From Acaryochloris sp. CCMEE 5410 (GTDB lineage: Bacteria; Cyanobacteriota; Cyanobacteriia; Thermosynechococcales; Thermosynechococcaceae): a DNA stretch of 64,000 bases. Within the stretch, counting starts at the first letter, position 1, and each line of letters begins with the position of its first letter. Made by a program: the position numbers and the translations under genes. Positions 1-64,000 of the stretch are shown piece by piece. Below the pieces are notes generated by a model. It was not told the origin of the DNA and made no database searches. It saw nothing but the letters and a program-made list of their open reading frames with translations. Where the stretch lies: assembly GCF_000238775.2 (NCBI RefSeq), contig NZ_AFEJ02000001.1, positions 3,286,001-3,350,000 of the forward strand, given 5' to 3'.

Positions 1-936
1 ACTAATTATTGGTTGTCTGCCTGGATCGGATTGCAATTAAAGCAGTCTCAGGTAACCCGACTAGTACATAACAATCATTCTTTGGGAGCTGTAAAATACC
101 AATCCAGCAAGACCATTCCGTTGATCGCTAGAACCCGACTGGAGATTGAGAAAAAATGTGTAGAAACTTCTGACTGTATAATCGCTACAAGTCCGCAAGA
201 AGTAGAGCATATAAGGTCGTTAGTATCCACCAACGGTAACATTGAAATCATTCCCTGCGGAACAGACACTCAGCGGTTTCAAGCCACCGACCAACAATCA
301 GCTCGACAGAAGTTAGAGATTTCTCAAGCGTCCCACCTCATTTTGTATGTGGGTCGATTTGATCCCCGAAAAGGTATTGAAACCTTAGTTAGAGCAGTTG
401 CAAATCCCCAAGTTCAGCGCCATCAAAATGTGAATCTGATGATTGTGGGGGGAAGTCGTTCGGAGCGTAAAGATAATCAAGAAAAAAATAGAATTGAAGC
501 CATTGTCAAACAGCTAGGTTTGCAAGACCGAGTGACCTTTGCAGGTCAAATTAGCCATGAATTCTTACCTGATTACTATGCTGCTTCAGATATTTGCGTC
601 GTACCTAGCCTTTATGAACCTTTTGGGCTAGTACCCATTGAGGCGATGGCTTGTGGTACTCCAGTCATTGCCAGTGCAGTTGGAGGACTGAAATATACAG
701 TCATTGATGGAGAAACCGGGCTTTTAGTACCGCCCCAACAAGATGAAAAATTAGCCTCAGCAATTGACCACCTCATATCCAATCCTGCGAGGCGGCAAAC
801 TATGGGCAGAGCGGGACATCAGCGAGTTCTGGCTCACTTTAGTTGGAAGGGGGTAGCGAATCAACTCGACCAACTATACACCACTCAGCTCAACCATCTC
901 TACCGAGAGTTTTTCCCAGAAAATTCCGCAAGCTAA
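1..936 (+). CDS. GT4 glycosyltransferase, 5'-truncated by window edge
   Basis: The reading frame is open from base 1, so the true start lies upstream; about 311 residues are visible. The first residues (TNYWLSAWIG) and the following HSLGAVKY block look like the N-terminal domain of sucrose-phosphate-synthase-like and related GT4 enzymes. The GT-B C-terminal domain is clear: a VGRFDPRKGIE segment near visible residue 118 and the E-x7-E donor-sugar motif in EPFGLVPIEAM near residues 206-216. Members transfer a sugar from an NDP-sugar in the cytosol or at the inner membrane face. The exact donor and acceptor cannot be read from sequence. It converges on the minus-strand operon that follows. Confidence 0.9.
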   Translation, partial: TNYWLSAWIGLQLKQSQVTRLVHNNHSLGAVKYQSSKTIPLIARTRLEIEKKCVETSDCIIATSPQEVEHIRSLVSTNGNIEIIPCGTDTQRFQATDQQSARQKLEISQASHLILYVGRFDPRKGIETLVRAVANPQVQRHQNVNLMIVGGSRSERKDNQEKNRIEAIVKQLGLQDRVTFAGQISHEFLPDYYAASDICVVPSLYEPFGLVPIEAMACGTPVIASAVGGLKYTVIDGETGLLVPPQQDEKLASAIDHLISNPARRQTMGRAGHQRVLAHFSWKGVANQLDQLYTTQLNHLYREFFPENSAS

Positions 937-1030
937 AAGGGCATTTCTCAGGTAAATCTGAAGGTTCAGAAAAACACTGTTTAAACCCTGTTTAGAATTT
1001 TCAAAACTCGAGGCTTTTGTCTTGAATCAA

Positions 1031-1076
1031 CCCACTGTTTTATTTTGCTTGGAGAGCATTGAATTGACACAGTGGG
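1031..1076. terminator. Hairpin between convergent genes
   Basis: CCCACTGT (1031-1038) pairs with ACAGTGGG (1069-1076) across a 30-base loop, in the 160-base gap between a plus-strand and a minus-strand gene. There is no clean U tract on either side, so a terminator role is only suggested by position. Confidence 0.3.
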
Positions 1077-1096
1077 TCAATTCCTTATCGGAGATT

Positions 1097-2050
1097 TTAA
1101 GGAATGGCTATATGAACAATGCCATCCCCTTGGTTAACTAGAGGGTTTTGAGTATATCCAATGATGATGCCTCCACAGGGAGCCTGAATCCTGCGATTTG
1201 TATCTCCAAAAGCATCGGCGATGTAACCCAGTTTTTGACGTTGGATGACTGTTTGCCCCAGTTCAATTTGTAGATGCAAGATGCCACTACGAGACGCTCT
1301 GACCCATTTTGTACTTCTGTACATTTGAGTGGTTGGAGTGTTAGAGGTTGGGGTTGTTAGAGGCAACATCTCTAAGGCTGCCATCACCTGCAATACACCG
1401 TTAACACCAATAGCAATCGCCTCTGAATCAAATCGCAAGGCTTCTCCTGCCTCATAGAGCAAGACAGAAATCCCTTGTTTTGCAGCCGCTTGCCGAAGAG
1501 ATCCGTCACGGGTTGTGGCATGAATCATAGCTGGGGCAGCAAATGCTTGGGCACATCGATAAGTTTCGGAGTTATCCAGATTAGCCCGAATTTGGGGTAA
1601 ATTGACGCGGTGATGGGAGGCCGTATGGAGGTCAATGCCATAACTACAGTGACTGACCACTTCTTTCATAAACAGATGAGCTAAACGTGCAGCCAAAGAC
1701 CCTCGGACTGATCCAGGAAAGGAACGATTCAGATCACGTCGGTCTGGGAGATAGCGAGATTGTTCAATAAAGCCAAAAAGATTAACGATAGGGACTGCGA
1801 TTAATACACCTCTGAGTGATTTTGGCTTGACCTGTTCCAGTACCTGACGAATGATTTCCACCCCATTCAGTTCATCCCCGTGAATAGCTGCGCTTAGCCA
1901 CAAGGTTGGACCTTCACTTTGGCCGTTAACCACATGAATAGGGAGCGACAGCATGGTCTGTGTAGGTAGGCAAGCAACGGGTAGTTCGATATGCTGTTCA
2001 GTACCAGGAGCAACCGTAGTGCCTCCAATCGTAATCGGCGTCATATCCAT
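1097..2050 (-). CDS. Succinylglutamate desuccinylase/aspartoacylase family protein
   Basis: A 317-residue M14-type zinc carboxypeptidase-fold deacylase. The zinc site is visible as HGDE (H57, E60) and the later histidine in DLHT (H142). RDLNR-FPG (105-113) is the substrate carboxylate-binding block, and the glutamate in LLYEAGE (E200) fits the general base. Family members hydrolyse an amide bond to release an amino acid such as glutamate or aspartate. It is the last gene of a three-gene minus-strand operon with an RimK-like ligase (8 bases upstream) and an RimB-like protease. This suggests work on a glutamylated or otherwise acylated peptide or protein; the true substrate is unknown. Confidence 0.88.
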   Translation of the reverse strand: MDMTPITIGGTTVAPGTEQHIELPVACLPTQTMLSLPIHVVNGQSEGPTLWLSAAIHGDELNGVEIIRQVLEQVKPKSLRGVLIAVPIVNLFGFIEQSRYLPDRRDLNRSFPGSVRGSLAARLAHLFMKEVVSHCSYGIDLHTASHHRVNLPQIRANLDNSETYRCAQAFAAPAMIHATTRDGSLRQAAAKQGISVLLYEAGEALRFDSEAIAIGVNGVLQVMAALEMLPLTTPTSNTPTTQMYRSTKWVRASRSGILHLQIELGQTVIQRQKLGYIADAFGDTNRRIQAPCGGIIIGYTQNPLVNQGDGIVHIAIP

Positions 2051-2058
2051 TCAATACC

Positions 2059-2964
2059 CTAATACTTGATGCGATCGCGGTTCTTACCCGGCCCAGCATT
2101 CTTCTCTAAAAATTCAATGATTTTACCCGCAACATCCACGCCCGTTGCTGATTCAATTCCCTCCAAGCCGGGAGTAGAATTGACTTCCATCACCACAGGA
2201 CCATGATTGGAGCGTAACAAATCCACCCCCGCAACCCGCAACCCCATCGCTTTAGCTGCCCTTACAGCAGTACTCCGCTCCTCAGGAGTCAGCTTAATCT
2301 TGGAGGCGTTACCCCCTCGATGAATGTTCGAGCGGAACTCACCGGGAGCCCCCTGACGCTTCATAGACGCCACGATCCGATCTCCAATGACGAAACAACG
2401 GATATCCATGCCCCCCGCTTCTTTGATAAATTCTTGAACCAGGATATTGGCATCGAGTCCCCGAAACGCTTCAATCACAGATTTTGCAGCCTGATAGGTT
2501 TCTGTAAGGACTACACCAATCCCCTGAGTCCCTTCCAGGAGCTTAATCACTAGGGGTGCTCCACCCACACTCTTAATCAACCCATCAATATCTTTGGAAG
2601 AGTGGGCAAATCCCGTTACAGGAAGGCCAATTCCTTTCTGAGACAAAATTTGCAGGCAGCGGAGCTTATCACGGGACCGTGAAATCGCTTGGGACTCATT
2701 AGCTGAAAATACTCCCATCACCTCAAATTGGCGGACAACAGCCGTCCCATAAAAGGTTTTAGAAGCACCGATACGAGGAATAATCGCATCGTATCCTTCT
2801 AGGGCTTCCTCCTGGTAAATCACTTTGGGTTTATGAGCCGTGATATTCATGTAACAGCGTAGATAGTCAATCACATGCATCTCATGCCCTCGCTCAGTAC
2901 CCGCTTCATTCAACCGCTGAGTTGAATAGAGAGATTTTTGCCGGGAGAGAATTGCAATTTTCAT
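2059..2964 (-). CDS. rimK: RimK-family alpha-L-glutamate ligase (ATP-grasp)
   Basis: A 301-residue ATP-grasp protein with the RimK layout. There is an N-terminal pre-ATP-grasp domain (MKIAILSR start), a glycine-rich ATP loop in [11 protein letters not shown] near residues 142-152, and a C-terminal metal/ATP block ending in [14 protein letters not shown]. RimK in other bacteria adds glutamates to the C-terminus of ribosomal protein S6; cyanobacterial relatives may use other acceptors. It sits 15 bases downstream of the RimB-like gene and 8 bases upstream of the desuccinylase-like gene, so the three are almost certainly cotranscribed. Confidence 0.9.
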
Positions 2965-2979
2965 AATTTCAATAACAGA

Positions 2980-3420
2980 TTAGGGAGCGATGGCTTTACT
3001 TTGAAGATAGGAATTACCTGCATCAATCATGAAGCGTTGGCGCAGTGCCTCCCGACCCAGTAGCATTCTAAATCCCATAGCACTTCGATTCGTGAGGGTC
3101 ATTTCTATCGCCCATTGGTGGGGACCAAGTTCAATCTTCGTTTGAATAACAGGACGCAACTCAGTATGCCCGCCTGAATCTCGGATCTGGCGCTCCTCTA
3201 GCAGTTCAGCCTCAGCCGTCAAGGTGGTGAGTTCATCTTTTTGGTTCGGGTGAACCTTAAACCGTACCATGGCTTTTCCTTGGTGCTGAAATCGTTCAAC
3301 ATCAAAGGCATGGAGGGCAGAAGTACGTGCCCCAGTATCAATTTTGGCTTTGACATGGGTGATACTTAAATCGGGGAACGATACCCATTCGCGCCAGCCA
3401 ATAATTGGTAAGTTAGGCAA
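2980..3420 (-). CDS. RimB-like retropepsin-fold protein (RimK/LysX family, 'ATP-dependent zinc protease')
   Basis: A 146-residue protein of the PF05618 family. The D28-T29-G30 motif in AKIDTGARTSALHA is the retropepsin-like catalytic signature; the C-terminal FRMLLGREAL block is also typical. In Pseudomonas the relative RimB is reported to counteract RimK glutamylation. It is the first gene of the minus-strand operon, and the RimK partner starts 15 bases after its stop. The older name 'zinc protease' may be misleading for this fold. Confidence 0.85.
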   Translation of the reverse strand: MPNLPIIGWREWVSFPDLSITHVKAKIDTGARTSALHAFDVERFQHQGKAMVRFKVHPNQKDELTTLTAEAELLEERQIRDSGGHTELRPVIQTKIELGPHQWAIEMTLTNRSAMGFRMLLGREALRQRFMIDAGNSYLQSKAIAP

Positions 3421-3627
3421 AGATAAAGGGCCTCATTAGTAACGCCCTTTATCTTACGATGCATTCTTCGCATCTTGAAACGAACAAGAGAGCGCCGTTA
3501 TTTAACTAAACCAGATCTCAGGGCACGAACCGCAGCTTCCGTCCGATCGCTCGCACAAAGCTTACTCAAAATATTGCGGACGTGGGTTTTTACCGTACCC
3601 ATACTCAAAAATAGAGACTCAGAAATA

Positions 3628-4788
3628 GGGAGCGTGTCACTTCTTTGAGAGGAAAATGATAATTGATCTTAGATGATCCCTCTTATTGACTATGACACCA
3701 GAAGAAGAACAAGAATTCAATGCTTGCGTCACACGCATTTCAGAACTGCTGTATCAAGACTCCCAATCCCAGTCTCTGCCCATGAAGACTTTGGCAGAGA
3801 TTGAATGCACCGTTCGGACTCAACTGCAAACTCATGTGTCGCCTCAAATGGGTCTTTTTTATCGACCAAGTTAGCCCGCCAGATGTCGGAGAATATCGAC
3901 GGACCTTAAAAAGCATTCTGGGCAAACTCAACCTCACTCGGACCCAAGCAACAGCCCTCAAGGTCAAGCCCAACAGTCAGTTAAGCCCCTACTTAGAGAT
4001 GTGCGCCCTGCGTATTAGTGCCAATGTTTCCTATGCCCATGCATCAGAGGATCTAGCAGTTTTAACGGGTATCACAGTCAGCTCCAAAACGCAGCAGCGT
4101 CTCGTTCATCGTCAAACCTTCAGTCCACCCTCTTTGACGCAAGGAGTCACTCAGCTCAGCTTAGATGGGGGCAATATTCGGTTGATTACTCCAAAAGGGG
4201 AACCCTGCCACTGGCGTGGTTATAAAGCAGTTCGCATCAATGGCGATAGGGTTGGCTTGGCCTACTATCAAGACCATACTTCCCTCTGCCTGGCGGTGAA
4301 CCGCTTCAGATTTGCTGCAAGGGTTTACTGTCTTGGGATGGTCATGTTGGGATTTGGAAGCTTTACCGACAGATGAGACTGCCAACTCAACAGGAGCAGA
4401 TCCTAGACTGGTTCCACTTGATGGAGAATTTACATAAAGTCGGTGGGTCACTCAAACGGCTGCAGCAAGCTGAAACCTTTTGTGGAGAGGGAAGATTGAT
4501 GAGGCCATCGATTTGTTCTGTGGTTTGAGCAAACCTCAGGCTAAACGGTTCTGTCAGTATTTGCGAGACCACCGAGAGCGGATTCCCAACTATGGTTACT
4601 ATCAAGCTGAGGGAATACCCATTGGCTCTGGTGCCGTTGAGTCGCTTGTTAAGCAAATTGACCGAAGGACAAAGATTTCAGGTGCGCAATGGCAAGAAAA
4701 ACATATCCCCAAAGTCCTAGCTCATCGCTGTGCCTATCTCAATCGACAACTTGACTCTATTTTTCTCCTGAAAAAGTGACACGCTCCC
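3628..4788 (+). mobile_element. ISKra4-like insertion sequence, 1161 bp
   Basis: The ends are inverted repeats starting GGGAGCGTGTCACTT (3628 inward) and the same sequence read from 4788 on the other strand. The element is flanked by a 9-base duplication TCAGAAATA (3619-3627 and 4789-4797). It lies inside the HTH part of a response regulator. The transposase remnant inside resembles the ISKra4 family. Confidence 0.88.
3686..4779 (+). pseudogene. ISKra4-family transposase, multiply frameshifted
   Basis: Three reading frames carry consecutive parts of one transposase. An N-terminal helix region runs 3692-3874, a central part ends near 4330 (LSPYLEMCALRISANVSY, then QLSLDGGNIRL with a catalytic Asp), and C-terminal parts follow (GDGHVGIWK recovered after a shift near 4335, then IPIGSGAVESLVKQIDRR). 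Frame changes near 3870, 4335 and 4480 break it. One shift could be programmed in this family, but three argue for decay. Confidence 0.82.
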
Positions 4789-5051
4789 TCAGAAATATCA
4801 GCGTTACTGTATCCGCCAACGATGAGTCCTAAGACCTCTAATTCTTGTTCCGTTAACGGAGATGTTTGCAGCACGTCCGCGGCATCGGGTTCAAGGCCCT
4901 GAATTGACACCTTGTCACCGGCAGGCTTTTCAGAAGCAGACAGCGAGCCATTGCGGATCTGCTCCAAAACAATACTGGCAACCGTTGGGTCAATCCAAGA
5001 ATGGTTTTCCGCTGTAGTTCTTACCGCTTCAATCAACTGATCAATATCCGT

Positions 5052-6187
5052 CAGGACTTACGCATTGACACGGGTTTTATTTTGTGGGTTGAAAGATAAA
5101 GGCCGTTAATGTTCTCCCTCTGTTGCGAATACCCAGCAAGCCTTCAACTGCTCAGTGCACCCAAGACCTTTATGTCCGCTATCTCCTAGCTCAACCCCAA
5201 GGAGATGGATGCAGCCATATGGCAGAAATCCTCAAAGATGTTTCTCACGACAGCATCAACCGCTTTTTGCTTCGAGAACGCTATGAGCCCAAAGATCTAT
5301 TTGATTTACTTGCAGACAATGAATGGATTGAGCTGACCGGAGGCGTTTTGAGTGCTGATGATACTGTTCTTGAGAAACTCTACAGCAACCCCAAGAAAAT
5401 GGACCTGTTGGGATATTACTGGAGTAGCAAACATAGCAAACCGATTTGGGAATCCCCTTAATCACCCTGTACTACACCAGTCCCAATGGCTTGAGAGTCC
5501 CCATTAACTATCGTATTTATGACAAACAGGAGGGCAAAACCAAGAATCAATATCTCCAGGAAATGCTCCAAGAGGTTTTAGCTTGGGGGCTTCGACCGAC
5601 GACCTTCACCAGCGATGCTTGGTATGCATCCAAGGCCAATCTCAATTTACTCAAAGACGTGCAATTGGGATTCCTGGTTGGTGTTGCCAAAAATCGACAG
5701 GTGCGATTGGGCCAGAGCCAGTATCAACGCGTGGATACCCTTGTCATCCCTGAACAAGGATTACATGTTTACCTCAAAGGGGTGGGCATCGTGAAGGTTT
5801 TTGCCAGCGATTCAAAACGAATCGTGTCGCTATTACCTTCTGTATGCGCCAGACCCGAAGGAGCTTGCTATTGCAGGTAAAGCTGAGTTTGAGCATTTAC
5901 ACACACTCCACTGGGGCATTGAATGCTTTCATCGTGCAGGCAAACAATTGTGTGGACTTCAGCGGTTTCGTGTGCGTTTAACTGAGACTGTTCATACCCA
6001 TGTGTTTTGTGCGCTGAGGGCTTTTGTAGAGCTGGAATTACAAGTTTGGCATCAACAGATAGACAACTGGTATGCCCTACAACGCAAGTTATATCAAGAG
6101 GTTGCTCGACAATTCATTCTTGAACAACCACTGCTGGGATGGCTCTCTTGAACATTGGGGGTAATTTCTGTCAATGCGTTAGTCCTG
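5052..6187 (+). mobile_element. IS4-superfamily-type insertion sequence, 1136 bp
   Basis: The ends are CAGGACTTACGCATTGACA at 5052 and, on the other strand from 6187, CAGGACTAACGCATTGACA (one mismatch). A 5-base duplication TCCGT flanks it (5047-5051 and 6188-6192). It inserted into the receiver/linker boundary of the response regulator. A 5-base duplication and this DDE transposase would suit an ISH3- or IS701-like group; the precise family is uncertain. Confidence 0.85.
5123..6151 (+). pseudogene. DDE transposase (IS4/IS701/ISH3-like), two frameshifts
   Basis: Three overlapping frames carry one transposase: 5123-5455 (GVLSADDTVLEK, first Asp), 5456-5815 (TFTSDAWYASKANL, second Asp) and 5816-6151 (HTLHWGIECFHRAGKQ, the Glu region). 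Frame changes lie near 5455 and 5815. The protein would be about 340 residues if intact, normal for the family. The element is therefore inactive on its own. Confidence 0.82.
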
Positions 6188-6461
6188 TCCGTATCTTTCA
6201 CGCAGTAGGAGTCTGTCCCCGCTGCAAACGCAGCCAGAACTTCTGTCGCATGATGGTGCATCGTTAAGATCAAAATCTTCGTATTTTGGGGGTTTGTCTG
6301 GGTGCTTGACTTCTTAAACCGCTGCACTAGTTCAATACCATCCATATCTGGCAAGCCTAAATCGACAATAGCCACATCAGGCAGTTGATCCTATAACAGC
6401 CGCAATCCCTCCGTTGCCGTCGCGGCTTCACCTACAATCTCAATATCTGCTTGCTCTTCTA

Positions 6462-7606
6462 ATACCAAATCTGACTCATTAACCCCCGAAATATCTCATC
6501 TGTCAAGCTGGCCACCAATGGTACTGCGTTAGAGCTTTAATGTCCGATTGCATGGTCATTAAAGTTCGACAGCGCTGCTCGAGAACATCTTCGAGGTCAT
6601 CCAGGGTCTCAAACACCGATTGGCCAGTGGTTCGTCCGCTAGCCGCCACAACCGTTCAGCGGCTGTAGCTCTGGAGAATAGGGGGTAAAACCTTCAGATG
6701 AATGCCAGGTGGCACCACCCGATTCTTACAGGTATGCCATCCGGCTCCATCCAGAACGAGAAGAATCTGTTTGTGCTTTCCCGCTCCAACTTGCTGAGCA
6801 AAGCTTTGTAGGGCTTGATTAAACCATTCTCCATTGACCCGAGGCAGAATGAACCATTCGGTATCGCCAGTTGCGGGATGAACGAATCCGTACAGATAAG
6901 TCCATTCATAGCGATGGTCCACCTCAGCAATTGGACGCTGACCCACAGGCGCCCAAATCTTTCGAATAATGGGTTTAAGGCCTAAACGATGTTCATCCAA
7001 GGACCAAACTTCGACCTGAGCATTAGGGTAGCGTCGCTCCAATTCTGCTTTGTACTCAGGCAGTTTTTTTAAAAGCGGCTTGGGCCTCTGGTTCACCTTT
7101 ACGGTGGTGAGGACGTGGGCATTGCAGGGACTGCTCCAATCGCTTGAGATAGTCCCAACCGCGTTGGGGCCAAACCTTATCGACTCCTGTCATCTGAGCG
7201 ATGACCTGGGCTACTTTGGGGCCGTTCCATAGACCACCGTCGGCGGGTGGGGTTTGTAGACGAGTCAACAATTGTGCACATTGGTCTTGAGTCAGAAGAC
7301 TGCGAGATTGATGAGGTCGCTTATCTTTGCGTCGGTTGCGTAACCCATGGGCGCCATTGTGGTTATACTCCCTGACGATTTCTCGAGCGTAATCGTAGTT
7401 GAGACCGACCACTTGGGCTGCTTGAGTTAGCGTTGTTTGCTCACTGACGAGCCACAGCAGATGCCAGCGGCGCGATTCTACTGGGTCTTGGCTGGCTCGA
7501 TAATGAGACTTCAGCTCGTCAGGCGAAAAATGAGGTTCTAGATACAGTTTTCTTGGCATTCTTTAATTATGCATTATATCGGGCCTATATGAATCGGATT
7601 TGGTAT
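6462..7606 (-). mobile_element. IS630-type insertion sequence at a deletion scar, 1145 bp
   Basis: The ends match as imperfect inverted repeats: ATACCAAATCTGACTCAT at the left and ATACCAAATCCGATTCAT read inward from the right. They are flanked by TA on both sides (6460-6461, 7607-7608), as expected for IS630/Tc1-mariner elements. Unusually, the flanks belong to two different genes: a minus-strand response regulator on the left and a plus-strand channel-like gene on the right, both missing their 5' parts. Confidence 0.82.
6503..7559 (-). pseudogene. IS630-family transposase, decayed at the 3' end
   Basis: The N-terminal half (7559-7056) has the helix-turn-helix region and ends at an A7 run, where the frame shifts +1 into 7096-6656. 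The second half carries VWSLDEHRLGLKP (first Asp) and LVLDGAGWH (second Asp). The PPYSPELQPAERLW-like third block can be restored only by adding single bases near 6680, after which the C-terminus runs to TGA at 6503-6505. The A7 site may be programmed slippage, which is known in IS630 elements; the later single-base losses look like decay. Confidence 0.82.
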
Positions 7607-7608
7607 TA

Positions 7609-9004
7609 GATCAGGTGGTGGGCTTTTTCCCTCGCTTAGGCGGAGCCCTGATCTTATCTCCTAGTGGCCTAGGGGATTGCCACCGTGGCTAAATTAATCA
7701 CCACTCGGGGACTCAGAGCCTTCAACCTCGATAATCAACTCCAACAGCAAGCGGGGTTGGAGATGGAGGCCGATACGATTTCTATAAGTGCCACCCTCGG
7801 TAACGTGGTCTATTGGTTCACGTTTCTCTTGTTTTTGCCAGCCATCTTGGAGACGCTGCAACTGCAAGGGATGACTCAACCGATTGAGAAGCTACTGAAC
7901 GATATCTTTGTTATCTTCCCCAATATTTTGGCAGCCCTCTTGATTGGAGGAGCCGGTTGGCTGCTGGCCCAAGTGATTCGGCGCGTGGTCACCAACTTGC
8001 TCGTCGCCATGGGCACGGATCAACTCAGTCAGCGTTTAGGACTGCCTCAAGCCTCACCCCACCAGTCTCTATCTCGCTTAATTGGGACGATTGTGTATGT
8101 TTTGGTGCTAATTCCCATCGCCATTGCGGCCCTGACGGCACTGAAAGTGGAGGCCATCTCCACCCCCGCAATTTCAGCTTTGACGGAGGTAATGACCACC
8201 CTGCCCCAAATCTTTACCGCTGGCTTTATCCTGGTAATTGCTTATTTTATCGGTCGCTTCCTCTCCGAATTAACCGGCCAGTTTTTAGCTGGGATTGGGT
8301 TTGACAATCTCTTACAGTGGCTAGGGATATCGGAACCCACCGATGCTCCCCCTGCCCCCTCTGACTCTGACGCCTCCCTTTCTGTATCGACTCCCCAACC
8401 CTCGGCAATAGCGGGCTTGATTGTCTGGGTAGCGGTGATGCTATTTGCGGCGGTTGCAGCGACGGATTTACTGGCCCTGCCCAGCTTAACCGTAATTGTT
8501 CAGGATTTTATCGTCTTGTTGGGGCGGGTTCTCGGTGGTTTAGCGGTGTGGATCGTGGGGGTCTATCTGGCGAATTGGTCCTACCGCTTAGCCTGGATTA
8601 TTCATGACATTTTTCAGGAATCTCTGAAAGTCTTTCCTCATAGTGCTTTTGGCGATCTAAAGAGTGTAACGCTTTGATCTTTTTTAAGAATTTCTGAACT
8701 TCCTACCCATTAAGGGTTTGAGAAGATTTTTGTTGATCATCATGAATAATCCAGGTTAGTGGCAAGTTCCGGCAATCGGCAAGCTAAAATCCTGGGCCAA
8801 ACAGCGAGAATTGCCATTTTAGCTTTAGTGTCGGCCATGTCCCTCCAACAAATGGGCATTGCCACCAATATTGTCAATCTGGCCTTTGGGCTGATCTTGG
8901 GTGCGATCGCAGTGGCCTTTGCTTTCGCCTTTGTTTTCTGCAGTCAGTCCCTCGTGGGTGAATTCATGCGAGATTGGCTGACATCGTTTCGCAATCCAAC
9001 ATGA
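7609..9004 (+). pseudogene. MscS-like / conserved TM-helix channel protein, 5'-truncated and MITE-interrupted
   Basis: The longest stretch, 7685-8617, has repeated hydrophobic helices (ALLIGGAGWLLAQVI, GFILVIAYFIGRF, IVWVAVMLFAAVAA) typical of cyanobacterial mechanosensitive-channel-like proteins with PF05552-type TM helix repeats. Upstream homology continues from 7609 (DQVVGFFPRLGGALIL) but is broken by a frameshift and a TAG at 7670-7672 in place of Trp. A 164-base MITE sits at 8592-8755; removing it with one TTAG copy joins YRL to VASSGNRQAKILGQ and continues to 9004. The N-terminal part is missing at the IS630-type element. Confidence 0.85.
8592..8755. mobile_element. MITE, 164 bp, perfect 16-bp terminal inverted repeats
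   Basis: CCTGGATTATTCATGA (8592-8607) and its exact reverse complement (8740-8755) bound a non-coding insert. It is flanked by the 4-base duplication TTAG (8588-8591 and 8756-8759). It interrupts the channel-like pseudogene, whose frame is restored by its removal. The CC-starting ends with a 4-base duplication might point to an IS1380-like helper, which is a guess. Confidence 0.88.
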
Positions 9005-9055
9005 CCCCTCTGAATCCCCCCTCCCCAAATACCCATCCTGCTCTGTTAGCGGTAA

Positions 9056-9099
9056 AATCATCCCTATGGACGATACGCGACTCATCCATAGGAATGATT
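9056..9099. other. Imperfect hairpin in intergenic DNA
   Basis: AATCATCCCTATGGA near 9056-9070 pairs, with one G:T position, with TCCATAGGAATGATT at 9085-9099. It sits between the dead channel gene and the DUF1400 pair. No U tract follows, so its role is unclear. Confidence 0.4.
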
Positions 9100-9258
9100 C
9101 AACATTGTAAAATTACGTCCACTTTGCCGATTTTAACTCACCAAAGACAAACCATAATAAGGATTGGCAATGGGAGCCGACCTATTGTTCCTCAGTGACG
9201 GACCTGTTCCACCTCAGCGTTTTCCCAAAAAATAGAATTGAACCGAAAGGAGTATTCC

Positions 9259-10059
9259 ATGAAACGTTATCTTCAGACCTTTATCCCCTGGGGACTCGCG
9301 AGTGCGGTGGTCATGGTTGCCCCCCTATTTGGGACTGAGGCTCAAGCTGCTGAGAGCATCTTTGTGCGATATAAGGAGACAGAAGTTAAGGTGACTCGTG
9401 GAGAGCTAAATACCTTTACGGAGACTGGCAATATCCCTGCTTCGCTGCAAACCTTACTTAATACTGAAGCAGAACTCCCGGCTGCCGTTCGGACTATCCT
9501 ATCTGACCAGATCACGGTTCCCACATTTCTCAAAAATTTCCTGGAAGGTTCCAACGGTGAATTTCTCCTCTTTAAGCTCGACCAAGTCATTTCCAGCACA
9601 GAGGGTAGAACAGAACGAGGCTTAAATGCCCTTAAAACAGCCGTCTTAAATTCCATCGAAGATGATCGGGTTTCATTTATCGAAATTATCGACAAACACC
9701 CTCAAAACACCATTCGAGTTGATATAACCAGCTTAGAAGGGACCTACAACGATGTCAGTGGTTTTGTTGAGCGGATCTTGCCAGCCTTAGAAGTCGCCAA
9801 AGGCGTGTTGTCAGACTTTATTTGTGATTGCAATACGGCTGAGGCCGCTCCCAAGAACGGTGCTCAGAAGGTCAACCATTCCCTCCATGCAGCGGAAAAT
9901 TGTGAGGAAGAAGGGACCACGACGGCTAAAGGTGAGACCTCTCAACCTTCCCCGACCACAGGACAAAGCCTACCCTCCCCTGAAGATGCTACTCAACCAT
10001 CGACAACGGCAACTTCACAAGCTGCGCAACCCCAGTTCACTTCTGCTCAAGGCCAATAG
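9259..10059 (+). CDS. Exported DUF1400-domain protein (first of tandem pair)
   Basis: The start at 9259 is chosen because AAAGGAG lies 7-8 bases upstream and a signal peptide follows directly (MKRYLQTF..., hydrophobic core, TEAQAAES cleavage region). Residues about 30-190 match the DUF1400 domain, with an LNTFTETGNIP block and a DDRVSFIEII block. In cyanobacteria this domain usually precedes an alpha/beta hydrolase; here the hydrolase is absent. The C-terminus is low-complexity, rich in Thr, Ser, Gln and Pro. A paralog follows 117 bases downstream. The function is unknown. Confidence 0.85.
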   Translation: MKRYLQTFIPWGLASAVVMVAPLFGTEAQAAESIFVRYKETEVKVTRGELNTFTETGNIPASLQTLLNTEAELPAAVRTILSDQITVPTFLKNFLEGSNGEFLLFKLDQVISSTEGRTERGLNALKTAVLNSIEDDRVSFIEIIDKHPQNTIRVDITSLEGTYNDVSGFVERILPALEVAKGVLSDFICDCNTAEAAPKNGAQKVNHSLHAAENCEEEGTTTAKGETSQPSPTTGQSLPSPEDATQPSTTATSQAAQPQFTSAQGQ

Positions 10060-10176
10060 AAGCTTGGGGTGAGGTTCCAACTGAGACAGTAACCCATTCT
10101 TACTGGCACCCTAGCTGGTTGGTCTCACCCCTTTTCTCTTTAGTCGTAATGAATCATGATTTTATGGAGTTGTTCT

Positions 10177-10821
10177 ATGGCCTTTTTCCCCTCAAGATTT
10201 CCAAAGACTGGAGGAGGTTGGGGTGTGCTTAAAGGGCTATCCTTAACCACCCTGACTTTGACCTCAGTGATAGGACTGAACTGGACCGCGCCAGCCCATG
10301 CGGCTGAGAAAGTTGTTTTCACCTTCAAACAGTTTGGTCAATCCCTCACCGTTGATGAATTAGAAACCTTTGCCCAAACGGGTAAAGCATCTTCCAAGCT
10401 CAAATTCTTTTTGAATGTGTCAGGACAGGACCCTGAAGCGGCCCGGAAGTTTATGACGAAGGAAGTCAAAGTCAAACTGCGCACTGCGGATCGTTTACTA
10501 CATATTCTTCCCGGCGAGTATGCCCTCTTTCAGGCCGGTCAACTGTTTCATACCCCCAGCAAAAAAGCGAATTTACAAGCCTTTCGCTCAGCCATTATCC
10601 TGTCCCTCAGCGATGACAATCGAATCTCGTTCTTGGAATTCTTAAAGCGGTATCCAACCCAAGACTTGGTTGTGGATGGCTTTAAGCTCTCCAAAGTAGC
10701 GGGTACCATTGATGGTCTCATTGGTAGTGGCGAAGAAGCCGTAGAGGGTACGGGACCCCTTGCTGTGGCAAAAGATGTACTGAGCAGTTTTATCTGTGAT
10801 TGCTCACCGGGAGCTAACTAG
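10177..10821 (+). CDS. Exported DUF1400-domain protein (second of tandem pair)
   Basis: The start at 10177 is preferred over the in-frame ATG at 10156 because GGAG lies 8 bases before it. The signal peptide ends near APAHAAEK. The rest is a DUF1400 domain (VDELETFAQTGK, DDNRISFLEFL, FICDCSPG near the end). The C-terminal FICDC is shared with the upstream paralog, supporting tandem duplication. No catalytic hydrolase domain is present. Confidence 0.85.
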   Translation: MAFFPSRFPKTGGGWGVLKGLSLTTLTLTSVIGLNWTAPAHAAEKVVFTFKQFGQSLTVDELETFAQTGKASSKLKFFLNVSGQDPEAARKFMTKEVKVKLRTADRLLHILPGEYALFQAGQLFHTPSKKANLQAFRSAIILSLSDDNRISFLEFLKRYPTQDLVVDGFKLSKVAGTIDGLIGSGEEAVEGTGPLAVAKDVLSSFICDCSPGAN

Positions 10822-10880
10822 AGCGGACTTGACGAAAAAGTAAGAGGGAACTGGACTAAATCATCCGAAAGGACTAGTCC

Positions 10881-10919
10881 GCAAGGAGGATGAAGATCTT
10901 AGATCTTCATCCTCCTTGC
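10881..10919. other. Perfect 19-bp palindrome
   Basis: GCAAGGAGGATGAAGATCT (10881-10899) is followed after one T by its exact reverse complement (10901-10919). It lies 60 bases after the second DUF1400 gene. It could end that transcript as a strong hairpin, but no U tract follows on either strand. Confidence 0.6.
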
Positions 10920-11026
10920 TGATGGCGATTTTGAGCAGTCTTGATTGAATAAAAGTATGGGTAAAAACAGAGACTTGATGCGTTTTATCCAGCCCCACTT
11001 CACCTTACTTCAACCAGGATCCAGCC

Positions 11027-11545
11027 ATGCTCCGCCAGCGTCTTCCCAAATCCCTGCTTGCCTCCATTGTGGTTAGTAGCCTTGCCTTGATCAGTATTCA
11101 ATCCACTATCGCTCGTCCGAATAGTTACCCATCCAAGACCCATCCAACGGCAATCATTTTTTCTAAGGAGAACCAATCTCAAAAATATTTATTGGATGGG
11201 ATTCAAAAGGCCCTATCTGGGGATTATCCAGGCGCGATTGAAGCCTACGATTTAGCACTCCAGTTCGCGCCTGCCAATGCTGAAGCTTACTACAACCGAG
11301 GCGTGGCTTATTTCTCAATCGGTCATTCTGATAATGCTCTACAGGATTTTGAGCGGGCGATCTCAATCACCCCTTCCATGGCTGAAGCCTATGGGAATCG
11401 CGGCACGATTCGCTTACAGATGGGGGAATATAAAAGCGCGCTCTCTGATTTTCAAACTGCCGCTGACTTATTTGAGCAGGAAGACGATCATATATCTGCT
11501 GAAGCCATGCGAAGTTTGATTCACCAAAATACTGCGCAGCCTTAA
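11027..11545 (+). CDS. Exported tetratricopeptide-repeat protein
   Basis: A 172-residue protein with a signal peptide (MLRQRLPKSLLAS..., hydrophobic core, cleavage near TIARP). About three TPR units follow between residues 60 and 160, with the pattern YNRGVAYFSIGHSDNALQDF and YGNRGTIRLQMGEYKSAL. TPRs bind other proteins; the partner is unknown. It follows the DUF1400 pair by 205 bases and probably has its own promoter. Confidence 0.85.
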   Translation: MLRQRLPKSLLASIVVSSLALISIQSTIARPNSYPSKTHPTAIIFSKENQSQKYLLDGIQKALSGDYPGAIEAYDLALQFAPANAEAYYNRGVAYFSIGHSDNALQDFERAISITPSMAEAYGNRGTIRLQMGEYKSALSDFQTAADLFEQEDDHISAEAMRSLIHQNTAQP

Positions 11546-11575
11546 GCTTGAGCTTAACCTGTTTTAAAGTTCTCG

Positions 11576-11950
11576 TTACATCACCAACAAAGCAATCTTA
11601 ACTGTCGCCTTGCTTTCCATTCGGATGGAATCATCACTCTGATTGTTCCCTTCGTTACCCCCTCGCACCTCAGCCCCTCGGGGGCCTGCTCCAGCAGTGC
11701 GCTGCGCGCGGCTACCAACAACAGCGCCGATAATAGGTACCACACAGCGGCTTTCTTGCAACCCCTCCGGTACTCCTGCTCTCCGCTTCGCTAAGTCGTG
11801 GATCTGCGATGGTCTTCGACCGGCCTTCGGCCATCGCATGACAATACCTGGCTCCGCTACGGTTAGTCCGTATCCTCGCAAGCGGTTGGGGGCTGATATC
11901 GATGTGCGCTGCACTTCTCCCTTGGGGAGCACCCCACACCCCCGACCCAA
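11576..11950. other. GC-rich palindrome-rich intergenic island
   Basis: Base composition rises sharply above the neighbours and short imperfect palindromes crowd the stretch, such as GACCGGCCTTCGGCC and CTGCGCGCGG. Open frames on both strands here have odd compositions (Arg/Gly/Pro-rich), no recognisable domain and no ribosome binding site, so they are not called as genes. It may be a mobile non-coding repeat. Confidence 0.5.
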
Positions 11951-12056
11951 CCCAATACTGTTCGGTTTAACATGAATGAGCTAGCAAATTATGGCCGAAA
12001 CCCTCATGGCTTTGTCGCAAAAAAAGCAGCTTAATTTTTAACCAAACGGTATTGGG
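11951..12056. mobile_element. MITE-like element, 106 bp
   Basis: CCCAATACTGTTCGGTTTAA at the left end matches the reverse complement of the right end, CCCAATACCGTTTGGTTAA, with few differences. No open frame lies between them. No clear target duplication is seen. It abuts the broken toxin remnant and may have truncated it. Confidence 0.55.
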
Positions 12057-12066
12057 AACTGCCTAA

Positions 12067-12174
12067 TCACAAATGTGAGAGTAAAAAGCGCTTCTGCGAG
12101 GTGTCCACGTTATTTCCGATAAAGTCTATTAGCACATCACGCAGCGTTGCTGAATAGAGCGGGCAGAGACAGAC
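12067..12174 (-). pseudogene. Possible PIN-domain toxin remnant
   Basis: The minus frame reads LYSATLRDVLIDFIGNN before a TGA at 12067-12069. The LYSATLRD segment resembles the first helix region of PIN-domain toxins, following the usual Asp-Ala-x-Val start. It lies directly after the antitoxin-like remnant, as expected for a toxin. It is short, and most of the domain, including later acidic residues, is missing. Confidence 0.4.
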
Positions 12175-12333
12175 TCAGTCAGCGTCAATACCATCCTACA
12201 TCTGGGAGAGAGGGATAGTTTGACCGGTGAGCACTTCGTGTAGCCCCTGCCGGAGACCTTCAATGATGACTGAGCTAGGTGTGTCATCAGGATCTGGCCT
12301 GTTGATGTCCGTAGTGGTTGCGAGCTCTTTCAT
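12175..12333 (-). pseudogene. Small antitoxin-like protein with premature stop
   Basis: The frame starts ATG (12331-12333) and reads SSVIIEGLRQGLHEVLTGQT, then IPLSQM, a TAG at 12196-12198, and DGIDAD before TGA. A Trp codon in place of the TAG would give a complete small cyanobacterial antitoxin-type protein of 52 residues (motif IPxSQLW-GIDA). It is followed by a PIN-like remnant, consistent with a decayed toxin-antitoxin pair. Confidence 0.5.
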
Positions 12334-12338
12334 GACTA

Positions 12339-12945
12339 TCACGCTCGGGGTAAAACATCATCTAGACAAAGCTGCAGGTTGGGCAACAGGGGTGAGTGAA
12401 TAACTTGCCCTAGACGGTATTGCTGCTGAGTATACTCTTCACCTGCAAGCTGACAAACCGTGAAGGTGGGTTGCTTTGGCTTACCGATGAAAGCCACGCC
12501 CTCTAGACCCCGATAATCGATAAGCCAATATTCAGGGATGCCAAGTAAGGCATATTCTTCAACTTTGAGGGCATAATCGTCTTGCCAGTTAGTGTTAATC
12601 ACTTCCACCATCAGTTTGACTGTGCTGCCCTTGGTAATAATGGGTTCTCTTTGCCAGAGGGGTTCACGGTCTAGTTGGGCTTCATCTAGGACAATGACGT
12701 CGGGCCTAAGGGCTGTTGCTTCAGCAGCGGGTGGTTTAATCAAGCAGTTCTTGGGAATTAACCAATCCAAGTTGGCCTGGGCGATCGCCGTGAACAGGTG
12801 ACCCGAAATTTTACCGGCAACTGCCTCGTGCGGGCCGGTGGGTTTCATATCACGCAGTTCTCCATCAATTAATTCATATCGAGGATTATCACCGTAAGCT
12901 GATAAATTCCTCAAATGTCAGCGTTTTAGGAGCAGTGTAGATCAT
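12339..12945 (-). pseudogene. Uma2-family (DUF820) nuclease, frameshifted near its 5' end
   Basis: Most of a PD-(D/E)xK-fold Uma2 protein is intact from YGDNPRYELIDGEL onward, with RPDVIVLDEA and VKLMVEVI carrying the usual acidic and catalytic positions. The normal start (ATG 12943-12945, reading MIYTAPKTLTFEEF) is out of frame with the body by one base near 12910. A TTG at 12914 could restart translation with a shortened N-terminus, so residual expression is possible. Uma2 genes are very numerous in cyanobacteria and often decay. Confidence 0.75.
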
Positions 12946-13031
12946 AAAGGATCGCTCAGGTCAGATATTTTCTAGTATCTCCTCTTGCAGAGATTTTGGC
13001 TGGGCTATTACAACTCAATTTCCCATACCCA

Positions 13032-13198
13032 TTAAAATCGCTTCCCACCCCAAATCACCCGGCCAATAATCTGAAACTCCTCCGTCAACTGAGATAAATT
13101 CACCTCAATTGGCTGATAGATGGGGTTATCAAGCAGATAGGTTTTGCGTTGGGCATTTATTAAAGACAAGCTGTAGACGGTTGTTGCTACTCCTAATC
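13032..13198 (-). pseudogene. C-terminal remnant of an S24/LexA-like protein
   Basis: The minus frame ends KTYLLDNPIYQPIEVNL...EEFQIIGRVIWGGKRF. This matches the last strands of the S24 peptidase domain of LexA-like repressors and UmuD-like proteins. No N-terminal HTH or catalytic serine/lysine region is present upstream, where stops appear by 13200. Confidence 0.6.
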
Positions 13199-13391
13199 CT
13201 TACACTGCCAGTCTTTGACTTCTTTCGTTTGCATGCATACATGGAACTCAAAAATTAGTTCATTTGTTCTATATTTTATCTCAATCGCAGGTCCAACAAG
13301 GCCCAATAAGACCCAACGGCTTGATTAGAATCCGCTACAGATAAGCACTGAAAAGCCCTGTGCGACTTACACAGGGCTTAGTATAGAAGAA

Positions 13392-13464
13392 AGCTGGTGA
13401 CAAGACTCGAACTTGCGACCGGCTGATTACAAATCAGCTGCTCTACCAACTGAGCTACACCAGC
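13392..13464 (-). tRNA. tRNA-Thr(UGU)
   Basis: Read minus from 13464, the sequence folds as a full cloverleaf: acceptor GCTGGTG pairing with CACCAGC, D arm AGCTCAGTTGGTAGAGC, anticodon loop TTTGTAA with anticodon TGT, and T arm with GTTCGAGTC. CCA is not encoded. Confidence 0.95.
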
Positions 13465-13667
13465 GTGCCTAGACATTATATAAGCGTTATAGCCAAAACG
13501 CCCATACACATCAAACTAGCTCATTTATGATAATTCAGATATTCCCCATTTTTCATAAATGGTGGCAAATTCTCTGTAGATTGTAGAGAAGCACCCATTA
13601 GGCAATTGCCATTGCTAAGTGCTTAGCAGGCCGCACAGCTGCCATAATCCCTGATTTTGCCTTGACC

Positions 13668-14981
13668 ATGACGATGACTTGGACGGTTGAGCAAGTGATT
13701 GCTCTATCACCGGACGATAAATCCACCAAAAACGGTAAAAGTTTAGCCACTGCCAGTAAATGGCAGACTTTAGGCACCAATCAACAGGCCATTTGGGGTG
13801 AATGTCGCGGCAGTGGTAAGAAACCCTACCGAACCCAAATCGATCTGAGCGAACCAGCCTTTCGCTGTAGTTGCCCCAGTCGCAAGTTTCCCTGCAAACA
13901 TTCCCTAGCCCTGTTCCTATTGCTTGTTAACCAAGTGGAATTATTTACCGCCGCCGATCCCCCCGACTGGGTTCAGGAATGGTTAGAGAAGCGATCGCAA
14001 ACCGCATCCCGTAAGCAGGCCAAGGCCGCTACTGCCGACCCAGAGGCCCAATCCAAACGCATCGCCCAGCGGGAAGCCAAAATCCTGGCTGGTCTAGCCG
14101 ATTTGGACCAGTGGCTCCAGGATTTAATGCGTCAGGGCTTAGCCACGGCCCAAATCCAACCCTATAGCTTTTGGGAACAGGCTGCTGCCCGCATGGTCGA
14201 TGCCCAAGCGCCTAGTCTAGCCCGCCGCCTGCGAGAAATGGCCAGTATTCCCCACACGGGTGGCAATTGGCCATCTCGCCTATTGGCTGAATTAGGCAAG
14301 CTCTATTTACTCGTGCAAGGGTATCAGCGACTGGCCACTTTACCAGAAGATGCACAAGCGGAATTGCGATCGCAAATCGGTTGGACCCAAAAACAAGAGG
14401 ATCTGCTCACTAGCCCCTCCGCGCTGGCAGTCAAGGATACCTGGTCAGTCCTGGGCAAACGGATCACCACCGAAGACAACTTAAATGTTCAGCGCGTCTG
14501 GCTATGGGGCATCACCCATCAACGCCCCGCCCTCATTCTGAGTTTTGGGTATCAAAATCAGCCCCTCGACACCAGTTTGAGACCAGGCACTCAAGTTTCA
14601 GCAGAGCTGGTTTTCTATCCAGGGCTCTATCCCCTACGAGCGTTAGTCAAAGCGCGACAGCCTGGCGTTGACCTTATCCCTCCACAGGGAGGTGCAGCCA
14701 ATATTGCGGACGCCATCGCCCATTACGGAACGGCAATGGCGACCAATCCTTGGCTCGTGCAGTTTCCGTTGCTGTTAACCACCATTATCCCTCACCGGAC
14801 GGATCAACAATGGCACATCGCTGATACCCATGGGCATCAACTGCCCCTCCAGTCAGGATTTGATCCATGGCCCCTGCTAGCCTTAAGTGGGGGTCATCCA
14901 GTGATACTCTTTGGAGAATGGAATGGCCACAGCCTTTTCCCCCTCAGCCTTTGGGCTGGCGACCGATTTATCTCTTGCTAG
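13668..14981 (+). CDS. SWIM zinc-finger protein
   Basis: About 437 residues. The SWIM motif CxC-xn-CxH is clear near residue 65-75 (RCSCPSRKFPCKHSLAL). The family binds DNA or protein through this finger. The start at 13668 (MTMTW) is the first ATG of the frame; 13674 is also possible. A DUF5691 gene follows within 9 bases, an arrangement found in cyanobacterial and actinobacterial clusters with MoxR ATPase and VWA proteins, which are absent here. The molecular role is unknown. Confidence 0.85.
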   Translation: MTMTWTVEQVIALSPDDKSTKNGKSLATASKWQTLGTNQQAIWGECRGSGKKPYRTQIDLSEPAFRCSCPSRKFPCKHSLALFLLLVNQVELFTAADPPDWVQEWLEKRSQTASRKQAKAATADPEAQSKRIAQREAKILAGLADLDQWLQDLMRQGLATAQIQPYSFWEQAAARMVDAQAPSLARRLREMASIPHTGGNWPSRLLAELGKLYLLVQGYQRLATLPEDAQAELRSQIGWTQKQEDLLTSPSALAVKDTWSVLGKRITTEDNLNVQRVWLWGITHQRPALILSFGYQNQPLDTSLRPGTQVSAELVFYPGLYPLRALVKARQPGVDLIPPQGGAANIADAIAHYGTAMATNPWLVQFPLLLTTIIPHRTDQQWHIADTHGHQLPLQSGFDPWPLLALSGGHPVILFGEWNGHSLFPLSLWAGDRFISC

Positions 14982-14990
14982 GAGTTCATG

Positions 14991-16547
14991 ATGCCAACCC
15001 CTTGGGAAACATTAGTCGCCCATGCCTTAATCGGTACCGATCGCCAAACGCCACAGATACCAGCGGGGGAAGGGCAACTCAAAGCACTGCTCAGCCAAGT
15101 GCCGACAGAACCAGAATCCCTACTCTTACACGCTGCAGGGATTGTGGCCAGCTATCAACAGGCCGGACAAGGGGCATTCTCTCAGGACGGACCACTGCCC
15201 ACTCGCTGTCCAAAAGAAACCTTATTCCCCTGCAGTGACCGTACCCATCAGCATCTACAAACCATTCTCAATGGTGAACACAAAGACGTCTTATGTGAAC
15301 TCTTGGATCTGATGGCCCAAGCGCACCAATACGTTCCGGCAGAAACATTACCTGCCCTTTTAGATCAGGGACGTGGGCACACCTCGTTACGATCTCATAT
15401 CCAAGCCGTCATCGGTAAACGGGGGCGCTGGTTAGCACAACATAACCCAGTATGGGCATATGCCACCGGTCAAACTTTGCCTTATACACAGGCTGGGGAA
15501 ATCGACCAAGAGGCTGTGGAAAACTTGTGGAAAACTTCTGATTACGCCCTCCGAGTCAATCTGTTGAAAACTTTCAGAAGTCTTAAGCCTCAAGCTGCTC
15601 GGGAGATGTTAGCTACCACATGGAAGCAAGAAAAGGCCAACGATCGAGCAACATTTCTCGCCATTCTCAACAACCATCTCAGCTTAAAAGATGAACCCTT
15701 TCTAGAAGCAGCATTACACGATCGCGCCCAGGATGTCCGAACGGGTGCCCGTGATCTGCTAGCCCACTTACCCCAGTCACACTATTGTCAGCGCATGGCT
15801 GTCCAGGTACAAACCTATGTTCAGTTCGAGAACAATACTCTCTCTATTACCCTCCCTCAAGATGATGGCTCCTGGAAACATGAACGTTCTTACTCCCAAT
15901 CCAGTCAGTTAGGACGGCGAGGGAGTCTGCTGATGCAAATCGTAGCAGCCGTTCCCTTAAAGGTTTGGCCAGAGGATGTAGATGGTCTGATCCAAACCGC
16001 CCAGACGCATCAACAGGGTGCTGCTTTATTACAGGGATGGACCATCGCAGCCCAGAGACAAGCCAATCCATCGTGGATCCAACGAATGATGGGCTATTGG
16101 CTCAGCAATCTTGCCGAGCAGCAAACCGATGACTCCATTGATTTTCTGATTAAACGATTGCCCGCTGAACAGATTGAGCCGCTATTTCTACAATGTCTAG
16201 CCGCATCTAGCTCTCCTGCGGAGAAAGCCCAAAAATGTATCAGATTGGCCCAGTGGGGGGCATTCCTCAGTCCCCATTTCAGTCAGGTTTGGTGGGAAAC
16301 CCTTAAACCCAGCCTCAGCCCATTACTGGCACACACTTCAACTGCTTCACAGGCACGATCACAGTTTGCAACGTTGCGATCGCTGTTCGATACAGGGTCT
16401 CTCAATCTGCATCCCATCATTGCCGATAATGTCATTACTTACCTTAACCACTTGAATAGCGAGGCATTCTCGACCTATCAACAAAACAGCTTGATGCTAT
16501 GGCGAAGTACCTTCGAATTCCGCAAAGCTATCTGGTCAGAATTTTAA
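14991..16547 (+). CDS. DUF5691-type protein, partner of the SWIM gene
   Basis: About 518 residues, all-helical in appearance and without signal peptide or membrane segments. It begins PTPWETLVAHALIGTDR, typical for the family. AGGAG at 14980-14984 spaces best to the ATG at 14991, though 14988 is also an ATG. The gene is cotranscribed with the SWIM protein (gap of 9 bases or fewer). The function is unknown. Confidence 0.75.
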   Translation: MPTPWETLVAHALIGTDRQTPQIPAGEGQLKALLSQVPTEPESLLLHAAGIVASYQQAGQGAFSQDGPLPTRCPKETLFPCSDRTHQHLQTILNGEHKDVLCELLDLMAQAHQYVPAETLPALLDQGRGHTSLRSHIQAVIGKRGRWLAQHNPVWAYATGQTLPYTQAGEIDQEAVENLWKTSDYALRVNLLKTFRSLKPQAAREMLATTWKQEKANDRATFLAILNNHLSLKDEPFLEAALHDRAQDVRTGARDLLAHLPQSHYCQRMAVQVQTYVQFENNTLSITLPQDDGSWKHERSYSQSSQLGRRGSLLMQIVAAVPLKVWPEDVDGLIQTAQTHQQGAALLQGWTIAAQRQANPSWIQRMMGYWLSNLAEQQTDDSIDFLIKRLPAEQIEPLFLQCLAASSSPAEKAQKCIRLAQWGAFLSPHFSQVWWETLKPSLSPLLAHTSTASQARSQFATLRSLFDTGSLNLHPIIADNVITYLNHLNSEAFSTYQQNSLMLWRSTFEFRKAIWSEF

Positions 16548-17346
16548 AATTGCTCAGTATCTGGATCCGTTCAGACTCAGTACTTTTTACATTAGCTCTA
16601 TAAAAACCTTTAGAATACAACCCTTAATCTACATTTATAGCTACGCTTAAACCTCGCTCCACCAAGACTCACGCGAAGCCAAGAAACCACGGCATGGCTT
16701 GAAAAATAGAGATTATGAGAGACTGACAGTCAACCCAATCATAATTTTCTTAAAAAAGCCCAAATCAAGTTTTTTAGATTGCTAAATTGGAGGCTAAATC
16801 AGCAGTCAGAACAACTCAGATTTATCTCTTTTCACAAGAAAATAGAAGTTATTGTTATTTGTAAAATATTTGGCTTTACACCAAAAAACTGTTCTCAATT
16901 CCTCAAAATAAATTAATAATTAGTATCTATTTTGATGCTATAAAAGAGTAAATCTTGCATCAAAGAATACTAATATTCTTTGAAGGCACTCAATAATATA
17001 GAAGCATTTCACTCCATGAAGATTTGGCACTCTATCCAAATCCATAGAGATAGTTTTAGCTGTTTATACAGTTTGGGAGAGGGGCAAAACGATATCAACT
17101 GTCTAGGGAATGCTTTTTAATGTCATCGTTTCACAGACTAGCTGATAGCACTAAAAATATTACGTAATAACACGCAAGCACCCTGATATTTAGATAGCTA
17201 GAATAATTGCTAGTGAGGGAAAATCATTAACCGAACTCAAGGTTAATGTTCGGAGTGCTGGGGAAATTTTCGATCATCCTTTGTTACTGACCAATGATTG
17301 TTAGCCGTTTGTTCATGTTTCGATAGCTTATCTCTCTCTACAACCT
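16548..17346. other. AT-rich intergenic region, 799 bp
   Basis: No gene is seen on either strand. One small hairpin, CAAAGAATA (16961-16969) with TATTCTTTG (16974-16982), and the palindrome TTACGTAA near 17160 are present. The end presumably holds the promoter of the EAL-glycosyltransferase gene. Confidence 0.6.
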
Positions 17347-18819
17347 ATGCTGGCTAAGCCTCAAACCATTCTGCCTTCTCCACAACTTGCAATTAATCCC
17401 CGTGGGTTTGAGTTGTGGTATCAACCGGTGTATGACGTTTCTTCAGGGAACGTTCTTCAAAATGAAGTGCTTTTACGATGGCGGGATACCCAAGGGCTGA
17501 TCCATCGGCCGAAAGAGTTTATGCCAATGGTTCAAAATGCGGATGCTGAGCCATGGTTAGATCGCTATGTGACGGGACAGGCCATTGCCCAATTAAAGCA
17601 ACACGCTCACCTCAAGCTTTCTATTAATTTATCAAAGCGCATTGTCGAAGATCGCTTTATCGCCGAAGATATTTACGATCTGTTGGTCAACCACAGCGTT
17701 CAACCGCACCAACTTCACTTTGAAGTATCAGAAGCGAGTCTGGCCAAAAATTTTCAGGATTCAGTTGCTTTAATCCGAGATCTTAAAGAGCTCGGATGCT
17801 CCGTCACCTTAGACAATTTTGCTAATCAACATCTCACCTTTCTGCAGTGGGAAAAACTAGGAGTTGATGCCGTTAAAATCGACCCGTCTTTGATTCGCGA
17901 CCTAAGACAAGATTCGCCCCAAACGCGATTGGCCAAAGCCATCATAGAAACCAGTACCGCCTTGGGACAACCTGCGATCGCAACTTCCGTAGACGCTTAC
18001 GCCACCTCTCGTCACTTGGTGAATCTCAGCTTTAAGTCCGCCCAGGGGTATCACTTCAAGCCTCCTAGCGATCACCCTTGGCTCACAAACACAGTTGATA
18101 TTTTAGGGGTTCCCATTGATAACGTGACCCAAGACGAGTTGCTCCAGGAACTGAAATCGGGCATCGTTTTTACTCCTAATGTTGACCATCTCATGAATCT
18201 GAAGCAGGATGAAGAGTTTCGAGCTGCCTACAACATCGCCGACTACAAAATTTGCGACAGCCAGATTCTTTACTTTTCCTCTCATTTCCTTGGCTCACCG
18301 ATCAAAGAAAAGATTTCAGGGTCAGATTTATTCCCCGCCTTTTACACCTATCACAAAGATAATCCAGACATCACCATTTTTCTGTTAGGTGCTGCGCCAG
18401 GCGTAGCCGCTCAAGCGCAACAAAACATCAATGCCCGTGTGGGCCGTGATATCGTTGTTGGTTCTTACTCTCCCTCCTATGGTTTTGAAAACAACCCCGA
18501 GGAATGTGCAGAGATTATCGAACGGATTCATCACTCTGGAGCAACGGTTCTTGCCATTGGGGTCGGATCGCCCAAGCAAGAGCGATGGATTTATCGGTAT
18601 CGTCAACAGCTAGCAGAGTCTGTAAATATTATTTTTGCCATTGGTGGCACTTTAGATTTTGAGGCTGGTACTCAAAAACGGGCTCCAAAACTCATCAGCA
18701 CCATGGGCGTTGAGTGGCTCTTTCGCCTGATGGGTGAACCGAAACGCCTCTGGAAGCGTTATTTAATTAACGACCTGCCATTCTTGAAATTAATGCTGCA
18801 TCAAAAATTTGATCGCTAA
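17347..18819 (+). CDS. Degenerate EAL domain fused to WecG/TagA/CpsF glycosyltransferase
   Basis: 490 residues in two domains. Residues about 15-240 form an EAL fold: EVL at 40-42 replaces EAL, INLS and FEVSE are kept, but DDFG is DNFAN (near 156), the AEGVE block reads ATSVDA (near 212), and KID and GYHFKPP are kept. Loss of the second Asp and of the late Glu argues against c-di-GMP hydrolysis but permits binding. Residues about 250-480 are a GT26 WecG/TagA domain (TPNVDHLMNL, CDSQIL, GVGSPKQERW, GGTLDFEAG-RAP). The domain order suggests a nucleotide-controlled transfer of an N-acetyl-hexosamine-type sugar to a lipid carrier. Confidence 0.88.
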   Translation: MLAKPQTILPSPQLAINPRGFELWYQPVYDVSSGNVLQNEVLLRWRDTQGLIHRPKEFMPMVQNADAEPWLDRYVTGQAIAQLKQHAHLKLSINLSKRIVEDRFIAEDIYDLLVNHSVQPHQLHFEVSEASLAKNFQDSVALIRDLKELGCSVTLDNFANQHLTFLQWEKLGVDAVKIDPSLIRDLRQDSPQTRLAKAIIETSTALGQPAIATSVDAYATSRHLVNLSFKSAQGYHFKPPSDHPWLTNTVDILGVPIDNVTQDELLQELKSGIVFTPNVDHLMNLKQDEEFRAAYNIADYKICDSQILYFSSHFLGSPIKEKISGSDLFPAFYTYHKDNPDITIFLLGAAPGVAAQAQQNINARVGRDIVVGSYSPSYGFENNPEECAEIIERIHHSGATVLAIGVGSPKQERWIYRYRQQLAESVNIIFAIGGTLDFEAGTQKRAPKLISTMGVEWLFRLMGEPKRLWKRYLINDLPFLKLMLHQKFDR

Positions 18820-18944
18820 TGCGTTCTACCAGCTGCTTCTAACAGCGATTTAATCTATAACTCCCATTCTTACCGCTGAGTGAACAGTGGGTTGTCTTGT
18901 TCGACTGCACAAGCCATGATGAAAACAGTTGTTATGCAGCCCCT

Positions 18945-19364
18945 ATGGATACAGAACACCAACGCTTAACTCTACAAATTTTGATCGGTTCAGCCTGGGT
19001 AGACCATACGCTTAGTGAACCCGAAGTCACCTATCTCAAACAGGTACTGGATCGTTACCATCTGACGCAGGATAACGAGTTACAGGCCCTTCTCCAAGAG
19101 CCGGTTTCCGCTCAACAAACTGAACGCTGGATCGTTGAGTTTTTAAGACAAACCAACCAAGAAGAACGACTGAAACTCTTGGTAGCCATCGGTAATCTAT
19201 TAATTGCCGATGATGTGGTGTCAGAGATAGAGCATGACCTACTCGATGAATACCATGCCCTGATGGCTCAGATCCCTGATGATCCACACCACATTACCAA
19301 CTTAGTCAGAAATATTGGCTCTTACGTTAACAAAGCCCTGCAAACCCTAGCCCACTTGTCCTAA
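18945..19364 (+). CDS. TerB-like protein
   Basis: About 139 residues from the ATG at 18945 (MDTEHQRLTL). The frame is open further upstream to a TTG at 18897, but family alignment favours the later start. Helical, with acidic pairs typical of TerB (VDHTLSEPEVTYL; ADDVVSEIEHDLL). TerB-fold proteins bind divalent metal and are linked to stress or membrane surveillance. The stop overlaps the stop of the convergent M23 gene. Confidence 0.75.
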   Translation: MDTEHQRLTLQILIGSAWVDHTLSEPEVTYLKQVLDRYHLTQDNELQALLQEPVSAQQTERWIVEFLRQTNQEERLKLLVAIGNLLIADDVVSEIEHDLLDEYHALMAQIPDDPHHITNLVRNIGSYVNKALQTLAHLS

Positions 19365-20320
19365 GGTGCAGCAGCAAAGCCCTGGTCTCGCAGCTGCTTA
19401 GACACCATATAGGGTTTTGGATCGACTGCATTTTCATTACGATAAATCGAGTAATGCAAATGAGTCCCTGTCGATCGCCCCGTACTGCCCATAAAGCCCA
19501 ACAACTGTCCTCGCTTAACAGACGTATTGGGTTTAACCGTTAGCTTAGAAAGATGAGCATACAGGGTTTGGTATCCATACCCATGCTGAATCACCACATG
19601 ATACCCATAGCCACCGGAATAACCGGCTCGCTCAATCTTGCCGTTGGCTGTTGCATAGATGGGAGACCCATAATCTCCCAATAAATCTATGCCGTCATGG
19701 ATTTCAGCACGCCCCCCAAAAGGACCGGGGCGTAAACCAAAATCAGATGAAATAGGACTGTGACCTTTCGTCGGCTTACCTTGAGGCAGAGCCGCATTAC
19801 GAGCTTCTTCTGCCTGTAACGTCTTTTCTAGCGCCGGTTGAACCTGCTGCTTCAGGCGAGAAGCTAATGCAGGCAAGCGGGTTTTGGCAAATTGGAGCTG
19901 CTGTTCCGTATCCAACACGACGGCAACTCCACCTTTACCACCCTTATCTTCTAGTTTGATTTGTTGGCGTCCTACCTGGGATAATCCAGTTCGCTGGCGG
20001 AGTTTTTCGACTTCTTCGTCTAAGACTTCCAGCTTGACTTGCTGGCGCTCTGCTTTGGATAATCCAGCTCGCTGACGAAGTTTTTCGACTTCTCCGTCTA
20101 GAACTTCTAGTTCTTCTAACACTTCAGCAGCTGATTCTGATAGCTGATCATGCCTTTGCTGCAATGCGTAAAACGTTTTACCAGCCCAGACTGCAGGAAC
20201 AGCAGCCATTGATAAGCCCAAAATGATGAGGATAGGACTAACCGAGAATTTGACGGAACGTTGTCCTGTTAGAGTAATCAAGATCCGAAAGCGTTTCGGG
20301 ATCGGAAGGAGAGAACGCAT
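19361..20320 (-). CDS. M23 (LytM-type) peptidase with coiled coil and membrane anchor
   Basis: About 319 residues from MRSLLPIPKR. An N-terminal transmembrane segment (FSVSPILIILGLSMAAVPAV) is followed by a coiled coil containing two nearly identical 24-residue units (LEVLD-EVEKLRQR), a linker, and a C-terminal LytM domain. The zinc-site residues are present: H and D of EIHDGIDL, and HLH in GTHLHYSIY. It likely acts on peptidoglycan on the periplasmic side, as an amidase or endopeptidase, or as an activator like EnvC/NlpD. An upstream ATG (20335) is possible but less likely. Confidence 0.88.
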   Translation of the reverse strand: MRSLLPIPKRFRILITLTGQRSVKFSVSPILIILGLSMAAVPAVWAGKTFYALQQRHDQLSESAAEVLEELEVLDGEVEKLRQRAGLSKAERQQVKLEVLDEEVEKLRQRTGLSQVGRQQIKLEDKGGKGGVAVVLDTEQQLQFAKTRLPALASRLKQQVQPALEKTLQAEEARNAALPQGKPTKGHSPISSDFGLRPGPFGGRAEIHDGIDLLGDYGSPIYATANGKIERAGYSGGYGYHVVIQHGYGYQTLYAHLSKLTVKPNTSVKRGQLLGFMGSTGRSTGTHLHYSIYRNENAVDPKPYMVSKQLRDQGFAAAP

Positions 20321-20703
20321 AGAGGCCCAACACAAAGGATTCGTGAAGAATCATATCAAATTATGAGGCCAATATTAAATTTTTCTTAAAAACCAAGGCA
20401 AATACTAGACTTGGGGGTGCAGAAAAATTGTTTGCAGACCACTCTGTTGAACCTATCGATAGGTTTGGCCCCAATTTCAGTCAATATGATCGCTGCTTGC
20501 CAAAATTTTCTCTAGGCAAATATTCTTACATGCTCCTGCTTCTATAGAACAGGGCCAGTTGTGAATGGGTATGATGAGAATAGGGAGAATGCAACATCCA
20601 TACCTTAAACCTATCACCCTGATTCAATTCCCTTATCCACAGTAAGTAGTGGATTGATATATTCTAAGAACAGCTTTGCATAGCTCAATACATTTTTAGA
20701 CTT

Positions 20704-20826
20704 ATGGATCTCAAAACCATCCTTGTTGGATTAACACCCATTTTCATCGTTCTATGCCTATTTTTTGGGACCAAAAATGGGTTCTATGATTCTGATGATT
20801 ATCATGGCAATGGCTCTGCCCATTAG
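20704..20826 (+). CDS. 40-residue single-span membrane protein
   Basis: ATG at 20704 opens a 40-residue frame: a short cytosolic end, a hydrophobic helix (TILVGLTPIFIVLCLFF), then an aromatic/acidic tail ending DDYHGNGSAH. The size and shape match small subunits of photosynthetic or NDH-1 complexes, and it looks conserved in cyanobacteria. I do not assign a name. It precedes a (2Fe-2S) protein by 31 bases in the same direction and may be cotranscribed with it. Confidence 0.65.
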   Translation: MDLKTILVGLTPIFIVLCLFFGTKNGFYDSDDYHGNGSAH

Positions 20827-20857
20827 TCTTCACTAATCCCTGTCCCTGGTTTCACGA

Positions 20858-21292
20858 ATGACTCAAAAGCCTTCCAAGGAAACAGCAGTGACCACTGCCC
20901 ATCCTCAAGAGTCTGCATTACAAAAAACAGTGAAGGCGCTGGGTTTAGCAAAGATCCAGCGTCACATTTTTATCTGTGCCGATCAAACGGTGGATAAATG
21001 TTGTGATAAGGCAGCCAGTATAGAAGCTTGGACTTACCTCAAAAAGCGATTGAGGGAGCTAGGCTTAGACCAACCAACGGACAACTGCGTTTTCCGCACT
21101 AAAGCCAATTGTCTGCGTGTCTGCCAGCAAGGTCCAATTATCGTAATTTATCCGGATGGCGTTTGGTATCATTCCGCTACGCCACCCGTGCTTGAAAGGA
21201 TTATCCAAGAACATTTACTGAAGAACCAAATCATTTCAGAATTTCTGTTCCTTCAGCATCCTTTACCTGAACACCTGGTAAAGACTGAATAG
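20858..21292 (+). CDS. Thioredoxin-fold (2Fe-2S) ferredoxin
   Basis: 144 residues. Cluster ligands are visible as FICADQTVDKCCD and NCLRVCQQGP, the pattern of NuoE-like/Shethna-type (2Fe-2S) proteins. It is soluble and probably a cytosolic electron carrier; its partner is not identifiable from the neighbours. The start at 20858 is the first ATG. Confidence 0.85.
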   Translation: MTQKPSKETAVTTAHPQESALQKTVKALGLAKIQRHIFICADQTVDKCCDKAASIEAWTYLKKRLRELGLDQPTDNCVFRTKANCLRVCQQGPIIVIYPDGVWYHSATPPVLERIIQEHLLKNQIISEFLFLQHPLPEHLVKTE

Positions 21293-21296
21293 CACT

Positions 21297-22049
21297 TTAT
21301 TCACTTTGAGTGGTAGGCGTAGGAGAAAGTTGAGGCTCTTGTTGGCTCACCCAATACCATCCTCCCAGTCCAGCCAAGATAATGAGCACAATGGGCACAC
21401 TCAACATCCATAGCCGCGGTTGTTGGCGAACAATCAAGGTTTGTTTTTGTCGCCTATCATCCGCTTTCCGAGGGTTAGAGCTCACTGCCGTGGACTCCGG
21501 CATGGTATCCAGAGCAGCAGGACCTGAATTCGCCTGGGAAAGGATAGCAGCAGGATCTCGAGCAAGACGGGTTTTGGCCGTCGGCGATGCAGCCAATTCT
21601 GCTTCGGCAGCGACCACTGTTGCTTTAGGATTCACGGCATCAGATTTGAGACGCTGAAAATCCGTGGATTCCAAATACCGGATAAATTCTGCTTCTCCCA
21701 TCGACACTACCAGGTAGGACGCTTTAATCTTGCGTCCTAGACCAATGCGATCGCCATCCGCTAGTTCTTGAGAACTACACCGCTTGTCATTGACGAAGAC
21801 CCCATTAGCACTGCGGTTGCCTTCAGAGTCTCCATCAATAAGTCGGTAACGATAGGTGCTTTTTCCAGGAGTCGGCAAGCGCAGAAGAATGGCATGCTTA
21901 CGAGAAATCGTGGGAGAATCCAGCACGATAGCGTTAGACTCATCTCGCCCAATAGAATAGGCTGCTGAGTCAAGGGCAATCGCACGACGTTTACCATCGT
22001 TAATAACCAGAACGTGCCGTTCAGAAGAATCGTTTTTAGGGTCGTGCAT
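21297..22049 (-). CDS. FHA-domain protein with C-terminal membrane anchor
   Basis: 250 residues. The FHA domain occupies about 12-118 with GRDESNAIVL and SRKHAIL supplying the phosphothreonine-binding Arg, Ser and His, and NGVFVND as the conserved loop. A low-complexity linker leads to one transmembrane helix (VPIVLIILAGLGGWYWV). Such proteins recruit phosphothreonine partners at the membrane. It converges on the (2Fe-2S) protein with a 4-base gap. Confidence 0.88.
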   Translation of the reverse strand: MHDPKNDSSERHVLVINDGKRRAIALDSAAYSIGRDESNAIVLDSPTISRKHAILLRLPTPGKSTYRYRLIDGDSEGNRSANGVFVNDKRCSSQELADGDRIGLGRKIKASYLVVSMGEAEFIRYLESTDFQRLKSDAVNPKATVVAAEAELAASPTAKTRLARDPAAILSQANSGPAALDTMPESTAVSSNPRKADDRRQKQTLIVRQQPRLWMLSVPIVLIILAGLGGWYWVSQQEPQLSPTPTTQSE

Positions 22050-22151
22050 GTTAGGGAAATTCCTGAGGAAACCGTAAAATCAGCCTACATAAGACATCAA
22101 CGCTAACTTCCCTCATCTAAAAGGGCTGGACAGCCATCTCGCTAGAGGCAT

Positions 22152-22253
22152 CGCAACAACCGTCAGCAGACGTTGTGCGGATGAGGGCGCCAGGGTTAAA
22201 ATCTTGCAGCAAGGGAGTTCCCTGACTCAGGAACCGCAAGTCAAGATTTTACC
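22152..22253. other. Structured intergenic segment with two inverted repeats
   Basis: CGCAACAAC near 22152 pairs with GTTGTGCG near 22172-22179. GGTTAAAATCTTG (22194 on) pairs with CAAGATTTTACC (to 22253), with GTTCC/GGAAC nested inside. It lies in the divergent gap between the FHA gene and the ferredoxin gene. It might be a leader RNA or a double terminator; no known riboswitch class was recognised. Confidence 0.45.
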
Positions 22254-22397
22254 TGTTCTCAAAATTGAAGTTGTCTATACCTAGGATTCCCAACCTCCAC
22301 ACCTTTTCAAGCGTCACCCCCTTGGTTTTGGGAAAGAATATGAAACAATAGAGGCTAATCCCTCATAAGCCCATCAAAGGTTACAGTTGTTGATTCC

Positions 22398-22718
22398 ATG
22401 TCACAGACTTATTCCGTAGAGATTCACCATCAAGGCGCCGTCCATATGGTGAGCGTCCCTGAAGACACCACAATTTTGCAAGCTGCTCAGGATGCTGGAG
22501 TTGATTTACCTAGCTCTTGCTGTGCTGGCGTATGTACGACTTGTGCCTCGTTAATCTTGGAAGGTGAAGTAGAACAAGAAGATGCAATGGGGTTAGGACC
22601 CGATTTATTGGACCAGGGATATGCACTATTATGTGTCGCCTACCCCCGGTCAGATATCAAGCTTGAATCTGACAAAGAAGAGCTGGTATACAAATTACAA
22701 TTTGGGCAATCTCAGTAA
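22398..22718 (+). CDS. Plant-type [2Fe-2S] ferredoxin
   Basis: 106 residues. The C-x4-C-x2-C block (SCCAGVCTTC) and the distant fourth cysteine (YALLCVAYP) are complete. Acidic overall, consistent with cytosolic electron transfer. It is not closely like PetF near the cluster (CCAGVC instead of CRAGAC), so it is an alternative ferredoxin with an unknown partner. A small gene and the DUF3326 gene follow in the same direction. Confidence 0.9.
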   Translation: MSQTYSVEIHHQGAVHMVSVPEDTTILQAAQDAGVDLPSSCCAGVCTTCASLILEGEVEQEDAMGLGPDLLDQGYALLCVAYPRSDIKLESDKEELVYKLQFGQSQ

Positions 22719-22770
22719 CTGGGTCAACCCCATTGCCACTGCATTGCCGTCAACATTGGAGATAAACATC

Positions 22771-22959
22771 ATGACCACTCATTTTATTGAGGCTGAAATT
22801 GAGCTAGATACTTCAACTACAGAGTTGCAAGCTAATATCGAAGCCAAGCTCCGGGAACAAGGTGAGCCTTTGCGCTGGGCTGTTACGGATGTTCAGTCGG
22901 AGACGGCGACCGTTGAAGCAGTGGTGCTCAAGCCAGAGGAAACCGTCTCATCTCGCTAA
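22771..22959 (+). CDS. Small conserved protein upstream of DUF3326 gene
   Basis: 62 residues from the ATG at 22771 (MTTHFIEAEIELDTST). Soluble and acidic, with no recognised domain. The spacing and the overlap of its stop (22957-22959) with the open frame of the DUF3326 gene suggest translational coupling. The frame is open further upstream but would overlap the ferredoxin. Confidence 0.65.
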   Translation: MTTHFIEAEIELDTSTTELQANIEAKLREQGEPLRWAVTDVQSETATVEAVVLKPEETVSSR

Positions 22960-24014
22960 CTGCTCGGCCTTTTACCGTTGTCTTATTAATACCAACAGGC
23001 ATTGGGGCAGCAATTGGTGGTTATGCAGGAGATGCAATTCCGGTCATTCGAACCTTGTCCGTAGTTTGCGATCGCATCATCACCCATCCCAATGTTCTCA
23101 ATGGAGCCCAACTCTACTGGCCCATCCCCAATGCTTGGTATGTCGAAGGCTATGGGTTAGATCAATTTGCTGCTGGACGATGGGGGCTACGACCGGTCCA
23201 CCAGAACCGAATCGGCGTCGTTCTCGACCAAGCCATTGAACCTGAGTTACGCCTGCGGCACTTGCAGGCTATTGATGCTGCCCGCGCGACATTAGGGATA
23301 AGCATCACAGATGTCTGTGTGACGGATACGCCTTTAGGAGTCACCCTTAAAACCGCTGATTCTGGGGCCACCTGGGGCACGCTGGATCAACCTGATAGCT
23401 TGCTGCGGGCCGTCGAACATCTGCTCAATGACCGGGCCACGAGTGCGATCGCACTCGTGGCCCGGTTCCCTGATGACTTAGACAGCGACATGCTTCAAGC
23501 CTATCGCCAAGGCCAAGGGGTCGATGCTTTAGCCGGTGCTGAGGCAGTCATTAGCCATCTAGTCGTCCAGCAGTTTCAAATCCCCTGTGCCCATGCTCCT
23601 GCCCTCTCCCCCTTACCGCTAGATCCACACTTAAATCCACGGGCCGCAGCCGAAGAACTGGGCTATACCTTTTTACCCTCCGTTTTAGTCGGTTTATCGC
23701 GAGCCCCTCAGTTTATTCAAGACTCCGCTCAGCCTACCGATCTCTGGCAGGATCAAGTCGATGCGGTAGTTGTCCCAGCCAGCGCCTGCGGTAGCGGTGC
23801 CATCCTCAGTTTAAACGCTACCCCAGCTCACATCATTACGGTGATGGACAATACCACCACCATGCATGCAACAGCTCAGAGCTTAGGTATTGAGAGTATT
23901 CCCGTACAGTCCTATGCCGAAGCCGTGGGTGTGCTTGCAGCTTCTAAAGCAGGGGTTGATGTAAAAGCATTACGTCCAGATATTCCCTCCTTGATCCCTC
24001 GGGACATGGTTTAA
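22956..24014 (+). CDS. DUF3326 protein, start codon unclear
   Basis: The conserved N-terminus (PFTVVLLIPTGIGAAIGGYA) is encoded in the frame from about 22965, yet no ATG, GTG or TTG occurs in that frame between its preceding stop (near 22915) and a TTG at 23055, which lies after this block. Translation probably starts at a rare codon (ATC at 22950, or CTA at 22956), possibly coupled to the 62-residue gene, whose stop overlaps. About 350 residues; DUF3326 proteins are cyanobacterial/plastid-lineage and of unknown function. Coordinates give the estimated, not proven, start. Confidence 0.75.
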   Translation, partial: LTARPFTVVLLIPTGIGAAIGGYAGDAIPVIRTLSVVCDRIITHPNVLNGAQLYWPIPNAWYVEGYGLDQFAAGRWGLRPVHQNRIGVVLDQAIEPELRLRHLQAIDAARATLGISITDVCVTDTPLGVTLKTADSGATWGTLDQPDSLLRAVEHLLNDRATSAIALVARFPDDLDSDMLQAYRQGQGVDALAGAEAVISHLVVQQFQIPCAHAPALSPLPLDPHLNPRAAAEELGYTFLPSVLVGLSRAPQFIQDSAQPTDLWQDQVDAVVVPASACGSGAILSLNATPAHIITVMDNTTTMHATAQSLGIESIPVQSYAEAVGVLAASKAGVDVKALRPDIPSLIPRDMV

Positions 24015-24093
24015 TCTGCGACTCCCCCCACACGATGCGGTCTTTCGCATTAACTGATAGGTTATAGAGGTATTTGAAACTTATGATATCTCT

Positions 24094-24699
24094 GTGGTTG
24101 ATCGCCCTAATCAGCAGCCTGAACTAGAGTCCCTAACCCGCACACAAGTCTTGATTGCCATGGGGGTAACAGCATTGCTGTTACTATTCCTGGCTAAGGT
24201 TTTCCAATATTTTGGTAATTTTGCAACCTTGCCCATGACGTGGCAATCGCAACAGGCTGTTTTGGGTATCGGCATTGGCTTCGGGATTACAGCTGCGAGT
24301 GCTATTATCTATCAGTTATGGCCCCAGTATCGGCTCTCTGCATCCTTATATTTGCAGCTCGTTATTCAGCCCCTCGTCTGGACTGACTTAATCTGGTTAG
24401 GGCTGTTACCGGGCTTGAGTGAAGAATTATTATTTCGAGGTGTGATCTTCCCAATGGTAGGTCTGAATTGGGTGGGTCTCATTTTATCGAGCATCGTTTT
24501 TGGGGTCCTGCATCTGAATAGTCCCCAACAATGGTCTTATGTGGTTTGGGTAACCGTCGTTGGCTTTGTGCTCGGTTATAGCGCTTGGAGCACAGGCAAT
24601 TTACTAGTGCCTGTCATTGCCCATATCACCACCAATATCATTACGGGAGTGTCATGGAAAATCACTCACCCTCCCCAGCATCCCTTGGGCAAAACCTAG
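24094..24699 (+). CDS. CPBP-family intramembrane metalloprotease
   Basis: 201 residues from a GTG start, with about six hydrophobic helices. The CPBP (Abi/CAAX) motifs are intact: EE-x3-R in SEELLFRG, the helix-borne His in FGVLHLN, and the C-terminal His in VIAHITTN. Family members cleave within membranes or act as modulators; no prenylated substrate is known in cyanobacteria. It converges on the sigma-like gene with a 1-base gap. Confidence 0.88.
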   Translation: MVDRPNQQPELESLTRTQVLIAMGVTALLLLFLAKVFQYFGNFATLPMTWQSQQAVLGIGIGFGITAASAIIYQLWPQYRLSASLYLQLVIQPLVWTDLIWLGLLPGLSEELLFRGVIFPMVGLNWVGLILSSIVFGVLHLNSPQQWSYVVWVTVVGFVLGYSAWSTGNLLVPVIAHITTNIITGVSWKITHPPQHPLGKT

Positions 24700-24700
24700 C

Positions 24701-25336
24701 CTAAGACGAGAACAAAGATGTTTGTGACGATGCCCTGAAATAAATGTCTTGAATATCCTGAGGCAATGCAGCTTGCAATGCTTGATAGGCTTCCTGTCGA
24801 TATTGGTTGATATCCTCAGGCGTAATATCTTGCCCTTCTGCCTGCAAAACCGCCTCAATCCGAGGGTCTTGCCAACGAAAGGTTTGGGACAGAACTAGAA
24901 TCAACCTCGGTAAAGGCGGCACGTGATCCAAAGCGATTTGGATATAGCACCATAAGGGTGGGGGAGCGGTTGACAAGGTGTATTGAATCGTTTCAACCGC
25001 AGGGAGCTGATCTTCCGTAATACAGGCAGCAACCTTATTGGTAATCCATGCCTGCAATGAAAAACTGGGTCCCCCTGTCTCCATCACCAAATGATTGAGC
25101 TCATAGAAGATATTGCGCCACACTCTGGCATATAGATAATCAACTTGGAGATGCGATCTCGCCATATTGCGCAGGAGAGCATAAGACATCGCGCCAAACC
25201 GACAAAAAAGAGCGATGAAGTATTTGCCCTCATCAGGATATTGCTGAAACCCTTGCACTAGCTCTTGGTCGCTGTAATTTTGCAACGACAGCACCAACGG
25301 ATGATTGGATTCTGGGAAGTCTGGCAGTTTCATCAT
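24701..25336 (-). CDS. Divergent ECF sigma-factor-like protein
   Basis: 211 residues, no membrane segments. The N-terminal YSDQELVQGFQQYPDEGKYF resembles sigma region 2.1, followed by an aromatic helix pair (YLYARVWRNIFYEL) at the region 2.2-2.3 position. The C-terminal half (LPRLILVLSQTFRWQ, then EDINQYRQEAYQAL) could be a weak region 4. A related protein group is common in cyanobacteria. DNA binding is not certain. Confidence 0.55.
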   Translation of the reverse strand: MMKLPDFPESNHPLVLSLQNYSDQELVQGFQQYPDEGKYFIALFCRFGAMSYALLRNMARSHLQVDYLYARVWRNIFYELNHLVMETGGPSFSLQAWITNKVAACITEDQLPAVETIQYTLSTAPPPLWCYIQIALDHVPPLPRLILVLSQTFRWQDPRIEAVLQAEGQDITPEDINQYRQEAYQALQAALPQDIQDIYFRASSQTSLFSS

Positions 25337-25526
25337 GGATATTCCATATTTCCTCAGTCTGGCGTGAGAAATTGAATCTCAAAATTATAAAGCTCAACTG
25401 ATACCCAAGTGATTTAAATGGTGGAGGAAGCTAGCTCATTGATAAACTTCGACAAAAATATCACAATCTAGACCCGAGAACCCTGCTGTCATCAATGAGA
25501 TCTGTTATGATCAGTTTTGCTCACCC

Positions 25527-25615
25527 GGAGAGGTGGCTGAGTGGTCGAAAGCGGCAGATTGCTAATCTGTTGTACGGTGAACTCCGTACCGAGGGTTCGA
25601 ATCCCTCCCTCTCCG
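25527..25615 (+). tRNA. tRNA-Ser(GCU)
   Basis: Acceptor GGAGAGG pairs with CCTCTCC, followed by discriminator G at 25615. The anticodon loop TTGCTAA has GCT. A long variable arm (GTACGGTGAACTCCGTAC) marks a class II serine tRNA. CCA is not encoded. Confidence 0.95.
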
Positions 25616-25646
25616 TTTTTTACAGCCTTTTGTTGGAGTCAATTTC

Positions 25647-25883
25647 ATGGGCAAAAAATGCCAATTAACGGGAAAAAAAGCAAATAATGCGTTTGCAGTT
25701 TCCCATTCCCACCGCCGAACCCACAAGTTGCAAGAAGCCAATTTGCAATGGAAGAGGGTTTGGTGGCCCCAAGAAAAGCGCTGGGTCAAGCTCCGACTAT
25801 CCACTAAAGCGATTAAGACTCTTGAGAAAAAAGGTCTAGCTGCTTTTGCTCGCGAAGCTGGGATTAACCTTAACCAGGTCTAG
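25647..25883 (+). CDS. rpmB: 50S ribosomal protein L28
   Basis: 78 residues, the normal bacterial length. [13 protein letters not shown] and [14 protein letters not shown] are standard L28 blocks. It follows tRNA-Ser by 31 bases and its stop codon overlaps the GTG start of the next gene, so the two are translationally coupled. Confidence 0.97.
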
Positions 25884-26443
25884 TGGATCGATATTTTTTA
25901 GCTCTCTTTCCTCCTGAATATCTTCAGGAGGAAGTTTGCTGTATACAACAAAAATTTGCAGAACAGTATCACAGTTGCAAAGCACTCAATTCTCCACCTC
26001 ACATCACGCTGCAACCTCCGTTTGACTGGCCACCCGATGCGAGCACTGCTCATCCACCCATTACAGCGTTAATCCAAGGGCTAACGGCATGGGCTAACTC
26101 TCTCCAACCATTGCCCGTTCAACTCTCGGGGTTTGATGTTTTTGAGCCCCGCGTTATTTATATCCATGTGCAGCCCACACCAGCTTTACTCGCCTTACAG
26201 ACCCAGCTGCAACACTATTGTGCAACGGTTTGGGATATCAGAGACACTCGATTGCAGTCTCGTTCGTTCATTCCTCATATGACCGTGGCTTTTCGCGATT
26301 TAACACGGGCTAATTTCTATGCATCATGGCCTCACTTCCAAGATCGCCCGTTTGAGCATCACTTTATCGCTTCTTGCTTAACCCTCCTTAAACACAATGG
26401 TCAACGCTGGGAGACATTTTCTCAAGCCATTTTTGGCGCTTAG
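25883..26443 (+). CDS. 2'-5' RNA ligase / cyclic phosphodiesterase family protein
   Basis: 186 residues from a GTG that overlaps the L28 stop. Two HxT motifs of the 2H phosphoesterase fold are visible (PHITLQ near 48 and PHMTVAF near 132). Members hydrolyse 2',3'-cyclic phosphates or, in vitro, join 2'-5' RNA ends. The biological substrate is unknown. Confidence 0.85.
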   Translation: MDRYFLALFPPEYLQEEVCCIQQKFAEQYHSCKALNSPPHITLQPPFDWPPDASTAHPPITALIQGLTAWANSLQPLPVQLSGFDVFEPRVIYIHVQPTPALLALQTQLQHYCATVWDIRDTRLQSRSFIPHMTVAFRDLTRANFYASWPHFQDRPFEHHFIASCLTLLKHNGQRWETFSQAIFGA

Positions 26444-26514
26444 TGTTCTCCCCCTCCGACTAAAATCCCTTGGTATCCTTAAGACATCTAGATCTTCCTG
26501 GGAAGGGTGACTGC

Positions 26515-27708
26515 ATGACTGAACATCAGCCAACAATTTGTATTTTAGGAGGTGGCTTTGGCGGTCTCTATACAGCTCTTCGCTTAAGTCAACTGCCGTG
26601 GGATGAACAACAACCACTCATATATCTAGTGGATCAAAATGATCATTTTTTGTTTTCGCCATTACTTTATGAACTGGTTACAGGAGAACTACAGTCTTGG
26701 GAAATTGCTCCACCTTACAGCGAGCTTTTAGCCAATACTGAGGTGCGTTTTATTCAAAGTGCTGTTAAAGAGATTGATGTTGCCCAACAGCAAGTTATCC
26801 TATCTGATCAGTCCATCTCTTACGATCGCTTGGTACTAGCCTTGGGTGGGGAAACACCCCTGCACCAAGTCCCTGGATCGGCGGAATATGCGTTGCCGTT
26901 TCGGACTGTGCAAGACGCTTATTGTCTCGAAGATCGATTACGAGCCTTAGAAACCTCCGACGCGCCAAAAATTCGTGTGGCGGTTGTGGGAGCAGGCCCT
27001 AGTGGGGTAGAACTCGCCTGTAAGCTGGCGGATCGCTTAGGCGATCGCGGTCGGATACGGCTAATCGAACGCAATAATCAAATTCTCAAATCGGCTCCTG
27101 AATTTAATCAAACCGCCGCCCAGAAAGCCTTAGAGAAACGGCAAGTGTGGACTGATCTAGAGACAAGTATTGAGTCCCTAGCAGCCCATGAAATGACTTT
27201 GAGCTATAAGGATAAGACCGATACGCTGCCCGTAGACTTGGTATTGTGGACAGTGGGAACTGCGATCGCACCGCCGATTCAAGCCTTACCCCTTCCTCAG
27301 AATGATCTCGGTCAACTCCTGACTGACCCAACCCTGCAGGTCCAAGACTCACCCCATATTTTTGCTTTGGGCGACTTGGCAGATTGTCGAGATCCGCAAG
27401 GCAATCCCAATCCTAAAACCGCTCAAGTGGCTATCCAGCAAGCAGATTGTGTAGGGTGGAACCTTTGGGCTTCCTTAACCCAACGGCCATTGCTGTCGTT
27501 TCATTACACCCATCTGGGAGAAATGCTGACCTTAGGAGAAGACTCAGCTGCTATGTCTGGACTGGGATTACAGCTTGATGGTCCTCTAGCCTTTATGGCT
27601 CGGCGTTTGATCTATCTCTACCGCATGCCCACCCTCGATCATCAGCTTAAAATTGGGTTTAATTGGATGTTCAAACCTGTTTTATCCGCACTCAACACAG
27701 CTAAATAG
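26515..27708 (+). CDS. Type II NAD(P)H dehydrogenase (NDH-2)
   Basis: About 397 residues from the ATG at 26515. Two Rossmann dinucleotide motifs are present: CILGGGFGGLYTAL for FAD at the start and VAVVGAGPSGVELAC for NAD(P) near 157-171. The FALGDLAD block closes the FAD site. It oxidises NAD(P)H and passes electrons to quinone without proton pumping, as a peripheral thylakoid or cytoplasmic membrane protein. The frame continues upstream to 26470, but that part lacks conserved residues. Confidence 0.9.
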   Translation: MTEHQPTICILGGGFGGLYTALRLSQLPWDEQQPLIYLVDQNDHFLFSPLLYELVTGELQSWEIAPPYSELLANTEVRFIQSAVKEIDVAQQQVILSDQSISYDRLVLALGGETPLHQVPGSAEYALPFRTVQDAYCLEDRLRALETSDAPKIRVAVVGAGPSGVELACKLADRLGDRGRIRLIERNNQILKSAPEFNQTAAQKALEKRQVWTDLETSIESLAAHEMTLSYKDKTDTLPVDLVLWTVGTAIAPPIQALPLPQNDLGQLLTDPTLQVQDSPHIFALGDLADCRDPQGNPNPKTAQVAIQQADCVGWNLWASLTQRPLLSFHYTHLGEMLTLGEDSAAMSGLGLQLDGPLAFMARRLIYLYRMPTLDHQLKIGFNWMFKPVLSALNTAK

Positions 27709-27896
27709 AAGCCATCCAGTGGGTCTCTACAAGCAAGACCGGGAAGCAAATAAGAACCGTTCTTAGTTTGCGGTATAGTGATTGGGGTGTAACTGGATTT
27801 ATACCGTAGATACACTCATTTTTTTGCACGCAGTCGATTGATCTTTGCAAATTCTGATATCTACAAAGATCAACATCCTATAGGAGTAATTTGGTT

Positions 27897-28505
27897 ATGT
27901 CGCAACACGAAGTCCATGAATGTTTAAGAGTCGGCCAAGCCGCACCTGACTTTACAGCAACGGCTGTTTACGACCAAGAATTTAGTGAAGTCAAACTCTC
28001 CAATTATCGGGGCAAGTACGTCGTCATCTTTTTCTATCCGCTTGATTTCACCTTCGTGTGTCCTACTGAAATTACGGCGTTTAGCGATCGCTATAATGCT
28101 TTCAAGGACTTAAATACTGAAGTTCTCGGTATTTCTGTAGACAGCGAATTCTCCCACCTAGCTTGGACCCAGACCGATCGCAAATCTGGAGGAGTCGGCG
28201 ATCTCAACTACCCCTTAGTTTCGGACATTAAAAAAGAAATTAGCACCGCCTATAACGTTCTCGATCCAGATGCTGGTGTTGCCTTAAGAGGTCTCTTTAT
28301 CATCGATAAAGAAGGCGTTGTCCAACATGCCACCATTAACAACCTTGCCTTTGGCCGCAATGTTGATGAAACCCTGCGCACCTTACAGGCAATTCAACAT
28401 GTTCAGTCTCATCCCGATGAGGTTTGTCCCGCAGGCTGGCAGCCAGGAGACAAGACCATGAACCCTGATCCAGTCAAATCCAAGGTTTACTTCGAATCTG
28501 TCTAA
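27897..28505 (+). CDS. Typical 2-Cys peroxiredoxin
   Basis: About 202 residues from ATG 27897, with TAGGAG 11 bases upstream. The peroxidatic Cys lies in DFTFVCPTE (C55) and the resolving Cys in [14 protein letters not shown]-type loop and C-terminal KVYFESV tail (YF motif) suggest the sensitive, eukaryote-like 2-Cys type. It reduces hydrogen peroxide using thioredoxin. Confidence 0.95.
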
Positions 28506-28538
28506 AGATTTAGACAGAATTCATCGTGTTGCCTGATC

Positions 28539-28575
28539 GCCCTCAAATACTCATGGAGCTTGTGTATTTGGGGGC
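28539..28575. terminator. Hairpin between convergent genes
   Basis: GCCCTCAAATAC (28539-28550) pairs with GTATTTGGGGGC (28564-28575), with one mismatch. It stands between the peroxiredoxin and the convergent GT2 gene. No U tract follows. Confidence 0.45.
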
Positions 28576-28668
28576 TATGTTATTGGCACTCCCCAGATCA
28601 TGTACACTCTGGCTTTGGCACGATTATTCATCCGTTTCAACCGCTAGATATGAGGGTTAACCGACACT

Positions 28669-29673
28669 TCAATTTTCAGAATTGGATGCTTGGACAACTT
28701 CTCTAACCCGGTAGATGGGACGACTTTGGGACTCATGGTAGGTTCGCATCAGCAGTTCAGCCAGGAGCCCGATGGAAAAAAGTTGAATTCCAGTCAATAG
28801 CAACACAGCAGATAAGATCAGCAAGGGACGATCTGCAATTCCTTCGTTGAGGCCGTACTTTAAAAATACTAAGTAGCCGCCTGTTAACACTCCTAACCCC
28901 GTAAAGGTAATCCCCAACAGTCCAAAGACATGCATAGGACGGGTTAAAAAGGTTTTCATAAAAGAGACGGTTAGCAAATCCATGACGACCCGAAAGGTCC
29001 GATCCAGGCCATACTTACTTTGGCCAAATTGACGAGCATGATGGCGCACAGGCAGCTCTGCAATTCTGGCACCTTCAATAAAAGCTAATGCTGGTAAAAA
29101 TCGGTGTAATTCTCCATACAGGTTCATATCAGCAATCAGCTCTGCTCGATAAGCCTTCAGAGAACAACCATAGTCGTTCAGCTTAACCCCTGTAATCCAC
29201 CCAATCACCAAGTTAGCAATCTTAGATGGGAGCAGGCGCGTCAATGCGGCATCTTGTCGCTCTTTCCGCCAACCACTGACTAAATCAAAGCCTTCATTCA
29301 TTTTGGCCAGCAGTAGCGGAATATCGGCTGGCTCATTTTGCAAGTCACCATCCAGGGTGACAAAAATCTTACCTTGGGCATGGTTGAACCCTGCAGACAT
29401 AGCTGCCGTTTGTCCATAATTTCGGCGCAACACAACTCCCCGTAGCTGGGGGTATAGATCCACCTGTTTCCTTAACAACTCGGTCGTACCATCCACCGAG
29501 CCATCATCGACACAAATGATTTCGTAGGATACATGGGTTTCATCCAGGGTATCTGAAATCCTACGAATGAGATGCTCCAGGCTTTCGACCTCATTATAGA
29601 TGGGTATAATGACCGAGATTTCGGGCTGAGTGATCTTGGCTTTTTGGTCTTGCATTAGCATGGGTAATTTCAT
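28669..29673 (-). CDS. GT2 polyprenyl-phosphate sugar transferase type, two C-terminal TM helices
   Basis: 334 residues. The GT-A domain carries ISVIIPIYNEVESLE, CVDDGSVDGT and the metal-binding LDGDLQNEP, followed by a gap and two hydrophobic helices (VFGLLGITFTGLGVLTGGYL, LLILSAVLLLTGIQLFSIGL). This layout matches DPM1/ArnC/GtrB-type enzymes that make polyprenyl-P-sugar for export. It is the first gene of the polysaccharide locus and is divergent from the plus-strand genes. Confidence 0.9.
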   Translation of the reverse strand: MKLPMLMQDQKAKITQPEISVIIPIYNEVESLEHLIRRISDTLDETHVSYEIICVDDGSVDGTTELLRKQVDLYPQLRGVVLRRNYGQTAAMSAGFNHAQGKIFVTLDGDLQNEPADIPLLLAKMNEGFDLVSGWRKERQDAALTRLLPSKIANLVIGWITGVKLNDYGCSLKAYRAELIADMNLYGELHRFLPALAFIEGARIAELPVRHHARQFGQSKYGLDRTFRVVMDLLTVSFMKTFLTRPMHVFGLLGITFTGLGVLTGGYLVFLKYGLNEGIADRPLLILSAVLLLTGIQLFSIGLLAELLMRTYHESQSRPIYRVREVVQASNSEN

Positions 29674-29938
29674 CTCACTCGCTATTCATTAACTCACTTC
29701 AGAGGATTTCATTCAAGAAAACTGCCAAGAACAGTATTTAAAGCATTTTTTGCAACTCACCGACAAAGGTAAAGCTCAAATACCTTCTATAACTAACATT
29801 ATTTAGGACCAATACTCGCCTCTTCTAGAAGGTAAACTTGGAAAGAATACTTGGGCACTCAATTTTTAATATCGCCAAAGAACATTGATTAAGGCCTTTT
29901 TACCTGACGGCTTAACACCTTTCATCTTCGAGAACCGC

Positions 29939-31190
29939 ATGAGGATCCTACTCTTAGCTCCACATCCATTTTTCCAGACCCGTGGTACACCGATCGCAGT
30001 TGACCTGATGCTCAGAGTGCTATCAGAGCGGGGAGATCAGATTGACATGCTGACTTTTCCAGAAGGAGATGATGTCGTTTATGACAACGTGCGGATCTAC
30101 CGGACTCCCAAATTACCATTTATTAAAAATATCAGTCCAGGTTTTTCTGGGAAAAAACTGGTCTGTGATGGTTTTATGCTGATTCAGGCTATTAACCTTT
30201 GCTGGAAGTATAAATATGATATCGTTCATTCGGTTGAAGAATCAGCTTTTATTGCGTTAGTGCTGAAAGTCATGTTTAGAACACCCTATATCTATGATAT
30301 GGACTCATCCTTGGCTCAGCAAATGATTGAGAAGTTTGCATTTCTCTCCTCTTTACGGTTTCTCTTCAATGCGTTTGAAAGACTGGCCGTTCAACAAGCC
30401 AAAGTGGTGATCCCCGTTTGCGAAACCTTATCTGAAGATATTCAAGTCTATCAACCAAAGAGAGTGGTTGTTTTACCAGACATTTCGCTTTTAGATTATT
30501 CTGCCCCAAATAACAAGGCATAACTGATGAACAGAATCATCTGCAGTGAGGAAATATCACTCGGCCAATATGAATAATATCCCTGAAAATATCAGAGCGC
30601 ACTGCCAGTCTGATGAACTTATTCTGATGTACGTTGGCAATTTAGAACTTTACCAGGGGATTGATTTGCTGCTGGATAGTTTTAAATCAGCTCAAAATCT
30701 CGCCCTGAAGGTTGCTTTAAAACTTGTCATTATTGGCGGCAAAGATGGCGACATTGCAAAATATAAGTTAAAAACGAAAAATATTGGTATTGACCACCAA
30801 GTTTTATTTTTAGGGCAGCGCTCGGTCGAGAATCTCGGCCACTATCTTGCTCAAGCAGACATTCTGCTCTCCCCTCGTATTAAAGGGAGAAACACCCCAA
30901 TGAAATTGTATTCTTATCTTGATAGCGGCAAGCCCGTCTTAGCAACAGATTTGCCAACACACAATTGGGTTCTGGATAACGAGGTTGCGGTGTTAAGCGC
31001 GCCTAATCCAGACGCGTTTGCTCAAGGAATTCTATACCTCGCCAACAACCCTCAAGTCCGGCACACTCTCGCCGTTGCCGCCAAGCAAATGGTGCAACAG
31101 CGGCACTCATTTACGGCTTATAAGCAGAAATTGAATAGCTTATATGATTCATTACAGTTAGAGTTTAACAATGCTGCCTCACCTCGCTAA
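29939..31190 (+). pseudogene. GT4 glycosyltransferase, split by stop and frameshift
   Basis: The first part (29939-30523, from MRILLLAPHPFF) is an N-terminal GT-B domain ending ...VVVLPDISLLDYS. The second part (30546-31190) starts in another frame and has MYVGNLELYQGIDLLLDSF and SPRIKGRNTPMKLYSYL. Together they equal one full GT4 enzyme of about 410 residues. A TAA at 30521-30523 and a frame change between 30486 and 30570 separate them. Two separately translated domains could in principle reassociate, but a broken gene is the simpler reading. Confidence 0.7.
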
Positions 31191-31233
31191 CATGCCCTAC
31201 TTCCAGCCCCAGCGCTAGGATGCCACTGATTTT

Positions 31234-32943
31234 ATGAAACGAAATTTAGAGGAATTATCCAACACTCAATTTGACGTCCTCGTCATCGGTGGCGGCATTT
31301 ATGGAGCTTGTGTCGCCTATGAAGCAACCTTAAGAGGCCTGTCCGTTGCATTAGTGGAAAAACAAGATTTTTGTGGGGCGACCTCCGCGAATAGTTTAAA
31401 AACCATCCACGGTGGCTTACGCTATCTACAGCATGCTGACTTTAAACGGATGCGCGAGTCTATCTACGAGCGGCGCACCTTAATGAAAATTGCCCCTCAC
31501 CTCGTACATCCCTTGCCTGTATTGGTGCCCACCTACGGCCATGGACTAAAAGGCATAGAAGCGATGACAGTGGCTCTGAAAATTAATGATTTAGTGAGTT
31601 GCGATCGCAACCTCGGCTTGCCCGATCCTCAAAAGCACATTCCGACGGGTCGAACCCTATCTCCAACAGAATGTCTCAACACCTTACCCGGTATCTCCGC
31701 CGATGGCTTAACAGGTGGTGCTATCTTTCACGATGCCCAAGTCTACAATTCTGAACGTTTGGTGCTTGCCTATTTACAATCGGCTACTCAGCTTGGCTTA
31801 CGAGTCGCCAACTATTTGGAAGTCACTGGTTTTTTACAAACTGGCTCTAACATTTGTGGCGTGCAAGTGACAGATGCCTTAACAGCAAACACTTTTGATA
31901 TTCAAGCTAAAGCGATCATTAATACCAGCGGCCCCTGGATTAATCAAGTCCTTGGACTCCTCAAGTCGCCTCCTACAACTTATCAGCCCTTTGCATTAGC
32001 CATGAACTTGGTCACTCGAGCGCTCTTTGATCATGACTACGCCGTCGGCCTCTACAGCAAGGCTGACTACACAGATAAAGATGCCATTCTCAAGCGCAAG
32101 AACCGGTTACTCTTCATCGCACCTTGGCAAGGGTGTTCTCTCATAGGTACAACCTACTCCCACTACCCTGGAGCTCACGATCAATTATCGGTGCCCCAAA
32201 ACGAAGTGCAACACTTGTTGGATGACATCAATAATGCCTATCCACCCGCAAACCTAACCCCTCAGGATGTGTATTGGGTACATCAAGGTCTACTGCCCAG
32301 TAGCCACTCCCAAGAGACAACTAATGTCCAATTAACCAAGCATTACCACGTTCAGGATTATCAAAAAGAAGGCTTCAACGGCCTTATCTCCGTTACCGGA
32401 GTTAAGTATACAACTGCTAGAAACGTCGCCATCCATGCCGTTGATACTGCAGTAGCTATGTTACAAAAGCCAGTCCCCCCCTCCCAATCGGCTCAACATC
32501 CCTTACAGGGTGGGGGGATTGAAAACCTAAGCGAATTCTTGCAACACGGACAAAAGCAACTCGACCACATCACTGATCGTCAGTCCGTCCAGCATTTTCT
32601 CTACAATTACGGCACAACCTATGCATCCGTTCTCAAACAGGTTCAGCACGGTCAACGGGCCACCTCACAACTAGATCTACTACAAGCACAAGTCACCTAT
32701 GCAATTGAAGAAGAAATGGCGCACACTCTAAGCGACGTTATCTTTAGGCGCACGGGTATCGGTGCTGCCCAAATGCCAACCCCTGCAGAGTTGCAAACTT
32801 GCGCAGATGTTATGTCAAATACCCTGCTGTGGAGTCAGTCTAGAGTAGAACAAGAAATCTCAGACGTGACATCTAGGTGGTCTTGGTCTATTCCTAAACC
32901 ACCCTCAGTGGGAGAACAAACAGCAACTATTCAGGGAATATAG
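31234..32943 (+). CDS. FAD-dependent glycerol-3-phosphate dehydrogenase-like protein (GlpD/GlpA type)
   Basis: 569 residues. The FAD motif DVLVIGGGIYGACVA is at 14-28, and LKTIHGGLRYLQHADF is the GlpD signature. A C-terminal domain includes YNYGTTYASVL. It would oxidise glycerol-3-phosphate to dihydroxyacetone phosphate or act on a related substrate, passing electrons to quinone. It lies inside a glycan locus and the next gene starts 2 bases after its stop, so a role in glycan precursor supply rather than respiration is possible. Confidence 0.85.
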   Translation: MKRNLEELSNTQFDVLVIGGGIYGACVAYEATLRGLSVALVEKQDFCGATSANSLKTIHGGLRYLQHADFKRMRESIYERRTLMKIAPHLVHPLPVLVPTYGHGLKGIEAMTVALKINDLVSCDRNLGLPDPQKHIPTGRTLSPTECLNTLPGISADGLTGGAIFHDAQVYNSERLVLAYLQSATQLGLRVANYLEVTGFLQTGSNICGVQVTDALTANTFDIQAKAIINTSGPWINQVLGLLKSPPTTYQPFALAMNLVTRALFDHDYAVGLYSKADYTDKDAILKRKNRLLFIAPWQGCSLIGTTYSHYPGAHDQLSVPQNEVQHLLDDINNAYPPANLTPQDVYWVHQGLLPSSHSQETTNVQLTKHYHVQDYQKEGFNGLISVTGVKYTTARNVAIHAVDTAVAMLQKPVPPSQSAQHPLQGGGIENLSEFLQHGQKQLDHITDRQSVQHFLYNYGTTYASVLKQVQHGQRATSQLDLLQAQVTYAIEEEMAHTLSDVIFRRTGIGAAQMPTPAELQTCADVMSNTLLWSQSRVEQEISDVTSRWSWSIPKPPSVGEQTATIQGI

Positions 32944-32945
32944 CT

Positions 32946-33485
32946 ATGCCTTCTCCCATTGCTCACTCAGCAACTGCATATTTCCTATACAAAATCACAC
33001 CTCAGAAAAATCGCTCTATAAAATCAGACCGACATCATTTTATTGATCTTGCCTACGTCATCGTCATTGGAAATATCGCTGATTTAGACTTTATTCCGCA
33101 TCTAATCTTAGAAGGCAGTTTTCACCGAGGTCCTTCCCATAGTCTCTGCATTGCCTTACTGATCAGTCTAGGCTGTACGCTTGTTTTCAAATGGTTCCAT
33201 CAATCAACCTTCCAACGATGGTTTTTACTCACGATTGGAATCTATATCTCTCATCTTATTCTAGATTTCTGGACAGCCGGAGGCTCTGGGATGCAATTAC
33301 TCTGGCCTTTTACAGATGCTTTTATCAAATCGCCAATTGCTTTTTTCCCTAGTGTTAGGCATTCTGAAGGACTATTCTATCCAGGTCATATCTTCTTTAT
33401 CACCTTTGAGACAATTTACAGTATCGTTCTACTGCTATTCATTAATCGATACCAAAAATATAAACGACCAAATCAAAATACTTAA
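32946..33485 (+). CDS. YdjM-like membrane metal-dependent hydrolase
   Basis: 179 residues with about four hydrophobic helices. The family's metal-binding residues are seen in MPSPIAHSATAYF, IADLDFIPH, HRGPSHSLC and SHLILDFWTAGG. It starts 2 bases after the GlpD-like gene and is translationally coupled. Family activity is poorly defined; phospholipase-like chemistry is proposed. It may act on a membrane lipid or undecaprenyl-linked intermediate. Confidence 0.8.
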   Translation: MPSPIAHSATAYFLYKITPQKNRSIKSDRHHFIDLAYVIVIGNIADLDFIPHLILEGSFHRGPSHSLCIALLISLGCTLVFKWFHQSTFQRWFLLTIGIYISHLILDFWTAGGSGMQLLWPFTDAFIKSPIAFFPSVRHSEGLFYPGHIFFITFETIYSIVLLLFINRYQKYKRPNQNT

Positions 33486-33527
33486 ACCCTCAAAACAATA
33501 TTGAAATCCAGATAGTCTCTAGTGAAT

Positions 33528-34373
33528 ATGCACGACTCACAACCATCCCTGATCTTTGTCGACGCCCATGTGCACCTGCATCACTGTTTTGCCTTACAAA
33601 CAGTGCTCGATTCAGCATTGCGGAATTTCCAAGATAATGTCTCAAACATGACGACCGACTTACAGCATCAACTTGGGGTTCTAGTCATCAATGAGATAGG
33701 ACAACAGAATTCATTTGCACAATTACGAGCAGACGTATCTCACCAACAAGCGATCACCCTTGATGACTGGACCTTACAAGTCACACCTGAACAAGAGTCA
33801 CTCGTCGCTCAACATTCCACTGGTCAGCAAATTCTGCTCATTGTGGGCCGTCAAATTGTCACCAGCGAAAAGATCGAAGTCTTATCACTCTTTTCAAGTA
33901 CGACCATCCCTGAGCAGCAACCCTTAGCAAAAACACTACTCAATGTACGTACGGCCGGGGGGTTAGCAGTCCTGCCTTGGGGATTTGGTAAATGGTTTGG
34001 GAAACGAGGAAAGTTAGTCAATCAAGTGATCCAAGACAGGAATCCAACTGAGATTTTGATCGGCGACAACGGCAATCGGCCCGGTTTTTGGATTAATCCC
34101 GTGTATCTGAATAAAGCGAAAAAAAAGGGCATCAAGGTATTACCAGGGACAGATCCCTTACCTTTAGCAACAGAAGTACACCGTCCTGGAAGTTTCGGAT
34201 TCTATACTCAAGGGATAATTGAGGCCAACCGTCCTGCAGCTTGTCTCAAGCAAATACTGATAGATCCAAACGCCAGTATTCACCCCTATGGATCGCTGGA
34301 AACACCATTTCGCTTTATTAATAATCAAATTAAATTTAGACTGCAAAAGAAAAAAAGTAAAGCAGTTGAATAA
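33528..34373 (+). CDS. PHP/amidohydrolase-like protein
   Basis: About 281 residues from ATG 33528; a GTG two codons earlier is also in frame. The VDAHVHLHHCF motif at the start resembles the first metal-binding HxH of PHP or amidohydrolase folds. Later histidine blocks are weak, so catalysis is uncertain. It lies in the same run as the GlpD-like and YdjM-like genes. Confidence 0.55.
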   Translation: MHDSQPSLIFVDAHVHLHHCFALQTVLDSALRNFQDNVSNMTTDLQHQLGVLVINEIGQQNSFAQLRADVSHQQAITLDDWTLQVTPEQESLVAQHSTGQQILLIVGRQIVTSEKIEVLSLFSSTTIPEQQPLAKTLLNVRTAGGLAVLPWGFGKWFGKRGKLVNQVIQDRNPTEILIGDNGNRPGFWINPVYLNKAKKKGIKVLPGTDPLPLATEVHRPGSFGFYTQGIIEANRPAACLKQILIDPNASIHPYGSLETPFRFINNQIKFRLQKKKSKAVE

Positions 34374-34512
34374 TGGGGGCAAGCCCAAAAATTGTTGTAC
34401 CTATAACGCCTGGAATAGCTGGACTGAATCCTTTCGTTTAATCTCAAATGGCAACACACTAGATTGAACGTTAGCCCAAGAAAATATCACGCTCTTTTAC
34501 TCATTAATTAAG

Positions 34513-35244
34513 ATGCAACCGGAGAACAACTTTTTAGAAACAGCAGATATAGAAACATCTTCAGATGACTATGCTTCTCGTTTTCAAGGGCCAACTGGTG
34601 AGTGGCTACTACACATCCAAGAGCAAGCAACCCTTTCTATGCTGGCACAACATCCCAACGCCAGCATTTTAGATGTGGGTGGGGGACATGGACAGCTCAC
34701 CGAAGCTTTGATCAATAAAGGGTTTGCACTCACCGTTTTGGGTAGTAGCCTATCTTGCCAAAACCGTATCAAACCTTATATAGACGGTGGACAATGCGAG
34801 TTCAAGGTTGGAGATGTTTTAAGCTTGCCGTATCCAGACAACACCTTCGACATTGTCATTAGTTATCGATTTCTAGCACATGTGAACCAATGGCAAGCGT
34901 TCCTATCTGAGCTAGGGCGTGTTGCCAAAACAGCCGTGATTGTCGATTACCCCACGACTCGCAGCATCAACTATTTATCACCGCTATTATTCAAATTCAA
35001 AAAAGGTGTAGAGGGCAATACTCGGCAATTCATTTGTTATCAAGAGAAAGAGCTATTAGACTTTTGCAGCAGCATTGGGTTAGAGAAAGACAATCGTCAT
35101 CCACAATTTTTTTGGCCGATGGTGCTACATCGAATGTTGAAGCAACCTAAAGTTTCAGAACTTTTAGAGAATCCTGTGAAGAAGCTCGGTTTAACTTACA
35201 TATGGGGCTCGCCAGTGATTACCAGATTTCATAAAGTGCATTAA
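34513..35244 (+). CDS. Class I SAM-dependent methyltransferase
   Basis: 243 residues. Motif I is ILDVGGGHGQLTEAL near 52-66; a later acidic motif and FDIVISYRFLAHVNQW (motif IV) are present. Its target may be a sugar hydroxyl or a quinone/lipid head. Upstream spacing of 140 bases leaves room for a separate promoter. Confidence 0.85.
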   Translation: MQPENNFLETADIETSSDDYASRFQGPTGEWLLHIQEQATLSMLAQHPNASILDVGGGHGQLTEALINKGFALTVLGSSLSCQNRIKPYIDGGQCEFKVGDVLSLPYPDNTFDIVISYRFLAHVNQWQAFLSELGRVAKTAVIVDYPTTRSINYLSPLLFKFKKGVEGNTRQFICYQEKELLDFCSSIGLEKDNRHPQFFWPMVLHRMLKQPKVSELLENPVKKLGLTYIWGSPVITRFHKVH

Positions 35245-35302
35245 TCTCTTGATGACTCAATTCCATCATTAATCTAACTATCAACATCTATATCACTACT
35301 GT

Positions 35303-36337
35303 ATGTCTTCAACAACAGCTACCGAGAACACCATCAGCCCTGGTCAACGTGTTTTAGTGACTGGCGCAACTGGCTATACAGGCAGCACCTTAGTCCAAAA
35401 ACTGCTAAACCAGAATGTCGAGGTTGTTGCAATAGCTCGTCCATCCTCTGATTTAAGCCGTTGGCAAGATGCGCCCATTCGATGGATTCAAGGAGATGTT
35501 TTTGATCCAGAGCTCATTCAAGAGGCGATGGAAGGCGTGAACTATATATTTCATATGGTCACCCCATTTCGGGAAGCAAAGTCATCTGATGATGTTTATT
35601 ACAATGTCCATGTTAAAAGTACACAGTTACTAGCGAGCGAAGCCTTAAAGCAACCCGACTTCAAGCGCTTTGTTCATATCTCGACGATCGGTGTGCATGG
35701 ACATATCGAAAATCCTCCTGCTGATGAGACCTATAGAACTTCTCCTGGAGATTTATACCAATCCACCAAATTAGAAGGTGAAATATGGATCAAGCAATTT
35801 GGTGCGGAAACTGGGCTCCCCATAACCATCATTAGACCGGCAGGCATTATCGGTCCTGGCGAAAAGAGACTGCTAAAAATCTACAAGATGGTTTGTTCTG
35901 GTTTAGTACCTGCCATTGGTAATGGAGGCAACCTGCTACATTTAATTCACGTTGATGATTTGACCAACTGTTTTTTACTAGCATCCCAACATCCAAATGC
36001 AGTGAATGAAGTCTTCATCTGTGGAAATCAAGACTCGATTTCTTTCAAAGAAATGGTCAATCTCATCTCCAAGTACTACCAGAAAAAAGCCACACTTCTA
36101 CAACTTCCTGCAGCCCCCTTATTTCTTCTGGGAGATATTCTTGAGTTTGTTTGTAAACCTTTAAATATTGAGCCTCCCATATACCGGAGAAGACTTGCCT
36201 TTTACACCAAAGATCGGTCATTCAATGTTAACAAGCTTAAATCAAAGCTAGGGTTTGTTCCCCAGCATTCAAACGAGCAATGTATTACTGAACTAGCACA
36301 ATGGTATTTACAAGAAGGATGGACAACTGTTAACTAA
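35303..36337 (+). CDS. NAD(P)-dependent epimerase/dehydratase (extended SDR)
   Basis: 344 residues. VLVTGATGYTGSTLVQ is the nucleotide-binding motif, and YQSTKLEGE provides the catalytic Tyr-x3-Lys. IIRPAGIIGPGE is typical of extended SDRs that act on nucleotide sugars or steroid-like lipids. In this locus a nucleotide-sugar role is likelier, but the exact reaction is not readable. Confidence 0.85.
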   Translation: MSSTTATENTISPGQRVLVTGATGYTGSTLVQKLLNQNVEVVAIARPSSDLSRWQDAPIRWIQGDVFDPELIQEAMEGVNYIFHMVTPFREAKSSDDVYYNVHVKSTQLLASEALKQPDFKRFVHISTIGVHGHIENPPADETYRTSPGDLYQSTKLEGEIWIKQFGAETGLPITIIRPAGIIGPGEKRLLKIYKMVCSGLVPAIGNGGNLLHLIHVDDLTNCFLLASQHPNAVNEVFICGNQDSISFKEMVNLISKYYQKKATLLQLPAAPLFLLGDILEFVCKPLNIEPPIYRRRLAFYTKDRSFNVNKLKSKLGFVPQHSNEQCITELAQWYLQEGWTTVN

Positions 36338-36437
36338 GTTCACATCAACAGACAAAAATCAAAAATCGAAGCCAAAGATACTCAAACATCATTCTCTGAA
36401 ATTAGTTCAACAACCGTAACACAATATATTTTTAGTG

Positions 36438-38291
36438 ATGCTAGATGCTGACATAAAGTCTCAACTGAGAGAAGCTCAAACTCAAACAGAGATTTTTACT
36501 ATCTTGAGTGATATTCGCTCCACAGACTTGTCCAGCTCAGATTACTTTTTTATTAGTCGATCGCTGAACAAAGCAAGTTCAGAATCTTGCTTAAACATCG
36601 CATATTTTTCTAATTACACTGTTGCTCCTCTACCTTCTTTCATTGAAGTACAGAGCGCTTTTCATAAAATTGGGGTTAGGAGCTATATAGGAGAGTACAA
36701 CCAGCACTATCAGGAAATACTAAACCCCAGTTCGTCAGCTCTCAGCTTTAGCCCTGATATTGCATTTTTACTATTATCCCTACACGAACTCTGCCCTACC
36801 ATCCTCAACAGTTTTACAGACCTTACGGATCAGCACAAACTAGATCAAAAAGAAATTATATTAGAGCATGTATTGGACTGGGTCAATCTAACTCTAGAGA
36901 GAACAACCGCTACAGTTTTTATCAGTAACTTTTTACAACCTACTTTTCCATCTTTCGGGATTGCAGATAGCCAGCAAGGCTATAGTGAAAATGAATTCTA
37001 TGTTGAGCTAAATCTCGCTTTAAAAAAGAAATTCCAAGCGAATCCTAGGGTTTATATTGTTGATATAGATAAGTTAGCATCCAGGTATGGCAAAGATCAG
37101 GCCATCAACTCAAAAATGTTTTTTATGGCCAAAGTTCTTTGGCATGAAAAGTTTTTGCCTACAATTGCTCAAGAGTTCATTCGATACCTCATCAGTTTTT
37201 TAGGTCAGACTAAAAAATGTTTGGTTTTAGATCTCGATAACACATTATGGGGTGGTGTGATTGGTGAAGATGGGATAGAGGGCTTAAAGATTGGGAATGG
37301 CGATCCCATTAGCGAAGCCTATCTTTCGTTTCAATATAAAATTGCCACGTTGAAAAACCGAGGCGTGATTCTTGGTATTTGCAGTAAAAACAATCAGGCG
37401 GATGCTTTAGAGGTCTTTGACACAAAAGTCGAAATGCCACTAAACATCGAAGATTTTTCAGCCATCGAAATCAACTGGAATCCCAAATATATCAATATAA
37501 AGAACATTGCCAAGAAGTTGAATATTGGGACTGACAGCATCGTCTTTATTGACGATAATCCTGTAGAGTGCAGTCTTGTTTCTCAAGCACTCCCTGAAGT
37601 AACGACTGTTCAATTACCGGCAGACCCAGCTCTTTACGCTGATGTTCTCGACAAAATTCTTGTATTTGAAAAATTTAATATCCTAAGCGATGATCTCAAC
37701 AAAGCAAAGCAGTATTCCCAGAATGAACAGCGTAAAGAAGAGAAAGAACGAATTGGAGATCTCAATTCATATCTACATAGCTTAGAGACGCAAGTTAAAA
37801 TCTGCTTGGCTACTGATCAAGATTTACCCAGAGTTCATCAGCTCTTTTCTAAAACGAACCAATTCAACCTAACCACTATCCGCTACTCGATGTCTGACAT
37901 TGAGGCATTCCATAAGCATGGACATGATTCGATTATAATTGTCTCTGTTCAAGATAAATTTGGTGACTTGGGTACTGTAGGATTAAGCTTACTCAAAAAA
38001 CGAGAGCATCAACTCCTGATTGACAGCTTCATACTGAGCTGTCGGGCCATGGGACGTGGTATTGAGACAGCATTGATCAATTACATCAAGCGAGAATATC
38101 TGTTAAGCCAAAAGTCGCTGAAACTCATGGGGGCCTATATTCCCACTAAAAAGAACATACCCACTAAAGACTTTTTTGAATCTCAAGGATTTGTTCTGGT
38201 ATCAGAGGGCACTAATGGGGAAAAATATTATGAGGTGCTATCTGAAGATGCATCAGAAGTTCCTTGCCCCTGGATAAATGTTACAGATTAG
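36438..38291 (+). CDS. FkbH-like HAD-IIIC phosphatase/glyceryl-ACP synthase
   Basis: About 617 residues in the FkbH layout: an N-terminal domain (1-250), a HAD domain with LVLDLDNTLWGG (nucleophile Asp near 264), CSKNN and IDDNPVE, and a C-terminal acyltransferase-like domain with DSFILSCRAMGRGIE. FkbH proteins take the glyceryl unit from 1,3-bisphosphoglycerate and load it onto an acyl carrier protein. An ACP gene follows 12 bases after the stop, matching that role. The ATG at 36438 is preferred to the GTG just before it. Confidence 0.88.
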   Translation: MLDADIKSQLREAQTQTEIFTILSDIRSTDLSSSDYFFISRSLNKASSESCLNIAYFSNYTVAPLPSFIEVQSAFHKIGVRSYIGEYNQHYQEILNPSSSALSFSPDIAFLLLSLHELCPTILNSFTDLTDQHKLDQKEIILEHVLDWVNLTLERTTATVFISNFLQPTFPSFGIADSQQGYSENEFYVELNLALKKKFQANPRVYIVDIDKLASRYGKDQAINSKMFFMAKVLWHEKFLPTIAQEFIRYLISFLGQTKKCLVLDLDNTLWGGVIGEDGIEGLKIGNGDPISEAYLSFQYKIATLKNRGVILGICSKNNQADALEVFDTKVEMPLNIEDFSAIEINWNPKYINIKNIAKKLNIGTDSIVFIDDNPVECSLVSQALPEVTTVQLPADPALYADVLDKILVFEKFNILSDDLNKAKQYSQNEQRKEEKERIGDLNSYLHSLETQVKICLATDQDLPRVHQLFSKTNQFNLTTIRYSMSDIEAFHKHGHDSIIIVSVQDKFGDLGTVGLSLLKKREHQLLIDSFILSCRAMGRGIETALINYIKREYLLSQKSLKLMGAYIPTKKNIPTKDFFESQGFVLVSEGTNGEKYYEVLSEDASEVPCPWINVTD

Positions 38292-38303
38292 GATAAATAA
38301 GTT

Positions 38304-38543
38304 ATGGCTGAAAATGGTGTCCAAGATAGAGTGAAGCTCGTTTTTTCCGACGTTCTAGACATCGATCTTCAAGCGATTTCAGATGATCTTGGCCCTGAAA
38401 ACTGTGATAGTTGGGATTCTATGAACAATCTACGACTCATTACAGCCTTAGAAGAAGAGTTCGGCATTAGTTTTTCGATGGAAGAAATTTCTTCCATGGT
38501 TGATATTAGCCGCGTATTTGAGCTCATTGAACGCAAAGGCTAG
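38304..38543 (+). CDS. Acyl carrier protein, FkbH partner
   Basis: 79 residues, four-helix ACP. The phosphopantetheine serine is in the motif WDSMNNLRL. It begins 12 bases after the FkbH stop and is followed by an acyltransferase. It is distinct from housekeeping AcpP (the usual DSLDTVE is absent) and is predicted to carry a glyceryl or related acyl group. Confidence 0.9.
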   Translation: MAENGVQDRVKLVFSDVLDIDLQAISDDLGPENCDSWDSMNNLRLITALEEEFGISFSMEEISSMVDISRVFELIERKG

Positions 38544-38605
38544 GTAGCTCTCATTTCATCACCAAGATTGGCCAATATGCTAAATATTTCAAGGACTATG
38601 CTGTA

Positions 38606-39133
38606 ATGGATGCGAGTAAAATTGTTCGTAGATTTTTAGTTCCATCACCTGCTATCACGCTGTATTATCTGGCTAAATCTGGCGCACAAATCAGTCCAAA
38701 AGCTGAGGTTGAACTTAGTCCACACTTTGCCATTGGTCGCCAATCTGTTGTCAGCTCGTTTACAAAGATTAAATCATCTGACGGTCCTTTAAAGATAGGT
38801 TCTAATGTCTCTATCTCAACTGGATGTTTTATTAGTTCTCAATATGGCGGACTTGAAATCGGTGATCATTGTTTGATTGGTCCAAACGTGTCGATTATTG
38901 GGAACAATTACAAATATACAGAGCTCGATACTCCATTGGAAAACCAAGGGATTACATCCAAAGGGATTGCGATAGGTAGAAATGTTTGGATTGGGGCAGG
39001 ATGCGTCATTTTAGATGGTGCCACTATTGGCAATAATGTCATCATCACGCCTAATTCTGTCGTGTCTTCTAAGCTGCCTGATAACACAATAGCCAGTGGT
39101 ACACCGGCTAAAGTTATTTTTAAACGCAGATAA
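38606..39133 (+). CDS. WbbJ-type hexapeptide acyltransferase
   Basis: 175 residues of left-handed beta-helix repeats (KIGSNVSISTGCFI, IGRNVWIGAGCVIL, IGNNVIITPNSVV). ASGTPAKVIFK is the usual C-terminal end. Such enzymes O-acetylate or otherwise acylate sugars. Following FkbH and ACP, it may use the ACP-bound group as donor instead of acetyl-CoA. Confidence 0.88.
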   Translation: MDASKIVRRFLVPSPAITLYYLAKSGAQISPKAEVELSPHFAIGRQSVVSSFTKIKSSDGPLKIGSNVSISTGCFISSQYGGLEIGDHCLIGPNVSIIGNNYKYTELDTPLENQGITSKGIAIGRNVWIGAGCVILDGATIGNNVIITPNSVVSSKLPDNTIASGTPAKVIFKRR

Positions 39134-39192
39134 TTATGAGTACAGACTCAGTATCTGATTTAGATCATTGACGACATGTCTTTCAGTCAAAT

Positions 39193-40314
39193 ATGGTTAA
39201 TATACTATTTGTTGCCGATAAATTAGCGTTAGGGAATGCCACTATTCATGGGGTAACACAATTATTTTCATGGTGGATTCCTAATTTTGATCCTGAAAAA
39301 TATCAAATCACTCTTTGCACATTTAGAGAAAAAGACAAAGCTGGAGAATACTTAGAAGACTGTGGCATCAAGGTAATTTATTTTAACCGCTCTAAATTCA
39401 GCCCAGCCATTTTTTTTGATCTGATTCAAACCATAAAATCTCATAATATTGATATTCTCCATTTACATGGCTATGGTGCATGGACTTATGGAAGAGTTGC
39501 TAGTATGCTCACTCGCATTCCAGCAGTTGTTCATGAGCATATGGTCGATGAAGATATGCCACCATACTTTCAGTTCTTAGATTACCTATTGTCTAGATGG
39601 ACGGAACGAGGAATCGCGATCTCCGATGCTGTTGCTAAATTTATGGAGGCCTCCAGGCATGTCCCATCCCACTTAATTGATGTCATTCCCAACGGTGTAC
39701 CTTTAGAAAAATTTAGAGAGATAGAGCCACATACAAACAATTCATGGAAAGACCAATTTTCTATCTCAAATAAGCATCATCTGGTAGGCATTGTTGGCAG
39801 ATTACATCCAATTAAAGGGCATAAATTTTTTTTGGATGCAGCCTCTATTGTTTTGAAATCCTACCCAAATGTTAGTTTTCTGATCGTCGGTGATGGAGAT
39901 TTACGGACTGAGCTACAGGAGCAGGCGCAAAGCTTAGGCATTGCAGACTCAGTAATTTTCACTGGTTTTCGCTCTGATGCATTTTCCATTATCTCAGAAA
40001 TGGATATTTTAGTGATTTCTTCTTTATCTGAAGGTGGCCCACTGACGCTGTTTGAGGCAATGGCAGCCGGGACAGCTGTGATTGCTACTAATGTGATTGG
40101 GCTCAGCCATTTCGTCAAACCTGGAGAATCAGGTTATCTCATTCCTTCTAAAGATGCTGAGGCTTTAGCTAATAAGATTTTAGAGCTGTTACTAGATCCA
40201 GAACTATGTAACAAGATGGGCCACAATGCTAAAGCTATCATTAGTCAGCATGACAATAACAGAACTGTAAGATTAATAGAGAAGTGCTATGAGGCAGTGC
40301 TTCAACACTCATAG
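39193..40314 (+). CDS. GT4 glycosyltransferase
   Basis: 373 residues, intact GT-B fold. GRLHPIKGHKFFLDA and the donor-binding SSLSEGGPLTLFEAMAAG (E-x7-E) are present. Local base composition is AT-rich compared with the window, as are neighbours to 44 kb. It likely adds one residue of the repeat unit. Confidence 0.9.
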   Translation: MVNILFVADKLALGNATIHGVTQLFSWWIPNFDPEKYQITLCTFREKDKAGEYLEDCGIKVIYFNRSKFSPAIFFDLIQTIKSHNIDILHLHGYGAWTYGRVASMLTRIPAVVHEHMVDEDMPPYFQFLDYLLSRWTERGIAISDAVAKFMEASRHVPSHLIDVIPNGVPLEKFREIEPHTNNSWKDQFSISNKHHLVGIVGRLHPIKGHKFFLDAASIVLKSYPNVSFLIVGDGDLRTELQEQAQSLGIADSVIFTGFRSDAFSIISEMDILVISSLSEGGPLTLFEAMAAGTAVIATNVIGLSHFVKPGESGYLIPSKDAEALANKILELLLDPELCNKMGHNAKAIISQHDNNRTVRLIEKCYEAVLQHS

Positions 40315-40433
40315 AAATCAGTTCCAATAGGTAGAACAGCGCAATTTTTCTCAAAAAATTTCTTGATTTTTTAAATCATCTAGAAAATTTTTATTAGTTT
40401 CAGATTTAAAGTTAACATGTGTCCCCACAGTGG

Positions 40434-41645
40434 CTAGTGTTTTATAAATCTAGTGCGAAATTTATCGACAAATAGTTGATGAAACTTCTTGCATTTATGA
40501 CCCGGCAATAAAAAGATGAAGTCATCATTCAGCCTCACAATTTGATGAGGATCATCTCCTACCCGATTAGTAGGCTTGCCGTCAATAAAGCCCCAGTAGC
40601 TACATTTATATCCAGCTTCTTTAGAAAGTTTAACAGCTAACGGACTACCAACATAATAGGGATAGCATAACTGATCAACTTCGTTATTAGGAAGCTTTTC
40701 TTGTATCAACTGTTTTGACGAAAGTAAATCATTGAATATTTCTTTTTCTAGATCTTCTGTGGTTTCATAATGACCTTGATTATCATGTTGATTCTTAAAG
40801 TCTTTTACCACTTTATATAAGGACTTTCTCCAATTCTTTTGGAGAAAGAAATCTTTTCCTCCACTATTACGAACAAATGTAGTGCAGTGTAATCGGAGAT
40901 TTTCATCATCAACATAACGTTTTTTACCACCCATTCTTGGTGAATATTCATATATGGGTGTTCCAAATTCTAATTGCCTATCCCATCTCTCATGGCCATT
41001 ACTTTTAACAATCGGTACATTATGATTCCCAATAGCATAGTCAAAGGATGGATTCAAAAAGTCAATAATTTTGGATGATGTATGAACTTGAGAATGGTAT
41101 AGGGTGTGAGACTGAAAGTCGAATACACCAGATTGATACATGATAGAAATTTCTTCCCATGTACAATATGGCTCAGAAGAGCGTTCACGCTGTATCAATA
41201 AGTCATGATCAACTTGTCCAGACCAAACATCTTCCAAATTATGATAGTTACGGCTTGATGACTGAATCAAGCCAGGAATTAAGAAGCATGTAGCATACAT
41301 GCCATATTTCTTGAGCAGTGGATAAGCAAAGGTCCATAAACTGCCCCAACCATCATCAAAGGTCAATAGAACTGAACGTCTAGGTATCGGCTTATTAGCC
41401 AAGATAATCTCTAAAAACTCAGCTGCTTTAAGCGTTTGATAATGATTTTCCTTTAAATATTTGAGTCTTTGCTCAAAAACCTCAGGCGCTACCGCATGAA
41501 AGGTAAAAACCGGTATTTCATCAATAACTTCTGAGGTACTATCAAAAATAAAGCTTGGATATGAACCTTGAAAATAAGCTTTGACCTCTGGAATATTTTT
41601 TCTATATATATTTTTTAATTTAAGAGATGTTGAACGGATATTCAT
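40434..41645 (-). CDS. NodB-type polysaccharide deacetylase
   Basis: 403 residues. The NodB motifs LLTFDDGWGSLW and DFQSHTLYHSQ supply the catalytic Asp and the metal-binding Asp-His-His set. Its C-terminal part (PYYVGSPLAVKLSKEAGY, VGDDPHQIVRLND) completes the domain. No signal peptide is obvious. It likely removes acetyl groups from an N-acetyl sugar in the exported or growing glycan. It is transcribed opposite to its neighbours. Confidence 0.85.
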   Translation of the reverse strand: MNIRSTSLKLKNIYRKNIPEVKAYFQGSYPSFIFDSTSEVIDEIPVFTFHAVAPEVFEQRLKYLKENHYQTLKAAEFLEIILANKPIPRRSVLLTFDDGWGSLWTFAYPLLKKYGMYATCFLIPGLIQSSSRNYHNLEDVWSGQVDHDLLIQRERSSEPYCTWEEISIMYQSGVFDFQSHTLYHSQVHTSSKIIDFLNPSFDYAIGNHNVPIVKSNGHERWDRQLEFGTPIYEYSPRMGGKKRYVDDENLRLHCTTFVRNSGGKDFFLQKNWRKSLYKVVKDFKNQHDNQGHYETTEDLEKEIFNDLLSSKQLIQEKLPNNEVDQLCYPYYVGSPLAVKLSKEAGYKCSYWGFIDGKPTNRVGDDPHQIVRLNDDFIFLLPGHKCKKFHQLFVDKFRTRFIKH

Positions 41646-42568
41646 TGTTAATCCAAAAGAAAAATTAATTTTTTAAATCCAAAAATATCAAAACAAGTTA
41701 ACAAACATTCCTTCTCTCAATATCATCTTATTTCGATTATGCTAAATAAGAAATCTGGACAATCACAGATATCAATTTATAGCTTTTATCTACTACTACA
41801 AGCGACCACGATGGTTAATAGCTATTGAGCATTAAATATTACTTTAGTCATTTAATATTGATATATATACTTTTTGATTTAGACCAGTCTTGAGAACAGT
41901 CGGACGACTGCGTTATATCTTTTAGTCGAATTAGCGCAAGTAAACTACACCTAGCACGATACAGTAAGTAGCTGTATCCATTTACTCATTTCAACGCTGC
42001 AGAGGTAGGACAAAGTCATATATATCCCACATTAAACGTATACATTGTCTTTTTACCCATAAACGATCTCAAACGTCAGGCTAGTATATTATCTTAGCAA
42101 ACTGCTTATTTTATCAGCTTCAAGGAAAATTGCCCTATTTCGTAAAACCCTTAGCTGCAAAACCTAATCTTACTCAACCACCAGAGCCTTAACCTAAAGC
42201 CTGCTAAACATTCATATGACCGTCGAATATCTTATTCTTATATAGCTTAGAGAGCTACTACAATAGCAATGGAACACGAACGGTGATCATCGACTCTCTC
42301 CTATTTTGAGAGAATGCTAAAGAATTCTCTCTCATTACTTAATTTTACATCATCGTCCAATTTTTTGAGATTACATGTCATCTATAGTCTTGAAGATCGC
42401 TTTCATTTCTGAGTTTGTCGCGCATGTCTAACGAGTCGGTTCTTGTCAAGATATGGAAGCGATAGCCTTAGCCATAGCAGAAAGTAGCACAAATAATCGT
42501 ACAGTATGTATGGCTTATTGATATCTAATAGTCCAATTCTTGGTTTTTAAGGGTCAGAGGCAAATTCT
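41646..42568. other. AT-rich intergenic region, 923 bp
   Basis: No gene, RNA or repeat could be supported. It separates the divergent deacetylase and flippase genes and presumably holds both promoters. Confidence 0.5.
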
Positions 42569-43987
42569 TTGAAATTTATAAGAAAGATAATTAATGCTAT
42601 CGATTTCTCATATTTTTTCACTTTTCTCAGTGAAGCAACTCTAGGAGTTACATTTTTACTTTACATTTTTATTGCGCGTGTTGTTGGCCCAGGGCAATAT
42701 GGTATTTTCTCAGCAGCAGCTTCCCTAGGCGGGATATTAGCTTTTTTCACACAGTTTGGCTTTTCGGCTTTAATCAATCGTGAGGTTGCTAATAATCCTA
42801 AAGAAGGGGCAAAAAACACCTATTTATATTTATTTATTGAATCACTTAATTCCTTATTTATCTTACTACTGCTTTTACCGTTATCGATTGTTCTTGGGTT
42901 TCAAGACAAAGGTATACTAATTTGTTTTTGCCTCACTATTTCTGAAATTTGTAGGGGTGCAAAACAGACTGTCAGAGGTGTATATCGTGGCAACTCTCAA
43001 TATAAATCTGAGACTATCTTGCTTGCATCTGAGAGAATCATTTTAGGAATAATTGCTAGTCTAGTATTAGTAATCTCTAAAGATTTATTTTTCGTCACTG
43101 CTGCCTTTGCTGGCGTACGCATTATTGATTTACTCGTAGTAATATTTATTTTAAGTCGACAATTTACTTTATTTTCAGCCATAAACTCGCAAACCGTTTG
43201 GAATGCTGTCAAAAAAGCTTATCCTTTTGCGCTTACAGGGATTCTATGGGTCGTATACTATCAAATCGATCTATTAATGCTCAATACTTTATCAACGTCT
43301 GAGCAAGTAGGTTTCTATAGTGCATCATATAGAATTTTTGAAATCTTCTTAACTCTACCCAGAATTATTTTCCTGGTATCTTTTACAAAACTGGCTCGTC
43401 ATAACTTCAATGACAAGCCAAAACTCTCTACAGAGTTATTCAATTCAGTTATCTTACTAATTTTATTCGTTTTACCTTTTATTATTGCAGCTGGTTTACT
43501 ATCTGTTCCATTAGTCAATACAATTTATGGCAGCAGTTTCTATGCAGCAATTCCATCTTTAATTATCCTTCTACCTAGCTTAGGGATAAAGATGTTTGGA
43601 ACGTTAATTCAATATTTTTTTGAAGCAACTAATCGGGAAAAAATTTTACCGCCGCTTCTTTTGACAACTGTTATCTTCAACATTAGTGCGAATGCTATTC
43701 TTATTCCACTATGGGGTGCTCTTGGTGCAGCCTTAGCAACATTAATCAGTGAATTTATTTTCACTATATTTGGATCAACGATGCTGATTCGAATCAAATT
43801 TCATAGAATTGGTTTCACCATACTCTACATCGCACTTTTATGTCTATTAGTCTCATTAATCCCTTCCCTAATTTTTTATAAAGTCAATATTTATCTTTGT
43901 CTTGCAAGTTTTGTTATATGTGTATTGCTTATCGCTGTGATCACCAGAAAATACAAGAAATCATCCATTAAACCAAGAACACTTTGA
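42569..43987 (+). CDS. Wzx-type polysaccharide flippase (MATE/MVF superfamily)
   Basis: 472 residues with about 12-14 hydrophobic helices. The N-terminal ARVVGPGQYGIFSAA block and the later PLVNTIYGSSFYAA are typical of Wzx/RfbX proteins. It moves lipid-linked oligosaccharide across the cytoplasmic membrane. The start is a TTG at 42569 with weak Shine-Dalgarno support. No Wzy polymerase was seen in the window. Confidence 0.88.
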   Translation: MKFIRKIINAIDFSYFFTFLSEATLGVTFLLYIFIARVVGPGQYGIFSAAASLGGILAFFTQFGFSALINREVANNPKEGAKNTYLYLFIESLNSLFILLLLLPLSIVLGFQDKGILICFCLTISEICRGAKQTVRGVYRGNSQYKSETILLASERIILGIIASLVLVISKDLFFVTAAFAGVRIIDLLVVIFILSRQFTLFSAINSQTVWNAVKKAYPFALTGILWVVYYQIDLLMLNTLSTSEQVGFYSASYRIFEIFLTLPRIIFLVSFTKLARHNFNDKPKLSTELFNSVILLILFVLPFIIAAGLLSVPLVNTIYGSSFYAAIPSLIILLPSLGIKMFGTLIQYFFEATNREKILPPLLLTTVIFNISANAILIPLWGALGAALATLISEFIFTIFGSTMLIRIKFHRIGFTILYIALLCLLVSLIPSLIFYKVNIYLCLASFVICVLLIAVITRKYKKSSIKPRTL

Positions 43988-44102
43988 ATGTATTAGAGAA
44001 ATTGCTATCACTCTTATACGTGTTCAGTAAAAACAAGAAGACTTTCCACATCATGATGAGTCAGATCATTGCTGTACTCAATCATCTGACTCATTCTTAG
44101 AA

Positions 44103-45545
44103 CTACGGGCTATAGTAATTCCAAGTCAACTTACTACGCCGATAATATTCTTTTTCCCAAAGGGATGGGCGATCTGGGCGAGGGTTAGGTGCAGGATTTT
44201 GGTAAATTTTGAGCTCTTGGTGATTCAGGACTACTAACTCTTCTCGCCAATCTCCTGTCACATCTGCAATATATAAACGATCTGCTACTGTCTGAAACTT
44301 ATCAACAAACTCTCCAGTCAAAGGCTTAAATAAACCGACATCTCCCGGTTCATGTCTTTCTTTCGCTGCTGCTAATTGCTTAGGCTCCCCTGTCCAGTGA
44401 ATAGGGACAATCACTTCTACACCTTTTGTTGTCCAACCATTCGGTGCTACGTTTTCAATTTTATAAATGTCGATTAGTTTGCCCGTTGAATCAAAAACAA
44501 ATGGTCTTTGGTCTTTGTAGCGACTACGACACCAAATCTCTAAACCAGGCTTCTCCAGATCAAAATCCCCAACAGCTGCATTTTGTGGTTCTTGATTTTT
44601 ATAATCGGCTTGCCAAAATAATTCTTTAGTATTGTATAGAAAGATACGATTATCTCCACCCTCCTCCAATGCAACGACTTCTAAGCCAGATGAGTCAGGT
44701 TTAACATCTGCTATAAATACTGAGTCTATATGGGGAGCATTTTGCAATTTTATTGGCAGTTGAAATACAATCTCTCCTAATGAATTGACGATATTACCGC
44801 CAATCACTTCATCCTTTCCATCACCATCTAAATCGACAACTCTCGCACCATTATGGGCAGGGCTATGGAAATCATCTTGGACCCAAAGTGGCTTGGGTTT
44901 CTCAGTCTTGATTAATTCTTCTATTGAATAAGCTGCTAGGTGCTTACCCAAACGATAGTTGGTATTAGTAGTAGCTTGCAGTAGGAGATCTTTATCTCCC
45001 TCACCTCTAAAATTTACTACAACTAAATGCTCCCAGCGCTGTACCTTTTTGGGCACATTTAATTGGACAATCTTTTTTGAATTTCCATTTTCACCATCGA
45101 CAATATGGAGTTTATTGTCTGATGACAAAAATAATACTTCTATTTTTTGATCTGAATCAACATCAGCGACTTGAAGTCCTGGAGCATGAAGGCCTGGTAG
45201 ACCTTGAGCCTCTGCTTTTTCTGTAACATGTATATCGACTTTCTTATCCCACAGTTTTTTACCTGTGCTATCAAAAACAGAAATCTGATTCTTTTGAGTA
45301 ATAATATAATCTCGCTGATCATCATTATTTAAATCATAAGCAATTAACCCACCAGAACCATCTTCAAATTCAGGCAAGTCTAATTGAATACGGATAGGCT
45401 CTATATTTGAGTATGGTATATTTTTGCTCTTTAAATTTTCAGATTCACATCCTTGTAAAATAACCATAAAGAAAATCAGAGATAAAAGTTTATCAGTATG
45501 CTTTATCAATATTTTTACCTCTTTCTTTAAAGATATTTTGCACAT
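44103..45545 (-). CDS. Lipoprotein with FG-GAP/VCBS-like beta-propeller repeats
   Basis: 480 residues. A lipobox (VILQGC) ends an N-terminal hydrophobic segment near residues 23-33, so it is lipid-anchored outside the cytoplasmic membrane. Repeated acidic loops (AYDLNNDDQRDYI, VADVDSDQKIEVL, VDLDGDGKDEVIG, VADVTGDWREELV) mark calcium-binding propeller blades. Similar folds bind or cleave polysaccharides, so it may handle the product of this locus. No catalytic site is recognised. Confidence 0.8.
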   Translation of the reverse strand: MCKISLKKEVKILIKHTDKLLSLIFFMVILQGCESENLKSKNIPYSNIEPIRIQLDLPEFEDGSGGLIAYDLNNDDQRDYIITQKNQISVFDSTGKKLWDKKVDIHVTEKAEAQGLPGLHAPGLQVADVDSDQKIEVLFLSSDNKLHIVDGENGNSKKIVQLNVPKKVQRWEHLVVVNFRGEGDKDLLLQATTNTNYRLGKHLAAYSIEELIKTEKPKPLWVQDDFHSPAHNGARVVDLDGDGKDEVIGGNIVNSLGEIVFQLPIKLQNAPHIDSVFIADVKPDSSGLEVVALEEGGDNRIFLYNTKELFWQADYKNQEPQNAAVGDFDLEKPGLEIWCRSRYKDQRPFVFDSTGKLIDIYKIENVAPNGWTTKGVEVIVPIHWTGEPKQLAAAKERHEPGDVGLFKPLTGEFVDKFQTVADRLYIADVTGDWREELVVLNHQELKIYQNPAPNPRPDRPSLWEKEYYRRSKLTWNYYSP

Positions 45546-46927
45546 GCATATGCATAACTATGCTTGCCAGACTTGAAACTGTTTAGTATCAAAAAACTCT
45601 CAAGTATTTGCACTATATGATACACCTCAGTACAGGATAAACGCTTGAGAGAGGCGATAGAGATAGGGTTTCACTAGTATCACCACTGTTCAAATGAACT
45701 CTATAATTCAATATAACGACCTCAAAAGTAGCTTCTACCCCCACCCGAATTTGTCCGCATATCCTGTTTAATCTTATGCTGGGTGGCTTGGTTCAACGTC
45801 AAAATCGTTAATCAGGGAGAATTAGCACGGTTTCTTGAAGGAAATGCCCACTCTGGCTCCAAGAATCTGCCTCCCAGTGAAAACGTTAGCAACTTTCTTT
45901 TAAGGATTATCGCCAAGCTCGTCATCAATGGAATGCCCATGCCACAGCCACGGGTGCTGAGGATTGAGCACATGATCTGGACGTTTAGCACGTACTTCCT
46001 ACAAAATTCAGAGCATTGAAGAAGTTGCTTTTTCTCTGCTGCTGTGGGTATCCAAAAAGCAAGACAATTCTAATCCTGACGGAGTAATGCGGTTGGTTGA
46101 GTATTGGTAGGGTAGCTTCTGCATATCTGGCCATGCCTGTAATGATGACCGCAAATTCATTGGTCAAATATAAATACGACATGGGATGCGCAAGACCTGA
46201 ACTCGTAATCACCACAAGTTCTTGCAAGCCCTTCGATTTGTATCTTGTACCTCATCGAACCATACATTCATAAACGTTCTATTGATCTAACCTGTTCACT
46301 TTATATCTTCTGTAGATATCAGCTCTAATGAGTCTAGGACATGGATCAGAAATATTATCAACGCAGTAAAATAGCCTAAAATTACTCCAGTCTCTGATCA
46401 AAGATCAAAGTTTATACCTATCCACAACTCACTATTTTTAAGGTATTGAAGTGCAAAATAAGATTTATTTTTATCTTTCAGAAGCTTATCAATCTAGTAT
46501 TTAATAGGGATAAAGCTTCTTAAACTCCTATTAATAACTGAAGTGTATGAGGGATAGCGACGGATCTAATCCAAGCTTAGGCTCTAAAAGATCTACTGAG
46601 GAACTTTTGAAGATTTATGGCGTCTAACTGTTTGTATTTTTGCTGAAGAAGATAAATATGGCTCACTGTTTTTAGCCTTTTTAGGATGAAGTTCGATAAC
46701 GGATAAATTCTCATCTAAACTTCACGGAGTTTTCACAGAAGCTTACTACTATCGTACTCATGTTGGTATTTGGTACTATCCCTAAATCTCATTTTTAGTG
46801 ATTAGTATCATGTATCCTACATAACTTCTTGCCTCACCCTATTGTCCTCATTGCTAACTGGCATAGGCAATATTCCTCGGTGAGTCTGACGCAAAGTTTC
46901 ATTCAGTTTTTCGCAGGTACGCAGCTA
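45546..46927. other. Long intergenic region, about 1.4 kb
   Basis: Only short frames without start signals or homology are visible. It may hold a decayed gene near 46060-46270, where several frames look protein-like without a consistent reading. No repeat or RNA was recognised. Confidence 0.4.
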
Positions 46928-47578
46928 ATGGCAGTATCAACCCCCGTCACTCCGCACTCTCTTTCAAATAACGTTACGTCCCTCTATGAAGCTCGCAGTC
47001 TATGCTTAAGACCGGGCCAAGTTGTCCCACAGCAGTCTGATCATCTCTGGCACATTGAGTCAGGATTGGTACGCACCCTTACGTGGAATGAGGAAGGTGA
47101 TTTAGTCACTCTTGGACTATGGGGGGCCGGCGATTCTGTGGGTCGCTTGTTGTCTGAAGTCGCTCCTTTCCAGATGGAGTGCTTAAGCGCGGTAGAGGTG
47201 AAACCTTTGCCTTTGGCAGGGCAAGATTTGGGGGTGGTGATGCGATCGCACCTCCGCTACATGGAAGAACTCTTCAGCATCATTAGCTATAAGCGGGCAC
47301 CTCAAAGGTTATTGCGCTTTTTGGATTGGCTGGGCGATCGGTTTGGCCGCCAGGTTGATCAGGGGCGAATCCTAGATTTGGGATTAACCCATCAGCTCTT
47401 GGCTGAGATTACAGGCATCACCCGAGTCACCGCCACTCGTCTGCTCAATGAATTCGAGCGGGAAGGTAAGCTGTTGCGCCTGCCCAAGCAACAAATGCTG
47501 CTGCAGTTCAACTCAGGGCATCCCGATCGAGTGACCAGCATGGCCCGACATCGCGCTAGAGGGAAACGCAACACCTAA
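46928..47578 (+). CDS. Crp/Fnr-family transcription regulator
   Basis: 216 residues from ATG 46928 (MAVSTPVTPH); the frame extends upstream without conserved sequence. An N-terminal cyclic-nucleotide-binding-like beta barrel (SGLVRTLTWNEEGDLVTLGL) is followed by a C-terminal winged helix (LAEITGITRVTATRLLNEFE). It resembles NtcA/Crp-type regulators but its ligand is unknown. It overlaps the convergent dynamin gene by 4 bases. Confidence 0.88.
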   Translation: MAVSTPVTPHSLSNNVTSLYEARSLCLRPGQVVPQQSDHLWHIESGLVRTLTWNEEGDLVTLGLWGAGDSVGRLLSEVAPFQMECLSAVEVKPLPLAGQDLGVVMRSHLRYMEELFSIISYKRAPQRLLRFLDWLGDRFGRQVDQGRILDLGLTHQLLAEITGITRVTATRLLNEFEREGKLLRLPKQQMLLQFNSGHPDRVTSMARHRARGKRNT

Positions 47579-49644
47579 TTGAGTAGGGCGGTTAGCTGGC
47601 TGACTTGTTCAGCCATGCCTTGATCTAGCCGTTGCAGACGATCGGTCTCTTGCTCTAGCTGAATGTCTTGAGTCTCTTTTTGGGTGACCAAATAGGTGAG
47701 TTCCGTTTGGCGAGCCAGAATATCATCGTTCAAGCGCTGAATAATCTCGGTTTCGTAGGTATTAAAGCAAGACTCGACGGCTTCATACACCGCCTGCTGC
47801 TGCTCTTGGGCAATTTGGGGCAGACATTTGGCAAATTCTTGGCGAGTGGTGGTCAGGAAGGTCTGACGAACGTATTCAGCTTGCCCTGCCACTAGACCTG
47901 CGCCCGCAACAATCACTAGAAACACATTCAAAGCCATGGCTGAAAACAAAAAGCCAACCATTTGAATCACCAGGGTGACGCAGAGGGAGGTAAACACCGC
48001 CTGCATCACCCGCCGCCAAAAGGGGCTTAAACGACCCACCACCCCATTCAGGGAGTTGGGAATGGCATCTAAGACTTCAAAGACGGTGTCGGTCCAGGTT
48101 TCAGCATCATTATAGGTATGGCCTGAGGCTCCATAGGACTGGCCCAACAGTTTGGCATTAATCACCTCTACCACTTGGGTATAGGTGGCCTGATATTGGT
48201 CGGCAACGGCTTGCACCTGGGCAAAAGCGGTTTCTAGTTGCTGAGTCGCCTGGATTTCCCACTCGGCCAATTTATCCGTGAGGTAGCGTTCAAAGGCTCT
48301 CTTAAAGGACTCATGGAACTTGGCCCGGTTCTGCTTGTTGAGGAAGTCTAAAAACTCTAGATCCGGCTGGGAGACGACAAAGTCCGTTTCAAAGGTTTTT
48401 TCCAGCTGCAGCATATAGGCCCGAAATGAATCGGCAATGGATTGGGCTTCGCGATCGCGGATTTGGCGAATTTCGGTTTGAAAGTCTGTAGAGACGGCTG
48501 CGAGCTGATCGAACTCACTCTGGACGGAAGCAACTTTGACCTTCAGATTACCGATATCCTCGTCTAATAAGGGAATCCGCCGTTCAACCGCTTCATGAAC
48601 ATGGGCCGCCACGACCCGAGCCTGGTGCACCGCATGATTTAACTCAGCATTGGTGCGCTCGCGGGTTAAAAATTGGGTGAGGGCATCGAGAAATGCGGGG
48701 ATACCCGTATCGTCTAGGGAGGCTTTGGGGTCGTGGAGTTGAGACCTTAGCGCGGGCAGCGCTGAAATTTCAAACACCCGCTGGGAATAGCGATCTTCGC
48801 CATTGACTGAACAGTAGGGGGAAAGGTGGGTTTGAAAAACTTGTCGCAGCTTGGCTTCTGCTTCGGCCAAGGCACTTTTATCCTCTGGATCGAGGAGGCT
48901 GGTTTTCACCTTATCCCAGGCATTGAGGAGGAAGAAAATGGTGAGTCCCCGATTCTGGAGAAAGTTTCGTAGATAGCGCCGCTCATCGAGGGTGCAGGGC
49001 TGGGTAGTATTGAGGACAAATAACACAGCATGACAGTCGTTGAGATAGTTGAGGACTAGCTCGTTACGGGCTTCTGTATCATTCAGGCCAGGGGTATCGA
49101 CGATTTCAATCCCCTTGGCTAAGAGAGGTAGAGGATACTCGATCACCGCATGACTGACATTGGGAAAGGCTTGCTCATCCTTATCCTGTAGGGCTTTGGA
49201 TTCAGACGGGTCAATGGTGTATTTCCATTTGAAGGTGGCGACATCAATCTGCTGGGGCGGGGTGTCATCGCGAAAGTGAATAGTGACTTGCTTCTGCGGA
49301 CCATATTTGAGAACGCTCAAAATAGCGGTACAAGGGTTGACATCGCTGGGCAGCAGTCGTTCTCCCAAAATGGCATTGATTAGGGTACTTTTGCCGCGTT
49401 TGAGATCGCCCAATACCACTAGCCGAAAGACACCTTTCCGCAGATAGTCACTAGCGGTTTTGACAAGGGTAATCTGGCGGTCAAACCCCAATGGTCCTGA
49501 AGCCTTGGCACCATCCAGTTCTGATTGAATCAGCCCCTGAGACATTTGTTCTAAATGATCGGCAACCTGCTCGCGAACACGGCGGACTTGGTCAAAATCA
49601 TCTAAATATCCCGCAGGTTGGGAGGCGTTGACAGGATTGCTCAT
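47575..49644 (-). CDS. Bacterial dynamin-like GTPase
   Basis: About 689 residues from MSNPVNASQ at 49644. The G1 motif is GDLKRGKSTLIN (near 77-88), with the switch Thr in NPCTAI, VDTPGLND (G3) and LNAWDKV (G4). A long helical trunk is followed by two hydrophobic segments near 550-590, forming the membrane paddle, and a coiled-coil tail. It likely remodels or protects membranes in a GTP-dependent way. Confidence 0.9.
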   Translation of the reverse strand: MSNPVNASQPAGYLDDFDQVRRVREQVADHLEQMSQGLIQSELDGAKASGPLGFDRQITLVKTASDYLRKGVFRLVVLGDLKRGKSTLINAILGERLLPSDVNPCTAILSVLKYGPQKQVTIHFRDDTPPQQIDVATFKWKYTIDPSESKALQDKDEQAFPNVSHAVIEYPLPLLAKGIEIVDTPGLNDTEARNELVLNYLNDCHAVLFVLNTTQPCTLDERRYLRNFLQNRGLTIFFLLNAWDKVKTSLLDPEDKSALAEAEAKLRQVFQTHLSPYCSVNGEDRYSQRVFEISALPALRSQLHDPKASLDDTGIPAFLDALTQFLTRERTNAELNHAVHQARVVAAHVHEAVERRIPLLDEDIGNLKVKVASVQSEFDQLAAVSTDFQTEIRQIRDREAQSIADSFRAYMLQLEKTFETDFVVSQPDLEFLDFLNKQNRAKFHESFKRAFERYLTDKLAEWEIQATQQLETAFAQVQAVADQYQATYTQVVEVINAKLLGQSYGASGHTYNDAETWTDTVFEVLDAIPNSLNGVVGRLSPFWRRVMQAVFTSLCVTLVIQMVGFLFSAMALNVFLVIVAGAGLVAGQAEYVRQTFLTTTRQEFAKCLPQIAQEQQQAVYEAVESCFNTYETEIIQRLNDDILARQTELTYLVTQKETQDIQLEQETDRLQRLDQGMAEQVSQLTALLN

Positions 49645-49844
49645 GGATTGGCGGTTGAAAGGACTGAAGTCGGAGATAGCGAGCGCTGACCGTACCATCA
49701 TAGCGATAGCCAATGGCTGATGGCGCTAACGACTCTCAGTATTCCCAGGTGGGGAGGGATGCTAGACCGCAGTGAGGGAGAACACTCATAGGATCGGATC
49801 GCGAGGCTAGACTAACGCCAGTTGTATCCATCCATTGAGGACCC

Positions 49845-50288
49845 ATGAAGCAGTCTCTGTTTTTTGTTGGTTTTTGCTTGCTGATGACTTGTGCAGGGTG
49901 TGTCGGCTCGAAAGATCCTCAGGTCAATGTGACTGCAGCGATTGCTGACCATCTCCAAAACCAGCCCGGTCAACCCCTCGATTTAGCGACCCTTGGCTCG
50001 GATGAGTGGCAGAAGATTTGTGTGTTGAATCCCTATACGGTCAATACAGAAGGGGCAAAGATTTTAGGGTTCAACTGGGATTTTGAAAGTCAATCGTCGA
50101 TTAAAGAAAATGATGGGATTGCTTTGTTGGTGTTTGTAAAGGATCAATCGGTGGTGGCGTTTGCCGAACATCCTAGGCACAAAGGAGATTTCACGAGTTT
50201 AAAACCAGCTTGCCTCAATCGAGATGATGCAGTGGTTATGCCCAAAAAAGGGACTAAGGATTGGATCTCTTTTGTGAAGGAGGAATAA
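49845..50288 (+). CDS. Lipoprotein of unknown function
   Basis: 147 residues. A signal peptide with lipobox (LMTCAGC) places it outside the cytoplasmic membrane. The body includes KICVLNPYTVN and has two further cysteines. No family was recognised. It stands alone between the dynamin gene and the ArsR pair. Confidence 0.65.
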   Translation: MKQSLFFVGFCLLMTCAGCVGSKDPQVNVTAAIADHLQNQPGQPLDLATLGSDEWQKICVLNPYTVNTEGAKILGFNWDFESQSSIKENDGIALLVFVKDQSVVAFAEHPRHKGDFTSLKPACLNRDDAVVMPKKGTKDWISFVKEE

Positions 50289-50401
50289 TTAACTGCAAAG
50301 CAGGGCAAATCAGTACCGCTTGGACTGCATCAGCCCATATGATAGAGACCTCAACTTTCCCTAAAAAACGCCATTCTAAACGGGAAAGTTTAATGTGTTG
50401 C

Positions 50402-50429
50402 TTGACATATTCTTATATCGGAATATATT
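50402..50429 (+). promoter_or_regulatory. Promoter with embedded inverted-repeat operator
   Basis: TTGACA (50402-50407) and TATATT (50424-50429) are 16 bases apart. Inside and overlapping, ATATTC (50407-50412) and GAATAT (50421-50426) form an inverted repeat with an 8-base gap, the size of ArsR-type operators. It lies directly before the ArsR gene, so autoregulation is likely. Confidence 0.65.
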
Positions 50430-50435
50430 GTGAAT

Positions 50436-50780
50436 ATGGCACGAACCAAAACTACGTTTGACCCTTTTAATGCAATTGCAGAACCGAAACGGCGAGCCCT
50501 AATTGAAGCGCTGGTCGGTCAGGAACTGACGGTGAATCAGATTGTGGAGCGGATGGGATGGAGCCAGCCGATGGTTTCAAAGCACTTGGGTGTTTTGAAA
50601 CAGGTGGGGTTGGTCTCAGAACGGAAGGAGGGCCGATATCGGGTCTATAGGGTCAATGCCGATCAGTTGAAACCGATACAAGCGTGGGTAATCCAGTTTG
50701 AACGGTTTTGGAGTGACAGTCTGGATCACCTGGAAACCTATTTAGACGAAATCCAAGCAAACGAGGTGAATGATGAGTAA
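50436..50780 (+). CDS. ArsR-family transcription regulator
   Basis: 114 residues from the ATG at 50436. The winged HTH is complete (ELTVNQIVERMGWSQPMVSKHLGVLKQVGLV, shown in part: SQPMVSKHLGVL). Metal-binding Cys pairs are absent, so it is probably not a metalloregulator; it belongs to the ArsR/SRPBCC-partner type. It overlaps the next gene by 11 bases and has no ribosome binding site upstream. Confidence 0.9.
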   Translation: MARTKTTFDPFNAIAEPKRRALIEALVGQELTVNQIVERMGWSQPMVSKHLGVLKQVGLVSERKEGRYRVYRVNADQLKPIQAWVIQFERFWSDSLDHLETYLDEIQANEVNDE

Positions 50781-51285
50781 TTCCTGCGCTGAATCGCTGC
50801 GACTCACTCGCGAGTTCAAGGCACCGAGGCAGTTGGTGTTTGAGGCTTGGACACAACCGGAGCATTTACAAAACTGGATGTTTCCAAAGCAGGGGTTTGC
50901 TTGTGAGTATGTGTCTGCGGATATTCGGGCGGGAGGGTCTTCGCTGCATAAGATGACAACGCCGAGTGGATATGAGATGTGGTTGCTGACTCAATATGAG
51001 GTGGTTAGTCCACCAGACCGTCTGGTGTTTAGGCAGTACAGTTCCAATGCGGCGGGTGAGATTGTGCCGAATACTCAAATCCCTAACTGGCCGCCAGAAA
51101 TCAGGGCAACGGTGACGTTGGAGGAGGTAGGTGACAAGACGAAGTTGGCGTTTATCTGGGAACCAATTAATCCGACGGCAGAGGAAGCTGAGGCGTTTGA
51201 AGCGGCGCGTGATCAACATGGCCAAGGCTGGGGGGGTGGTCTGAACCAGCTCGAACTGTATCTTGGCAACGTATCCAAACAGTAG
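50770..51285 (+). CDS. SRPBCC/AHSA1-family protein
   Basis: 171 residues with a START-like/AHSA1 fold. RLTREFKAPRQLVFEAWTQ and LQNWMFPKQGF are typical of the family. It is translationally coupled to the ArsR gene, the standard pairing for this family. It probably binds a small hydrophobic ligand; an enzymatic role is unproven. Confidence 0.88.
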   Translation: MMSNSCAESLRLTREFKAPRQLVFEAWTQPEHLQNWMFPKQGFACEYVSADIRAGGSSLHKMTTPSGYEMWLLTQYEVVSPPDRLVFRQYSSNAAGEIVPNTQIPNWPPEIRATVTLEEVGDKTKLAFIWEPINPTAEEAEAFEAARDQHGQGWGGGLNQLELYLGNVSKQ

Positions 51286-51420
51286 GTTCATGTTCACCTG
51301 CGATCTGAAACATGATGCGTCAAATTTTCGATTTGATCCGACACTCTGAGATAAACATCATCAAACAAAAGGAGTATCAGATCAAGTCGAAAGTTTGACA
51401 GCTAAATAGAGAGATGAAAC

Positions 51421-53724
51421 TTACAATTCACGGGACTGCCTTGTGCTGCAATCTACAAGTCTTTGTGCAAGGAAAGTAGCCCAGCCAACGAGCCAATGCC
51501 CTCCGCCCCGGCCGACTGACAACACAACAGCCGGAAATTCTCCAGGAAGAGTCTTACTTATATCGAAGGTCAAGTCTGGGTATGCTCGCCAATTGCCATT
51601 ACTTCTCCAACCAACACGATCACCAAACTTTTCCCACTTATCATTGTAAATTGTAGGGCTTCCACATTCTTCCCAAATTTTTTTTTGCACACTGAAACCC
51701 CATTTACCTTTGCTGTATTGCACCCACAATTGATCAACCATTTGCAGGTCTTCACAGGGAAAAGTTTTAAGGTCATTTTCACTCAACAATTGTCCATCTT
51801 CTTTCCCCACCGTGGTAATCATCAAGCGATAGGTTTCTTGATCGGCTTCATACCACTGTTGATTTTTTAGAAGTTGTTCTAAGGTTGCATAACGAGAATT
51901 TTCTACTTGGGGGGTGAGTTGTTGGAAAGCAGCTAACTCATCTGCGGTTAAATCCAGCCGCTTCGTCGTGTCTTGCTGAATGGTATAGGCCAAATCAATA
52001 GCTTCTTGATGCAAGGCTTCTCGAATGAGTGGTGTGGGATTGACCTGCGAGGCATAGAGCAAAATGGTCTGTTTCCACCAGTCATTTTTGAGGTGTTCAT
52101 ATAGCAATGCTTCTTGCTTGCCCTCAGCAATTTGCTTTGCTGCTAAGTACTCTTGCAAACTGAGATGAGCAAATTCGAATTCACCTGGCTCCCGCTCCAC
52201 TAGAAGTTCACTAATCTGTACTACTTGCGCCAAAAAATCCTTAGATTGAACTGTTTCTTGTTGTTGTGCCAAATAAGTATCGATACAATCCACTAAGACA
52301 GAGCGATCCAAACGCTCTTCATGGGCTTCCATCATCGATAAAGCCAACCGTTGCAATATAAGCTGGGCTCCGCAATTGATTAAGCAAGTCTCCAGTTTCC
52401 GCGCTCCCGGTCGGTCTCGAAGCTGCAATGTACAAATTTCTCGATAGAGTTCAACCCGGCGTTTGGGTAACTCCACACCTGGGAATCGCCGATGAAACGT
52501 CACAATCATATTCAGCAAGAGTGGATTTTTGGCTAAATCTTTCAGCTCTTGCCGCGCTTCAATTTGGGTTAGCAGCTCCTCGGCAGCAGCTTGGGCATCA
52601 TGCTCAACGTCGGGAGTTGTATCCCCGCCCCTGGCATATCGCTCTTGGCACCAATACCAATGCTCCACAAAATCGCGGCGTTGAGCTTCATTAAAATCTT
52701 GTACCCATAGACGGGTCGAGAGTTCAAGGCGATCGGCTGGGTCCTGCTCGTTATAGGCTTTAGGACGGGAAGTGACGATAAAGACTGATTTACTATAATG
52801 GCGCATCTGGTCATTAATCCATCGAGCCACTGCCGGACGTTGCCCGAAGGTAACCTCATCAAAGCCATCCAGCATTACCACTGCTTCACCTCGATTGAGC
52901 TTCTTGTGAACCCAATCCTTCGGTAAATCAGCTAACTTGTCAGAATCTGGTAAATCTGGAATATGGTGATTTTTGATCAACTCTGGTAAACTCGGCGGTT
53001 GCCCCTGAGCGAGTCGGTCCCGATGTTTCCGCAACACTAGCAAAAAAGGGACTCGTCGCGATACGCCATACTTATCTCCTTGTTGATTCATTCCATAGGT
53101 ATGGGCAATATGTTTGAGCAACGTCGTTTTACCATACCCGCCCCAGGCCAGCACCACAATTTGTCGAAAGGTCACTTCTCGCTCGGTTTTTCCCAGTAAG
53201 TCCCAAATTTTGTGCCCACTAACTACATCACGAGCAGACTTTTCAAGGTGCTGATCAGGAAACTGTCGCCAACCTGCTGGTAAAGAGCTAGCATCCAACT
53301 CTAAAGGGACATAAATCTCCTCCAACAGGGGCATAAAAATACCATCATGTTGCACCACCCCTTCAGATTTCTGACGACGGCAAGCCCAAGCTTGACATCG
53401 ATAATACTGTTCTTCTACGCCACTAACTTTAGCAATGCCATGATCAATCGCTTTATTGGCGGCTTCTCCTGCTTTTGTTAGGCGATCTTGATTGCCCTTA
53501 TGAACTGGGTTAAGCAGACTAGCTCCATAGGAAATTCCCAAACCAATCACTCCAGACGCCAAGGCTTTGGGAATATCACTATCTTTGAACAGGGACCAAA
53601 ACGCACCTGCTCCACCTACCGTCACCCCACCTGTCCGCACAGCTTTAACCACAACATCCGCAATCTGGTCACTGAGAGAAACCTTAGCTTTAGATTTTGA
53701 AGTAGGTTTGTCAGTCTTGGTCAT
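51421..53724 (-). CDS. NACHT NTPase with C-terminal GUN4 domain (bacterial NLR-like)
   Basis: 767 residues. A basic N-terminus with two glycine-rich hydrophobic stretches (about 25-75) precedes a NACHT domain: Walker A WGGYGKTTLL near 192-201, Walker B VVMLDGFDEV near 281-290, sensor IVTSRP. After a winged-helix/helical part (EFEFAHLSLQEYLAAK), residues about 605-735 match GUN4: FPCEDLQMVDQLWVQYS, WGFSVQKKIWEECG and FGDRVGWRSNG. GUN4 binds tetrapyrroles in chlorophyll biosynthesis. NACHT proteins of this architecture are candidate antiphage or signalling NTPases. Confidence 0.88.
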   Translation of the reverse strand: MTKTDKPTSKSKAKVSLSDQIADVVVKAVRTGGVTVGGAGAFWSLFKDSDIPKALASGVIGLGISYGASLLNPVHKGNQDRLTKAGEAANKAIDHGIAKVSGVEEQYYRCQAWACRRQKSEGVVQHDGIFMPLLEEIYVPLELDASSLPAGWRQFPDQHLEKSARDVVSGHKIWDLLGKTEREVTFRQIVVLAWGGYGKTTLLKHIAHTYGMNQQGDKYGVSRRVPFLLVLRKHRDRLAQGQPPSLPELIKNHHIPDLPDSDKLADLPKDWVHKKLNRGEAVVMLDGFDEVTFGQRPAVARWINDQMRHYSKSVFIVTSRPKAYNEQDPADRLELSTRLWVQDFNEAQRRDFVEHWYWCQERYARGGDTTPDVEHDAQAAAEELLTQIEARQELKDLAKNPLLLNMIVTFHRRFPGVELPKRRVELYREICTLQLRDRPGARKLETCLINCGAQLILQRLALSMMEAHEERLDRSVLVDCIDTYLAQQQETVQSKDFLAQVVQISELLVEREPGEFEFAHLSLQEYLAAKQIAEGKQEALLYEHLKNDWWKQTILLYASQVNPTPLIREALHQEAIDLAYTIQQDTTKRLDLTADELAAFQQLTPQVENSRYATLEQLLKNQQWYEADQETYRLMITTVGKEDGQLLSENDLKTFPCEDLQMVDQLWVQYSKGKWGFSVQKKIWEECGSPTIYNDKWEKFGDRVGWRSNGNWRAYPDLTFDISKTLPGEFPAVVLSVGRGGGHWLVGWATFLAQRLVDCSTRQSREL

Positions 53725-53862
53725 GGCTCTAGAAATATAGCGCTGTCTTTAGTACAGGACAAAACTTTATATCAGCTAGCTAGGGATATTTTTTTAAGGA
53801 GAGTACGACCTCTCACAACTAGATCCGATATTTTTCTAGTCAACAGCCTCAATTATGCCGCA

Positions 53863-54273
53863 TTAGCCCCCTAAATCCCCCATTCTGGGGGACTTTGATT
53901 GTCCATCAATGCTTTGCTCGCTCGCATATCGAATTTGCTGAAGCACATGATCTAGGTGGTGCATAACGTCTGAGTTATGGAATCGGATCACTCGGAAACC
54001 AAGCTGGTTGAGCTGCTCAGTACGGGCTTTATCGTATTCCACCTGCTGATTGTGGATATCGCCGTCTAGTTCAATCACTAATCGGCATTGGGGACAGTAA
54101 AAATCGACAATAAACGAACCAATGGCGTGTTGACAGCGGAATTTAAGGCCGCTGAGTTGACGTTTTTGCAGTGCTTTCCACAGCCTTTGTTCTGCAGTCG
54201 TCAGATTGAGTCTCAGTCGTCGTGCGGCGGCAACGACGGCTGGGGTCGTGCCGCGAATGCGGTGGTGTTGCAT
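53863..54273 (-). CDS. DUF559 (VSR-like fold) nuclease
   Basis: 136 residues. The nuclease core is intact: LKFRCQHAIGSFIVDFYCP, then RLVIELDGDIH with the catalytic acidic cluster, and FRVIRFHNSDV. The last dozen residues (SPRMGDLGG) are encoded by a palindromic repeat that occurs twice more just upstream. The gene lies between the NACHT gene and two unknown genes. Confidence 0.85.
   Translation of the reverse strand: MQHHRIRGTTPAVVAAARRLRLNLTTAEQRLWKALQKRQLSGLKFRCQHAIGSFIVDFYCPQCRLVIELDGDIHNQQVEYDKARTEQLNQLGFRVIRFHNSDVMHHLDHVLQQIRYASEQSIDGQSKSPRMGDLGG
53866..53899 (-). repeat. Palindromic repeat, copy 1
   Basis: The core CCCCCATTCTGGGGG is at 53877-53891, flanked by the same CTAAAT and ACTTTGA as in copies 2 and 3 (opposite orientation). 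It forms the 3' coding end of the DUF559 gene. Confidence 0.85.
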
Positions 54274-54305
54274 TTACTTCTCTCGCATTTTGTTACCCCC
54301 AACCC

Positions 54306-54460
54306 TGTCTCCCATCTAAAATCATCATAAATCTCAAAGTCCCCCAGAATGGGGGATTTAGGGTGCCAATGCAGAGTTTAACTGGGCTTCCAAAACAACT
54401 TCTCAACCCAGCTCATGATGACGACAGAGGGTGATGGCTTTCGTTTTTGTCCTGGCACTG
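54306..54460 (+). repeat. Direct repeat copy A with palindromic core
   Basis: About 155 bases starting TGTCTCCCATCT and ending GTCCTGGCACTG, with the palindromic core at 54341-54355. It matches copy B at 54489-54642, with scattered differences. No gene is inside. Confidence 0.8.
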
Positions 54461-54488
54461 CCTTATTGTGTTCTAGTCATCTCCTGAA

Positions 54489-54642
54489 GGTCTCCCATCT
54501 AGGATAATCATACATCTCAAAGTCCCCCAGAATGGGGGATTTAGGGGGCGTATGCAGGGTTTGACGAGGCTTATAAAACCATTCCTCAACATGGCTAAGG
54601 ATAACGGCAGAGAGTGATGGATTCAGTGATTGTCCTGCACTG
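54489..54642 (+). repeat. Direct repeat copy B with palindromic core
   Basis: About 154 bases starting GGTCTCCCATCT and ending TGTCCTGCACTG, with the core CCCCCAGAATGGGGG. It lies 28 bases after copy A. The two copies share both the palindrome and about 100 bases of tail. Confidence 0.8.
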
Positions 54643-54652
54643 AAGACACTTC

Positions 54653-55861
54653 TCAATCGTATTGCACAACCAACTCCAACCCTTTCGCCCCCCTCAACCG
54701 AAACGCATTTAACACAATCGGATCCTTCAACTCCAAATCCGCAGTTGGATCATAATCCTCAAAATAAGCTGCAGCAGGCGCATCCCCATCCAAAAACTGA
54801 ATCACCGCATCTTCCCCAAACTTTTGCTTCGCTACCGCCAAACAATCCTTCATCAGCAAAGACGGCGTAATCATCGAGCCCACATACGCCTTCGTTTCCT
54901 CATCAAACACCCGAATTCCCCGCGCCACCGACTGAGTCTCATGCAGCATAAACGGGCCACCCCGCTTATACTCCCCCCGCTCCAACACCACCTCAATATC
55001 CTCCGGCTTGCGAATGACCCCATGGGTATCAATCGTCACCATCGCCACATCCGGTTGGGCCTCCAGCTGCTCTAGCTCCTGGCGAATTTGTCCCTTGATA
55101 TCATCCAGCCGCTCATTACTCGTCTTCCCCTCCCCCTCCAAATCGCTAAAATCCAGATAAGCCGACCGCCCATCTGCATAGGTCACCAACCCCGATAACA
55201 GAATATTGGGGGCAGATTGTCCCGAAATCTTAGACGAACGATAGATCGGCAAATCCGTTTGCCCCGCATTCTTCGGTAACCGATTGGGATTGAAATAGAC
55301 ATAGCTGAGGGGAATCGCTTCCTTCTTTTTAGTAAAGCCTTTGAAGGTCGTGCCAAAAATTCCCAGCACCTTGCCCCCCGTGCGCTCAATTTCCGCTTTT
55401 ACCGTCTTATAGCTGTGATCCGGCAAGAGGGGCAAAATCACCGTGCCCGGTTTACGCTCAAATACAATCGCCGGACCCTGGCCATACCAATTCAACGGCG
55501 TATCCGTCAGCACCGATTTACCGTTCACCTGGGTTCGACCGGGAACGGGATAGGTTAAATATTCTCGACCGTTATTATCAAGGGCAAACTGGGGTTCATT
55601 GCCGCGATACTGGAGGGGCGCAACATCAACGGTTTTAATCACCTTTTTCCAGTTGAAATCATAGTCGTAAAAGGAAAGCTGAAACACCTTGCTCATGGGC
55701 ACCGCAGGCTTCGAGGCTAAAGACTCATACTCGATGGGCATTGCTTCTAACCGAAAGGCATCGGGTTCGGAAGCTGTCTTACGCAACAGGGTGCAGTTCA
55801 CCAACAGAGACGAGCAACCGATCAGCCCCATCAGTTTCACGGATTGAGCAATATTCACCAT
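54653..55861 (-). CDS. Putative lipoprotein of unknown function
   Basis: 402 residues. A lipobox-like LLVNC ends the N-terminal hydrophobic segment, giving probable lipid anchoring. The body has no recognised domain; notable segments are VFQLSFYDYDFNWKKV and GGPFMLHETQSVARGIRVFD. It follows the rhomboid protease gene by 23 bases on the same strand and may be cotranscribed with it. Confidence 0.6.
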   Translation of the reverse strand: MVNIAQSVKLMGLIGCSSLLVNCTLLRKTASEPDAFRLEAMPIEYESLASKPAVPMSKVFQLSFYDYDFNWKKVIKTVDVAPLQYRGNEPQFALDNNGREYLTYPVPGRTQVNGKSVLTDTPLNWYGQGPAIVFERKPGTVILPLLPDHSYKTVKAEIERTGGKVLGIFGTTFKGFTKKKEAIPLSYVYFNPNRLPKNAGQTDLPIYRSSKISGQSAPNILLSGLVTYADGRSAYLDFSDLEGEGKTSNERLDDIKGQIRQELEQLEAQPDVAMVTIDTHGVIRKPEDIEVVLERGEYKRGGPFMLHETQSVARGIRVFDEETKAYVGSMITPSLLMKDCLAVAKQKFGEDAVIQFLDGDAPAAAYFEDYDPTADLELKDPIVLNAFRLRGAKGLELVVQYD

Positions 55862-55884
55862 ACAAGCAGCTTCACACTCACACG

Positions 55885-56577
55885 TTAACGGCGGGACTGA
55901 TCGTCATCAAACAGTCCCATCAGGGGACCGAGCAAGGCCCCAAATACAAATCCCCCAGCATGAGCCCAATAGGCCACCCCGCCCATATTCATGGGTGCAT
56001 TGAGGCTAGCGACGCTATTAAAGGCTTGCTGGGCAAACCAGAACCCTAAAAAGAATACGGCAGGCAGGTTAACCGTCCACCAGAAAAATCCTAGGGGAAT
56101 CAGGGTTAAGACCTCCGCTTTGGGAAATCGAATAATATAGGCCCCCATCACCCCTGCAATCGCACCACTGGCACCCAACGACGGAATCTCAGAATTGACG
56201 CTAAAAAACCATTGACTGAGGGCCGCTAAAGCTCCACAGCTCAGGTAAAACACCAGATATTTGACATGGCCCAGTTTGTCCTCAATATTATTCCCGAACA
56301 CCCACAGGAACAGCATATTCCCAGCAATATGCAAAATTCCCCCGTGCAGAAACTGGGAGGTAAACAGGGTAATCCAGGCGGGATGAGGCAAGGTCGTGGG
56401 TTCTCCCTGAAAACTCGCGGTCAATTCTCGGGGAACCACCGCCCACAAGCGGAAAAAGGCATCTAGCTCTGGACCCAAGCGCAATTCATGCAGGAAGACA
56501 ACGACATTGAGGGCAATCAGAACATAGGTAACAAAGGGCGTGATTCGAGTGGGGTTATTATCGCGTAGGGGTACCAC
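55885..56577 (-). CDS. Rhomboid intramembrane serine protease
   Basis: 230 residues with six hydrophobic helices. The catalytic Ser is in LGASGAIAG and the His in YWAHAGGFVFG. HGGILHIAGNMLFLWVFG is the conserved loop-1/TM2 block. It cleaves membrane proteins within the bilayer; its substrate is unknown. Confidence 0.92.
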   Translation of the reverse strand: MVPLRDNNPTRITPFVTYVLIALNVVVFLHELRLGPELDAFFRLWAVVPRELTASFQGEPTTLPHPAWITLFTSQFLHGGILHIAGNMLFLWVFGNNIEDKLGHVKYLVFYLSCGALAALSQWFFSVNSEIPSLGASGAIAGVMGAYIIRFPKAEVLTLIPLGFFWWTVNLPAVFFLGFWFAQQAFNSVASLNAPMNMGGVAYWAHAGGFVFGALLGPLMGLFDDDQSRR

Positions 56578-56709
56578 AGTTTTTTTTGATCGATTCCACT
56601 AAAAGTGCACTATTCTCTACATGGGGCCAAGTCGCTCTCCTGAGCTAAGCGATGGGTCTGACCAGGATTAGCGATTTCAGGAGCATAGGCTCTAAAAACC
56701 GGACAGGGC

Positions 56710-58557
56710 ATGACAGAGCAGGCAGCAGCACAGACACAACCCCTTCAGTTCATGTTAGCGGATACCGATCCGATCTTTCGGGTCGGGTTAAAAGCCTGCC
56801 TAGACGCCGTCGCCGATATTCAGGTCGTCGCTGAAGCCGACAATCCAGCCCAAGTGTTACAGCTGTTCTCAAGGCCATCTGCAGAAGAGGCCAGCCCAGA
56901 GGTCGATCCACAATCCCTAGATTTGCTGATTCTCGATATCAGTCGGGTCGGGGATACCGAAGCAAATGGCCTCCTCTGTCAACAGCTAAAGGGGCGCTAT
57001 CCCAATCTGGCTCTGTTTGTTCTATCGGCAACCCTCGACCCCGATCAGCTCACCAAACTGTGGCAAGTCGGCGTTGAAGGCTTTTGTCGGAAAGGCAGTG
57101 TCGATACCCCCACCTTAATCCAGCAATTTCGGCGAGCCAGTCAAGGCCAGCGGGTTTGGGACGCCGCTCAGAAGGCCCAGGCTCAGATCGTGCCGCAGCC
57201 CGATGCCCCGCCGCCGATGGTTACTCGAAATGTGACGGCCTTTACCCTGTTGCGGCAGGTGTTTATGCAAACGGGGTTAAAGCAAATTGAGCAAACCCTA
57301 GAGCAACTGCAAGCTCGCCGCCAAGGGGAAGCCTTAACCCAATGGCAACGCGCTGTAAATGAAGGGCGAGAGCGGGAATTACAATCCGTGCGCTGGCTGG
57401 TGCGGCAGTATATGGAACGCCAGAGTGGTACCGCTGAGGAAGAAGCCGTCTCAGACCCCGAAGAACCTGCTTTTTCTTGGGCCAATGTCGATCCCTGGGA
57501 AACCGATGAGTTAGCGGTCCCCTCGCGGATTACGGAAGTAAGTGACGGGGGGAACCTCGCTGCTCAGCCAGACATCACCACCGTGCTGATGGATGGATTG
57601 CTGGCTAAGCTCCCCACTAGCCTCACCAATCGCACCCAAGATCCATTAGAGATTGATATTCTCAAGGCCCAAAAACGCCAGGATTTATTTCTGATCGTGT
57701 TGAAGCAATTTGAAACCGTGGTGGAAGAGTTGCGCTATGCCCAAGTGACGCGATCGCAACTCGTTACCAAGCGTTCTAAACTTCTGCAAGACCTATGGCT
57801 TGGGTCTACCGCCGACTTTTTTGGCAAGTATTTGACTATCCCCTTATCTGCAGCGGTGAACACCCAGGGCTTAGAAGATATCGAAATTGTTAGTGTGCTC
57901 CAGCAAGATCAGGCCATTGTCAAAGCAGATATTCTCAACAAAATTCCTTTGGTAACGGAACTGTTGGATCACCTCCTGTTTAAAGCCCCCTTACTGGTTG
58001 ACAATACCCTGTCCGCCGTTGGTTCTCCTGAAGCCATGCTCCAGGCCGAAGCCCTGCTGAGTAACTTAGTCGTCAGTGTCGCCAATGGCGTGCTGCAGCC
58101 ATTGCTGAATCGCTTTGCCACCAATGAAGCGATTAAACAAAGTTTCTACGACCGTTCTTTAATTTCTACCCGAGATATTGAGCGGTTTCGCAACGCCCTC
58201 TCTAATCACTACCGGTCTCGACGCTTGTTCAAAGAGCCGACCGAAATCTTTGAAAGTCAGTATGGGCTCATCGTCTTTAGTGAGGCGGGGCTGCAGAAAA
58301 TTTCCGTCTATGGCTCCCGCGATCAGGAACTCAAGCAGCTCCAGGGCATTCGATTTTTTGTGACCTTGGCTTTAGAGGGGAGAGATGCGATCGCACCGCC
58401 ACTACAGGCCACCTTCACCTTTCTCGGTCGAGGAGTGGTTTATATCCTCACTCAAGTGATTGGCCGGGGCTTAGGTTTAATTGGGCGCGGCATCTTACAA
58501 GGGGTGGGTGGCACCTGGCAAGACATTTTCGTTAGCCGCAAAAGCCAGGAAAAATAG
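56710..58557 (+). CDS. Response regulator with DUF3685 output
   Basis: 615 residues. An N-terminal receiver (about 10-140) keeps LADTDP for metal binding, LLILDIS for the phosphoacceptor Asp, LSAT and CRKGS for the conserved Thr/Lys. The long remainder is DUF3685, found in cyanobacteria, with a hydrophobic C-terminal part (FTFLGRGVVYILTQVIGRGLGLIG) that may reach the membrane. No kinase gene is adjacent. A TATAGG-like promoter may precede it, but is not clear. Confidence 0.8.
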   Translation: MTEQAAAQTQPLQFMLADTDPIFRVGLKACLDAVADIQVVAEADNPAQVLQLFSRPSAEEASPEVDPQSLDLLILDISRVGDTEANGLLCQQLKGRYPNLALFVLSATLDPDQLTKLWQVGVEGFCRKGSVDTPTLIQQFRRASQGQRVWDAAQKAQAQIVPQPDAPPPMVTRNVTAFTLLRQVFMQTGLKQIEQTLEQLQARRQGEALTQWQRAVNEGRERELQSVRWLVRQYMERQSGTAEEEAVSDPEEPAFSWANVDPWETDELAVPSRITEVSDGGNLAAQPDITTVLMDGLLAKLPTSLTNRTQDPLEIDILKAQKRQDLFLIVLKQFETVVEELRYAQVTRSQLVTKRSKLLQDLWLGSTADFFGKYLTIPLSAAVNTQGLEDIEIVSVLQQDQAIVKADILNKIPLVTELLDHLLFKAPLLVDNTLSAVGSPEAMLQAEALLSNLVVSVANGVLQPLLNRFATNEAIKQSFYDRSLISTRDIERFRNALSNHYRSRRLFKEPTEIFESQYGLIVFSEAGLQKISVYGSRDQELKQLQGIRFFVTLALEGRDAIAPPLQATFTFLGRGVVYILTQVIGRGLGLIGRGILQGVGGTWQDIFVSRKSQEK

Positions 58558-58640
58558 CCTCCAGTCCGTAGATTCACGATCGCAATCCCTGAATATTCTC
58601 TTGGAATCGGTATATTCACTCTTCTCACTCCCAGAGGCCA

Positions 58641-59456
58641 GTGACTAAGATCGAAGCTCAGGATTTGAATAGGTTGAGCCCCATGATGCAAGTAGCCGAG
58701 TTGCTGGAGCGCTACGCTGCCGGAGAAAGAGATTTTTGCGAAATAGAGTTAAAAAATGCGGACTTAAGCCAGCAGAATTTATCTGGCGTCACATTTATTA
58801 AGTCCAAATTAAGCCATATGAATTTGGAGAATGCCTACTTATATGGGGTGAACTTCAAACACAGTTACATCGAAGATACCAACCTTGCGGGTGCCCAGCT
58901 TTGTGGAGCCAACCTATGGGGCGTTAATTTTCAGGGCAGTGTGCTGGCTGAGGCGAACCTCAGTGATGCCTATATCCGAGGGACCTATCTCCTCAAAGCA
59001 GATTTGAGTAAGGTGAATCTCCAGCGAGCCAATTTGCAGCGATCTTATCTATGGGGTGCAACCCTGAATCATGCCGATATGCGGGACGCCAATTTAACTG
59101 GAGCAAACTTAGATTCGGCGACCTTAATGTTTGCCGATCTGAGCGAAGCCAACTGCCAAGATAGCTCTATGAAAGGGGCGAATTTAAGTGGGGCTTGCCT
59201 GATTGGCGCTTGTCTCGATCGCGTTAACCTGAGCCACGCCAACCTGAGTATGGCCGAACTCAGCGAAGCACGAATGAAGTTTGCCCAACTGACGGACGCT
59301 ATTTTTCAGCAAGCGAACTTGAGCAGCACCAATTTGGCCTATGCCCAAGTGCAGCTCCAGAGACTGCGAGACGCCATCTTATCTCGTACTATTTTGCCGG
59401 ATCAGCGGGTGGTCAATAGCCTGGCCCCAGCGATGGTCGCTAGCGTCACACACTAA
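58641..59456 (+). CDS. Pentapeptide-repeat protein, cytosolic
   Basis: 271 residues. Residues about 40-235 are pentapeptide repeats (A(D/N)LxG pattern, e.g. NLAGAQLCGANLWGVNF), building a square beta-helix. There is no signal peptide. The GTG start at 58641 has AGAGG 6-7 bases upstream. The function is unknown; the fold can mimic DNA or act as a scaffold. It overlaps the convergent NADAR gene by 11 bases. Confidence 0.88.
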   Translation: MTKIEAQDLNRLSPMMQVAELLERYAAGERDFCEIELKNADLSQQNLSGVTFIKSKLSHMNLENAYLYGVNFKHSYIEDTNLAGAQLCGANLWGVNFQGSVLAEANLSDAYIRGTYLLKADLSKVNLQRANLQRSYLWGATLNHADMRDANLTGANLDSATLMFADLSEANCQDSSMKGANLSGACLIGACLDRVNLSHANLSMAELSEARMKFAQLTDAIFQQANLSSTNLAYAQVQLQRLRDAILSRTILPDQRVVNSLAPAMVASVTH

Positions 59457-59916
59457 TCGCCCCGGTTTGAATCAACTGGCGAATCTCTTGGCGAACTTGC
59501 ATTAAGATTTTTCCCAGCTGGTTCTGCCCCTGACCATCGGCACCGCATCCCCAATAGGGATCTAAAGGCGAATTTTCCACAATCAATTCATCCCCTGTGG
59601 ATAATAGTTCCGCCTGAATCGTCGGATGGGTCAAGAATTTAGTGCGCACGGCAGCATACATAATCTCAGGCTTGATCACATCCCAATCGGCCTGCTCGGT
59701 ATAAAGGGGATTACGACCCAGGGCTGCTGCAGCTTCAGGGGTCGATGCCTGTCGAATCTTGTCGCATAAGGCTTGGTGGGGCGTACCTTGGTATTTTTGG
59801 GCTTGATAGTAATGTTCTGAGGTCGGCCAGGTCTGTCCTTGCAGGTCAATACTATGAAGTGAAAAATTGGAAAAACATCCGTAAGGATCCTGGACTTTGT
59901 AGAAGAAAATGGTCAT
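59446..59916 (-). CDS. NADAR/YbiA-family N-glycosidase
   Basis: 156 residues. The N-terminal FFYKVQDPYGCFSNFS, the TSEHYYQAQKY block and the PYWGCGADGQGQNQLG end are characteristic. YbiA relatives break down reactive riboflavin intermediates; NADAR domains can also reverse ADP-ribosylation. The length is normal. Confidence 0.9.
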   Translation of the reverse strand: MTIFFYKVQDPYGCFSNFSLHSIDLQGQTWPTSEHYYQAQKYQGTPHQALCDKIRQASTPEAAAALGRNPLYTEQADWDVIKPEIMYAAVRTKFLTHPTIQAELLSTGDELIVENSPLDPYWGCGADGQGQNQLGKILMQVRQEIRQLIQTGAISV

Positions 59917-60429
59917 CCTCAGCTAACTTACCCGACTATCTCTTTCTATGATGACAGCAAACCTGACTTAGGAAGGACGTTCTTTTCCCTGGGGTAGACC
60001 TGGGGTAGACAAAATCAATGCTGGTGAAGGGTCGCTTCCCACCCCTAAATGGCAGCCACCCCACTCACTATGCCCAAGGATAGGTAGCGAAGCAGCACAT
60101 CCAAACTATCTCCCCTTTTGCAGAAGGATCAGCATCCATTTTGCTACAACGGCTCATCAGCCTCTTCAAGACCATGGTTCTTTTTCCCGAAGATTACCTC
60201 ATACTCAAATAATGGCTCTGGGCATCTTATACCAGCGGCTGGTGATGCCAGACTTGCTATCGCTTTACTCAACACCAGACACTTCAATTCCTACACATCA
60301 CCATACCTGTAAATTTTTGAAAGATTTAGGTTAAAGCTCCCAAAAAAAGATATTTTTCTGAGTGGTTATACATCATTTAAGCCCACTATTTTTCACGTTA
60401 GATAATCCTTCAAACATCAGACCTCACCT
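59917..60429. other. Intergenic region with an 11-base tandem duplication
   Basis: CTGGGGTAGAC is repeated back to back at 59989-60010. An open frame at 60118-60312 lacks a start signal and homology. No RNA was recognised. Confidence 0.5.
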
Positions 60430-60774
60430 ATGGAAAAGATCGACATGTTAGTGACCACAACGGATGTCATTCAAGGCGCTGTAATCGATAGCTATTGCGG
60501 CATTGTTACTGCTGAAGTTGTGTATGGCAGTAATGCCCTGCGCGATTTTTTTGCTGGCATTCGCGATATTATCGGCGGTCGCACCGCCAGCTACGAGCGC
60601 GTGTTTGAAAAGGGACAGCAGGATGCCATCTCTGAGCTGGAAAAACGGGCAGATCGGTTAGGGGCAAATGCGGTGATCGGTGTGCGGGTCAGTACGGACA
60701 CCATTAATATTGATGAAACTGGAGTTTTACTGTTAATCACCGCCACTGGGACAGCCGTGAAAATGGCTCGCTAA
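60430..60774 (+). CDS. YbjQ/UPF0145-family protein
   Basis: 114 residues. The family pattern of IQGAVIDSYCGIVTAEVVYG and ADRLGANAVIGVRVSTD is present. The family is thought to form pentameric rings and may bind metal; its role is unclear. The length is typical. Confidence 0.88.
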   Translation: MEKIDMLVTTTDVIQGAVIDSYCGIVTAEVVYGSNALRDFFAGIRDIIGGRTASYERVFEKGQQDAISELEKRADRLGANAVIGVRVSTDTINIDETGVLLLITATGTAVKMAR

Positions 60775-60846
60775 AATTCCTTCCCTTTAGCTGAATCTGC
60801 TACAGTACGGTTTGGAGCTGTCGCGACGGAATTAAAAGAAAAACGC

Positions 60847-61359
60847 ATGAGATTTGGTGTTTTTGCGATTGCACTCACCCTCGGGGTGACTTTAGGTAGC
60901 TCAGCTCTTGCTGCCGATCCTAAACATGTTGCTCAGCTCAAACAGGTCAACTCCTGTGAAGGCTGCGATCTCAGTGGCGCTGATTTAAGTGGACTCATTC
61001 TAATCCGTGCTAATCTCCGCAATGCCAACTTGAAAGGGGCAAACCTTCGCAATACCTCGTTACTCCTCAGTAATTTAGAAAACGCCAACCTAGAAAACGC
61101 GAATTTCACCGCCGCCTACCTATACGGCAGCAACTTAGAAAACACCCAGCTCACCAGCACTGACTTTACCCAAGCTGTTTTACGGAGTGCTAAATTACAA
61201 GGCGCTGACGTGTGTACGGCCACCCTTGCCGGAGCGGACTTGACAGATGCTGACGTCGATTTAGACGACTGTCCCCTTGCCTCACCCTCCAGCGCTACAG
61301 AGCCAGAGACTCCAGAAGAAGAATCCTTGATCAAAGATACGCTACCAGAGACTCCTTAA
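60847..61359 (+). CDS. Exported pentapeptide-repeat protein
   Basis: 170 residues. A signal peptide (MRFGVFAIALTLGVTL, cleavage near ALAAD) precedes pentapeptide repeats (residues about 35-130; e.g. LSGADLSGLILIRANL). The tail is acidic and Pro-rich. It is followed 15-18 bases later by a gamma-glutamylcyclotransferase-like gene. Confidence 0.87.
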   Translation: MRFGVFAIALTLGVTLGSSALAADPKHVAQLKQVNSCEGCDLSGADLSGLILIRANLRNANLKGANLRNTSLLLSNLENANLENANFTAAYLYGSNLENTQLTSTDFTQAVLRSAKLQGADVCTATLAGADLTDADVDLDDCPLASPSSATEPETPEEESLIKDTLPETP

Positions 61360-61373
61360 TCTGAATCGGGTTG

Positions 61374-61847
61374 GTGACTGTCCATCTGTTCACCTACGGC
61401 ACCCTTACCCTTCCCGAAGTGATGCAAGCGGTCACCGGTCAAATTTTCCCAGCCACAGACGCTCTGTTGCCTGGGTACGAGCGCTTTTGTGTAGTGGATC
61501 AACTCTACCCAGGCATGATCAGAACGGGGCACCAGTCTACCCTGGGCAGAATTTATTTCAATATCGATCCCGTGTCCCTAGACCGCCTCGATTATTTCGA
61601 AGGGGATCTGTATATCCGACAAGCGGTAACGGTCGTTCTTCCCGAATACTCTACGCTATATGCTGATACCTATGTTATCCCGCCTAGCCACAGGAACCAG
61701 TTATCTCACAACTCTTGGAGCGCAGACCAGTTTCGCAGCTTGCATCTGCCTCAGTTTTTAGTTCAAGTCCATCATTGGATGGATGAATACGCTGGGAACT
61801 CATCCCCTGCACCGGACGAATCCGATACTTGGTATCCAGAGCCATAA
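61374..61847 (+). CDS. Gamma-glutamylcyclotransferase-like protein
   Basis: 157 residues. The FTYGTLTLPE motif near the start and the LDRLDYFEGDLYIR block define the AIG2/GGCT fold. It may cyclise gamma-glutamyl amines to 5-oxoproline. A GTG at 61374 or a TTG at 61371 may start translation. Confidence 0.85.
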   Translation: MTVHLFTYGTLTLPEVMQAVTGQIFPATDALLPGYERFCVVDQLYPGMIRTGHQSTLGRIYFNIDPVSLDRLDYFEGDLYIRQAVTVVLPEYSTLYADTYVIPPSHRNQLSHNSWSADQFRSLHLPQFLVQVHHWMDEYAGNSSPAPDESDTWYPEP

Positions 61848-61890
61848 AAAAATCAGTCCTCTTCACTCGGGGAGCCATCTAGAGGACTGA
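61844..61890 (-). terminator. Intrinsic terminator for the minus-strand gene at 61925
   Basis: Read minus, TCAGTCCTCT pairs with AGAGGACTGA across an 18-base loop and is followed by TTTTTTTA, a complete stem plus U tract. It lies 35 bases after the stop of the exported small protein. On the plus strand the same hairpin follows the cyclotransferase-like gene, without a U tract. Confidence 0.88.
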
Positions 61891-61924
61891 AGTTAGACAT
61901 GAGGATCTCTAAAAAAACGCCAAC

Positions 61925-62245
61925 TTAAGGTTTTTGATAGGTCGCTACCACCTCTGGTTGAGCCTTTTGGTCCGCCGCTATCGGCTGGGTTTCTTGCACT
62001 TCGGGAGCCGAGGCTTTAAAGGTAAAGCCTAAGCGTGACTCTTCTACCGGATTGTCAGGAGAATGCTTGGGAGCAGATGTGGCGGACAGATGGCGGCACC
62101 CAGCAGGCACAACTTTGACAATGGACGCCGCACCATTGGGACCACAGGTCACTAAAGTCCCTGCATGAGCGGTTTGTGCTAAGGCCGATGCACTGGCTAA
62201 AGAGCCAAAAATCAAAGCAGTATGAAGCAAGGCTTTTGTATTCAT
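61925..62245 (-). CDS. Exported small protein of unknown function
   Basis: 106 residues with a clear signal peptide (MNTKALLHTALIFGSLAS, cleavage near AHAGT). Two cysteines (VTCGPNG, AGCRHL) could pair. The rest is low-complexity. No homology was recognised; it may be cyanobacterium-specific. Confidence 0.7.
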   Translation of the reverse strand: MNTKALLHTALIFGSLASASALAQTAHAGTLVTCGPNGAASIVKVVPAGCRHLSATSAPKHSPDNPVEESRLGFTFKASAPEVQETQPIAADQKAQPEVVATYQKP

Positions 62246-62651
62246 CTTACTGACCTACTTATTGTCTCATTTGCTATGAGAGTAGTATGCACGTCCTAAC
62301 TGAGGTCAGCCTGAAAAATGTATTAGATTATACTGATTTACTTTATCTAAGTTAACGATTGTCCCCCATATCCAGCCCTTGAAGCGCACGTTCAGATGAC
62401 ATTTTGTGTGGGTAAAATTTTGAATCTTACCTATCCTCTTCAAGATTCAGCATACTGCCCCAGCAGCTCATTGTCTGACCTTCAAACTCAGCTCTGAAGC
62501 GTCGAAAGCTCGCTTCAGAGTGGGAATCCTAACTAGTAGCAGGCTAGATCACCGCCGACCCATAGCTGGGGACCACACTTCTCTTCAAACCATCCACCAG
62601 TTGGGAGGACGAAGGATCAGCCTATCCATCCTCTATCTTGTCTAGACCTTA
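62246..62651. other. Intergenic region with one hairpin
   Basis: A 10-base stem CTCTGAAGCG (62492-62501) with CGCTTCAGAG (62511-62520) lies in a 406-base gap between divergent genes. No gene is seen on either strand. Both promoters should be here. Confidence 0.55.
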
Positions 62652-64000
62652 ATGAAAACATCGGTAGAACTCTCCCAGTCTGTCTCAGATCGTCTATCTG
62701 CCTTAATGGACCAAGGGTTCTATCTCCAGGCCTATGACTTATGCCAGTCCGTTGATCTGCGGTCGACGGGGCCAGACACTACCACCCAACTGTTGGTAGG
62801 TCGCCTCACAGGGGCTCTAGGCGCGCCCCGACAACGAGCAGCGATATTACTTCGAGCTTGGCGGCGGAATCCAGCGGATCCAGATGCATTGTATTACTAC
62901 ATCAGTACGATGCTTTGGCGGCAGGGTCCCTTAGCAGCCTATCGTCTGATTCAAAAGCATCAATCGCAATTTGATCACTTCACTCCATATCAACAAGCCC
63001 AGTGGCTGGGGTTACAAGCCCAGGTGGTTTTAGAATTCCGAGACTTTGATCGAACGGACGCCTACCTCCAAGAAGCAGAGACCCTAGCCCCAGAGGATCC
63101 TTGGATCACCCTTTTACAGTCCCGTTTATGGGAGCAAGAAGATCGATATCCAGACGCCTTAGCCATGGCCCAAAAAGCCTTAGCACAGCATCTATGGTAT
63201 CGTCCTGCCGTATTGGCAACAGCCCATTTATATACCCTCTTAAACCAAGATGACCAAGCGCTGGAACTCCTCCAGCAGGCCACCACGCAGCTAGAGAGTG
63301 GTGATATCTGGGCCCAACTCGCTGCGCTCCAACTGGAGCTGGGGCAGTATACACAAGCTCAGCACAGTTATCAGCAATACGAACAAGCCTGTCCTCTCCT
63401 GGACAAGGCCGGGCAATCTCGACTATGGTCTGCCCAAGCTGACATTGCCTACCAGAGGGGGGATTTTAATCAAGCCCATCACTTGGCTCAGAAATTAACG
63501 GAGTACCCCTACTATCAGTCTTTAGCCCAACGCCTGCTGGAGCTACCCGAGGGAGAACGGGTGATTTTACCCGTCGGTTTTGTCCGTCAGCACCACATGA
63601 CTTGTGCCCCCGCCACTTTGACCACCCTTTGTGCCTATTGGGGCACCACGGTGGATCACCAGCAACTCGCGGACAGCATCTGCTACAACGGCACATCTAG
63701 CTACAGTGAGCGGGATTGGGCCAGTCAGCAAGGATGGGCGGTTTGCGAATTTACGGTGACCTGGGACAGCATTATCCAGCTGATTGATGCTGGTATCCCG
63801 TTTACCCTCAGTACCGTTGAAGCCACGTCAGCCCACTTACAAGCCGTGATTGGCTATGACAGTCGCTTGCAGACCCTGATTATTCGTGACCCTTACCATC
63901 GGGGTATCGTTGAACCCTGGGCCAAGGAATTTCTGGAACGATATCAGGCGTCTGGTCCCCGAGGTATGGTGCTCTTGCCACCAGAGAAAGCGGGCTTGTT
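62652..64000 (+). CDS. TPR protein with C39-like peptidase domain, cut by window edge
   Basis: The frame opens with ATG at 62652 and stays open to the last base, giving at least 449 residues. TPR-like helices run to about residue 300 (e.g. AMAQKALAQHLWYRPAVL, DIWAQLAALQLELGQY). A C39-like papain-fold domain follows, with the nucleophile Cys in RQHHMTCAPATLTTLCAYWG and the expected His near VIGYD. Such domains cleave leader peptides or bind their like. The C-terminus is missing. Confidence 0.85.
   Translation, partial: MKTSVELSQSVSDRLSALMDQGFYLQAYDLCQSVDLRSTGPDTTTQLLVGRLTGALGAPRQRAAILLRAWRRNPADPDALYYYISTMLWRQGPLAAYRLIQKHQSQFDHFTPYQQAQWLGLQAQVVLEFRDFDRTDAYLQEAETLAPEDPWITLLQSRLWEQEDRYPDALAMAQKALAQHLWYRPAVLATAHLYTLLNQDDQALELLQQATTQLESGDIWAQLAALQLELGQYTQAQHSYQQYEQACPLLDKAGQSRLWSAQADIAYQRGDFNQAHHLAQKLTEYPYYQSLAQRLLELPEGERVILPVGFVRQHHMTCAPATLTTLCAYWGTTVDHQQLADSICYNGTSSYSERDWASQQGWAVCEFTVTWDSIIQLIDAGIPFTLSTVEATSAHLQAVIGYDSRLQTLIIRDPYHRGIVEPWAKEFLERYQASGPRGMVLLPPEKAGL

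What the first reader, a model, noticed from the sequence alone, without database searches (positions are those of the whole stretch)
51421..53724. NACHT NTPase capped by a GUN4 domain: an NLR-like protein with a tetrapyrrole-binding sensor
The sequence shows NACHT Walker motifs and, at the C-terminus, where bacterial NLR-like proteins keep their sensor, the conserved GUN4 blocks. GUN4 is known from chlorophyll biosynthesis and retrograde signalling, where it binds porphyrins; bacterial NACHT proteins are known to act in phage defence. The fusion suggests that a porphyrin level, or a GUN4-binding protein targeted by phage, triggers the NTPase. A DUF559 nuclease gene lies just upstream.
Basis: partly seen in the sequence, partly recalled or inferred. 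Interest (0 to 1): 0.72.

Follow-up and report, generated by a model that had tools for sequence, protein, structure and literature searches.

The report
NLR-like protein with hypervariable GUN4 tail
A cyanobacterial protein built like an animal immune sensor ends in a GUN4 domain whose pigment-binding loop is replaced by a tail that differs in almost every gene, and across cyanobacteria these tails sit beside one particular transposase-like gene that probably rewrites them.

Summary
In detail: window 51421-53724, minus strand, encodes 767 aa with a NACHT NTPase and a C-terminal GUN4 domain. The predicted fold matches NLRC4, NOD2 and NLRP3. The porphyrin-sensor reading fails: the tetrapyrrole loop LxNxLR and the binding Phe are gone. 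In their place is a hypervariable segment.

In 182 cyanobacterial GUN4 fusion genes, a 7-122 nt tract (median 54 nt, 74% G+T) follows the conserved GHLP motif. Next comes a 33-nt cap conserved as DNA, read in all three frames, containing a TCTCG/CGAGA palindrome. Genes at least 86% identical upstream almost always have unrelated tracts. Partners are kinases, caspases, TIR, NACHT, CHAT and NB-ARC.

A REP-associated tyrosine transposase (RAYT/TnpA_REP) often lies convergent just downstream. Of its 30 best matches in 390 genomes, 29 face a GUN4 gene. Cap-bearing genomes without reverse transcriptase argue against a diversity-generating retroelement.

Best reading: GUN4 is a scaffold for a RAYT-diversified recognition tail on immune- or death-type effectors. 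In this window the transposase is lost and the cap decayed, so this copy is probably frozen. Tail hypervariability and RAYT linkage are shown; that the RAYT causes the change, and any anti-phage role, are inferred.

The parts
51421..53724 (-). NACHT-GUN4 gene, 767 aa (P0001)
53515..53631 (-). putative effector: two short hydrophobic segments (GGVTVGGAGAFWSLF, ALASGVIGLGISYGA), residues about 32-70
   Evidence: both segments recur in nearly all of 13 homologs; model confidence is low here; a membrane hairpin is inferred
52657..53142 (-). NACHT NTPase domain, residues 195-356 (Walker A about 195-201, Walker B about 282-291)
   Evidence: Pfam PF05729 1.7e-12; Foldseek NLRC4 E 1.5e-10
52132..52329 (-). 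winged-helix-like part of the NACHT module, residues 466-531
   Evidence: sub-threshold HTH_TANC1 match 19.8 bits, cut-off 27; fold match extends through it
51526..51903 (-). GUN4 core, residues 608-733, ending in GEFP (GHLP position)
   Evidence: Pfam PF05419 1.3e-38
51480..51531 (-). hypervariable tract, 52 nt, 75% G+T, replacing the tetrapyrrole loop LxNxLR
   Evidence: 0.44 identity to the G002 ortholog while GUN4 is 0.74 and the cap region 0.72; disordered in the model
51447..51479 (-). decayed 3' cap element, read in the frame of LAQRLVDC
   Evidence: 20/33 to the consensus (null: 0.28% of draws reach 20); 72% and 70% identity of cap plus following bases (50 nt) with G002 and G001 homologs
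51421..51446 (-). 3' end after the cap, to the stop codon

Best explanation
The gene encodes an NLR-like receptor: a putative membrane-active N-terminus, a NACHT STAND switch, and a GUN4 fold that no longer serves as a tetrapyrrole sensor but as a scaffold displaying a hypervariable C-terminal tail. In the wider family the tail's coding DNA is a G/T-rich tract of any length, closed by a short DNA cap that ends the protein acceptably and stops translation in all three frames, so insertions of any length are tolerated. I propose that the linked RAYT (a Y1/HUH single-strand nuclease related to TnpA_REP) nicks at the cap palindrome, that the tract end is trimmed and extended without a template, mostly with G and T, and that the cap is rejoined. 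Each event would give a new recognition surface on the same effector. In this window the RAYT is gone and the cap is decayed, so this copy is probably a frozen specificity. Shown: architecture, loss of tetrapyrrole residues, tract hypervariability, frame-neutral cap, RAYT linkage. Inferred: RAYT as the cause, the G/T-adding enzyme (unknown), tail as ligand-binding surface, role in phage defence or programmed death.
For: NACHT+GUN4 and NLR fold. Tetrapyrrole residues lost (PMC10156173, PMC8967248). Tract: 182 genes, G+T median 0.74 against 0.51 upstream (paired p about 1e-29), composition nearly flat over codon positions (Cramer V 0.036 against 0.113 upstream), lengths 7-122 nt in all three phases. 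101 gene pairs at least 86% identical upstream: only 4 keep the tract (at least 0.89 identical in the printed pairs; 0.7 or less in the others), although cap and flanks are conserved. Cap conserved at every codon position whatever its frame; all frames stop within 45 nt in 77% against 19% of shuffles; palindrome with at least 4 of 5 pairs in 160/182. The cap occurs almost only at GUN4 gene ends (157 of 174; the rest mostly cut or broken), in 105 of 390 cyanobacterial genomes, 0 with the reversed pattern. Where present, RAYT is always convergent, mostly 45-200 nt downstream; reciprocal search 29/30; genome-level association p 2e-13. RAYT keeps HUH and Tyr; best fold match is TnpA_REP on its hairpin, 4er8. 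L160 and L331 share the first 12 nt of the tract and then differ, as trimming and re-extension at the cap-side end predicts. Related RAYTs in picocyanobacteria also face genes with variable 3' ends, prochlorosin-type precursors among them.
Against: No RAYT of this subfamily in the window's own genome and a weak cap, so this copy shows the end state only. No strain-level pair showing change in real time; the closest pair of all (0.98 upstream) kept its tract. Linkage does not prove that the RAYT does the cutting: RAYTs can be passengers, and many cap-bearing genomes have no detected RAYT. Nothing explains the G/T bias; no terminal-transferase-like gene recurs beside the loci. About 8% of tracts are not G/T-rich. 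Some tails stay conserved (Okeania L194/L256). No defence-island context. The N-terminal effector is undefined.
Confidence: 0.58

Rival explanations
1. One reading: GUN4 senses porphyrin or bilin level and switches the NACHT NTPase; the variable tail is incidental.
For: GUN4 fold conserved; PMC7159879 proposes tetrapyrrole sensing for GUN4 fusions in general; Trp192 is mostly Tyr, so some ring stacking could remain; loss of Asn alone in a Chlamydomonas GUN4 did not abolish porphyrin binding (PMC10156173).
Against: Phe196, Asn211 and Arg214 are lost together and the loop is hypervariable in sequence and length, incompatible with one conserved small ligand there. GUN4 paralogs are already proposed to have lost bilin binding (PMC10156173).
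Confidence: 0.08
2. Tails are diversified by a diversity-generating retroelement, as in cyanobacterial C-type-lectin kinases and caspases; the RAYT only moves cassettes.
For: Same effector types (kinases, orthocaspases, TIR, CHAT) and same 3' position as known cyanobacterial DGR targets (PMC7517822); IS200/IS605 transposases are reported near some DGR loci.
Against: No template repeat for the window tail in its genome. Cap-bearing genomes G040, G045 and G047 have no RVT_1 match over threshold. Tract lengths vary in all phases and almost all bases change, whereas DGRs keep length and change template adenines. No extra cap copy that could be a template repeat.
Confidence: 0.05
3. The RAYT and cap are a selfish element that uses the 3' ends of GUN4 genes as a landing site; variability is scar from repeated insertion and excision, without a selected receptor role.
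For: RAYTs are transposase relatives and often decayed here; caps and upstream pieces are sometimes duplicated in tracts; unrelated repeats crowd some loci.
Against: The reading frame through tract and cap stays open across about 180 genes; the cap is conserved in three frames with early stops; association is confined to a domain at the sensor end of immune-type proteins; caps without GUN4 are rare and mostly broken or cut.
Confidence: 0.2
4. Ordinary fast evolution of a glycine- and tryptophan-rich loop under amino-acid selection.
For: Tails are rich in Gly, Val, Trp, Leu, Phe; immune receptors evolve fast.
Against: Composition is nearly the same at all codon positions, tracts differ in length by non-multiples of three, and replacement is complete between otherwise 90%-identical genes with conserved DNA on both sides.
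Confidence: 0.05

Closest known systems
Bacterial NLR-related NACHT proteins (bNACHT; PMC12169576)
   Same: Tripartite plan with NACHT in the middle and a sensor at the C-terminus; NLR fold match.
   Different: GUN4 with a hypervariable tail at the sensor end instead of SNaCT, NCH1 or LRR; no phage data; bNACHT clade not tested.
GUN4 fusions in cyanobacterial conflict systems (Kaur et al. 2020, PMC7159879; orthocaspase-GUN4, PMC2853523)
   Same: GUN4 fused to kinases, caspases, trypsin, TIR; conflict-system setting.
   Different: PMC7159879 treats GUN4 as a tetrapyrrole sensor; the GUN4 passages read report no hypervariable tail, cap or RAYT.
Diversity-generating retroelements of cyanobacteria (PMC7517822)
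   Same: 3'-end hypervariation of kinase, caspase, TIR and CHAT proteins.
   Different: RT, template repeat and C-type lectin fold there; here no RT is needed, tract length varies and the scaffold is GUN4.
TnpA_REP/RAYT transposases, and their reported association with lanthipeptide genes in marine picocyanobacteria (Laurenceau et al., bioRxiv, title seen as a reference in PMC10783134; text not readable here)
   Same: HUH/Tyr nuclease, palindrome recognition, residence beside genes with hypervariable 3' ends.
   Different: Here the target is a receptor tail on immune-type proteins, with a three-frame DNA cap and G/T-rich tract.
Canonical GUN4 (Mg-chelatase cofactor)
   Same: Pfam GUN4 core.
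   Different: No GUN4_N domain, no LxNxLR, Phe196 lost.

Membership tests
NACHT STAND NTPase / NLR-related protein | NACHT domain over the family cut-off with Walker A and B | tested here: met
   Pfam 47.9 bits, cut-off 26.7
NACHT STAND NTPase / NLR-related protein | NLR-type fold | tested here: met
   Foldseek top hits NLRC4, NOD2, NLRP3, NAIP
NACHT STAND NTPase / NLR-related protein | membership in a described bNACHT clade (6, 14 ...) | not tested
   clade models not at hand
NACHT STAND NTPase / NLR-related protein | anti-phage activity | not testable with these tools
   needs an experiment
Tetrapyrrole-binding GUN4 | GUN4 core domain | tested here: met
   132.8 bits, cut-off 29.2
Tetrapyrrole-binding GUN4 | LxNxLR motif (Asn211, Arg214) | tested here: not met
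   replaced by the tract right after GHLP/GEFP
Tetrapyrrole-binding GUN4 | Phe196 (Arabidopsis Phe191) | tested here: not met
   Leu in P0001; Phe in 4% of 140 hypervariable GUN4s (only 3 canonical sequences served as reference)
Tetrapyrrole-binding GUN4 | GUN4_N helical domain | tested here: not met
   absent in P0001, present in the genome's canonical GUN4 (L001)
Diversity-generating retroelement target | template repeat and DGR RT in the genome | tested here: not met
   no template repeat; cap-bearing genomes without RT
Diversity-generating retroelement target | fixed-length, adenine-specific variation | tested here: not met
   lengths 7-122 nt, tract unalignable
RAYT / TnpA_REP (linked gene, not in this window) | Y1_Tnp domain with HUH and catalytic Tyr | tested here: met
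   PF01797 2.3e-17; SNHVH and RYIHxNP conserved
RAYT / TnpA_REP (linked gene, not in this window) | NCBIfam REP_Tyr_transpos cut-off | tested here: inconclusive
   70.7 bits, cut-off 80
RAYT / TnpA_REP (linked gene, not in this window) | fold of TnpA_REP | tested here: met
   4er8 is the top hit, E 2.1e-7; model pLDDT 67
RAYT / TnpA_REP (linked gene, not in this window) | adjacent palindromic recognition element | tested here: met
   cap palindrome; whether the RAYT binds it is not shown
PD-T4-6 anti-phage kinase (PADLOC) | kinase domain | tested here: not met
   only the GUN4 part aligns, residues 541-760

The most novel reading that the evidence does not exclude
Cyanobacteria carry a template-free receptor-diversification system, analogous to junctional diversity in vertebrate antigen receptors. 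A domesticated HUH transposase cuts a palindromic cap, non-templated G/T-biased synthesis remakes the tail, and a three-frame cap keeps every product translatable. It serves NLR-like, kinase, caspase and TIR receptors that share a repurposed GUN4 scaffold.
Probability: 0.4. Interest if true: 0.94.

Novelty: new variant of a known kind. Interest (0 to 1): 0.82.

Why it matters
Targeted hypervariation in bacteria is best known from retroelements that use a template repeat and a reverse transcriptase. A second route that remakes receptor tails without RT or template would give bacterial immune-type receptors something like junctional diversity. It would also offer a function for domesticated RAYT transposases, and connect them with prochlorosin-type precursors, whose core diversity is a standing puzzle. 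It redirects the reading of cyanobacterial GUN4 fusions from pigment sensing to recognition, and makes a simple test possible: sequence one locus in a growing culture with and without the RAYT.

Tried and rejected
DGR explanation: template-repeat search in the own genome and RT survey gave no support. Defence-island neighbourhood: not found (no formal background set). PD-T4-6 as evidence of defence: rejected, because the PADLOC model is itself a kinase-GUN4 cluster. DUF559 as partner: relocated in the nearest relative. RAYT remnant in the window: none found. Cap copies as hidden template repeats: extra copies were GUN4 ends, contig edges or a broken GUN4 gene. Microhomology copying from flanks: real but rare, 4 of 147 tracts against 0.2 expected. 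Repeats downstream of Dolichospermum-type loci turned out to be general dispersed repeats, not the cap. Plasmid collection: only 3 records with the RAYT, no strain pairs.

Full report
WHAT IS THERE. The window lies in an 8.09 Mb genome that is cyanobacterial by its relatives. The open frame at 51421-53724 is on the minus strand and encodes 767 aa. Pfam finds NACHT (1.7e-12) and GUN4 (1.3e-38). The AlphaFold model (mean pLDDT 75.5) matches NLRC4, NOD2, NLRP3 and NAIP in the PDB (best E 1.5e-10), so 'NLR-like' is justified by fold. The N-terminal ~100 residues model poorly, but two short hydrophobic, Gly-rich segments recur in nearly all homologs; a membrane-active hairpin is my inference. The same architecture occurs in many cyanobacterial families, with several broken copies, as expected of a turned-over accessory gene.

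NOT A PIGMENT SENSOR. In canonical GUN4 the motif GHLP is followed directly by LxNxLR. Its Asn211 (Synechocystis numbering) is needed for bilin binding and Arg214 for strong porphyrin binding; Phe196 also contributes (PMC10156173, PMC8967248). P0001 ends its GUN4 core with GEFP and then has an unrelated, low-confidence tail. Phe196 is Leu here and Phe in only 4% of 140 hypervariable GUN4s, and the GUN4_N domain is absent. The canonical reference in that comparison was only three sequences, but the published motif is the same.

THE TAIL. Lining up GUN4 fusions showed that everything up to GHLP is conserved, then a segment follows that differs in sequence and length between genes, then a conserved end. 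At the DNA level the segment is G/T-rich: in 182 tracts about A .16, C .11, G .41, T .32, median G+T 0.74 against 0.51 upstream, and nearly the same at all three codon positions (Cramer V 0.036 against 0.113 upstream). The conserved end is a ~33-nt element, consensus TCTCTTCTCTCGCRTCGAGACTTGTRAACTGTA, conserved as DNA and read in all three frames as SLLSRRDL*, SSLASRLVNCNI* or LFSRVETCKL* (46, 51 and 85 genes). Its information content stays at 1.4-1.7 bits at every codon position in each frame, against .28 at third positions upstream. All three frames reach a stop within 45 nt in 77% of caps against 19% of shuffles. It holds a palindrome TCTCG-CRT-CGAGA (at least 4 of 5 pairs in 160/182; best stem of 5 in 62% against 4% shuffled). 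Of 174 copies found, 157 end a GUN4 frame and the rest are mostly contig-cut or broken. With up to two mismatches the cap is in 105 of 390 cyanobacterial genomes and the reversed pattern in none. Kinase-GUN4 orthologs without the cap (L002, L027, L029, L030, L031) have a conserved, non-variable tail.

TURNOVER. Among 101 gene pairs at least 86% identical over the 300 nt before the tract, only a handful keep the tract (three at 0.89 or more, one near 0.7); all others are near background identity, although cap and often the DNA beyond are conserved (for example L160 against L212: upstream .91, tract .05, cap .93, beyond .97). L160 and L331 share the first 12 nt of the tract and then differ, suggesting trimming and re-extension at the cap-side end. 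The tail is therefore remade occasionally, not every generation: two Okeania genes keep .89, and the closest pair of all (.98 upstream) kept its tract.

THE LINKED GENE. Clustering the neighbours of 88 loci gave one clear recurrent partner, a Y1 transposase of the RAYT type. In a scan of all loci, wherever it is found near a cap it is convergent and almost always downstream, mostly 45-200 nt beyond the cap, intact or in remnants. Searching 390 genomes with the transposase alone, 29 of its 30 best matches (at least ~70% identical) face a GUN4 gene at that position, and the 30th is cut by a contig end. Cap and RAYT co-occur across genomes (47/75 against 58/315, p 2e-13, counts read). The enzyme keeps the HUH motif and the catalytic Tyr, and its model matches TnpA_REP bound to a REP hairpin best (4er8). 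NACHT-GUN4 loci with a nearby RAYT include L015, L152, L202, L239, L217 and L263.

PARTNERS. In 85 hypervariable-tail proteins (most NACHT members had been left out) the N-terminal parts are protein kinases (37), caspases (17), TIR (14 or more), NACHT (7), CHAT, NB-ARC, KAP and EAD1. Kaur et al. describe this kind of effector repertoire in conflict systems (PMC7159879). Within the window's genus the GUN4 module of this NACHT protein is as close to a caspase-GUN4 (0.73) as to its own NACHT ortholog (0.74), so the module seems to be exchanged between effectors.

MECHANISM. Proposed: the RAYT nicks at the cap hairpin, the tract end is trimmed and extended without a template, and the cap is rejoined; the three-frame cap makes any length acceptable. 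HUH cut-and-rejoin chemistry is established for the family (own knowledge); its use here is inferred. A DGR is disfavoured: no template repeat, no RT in several cap-bearing genomes, variable length. What adds mainly G and T is unknown and is the weakest point. In the present window the RAYT is absent from locus and genome and the cap is decayed (20/33), though still recognisable beside its relatives; this copy is probably a fixed specificity.

KNOWN AND NEW. GUN4 fusions are known (PMC7159879, PMC2853523) and so is hypervariation of similar cyanobacterial proteins by DGRs (PMC7517822). A preprint by Laurenceau et al. reports association of TnpA_REP with lanthipeptide genes in picocyanobacteria; I saw only its title as a reference in PMC10783134. 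In line with it, distant relatives of this RAYT face prochlorosin-like and other genes with variable 3' ends. Full-text searches for GUN4 with hypervariable, with diversity-generating, and with phage and defence found no report of hypervariable GUN4 tails, but subscription papers and preprints were not searchable. I therefore rate it a new variant of a known kind, targeted hypervariation, with a real chance that the mechanism is categorically new.

Noticed in passing
L365-L372 (picocyanobacterial genomes): RAYTs 45-51% identical to the GUN4-linked one face prochlorosin-like precursors, an outer-membrane-like family ending NRDVRVHD plus variable tail, and a third family with variable ends. In L365 two copies have identical 200 nt upstream and unrelated cores.
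   Followed up: partly
window 53748-54643: The DUF559 nuclease gene is flanked by repeated pieces and lies on the other side of the NACHT gene in the nearest relative (L045:3988-4502), so it looks like a relocated cassette.
   Followed up: no
G000:C1:1591827-1592210 (L005): The own genome has six GUN4 proteins: canonical GUN4, two kinase-GUN4, a caspase-GUN4, this NACHT-GUN4 and an unusual DnaJ-GUN4 fusion.
   Followed up: no
PADLOC model PDLC04062: The PD-T4-6 model PDLC04062 is in effect a cyanobacterial kinase-GUN4 cluster and can label any GUN4 fusion as anti-phage.
   Followed up: yes
G002:C24, G005:C83, G043:C17, G051:C66, G031:C170: Several NACHT-GUN4 copies are broken by stops or frameshifts, suggesting rapid gain and loss.
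   Followed up: no
L358, L359, L360 (genus of G288): Dispersed and tandem intergenic repeats of about 80-160 nt crowd the DNA beyond the cap.
   Followed up: partly
L065 (G050:C1:2034000-2052000): A tandem cluster of several GUN4 genes has one intact RAYT at its end, and tails differ between members.
   Followed up: partly
window 47575-49713: A bacterial dynamin-like GTPase with weak similarity to LeoA/LeoBC lies downstream of the NACHT gene.
   Followed up: no
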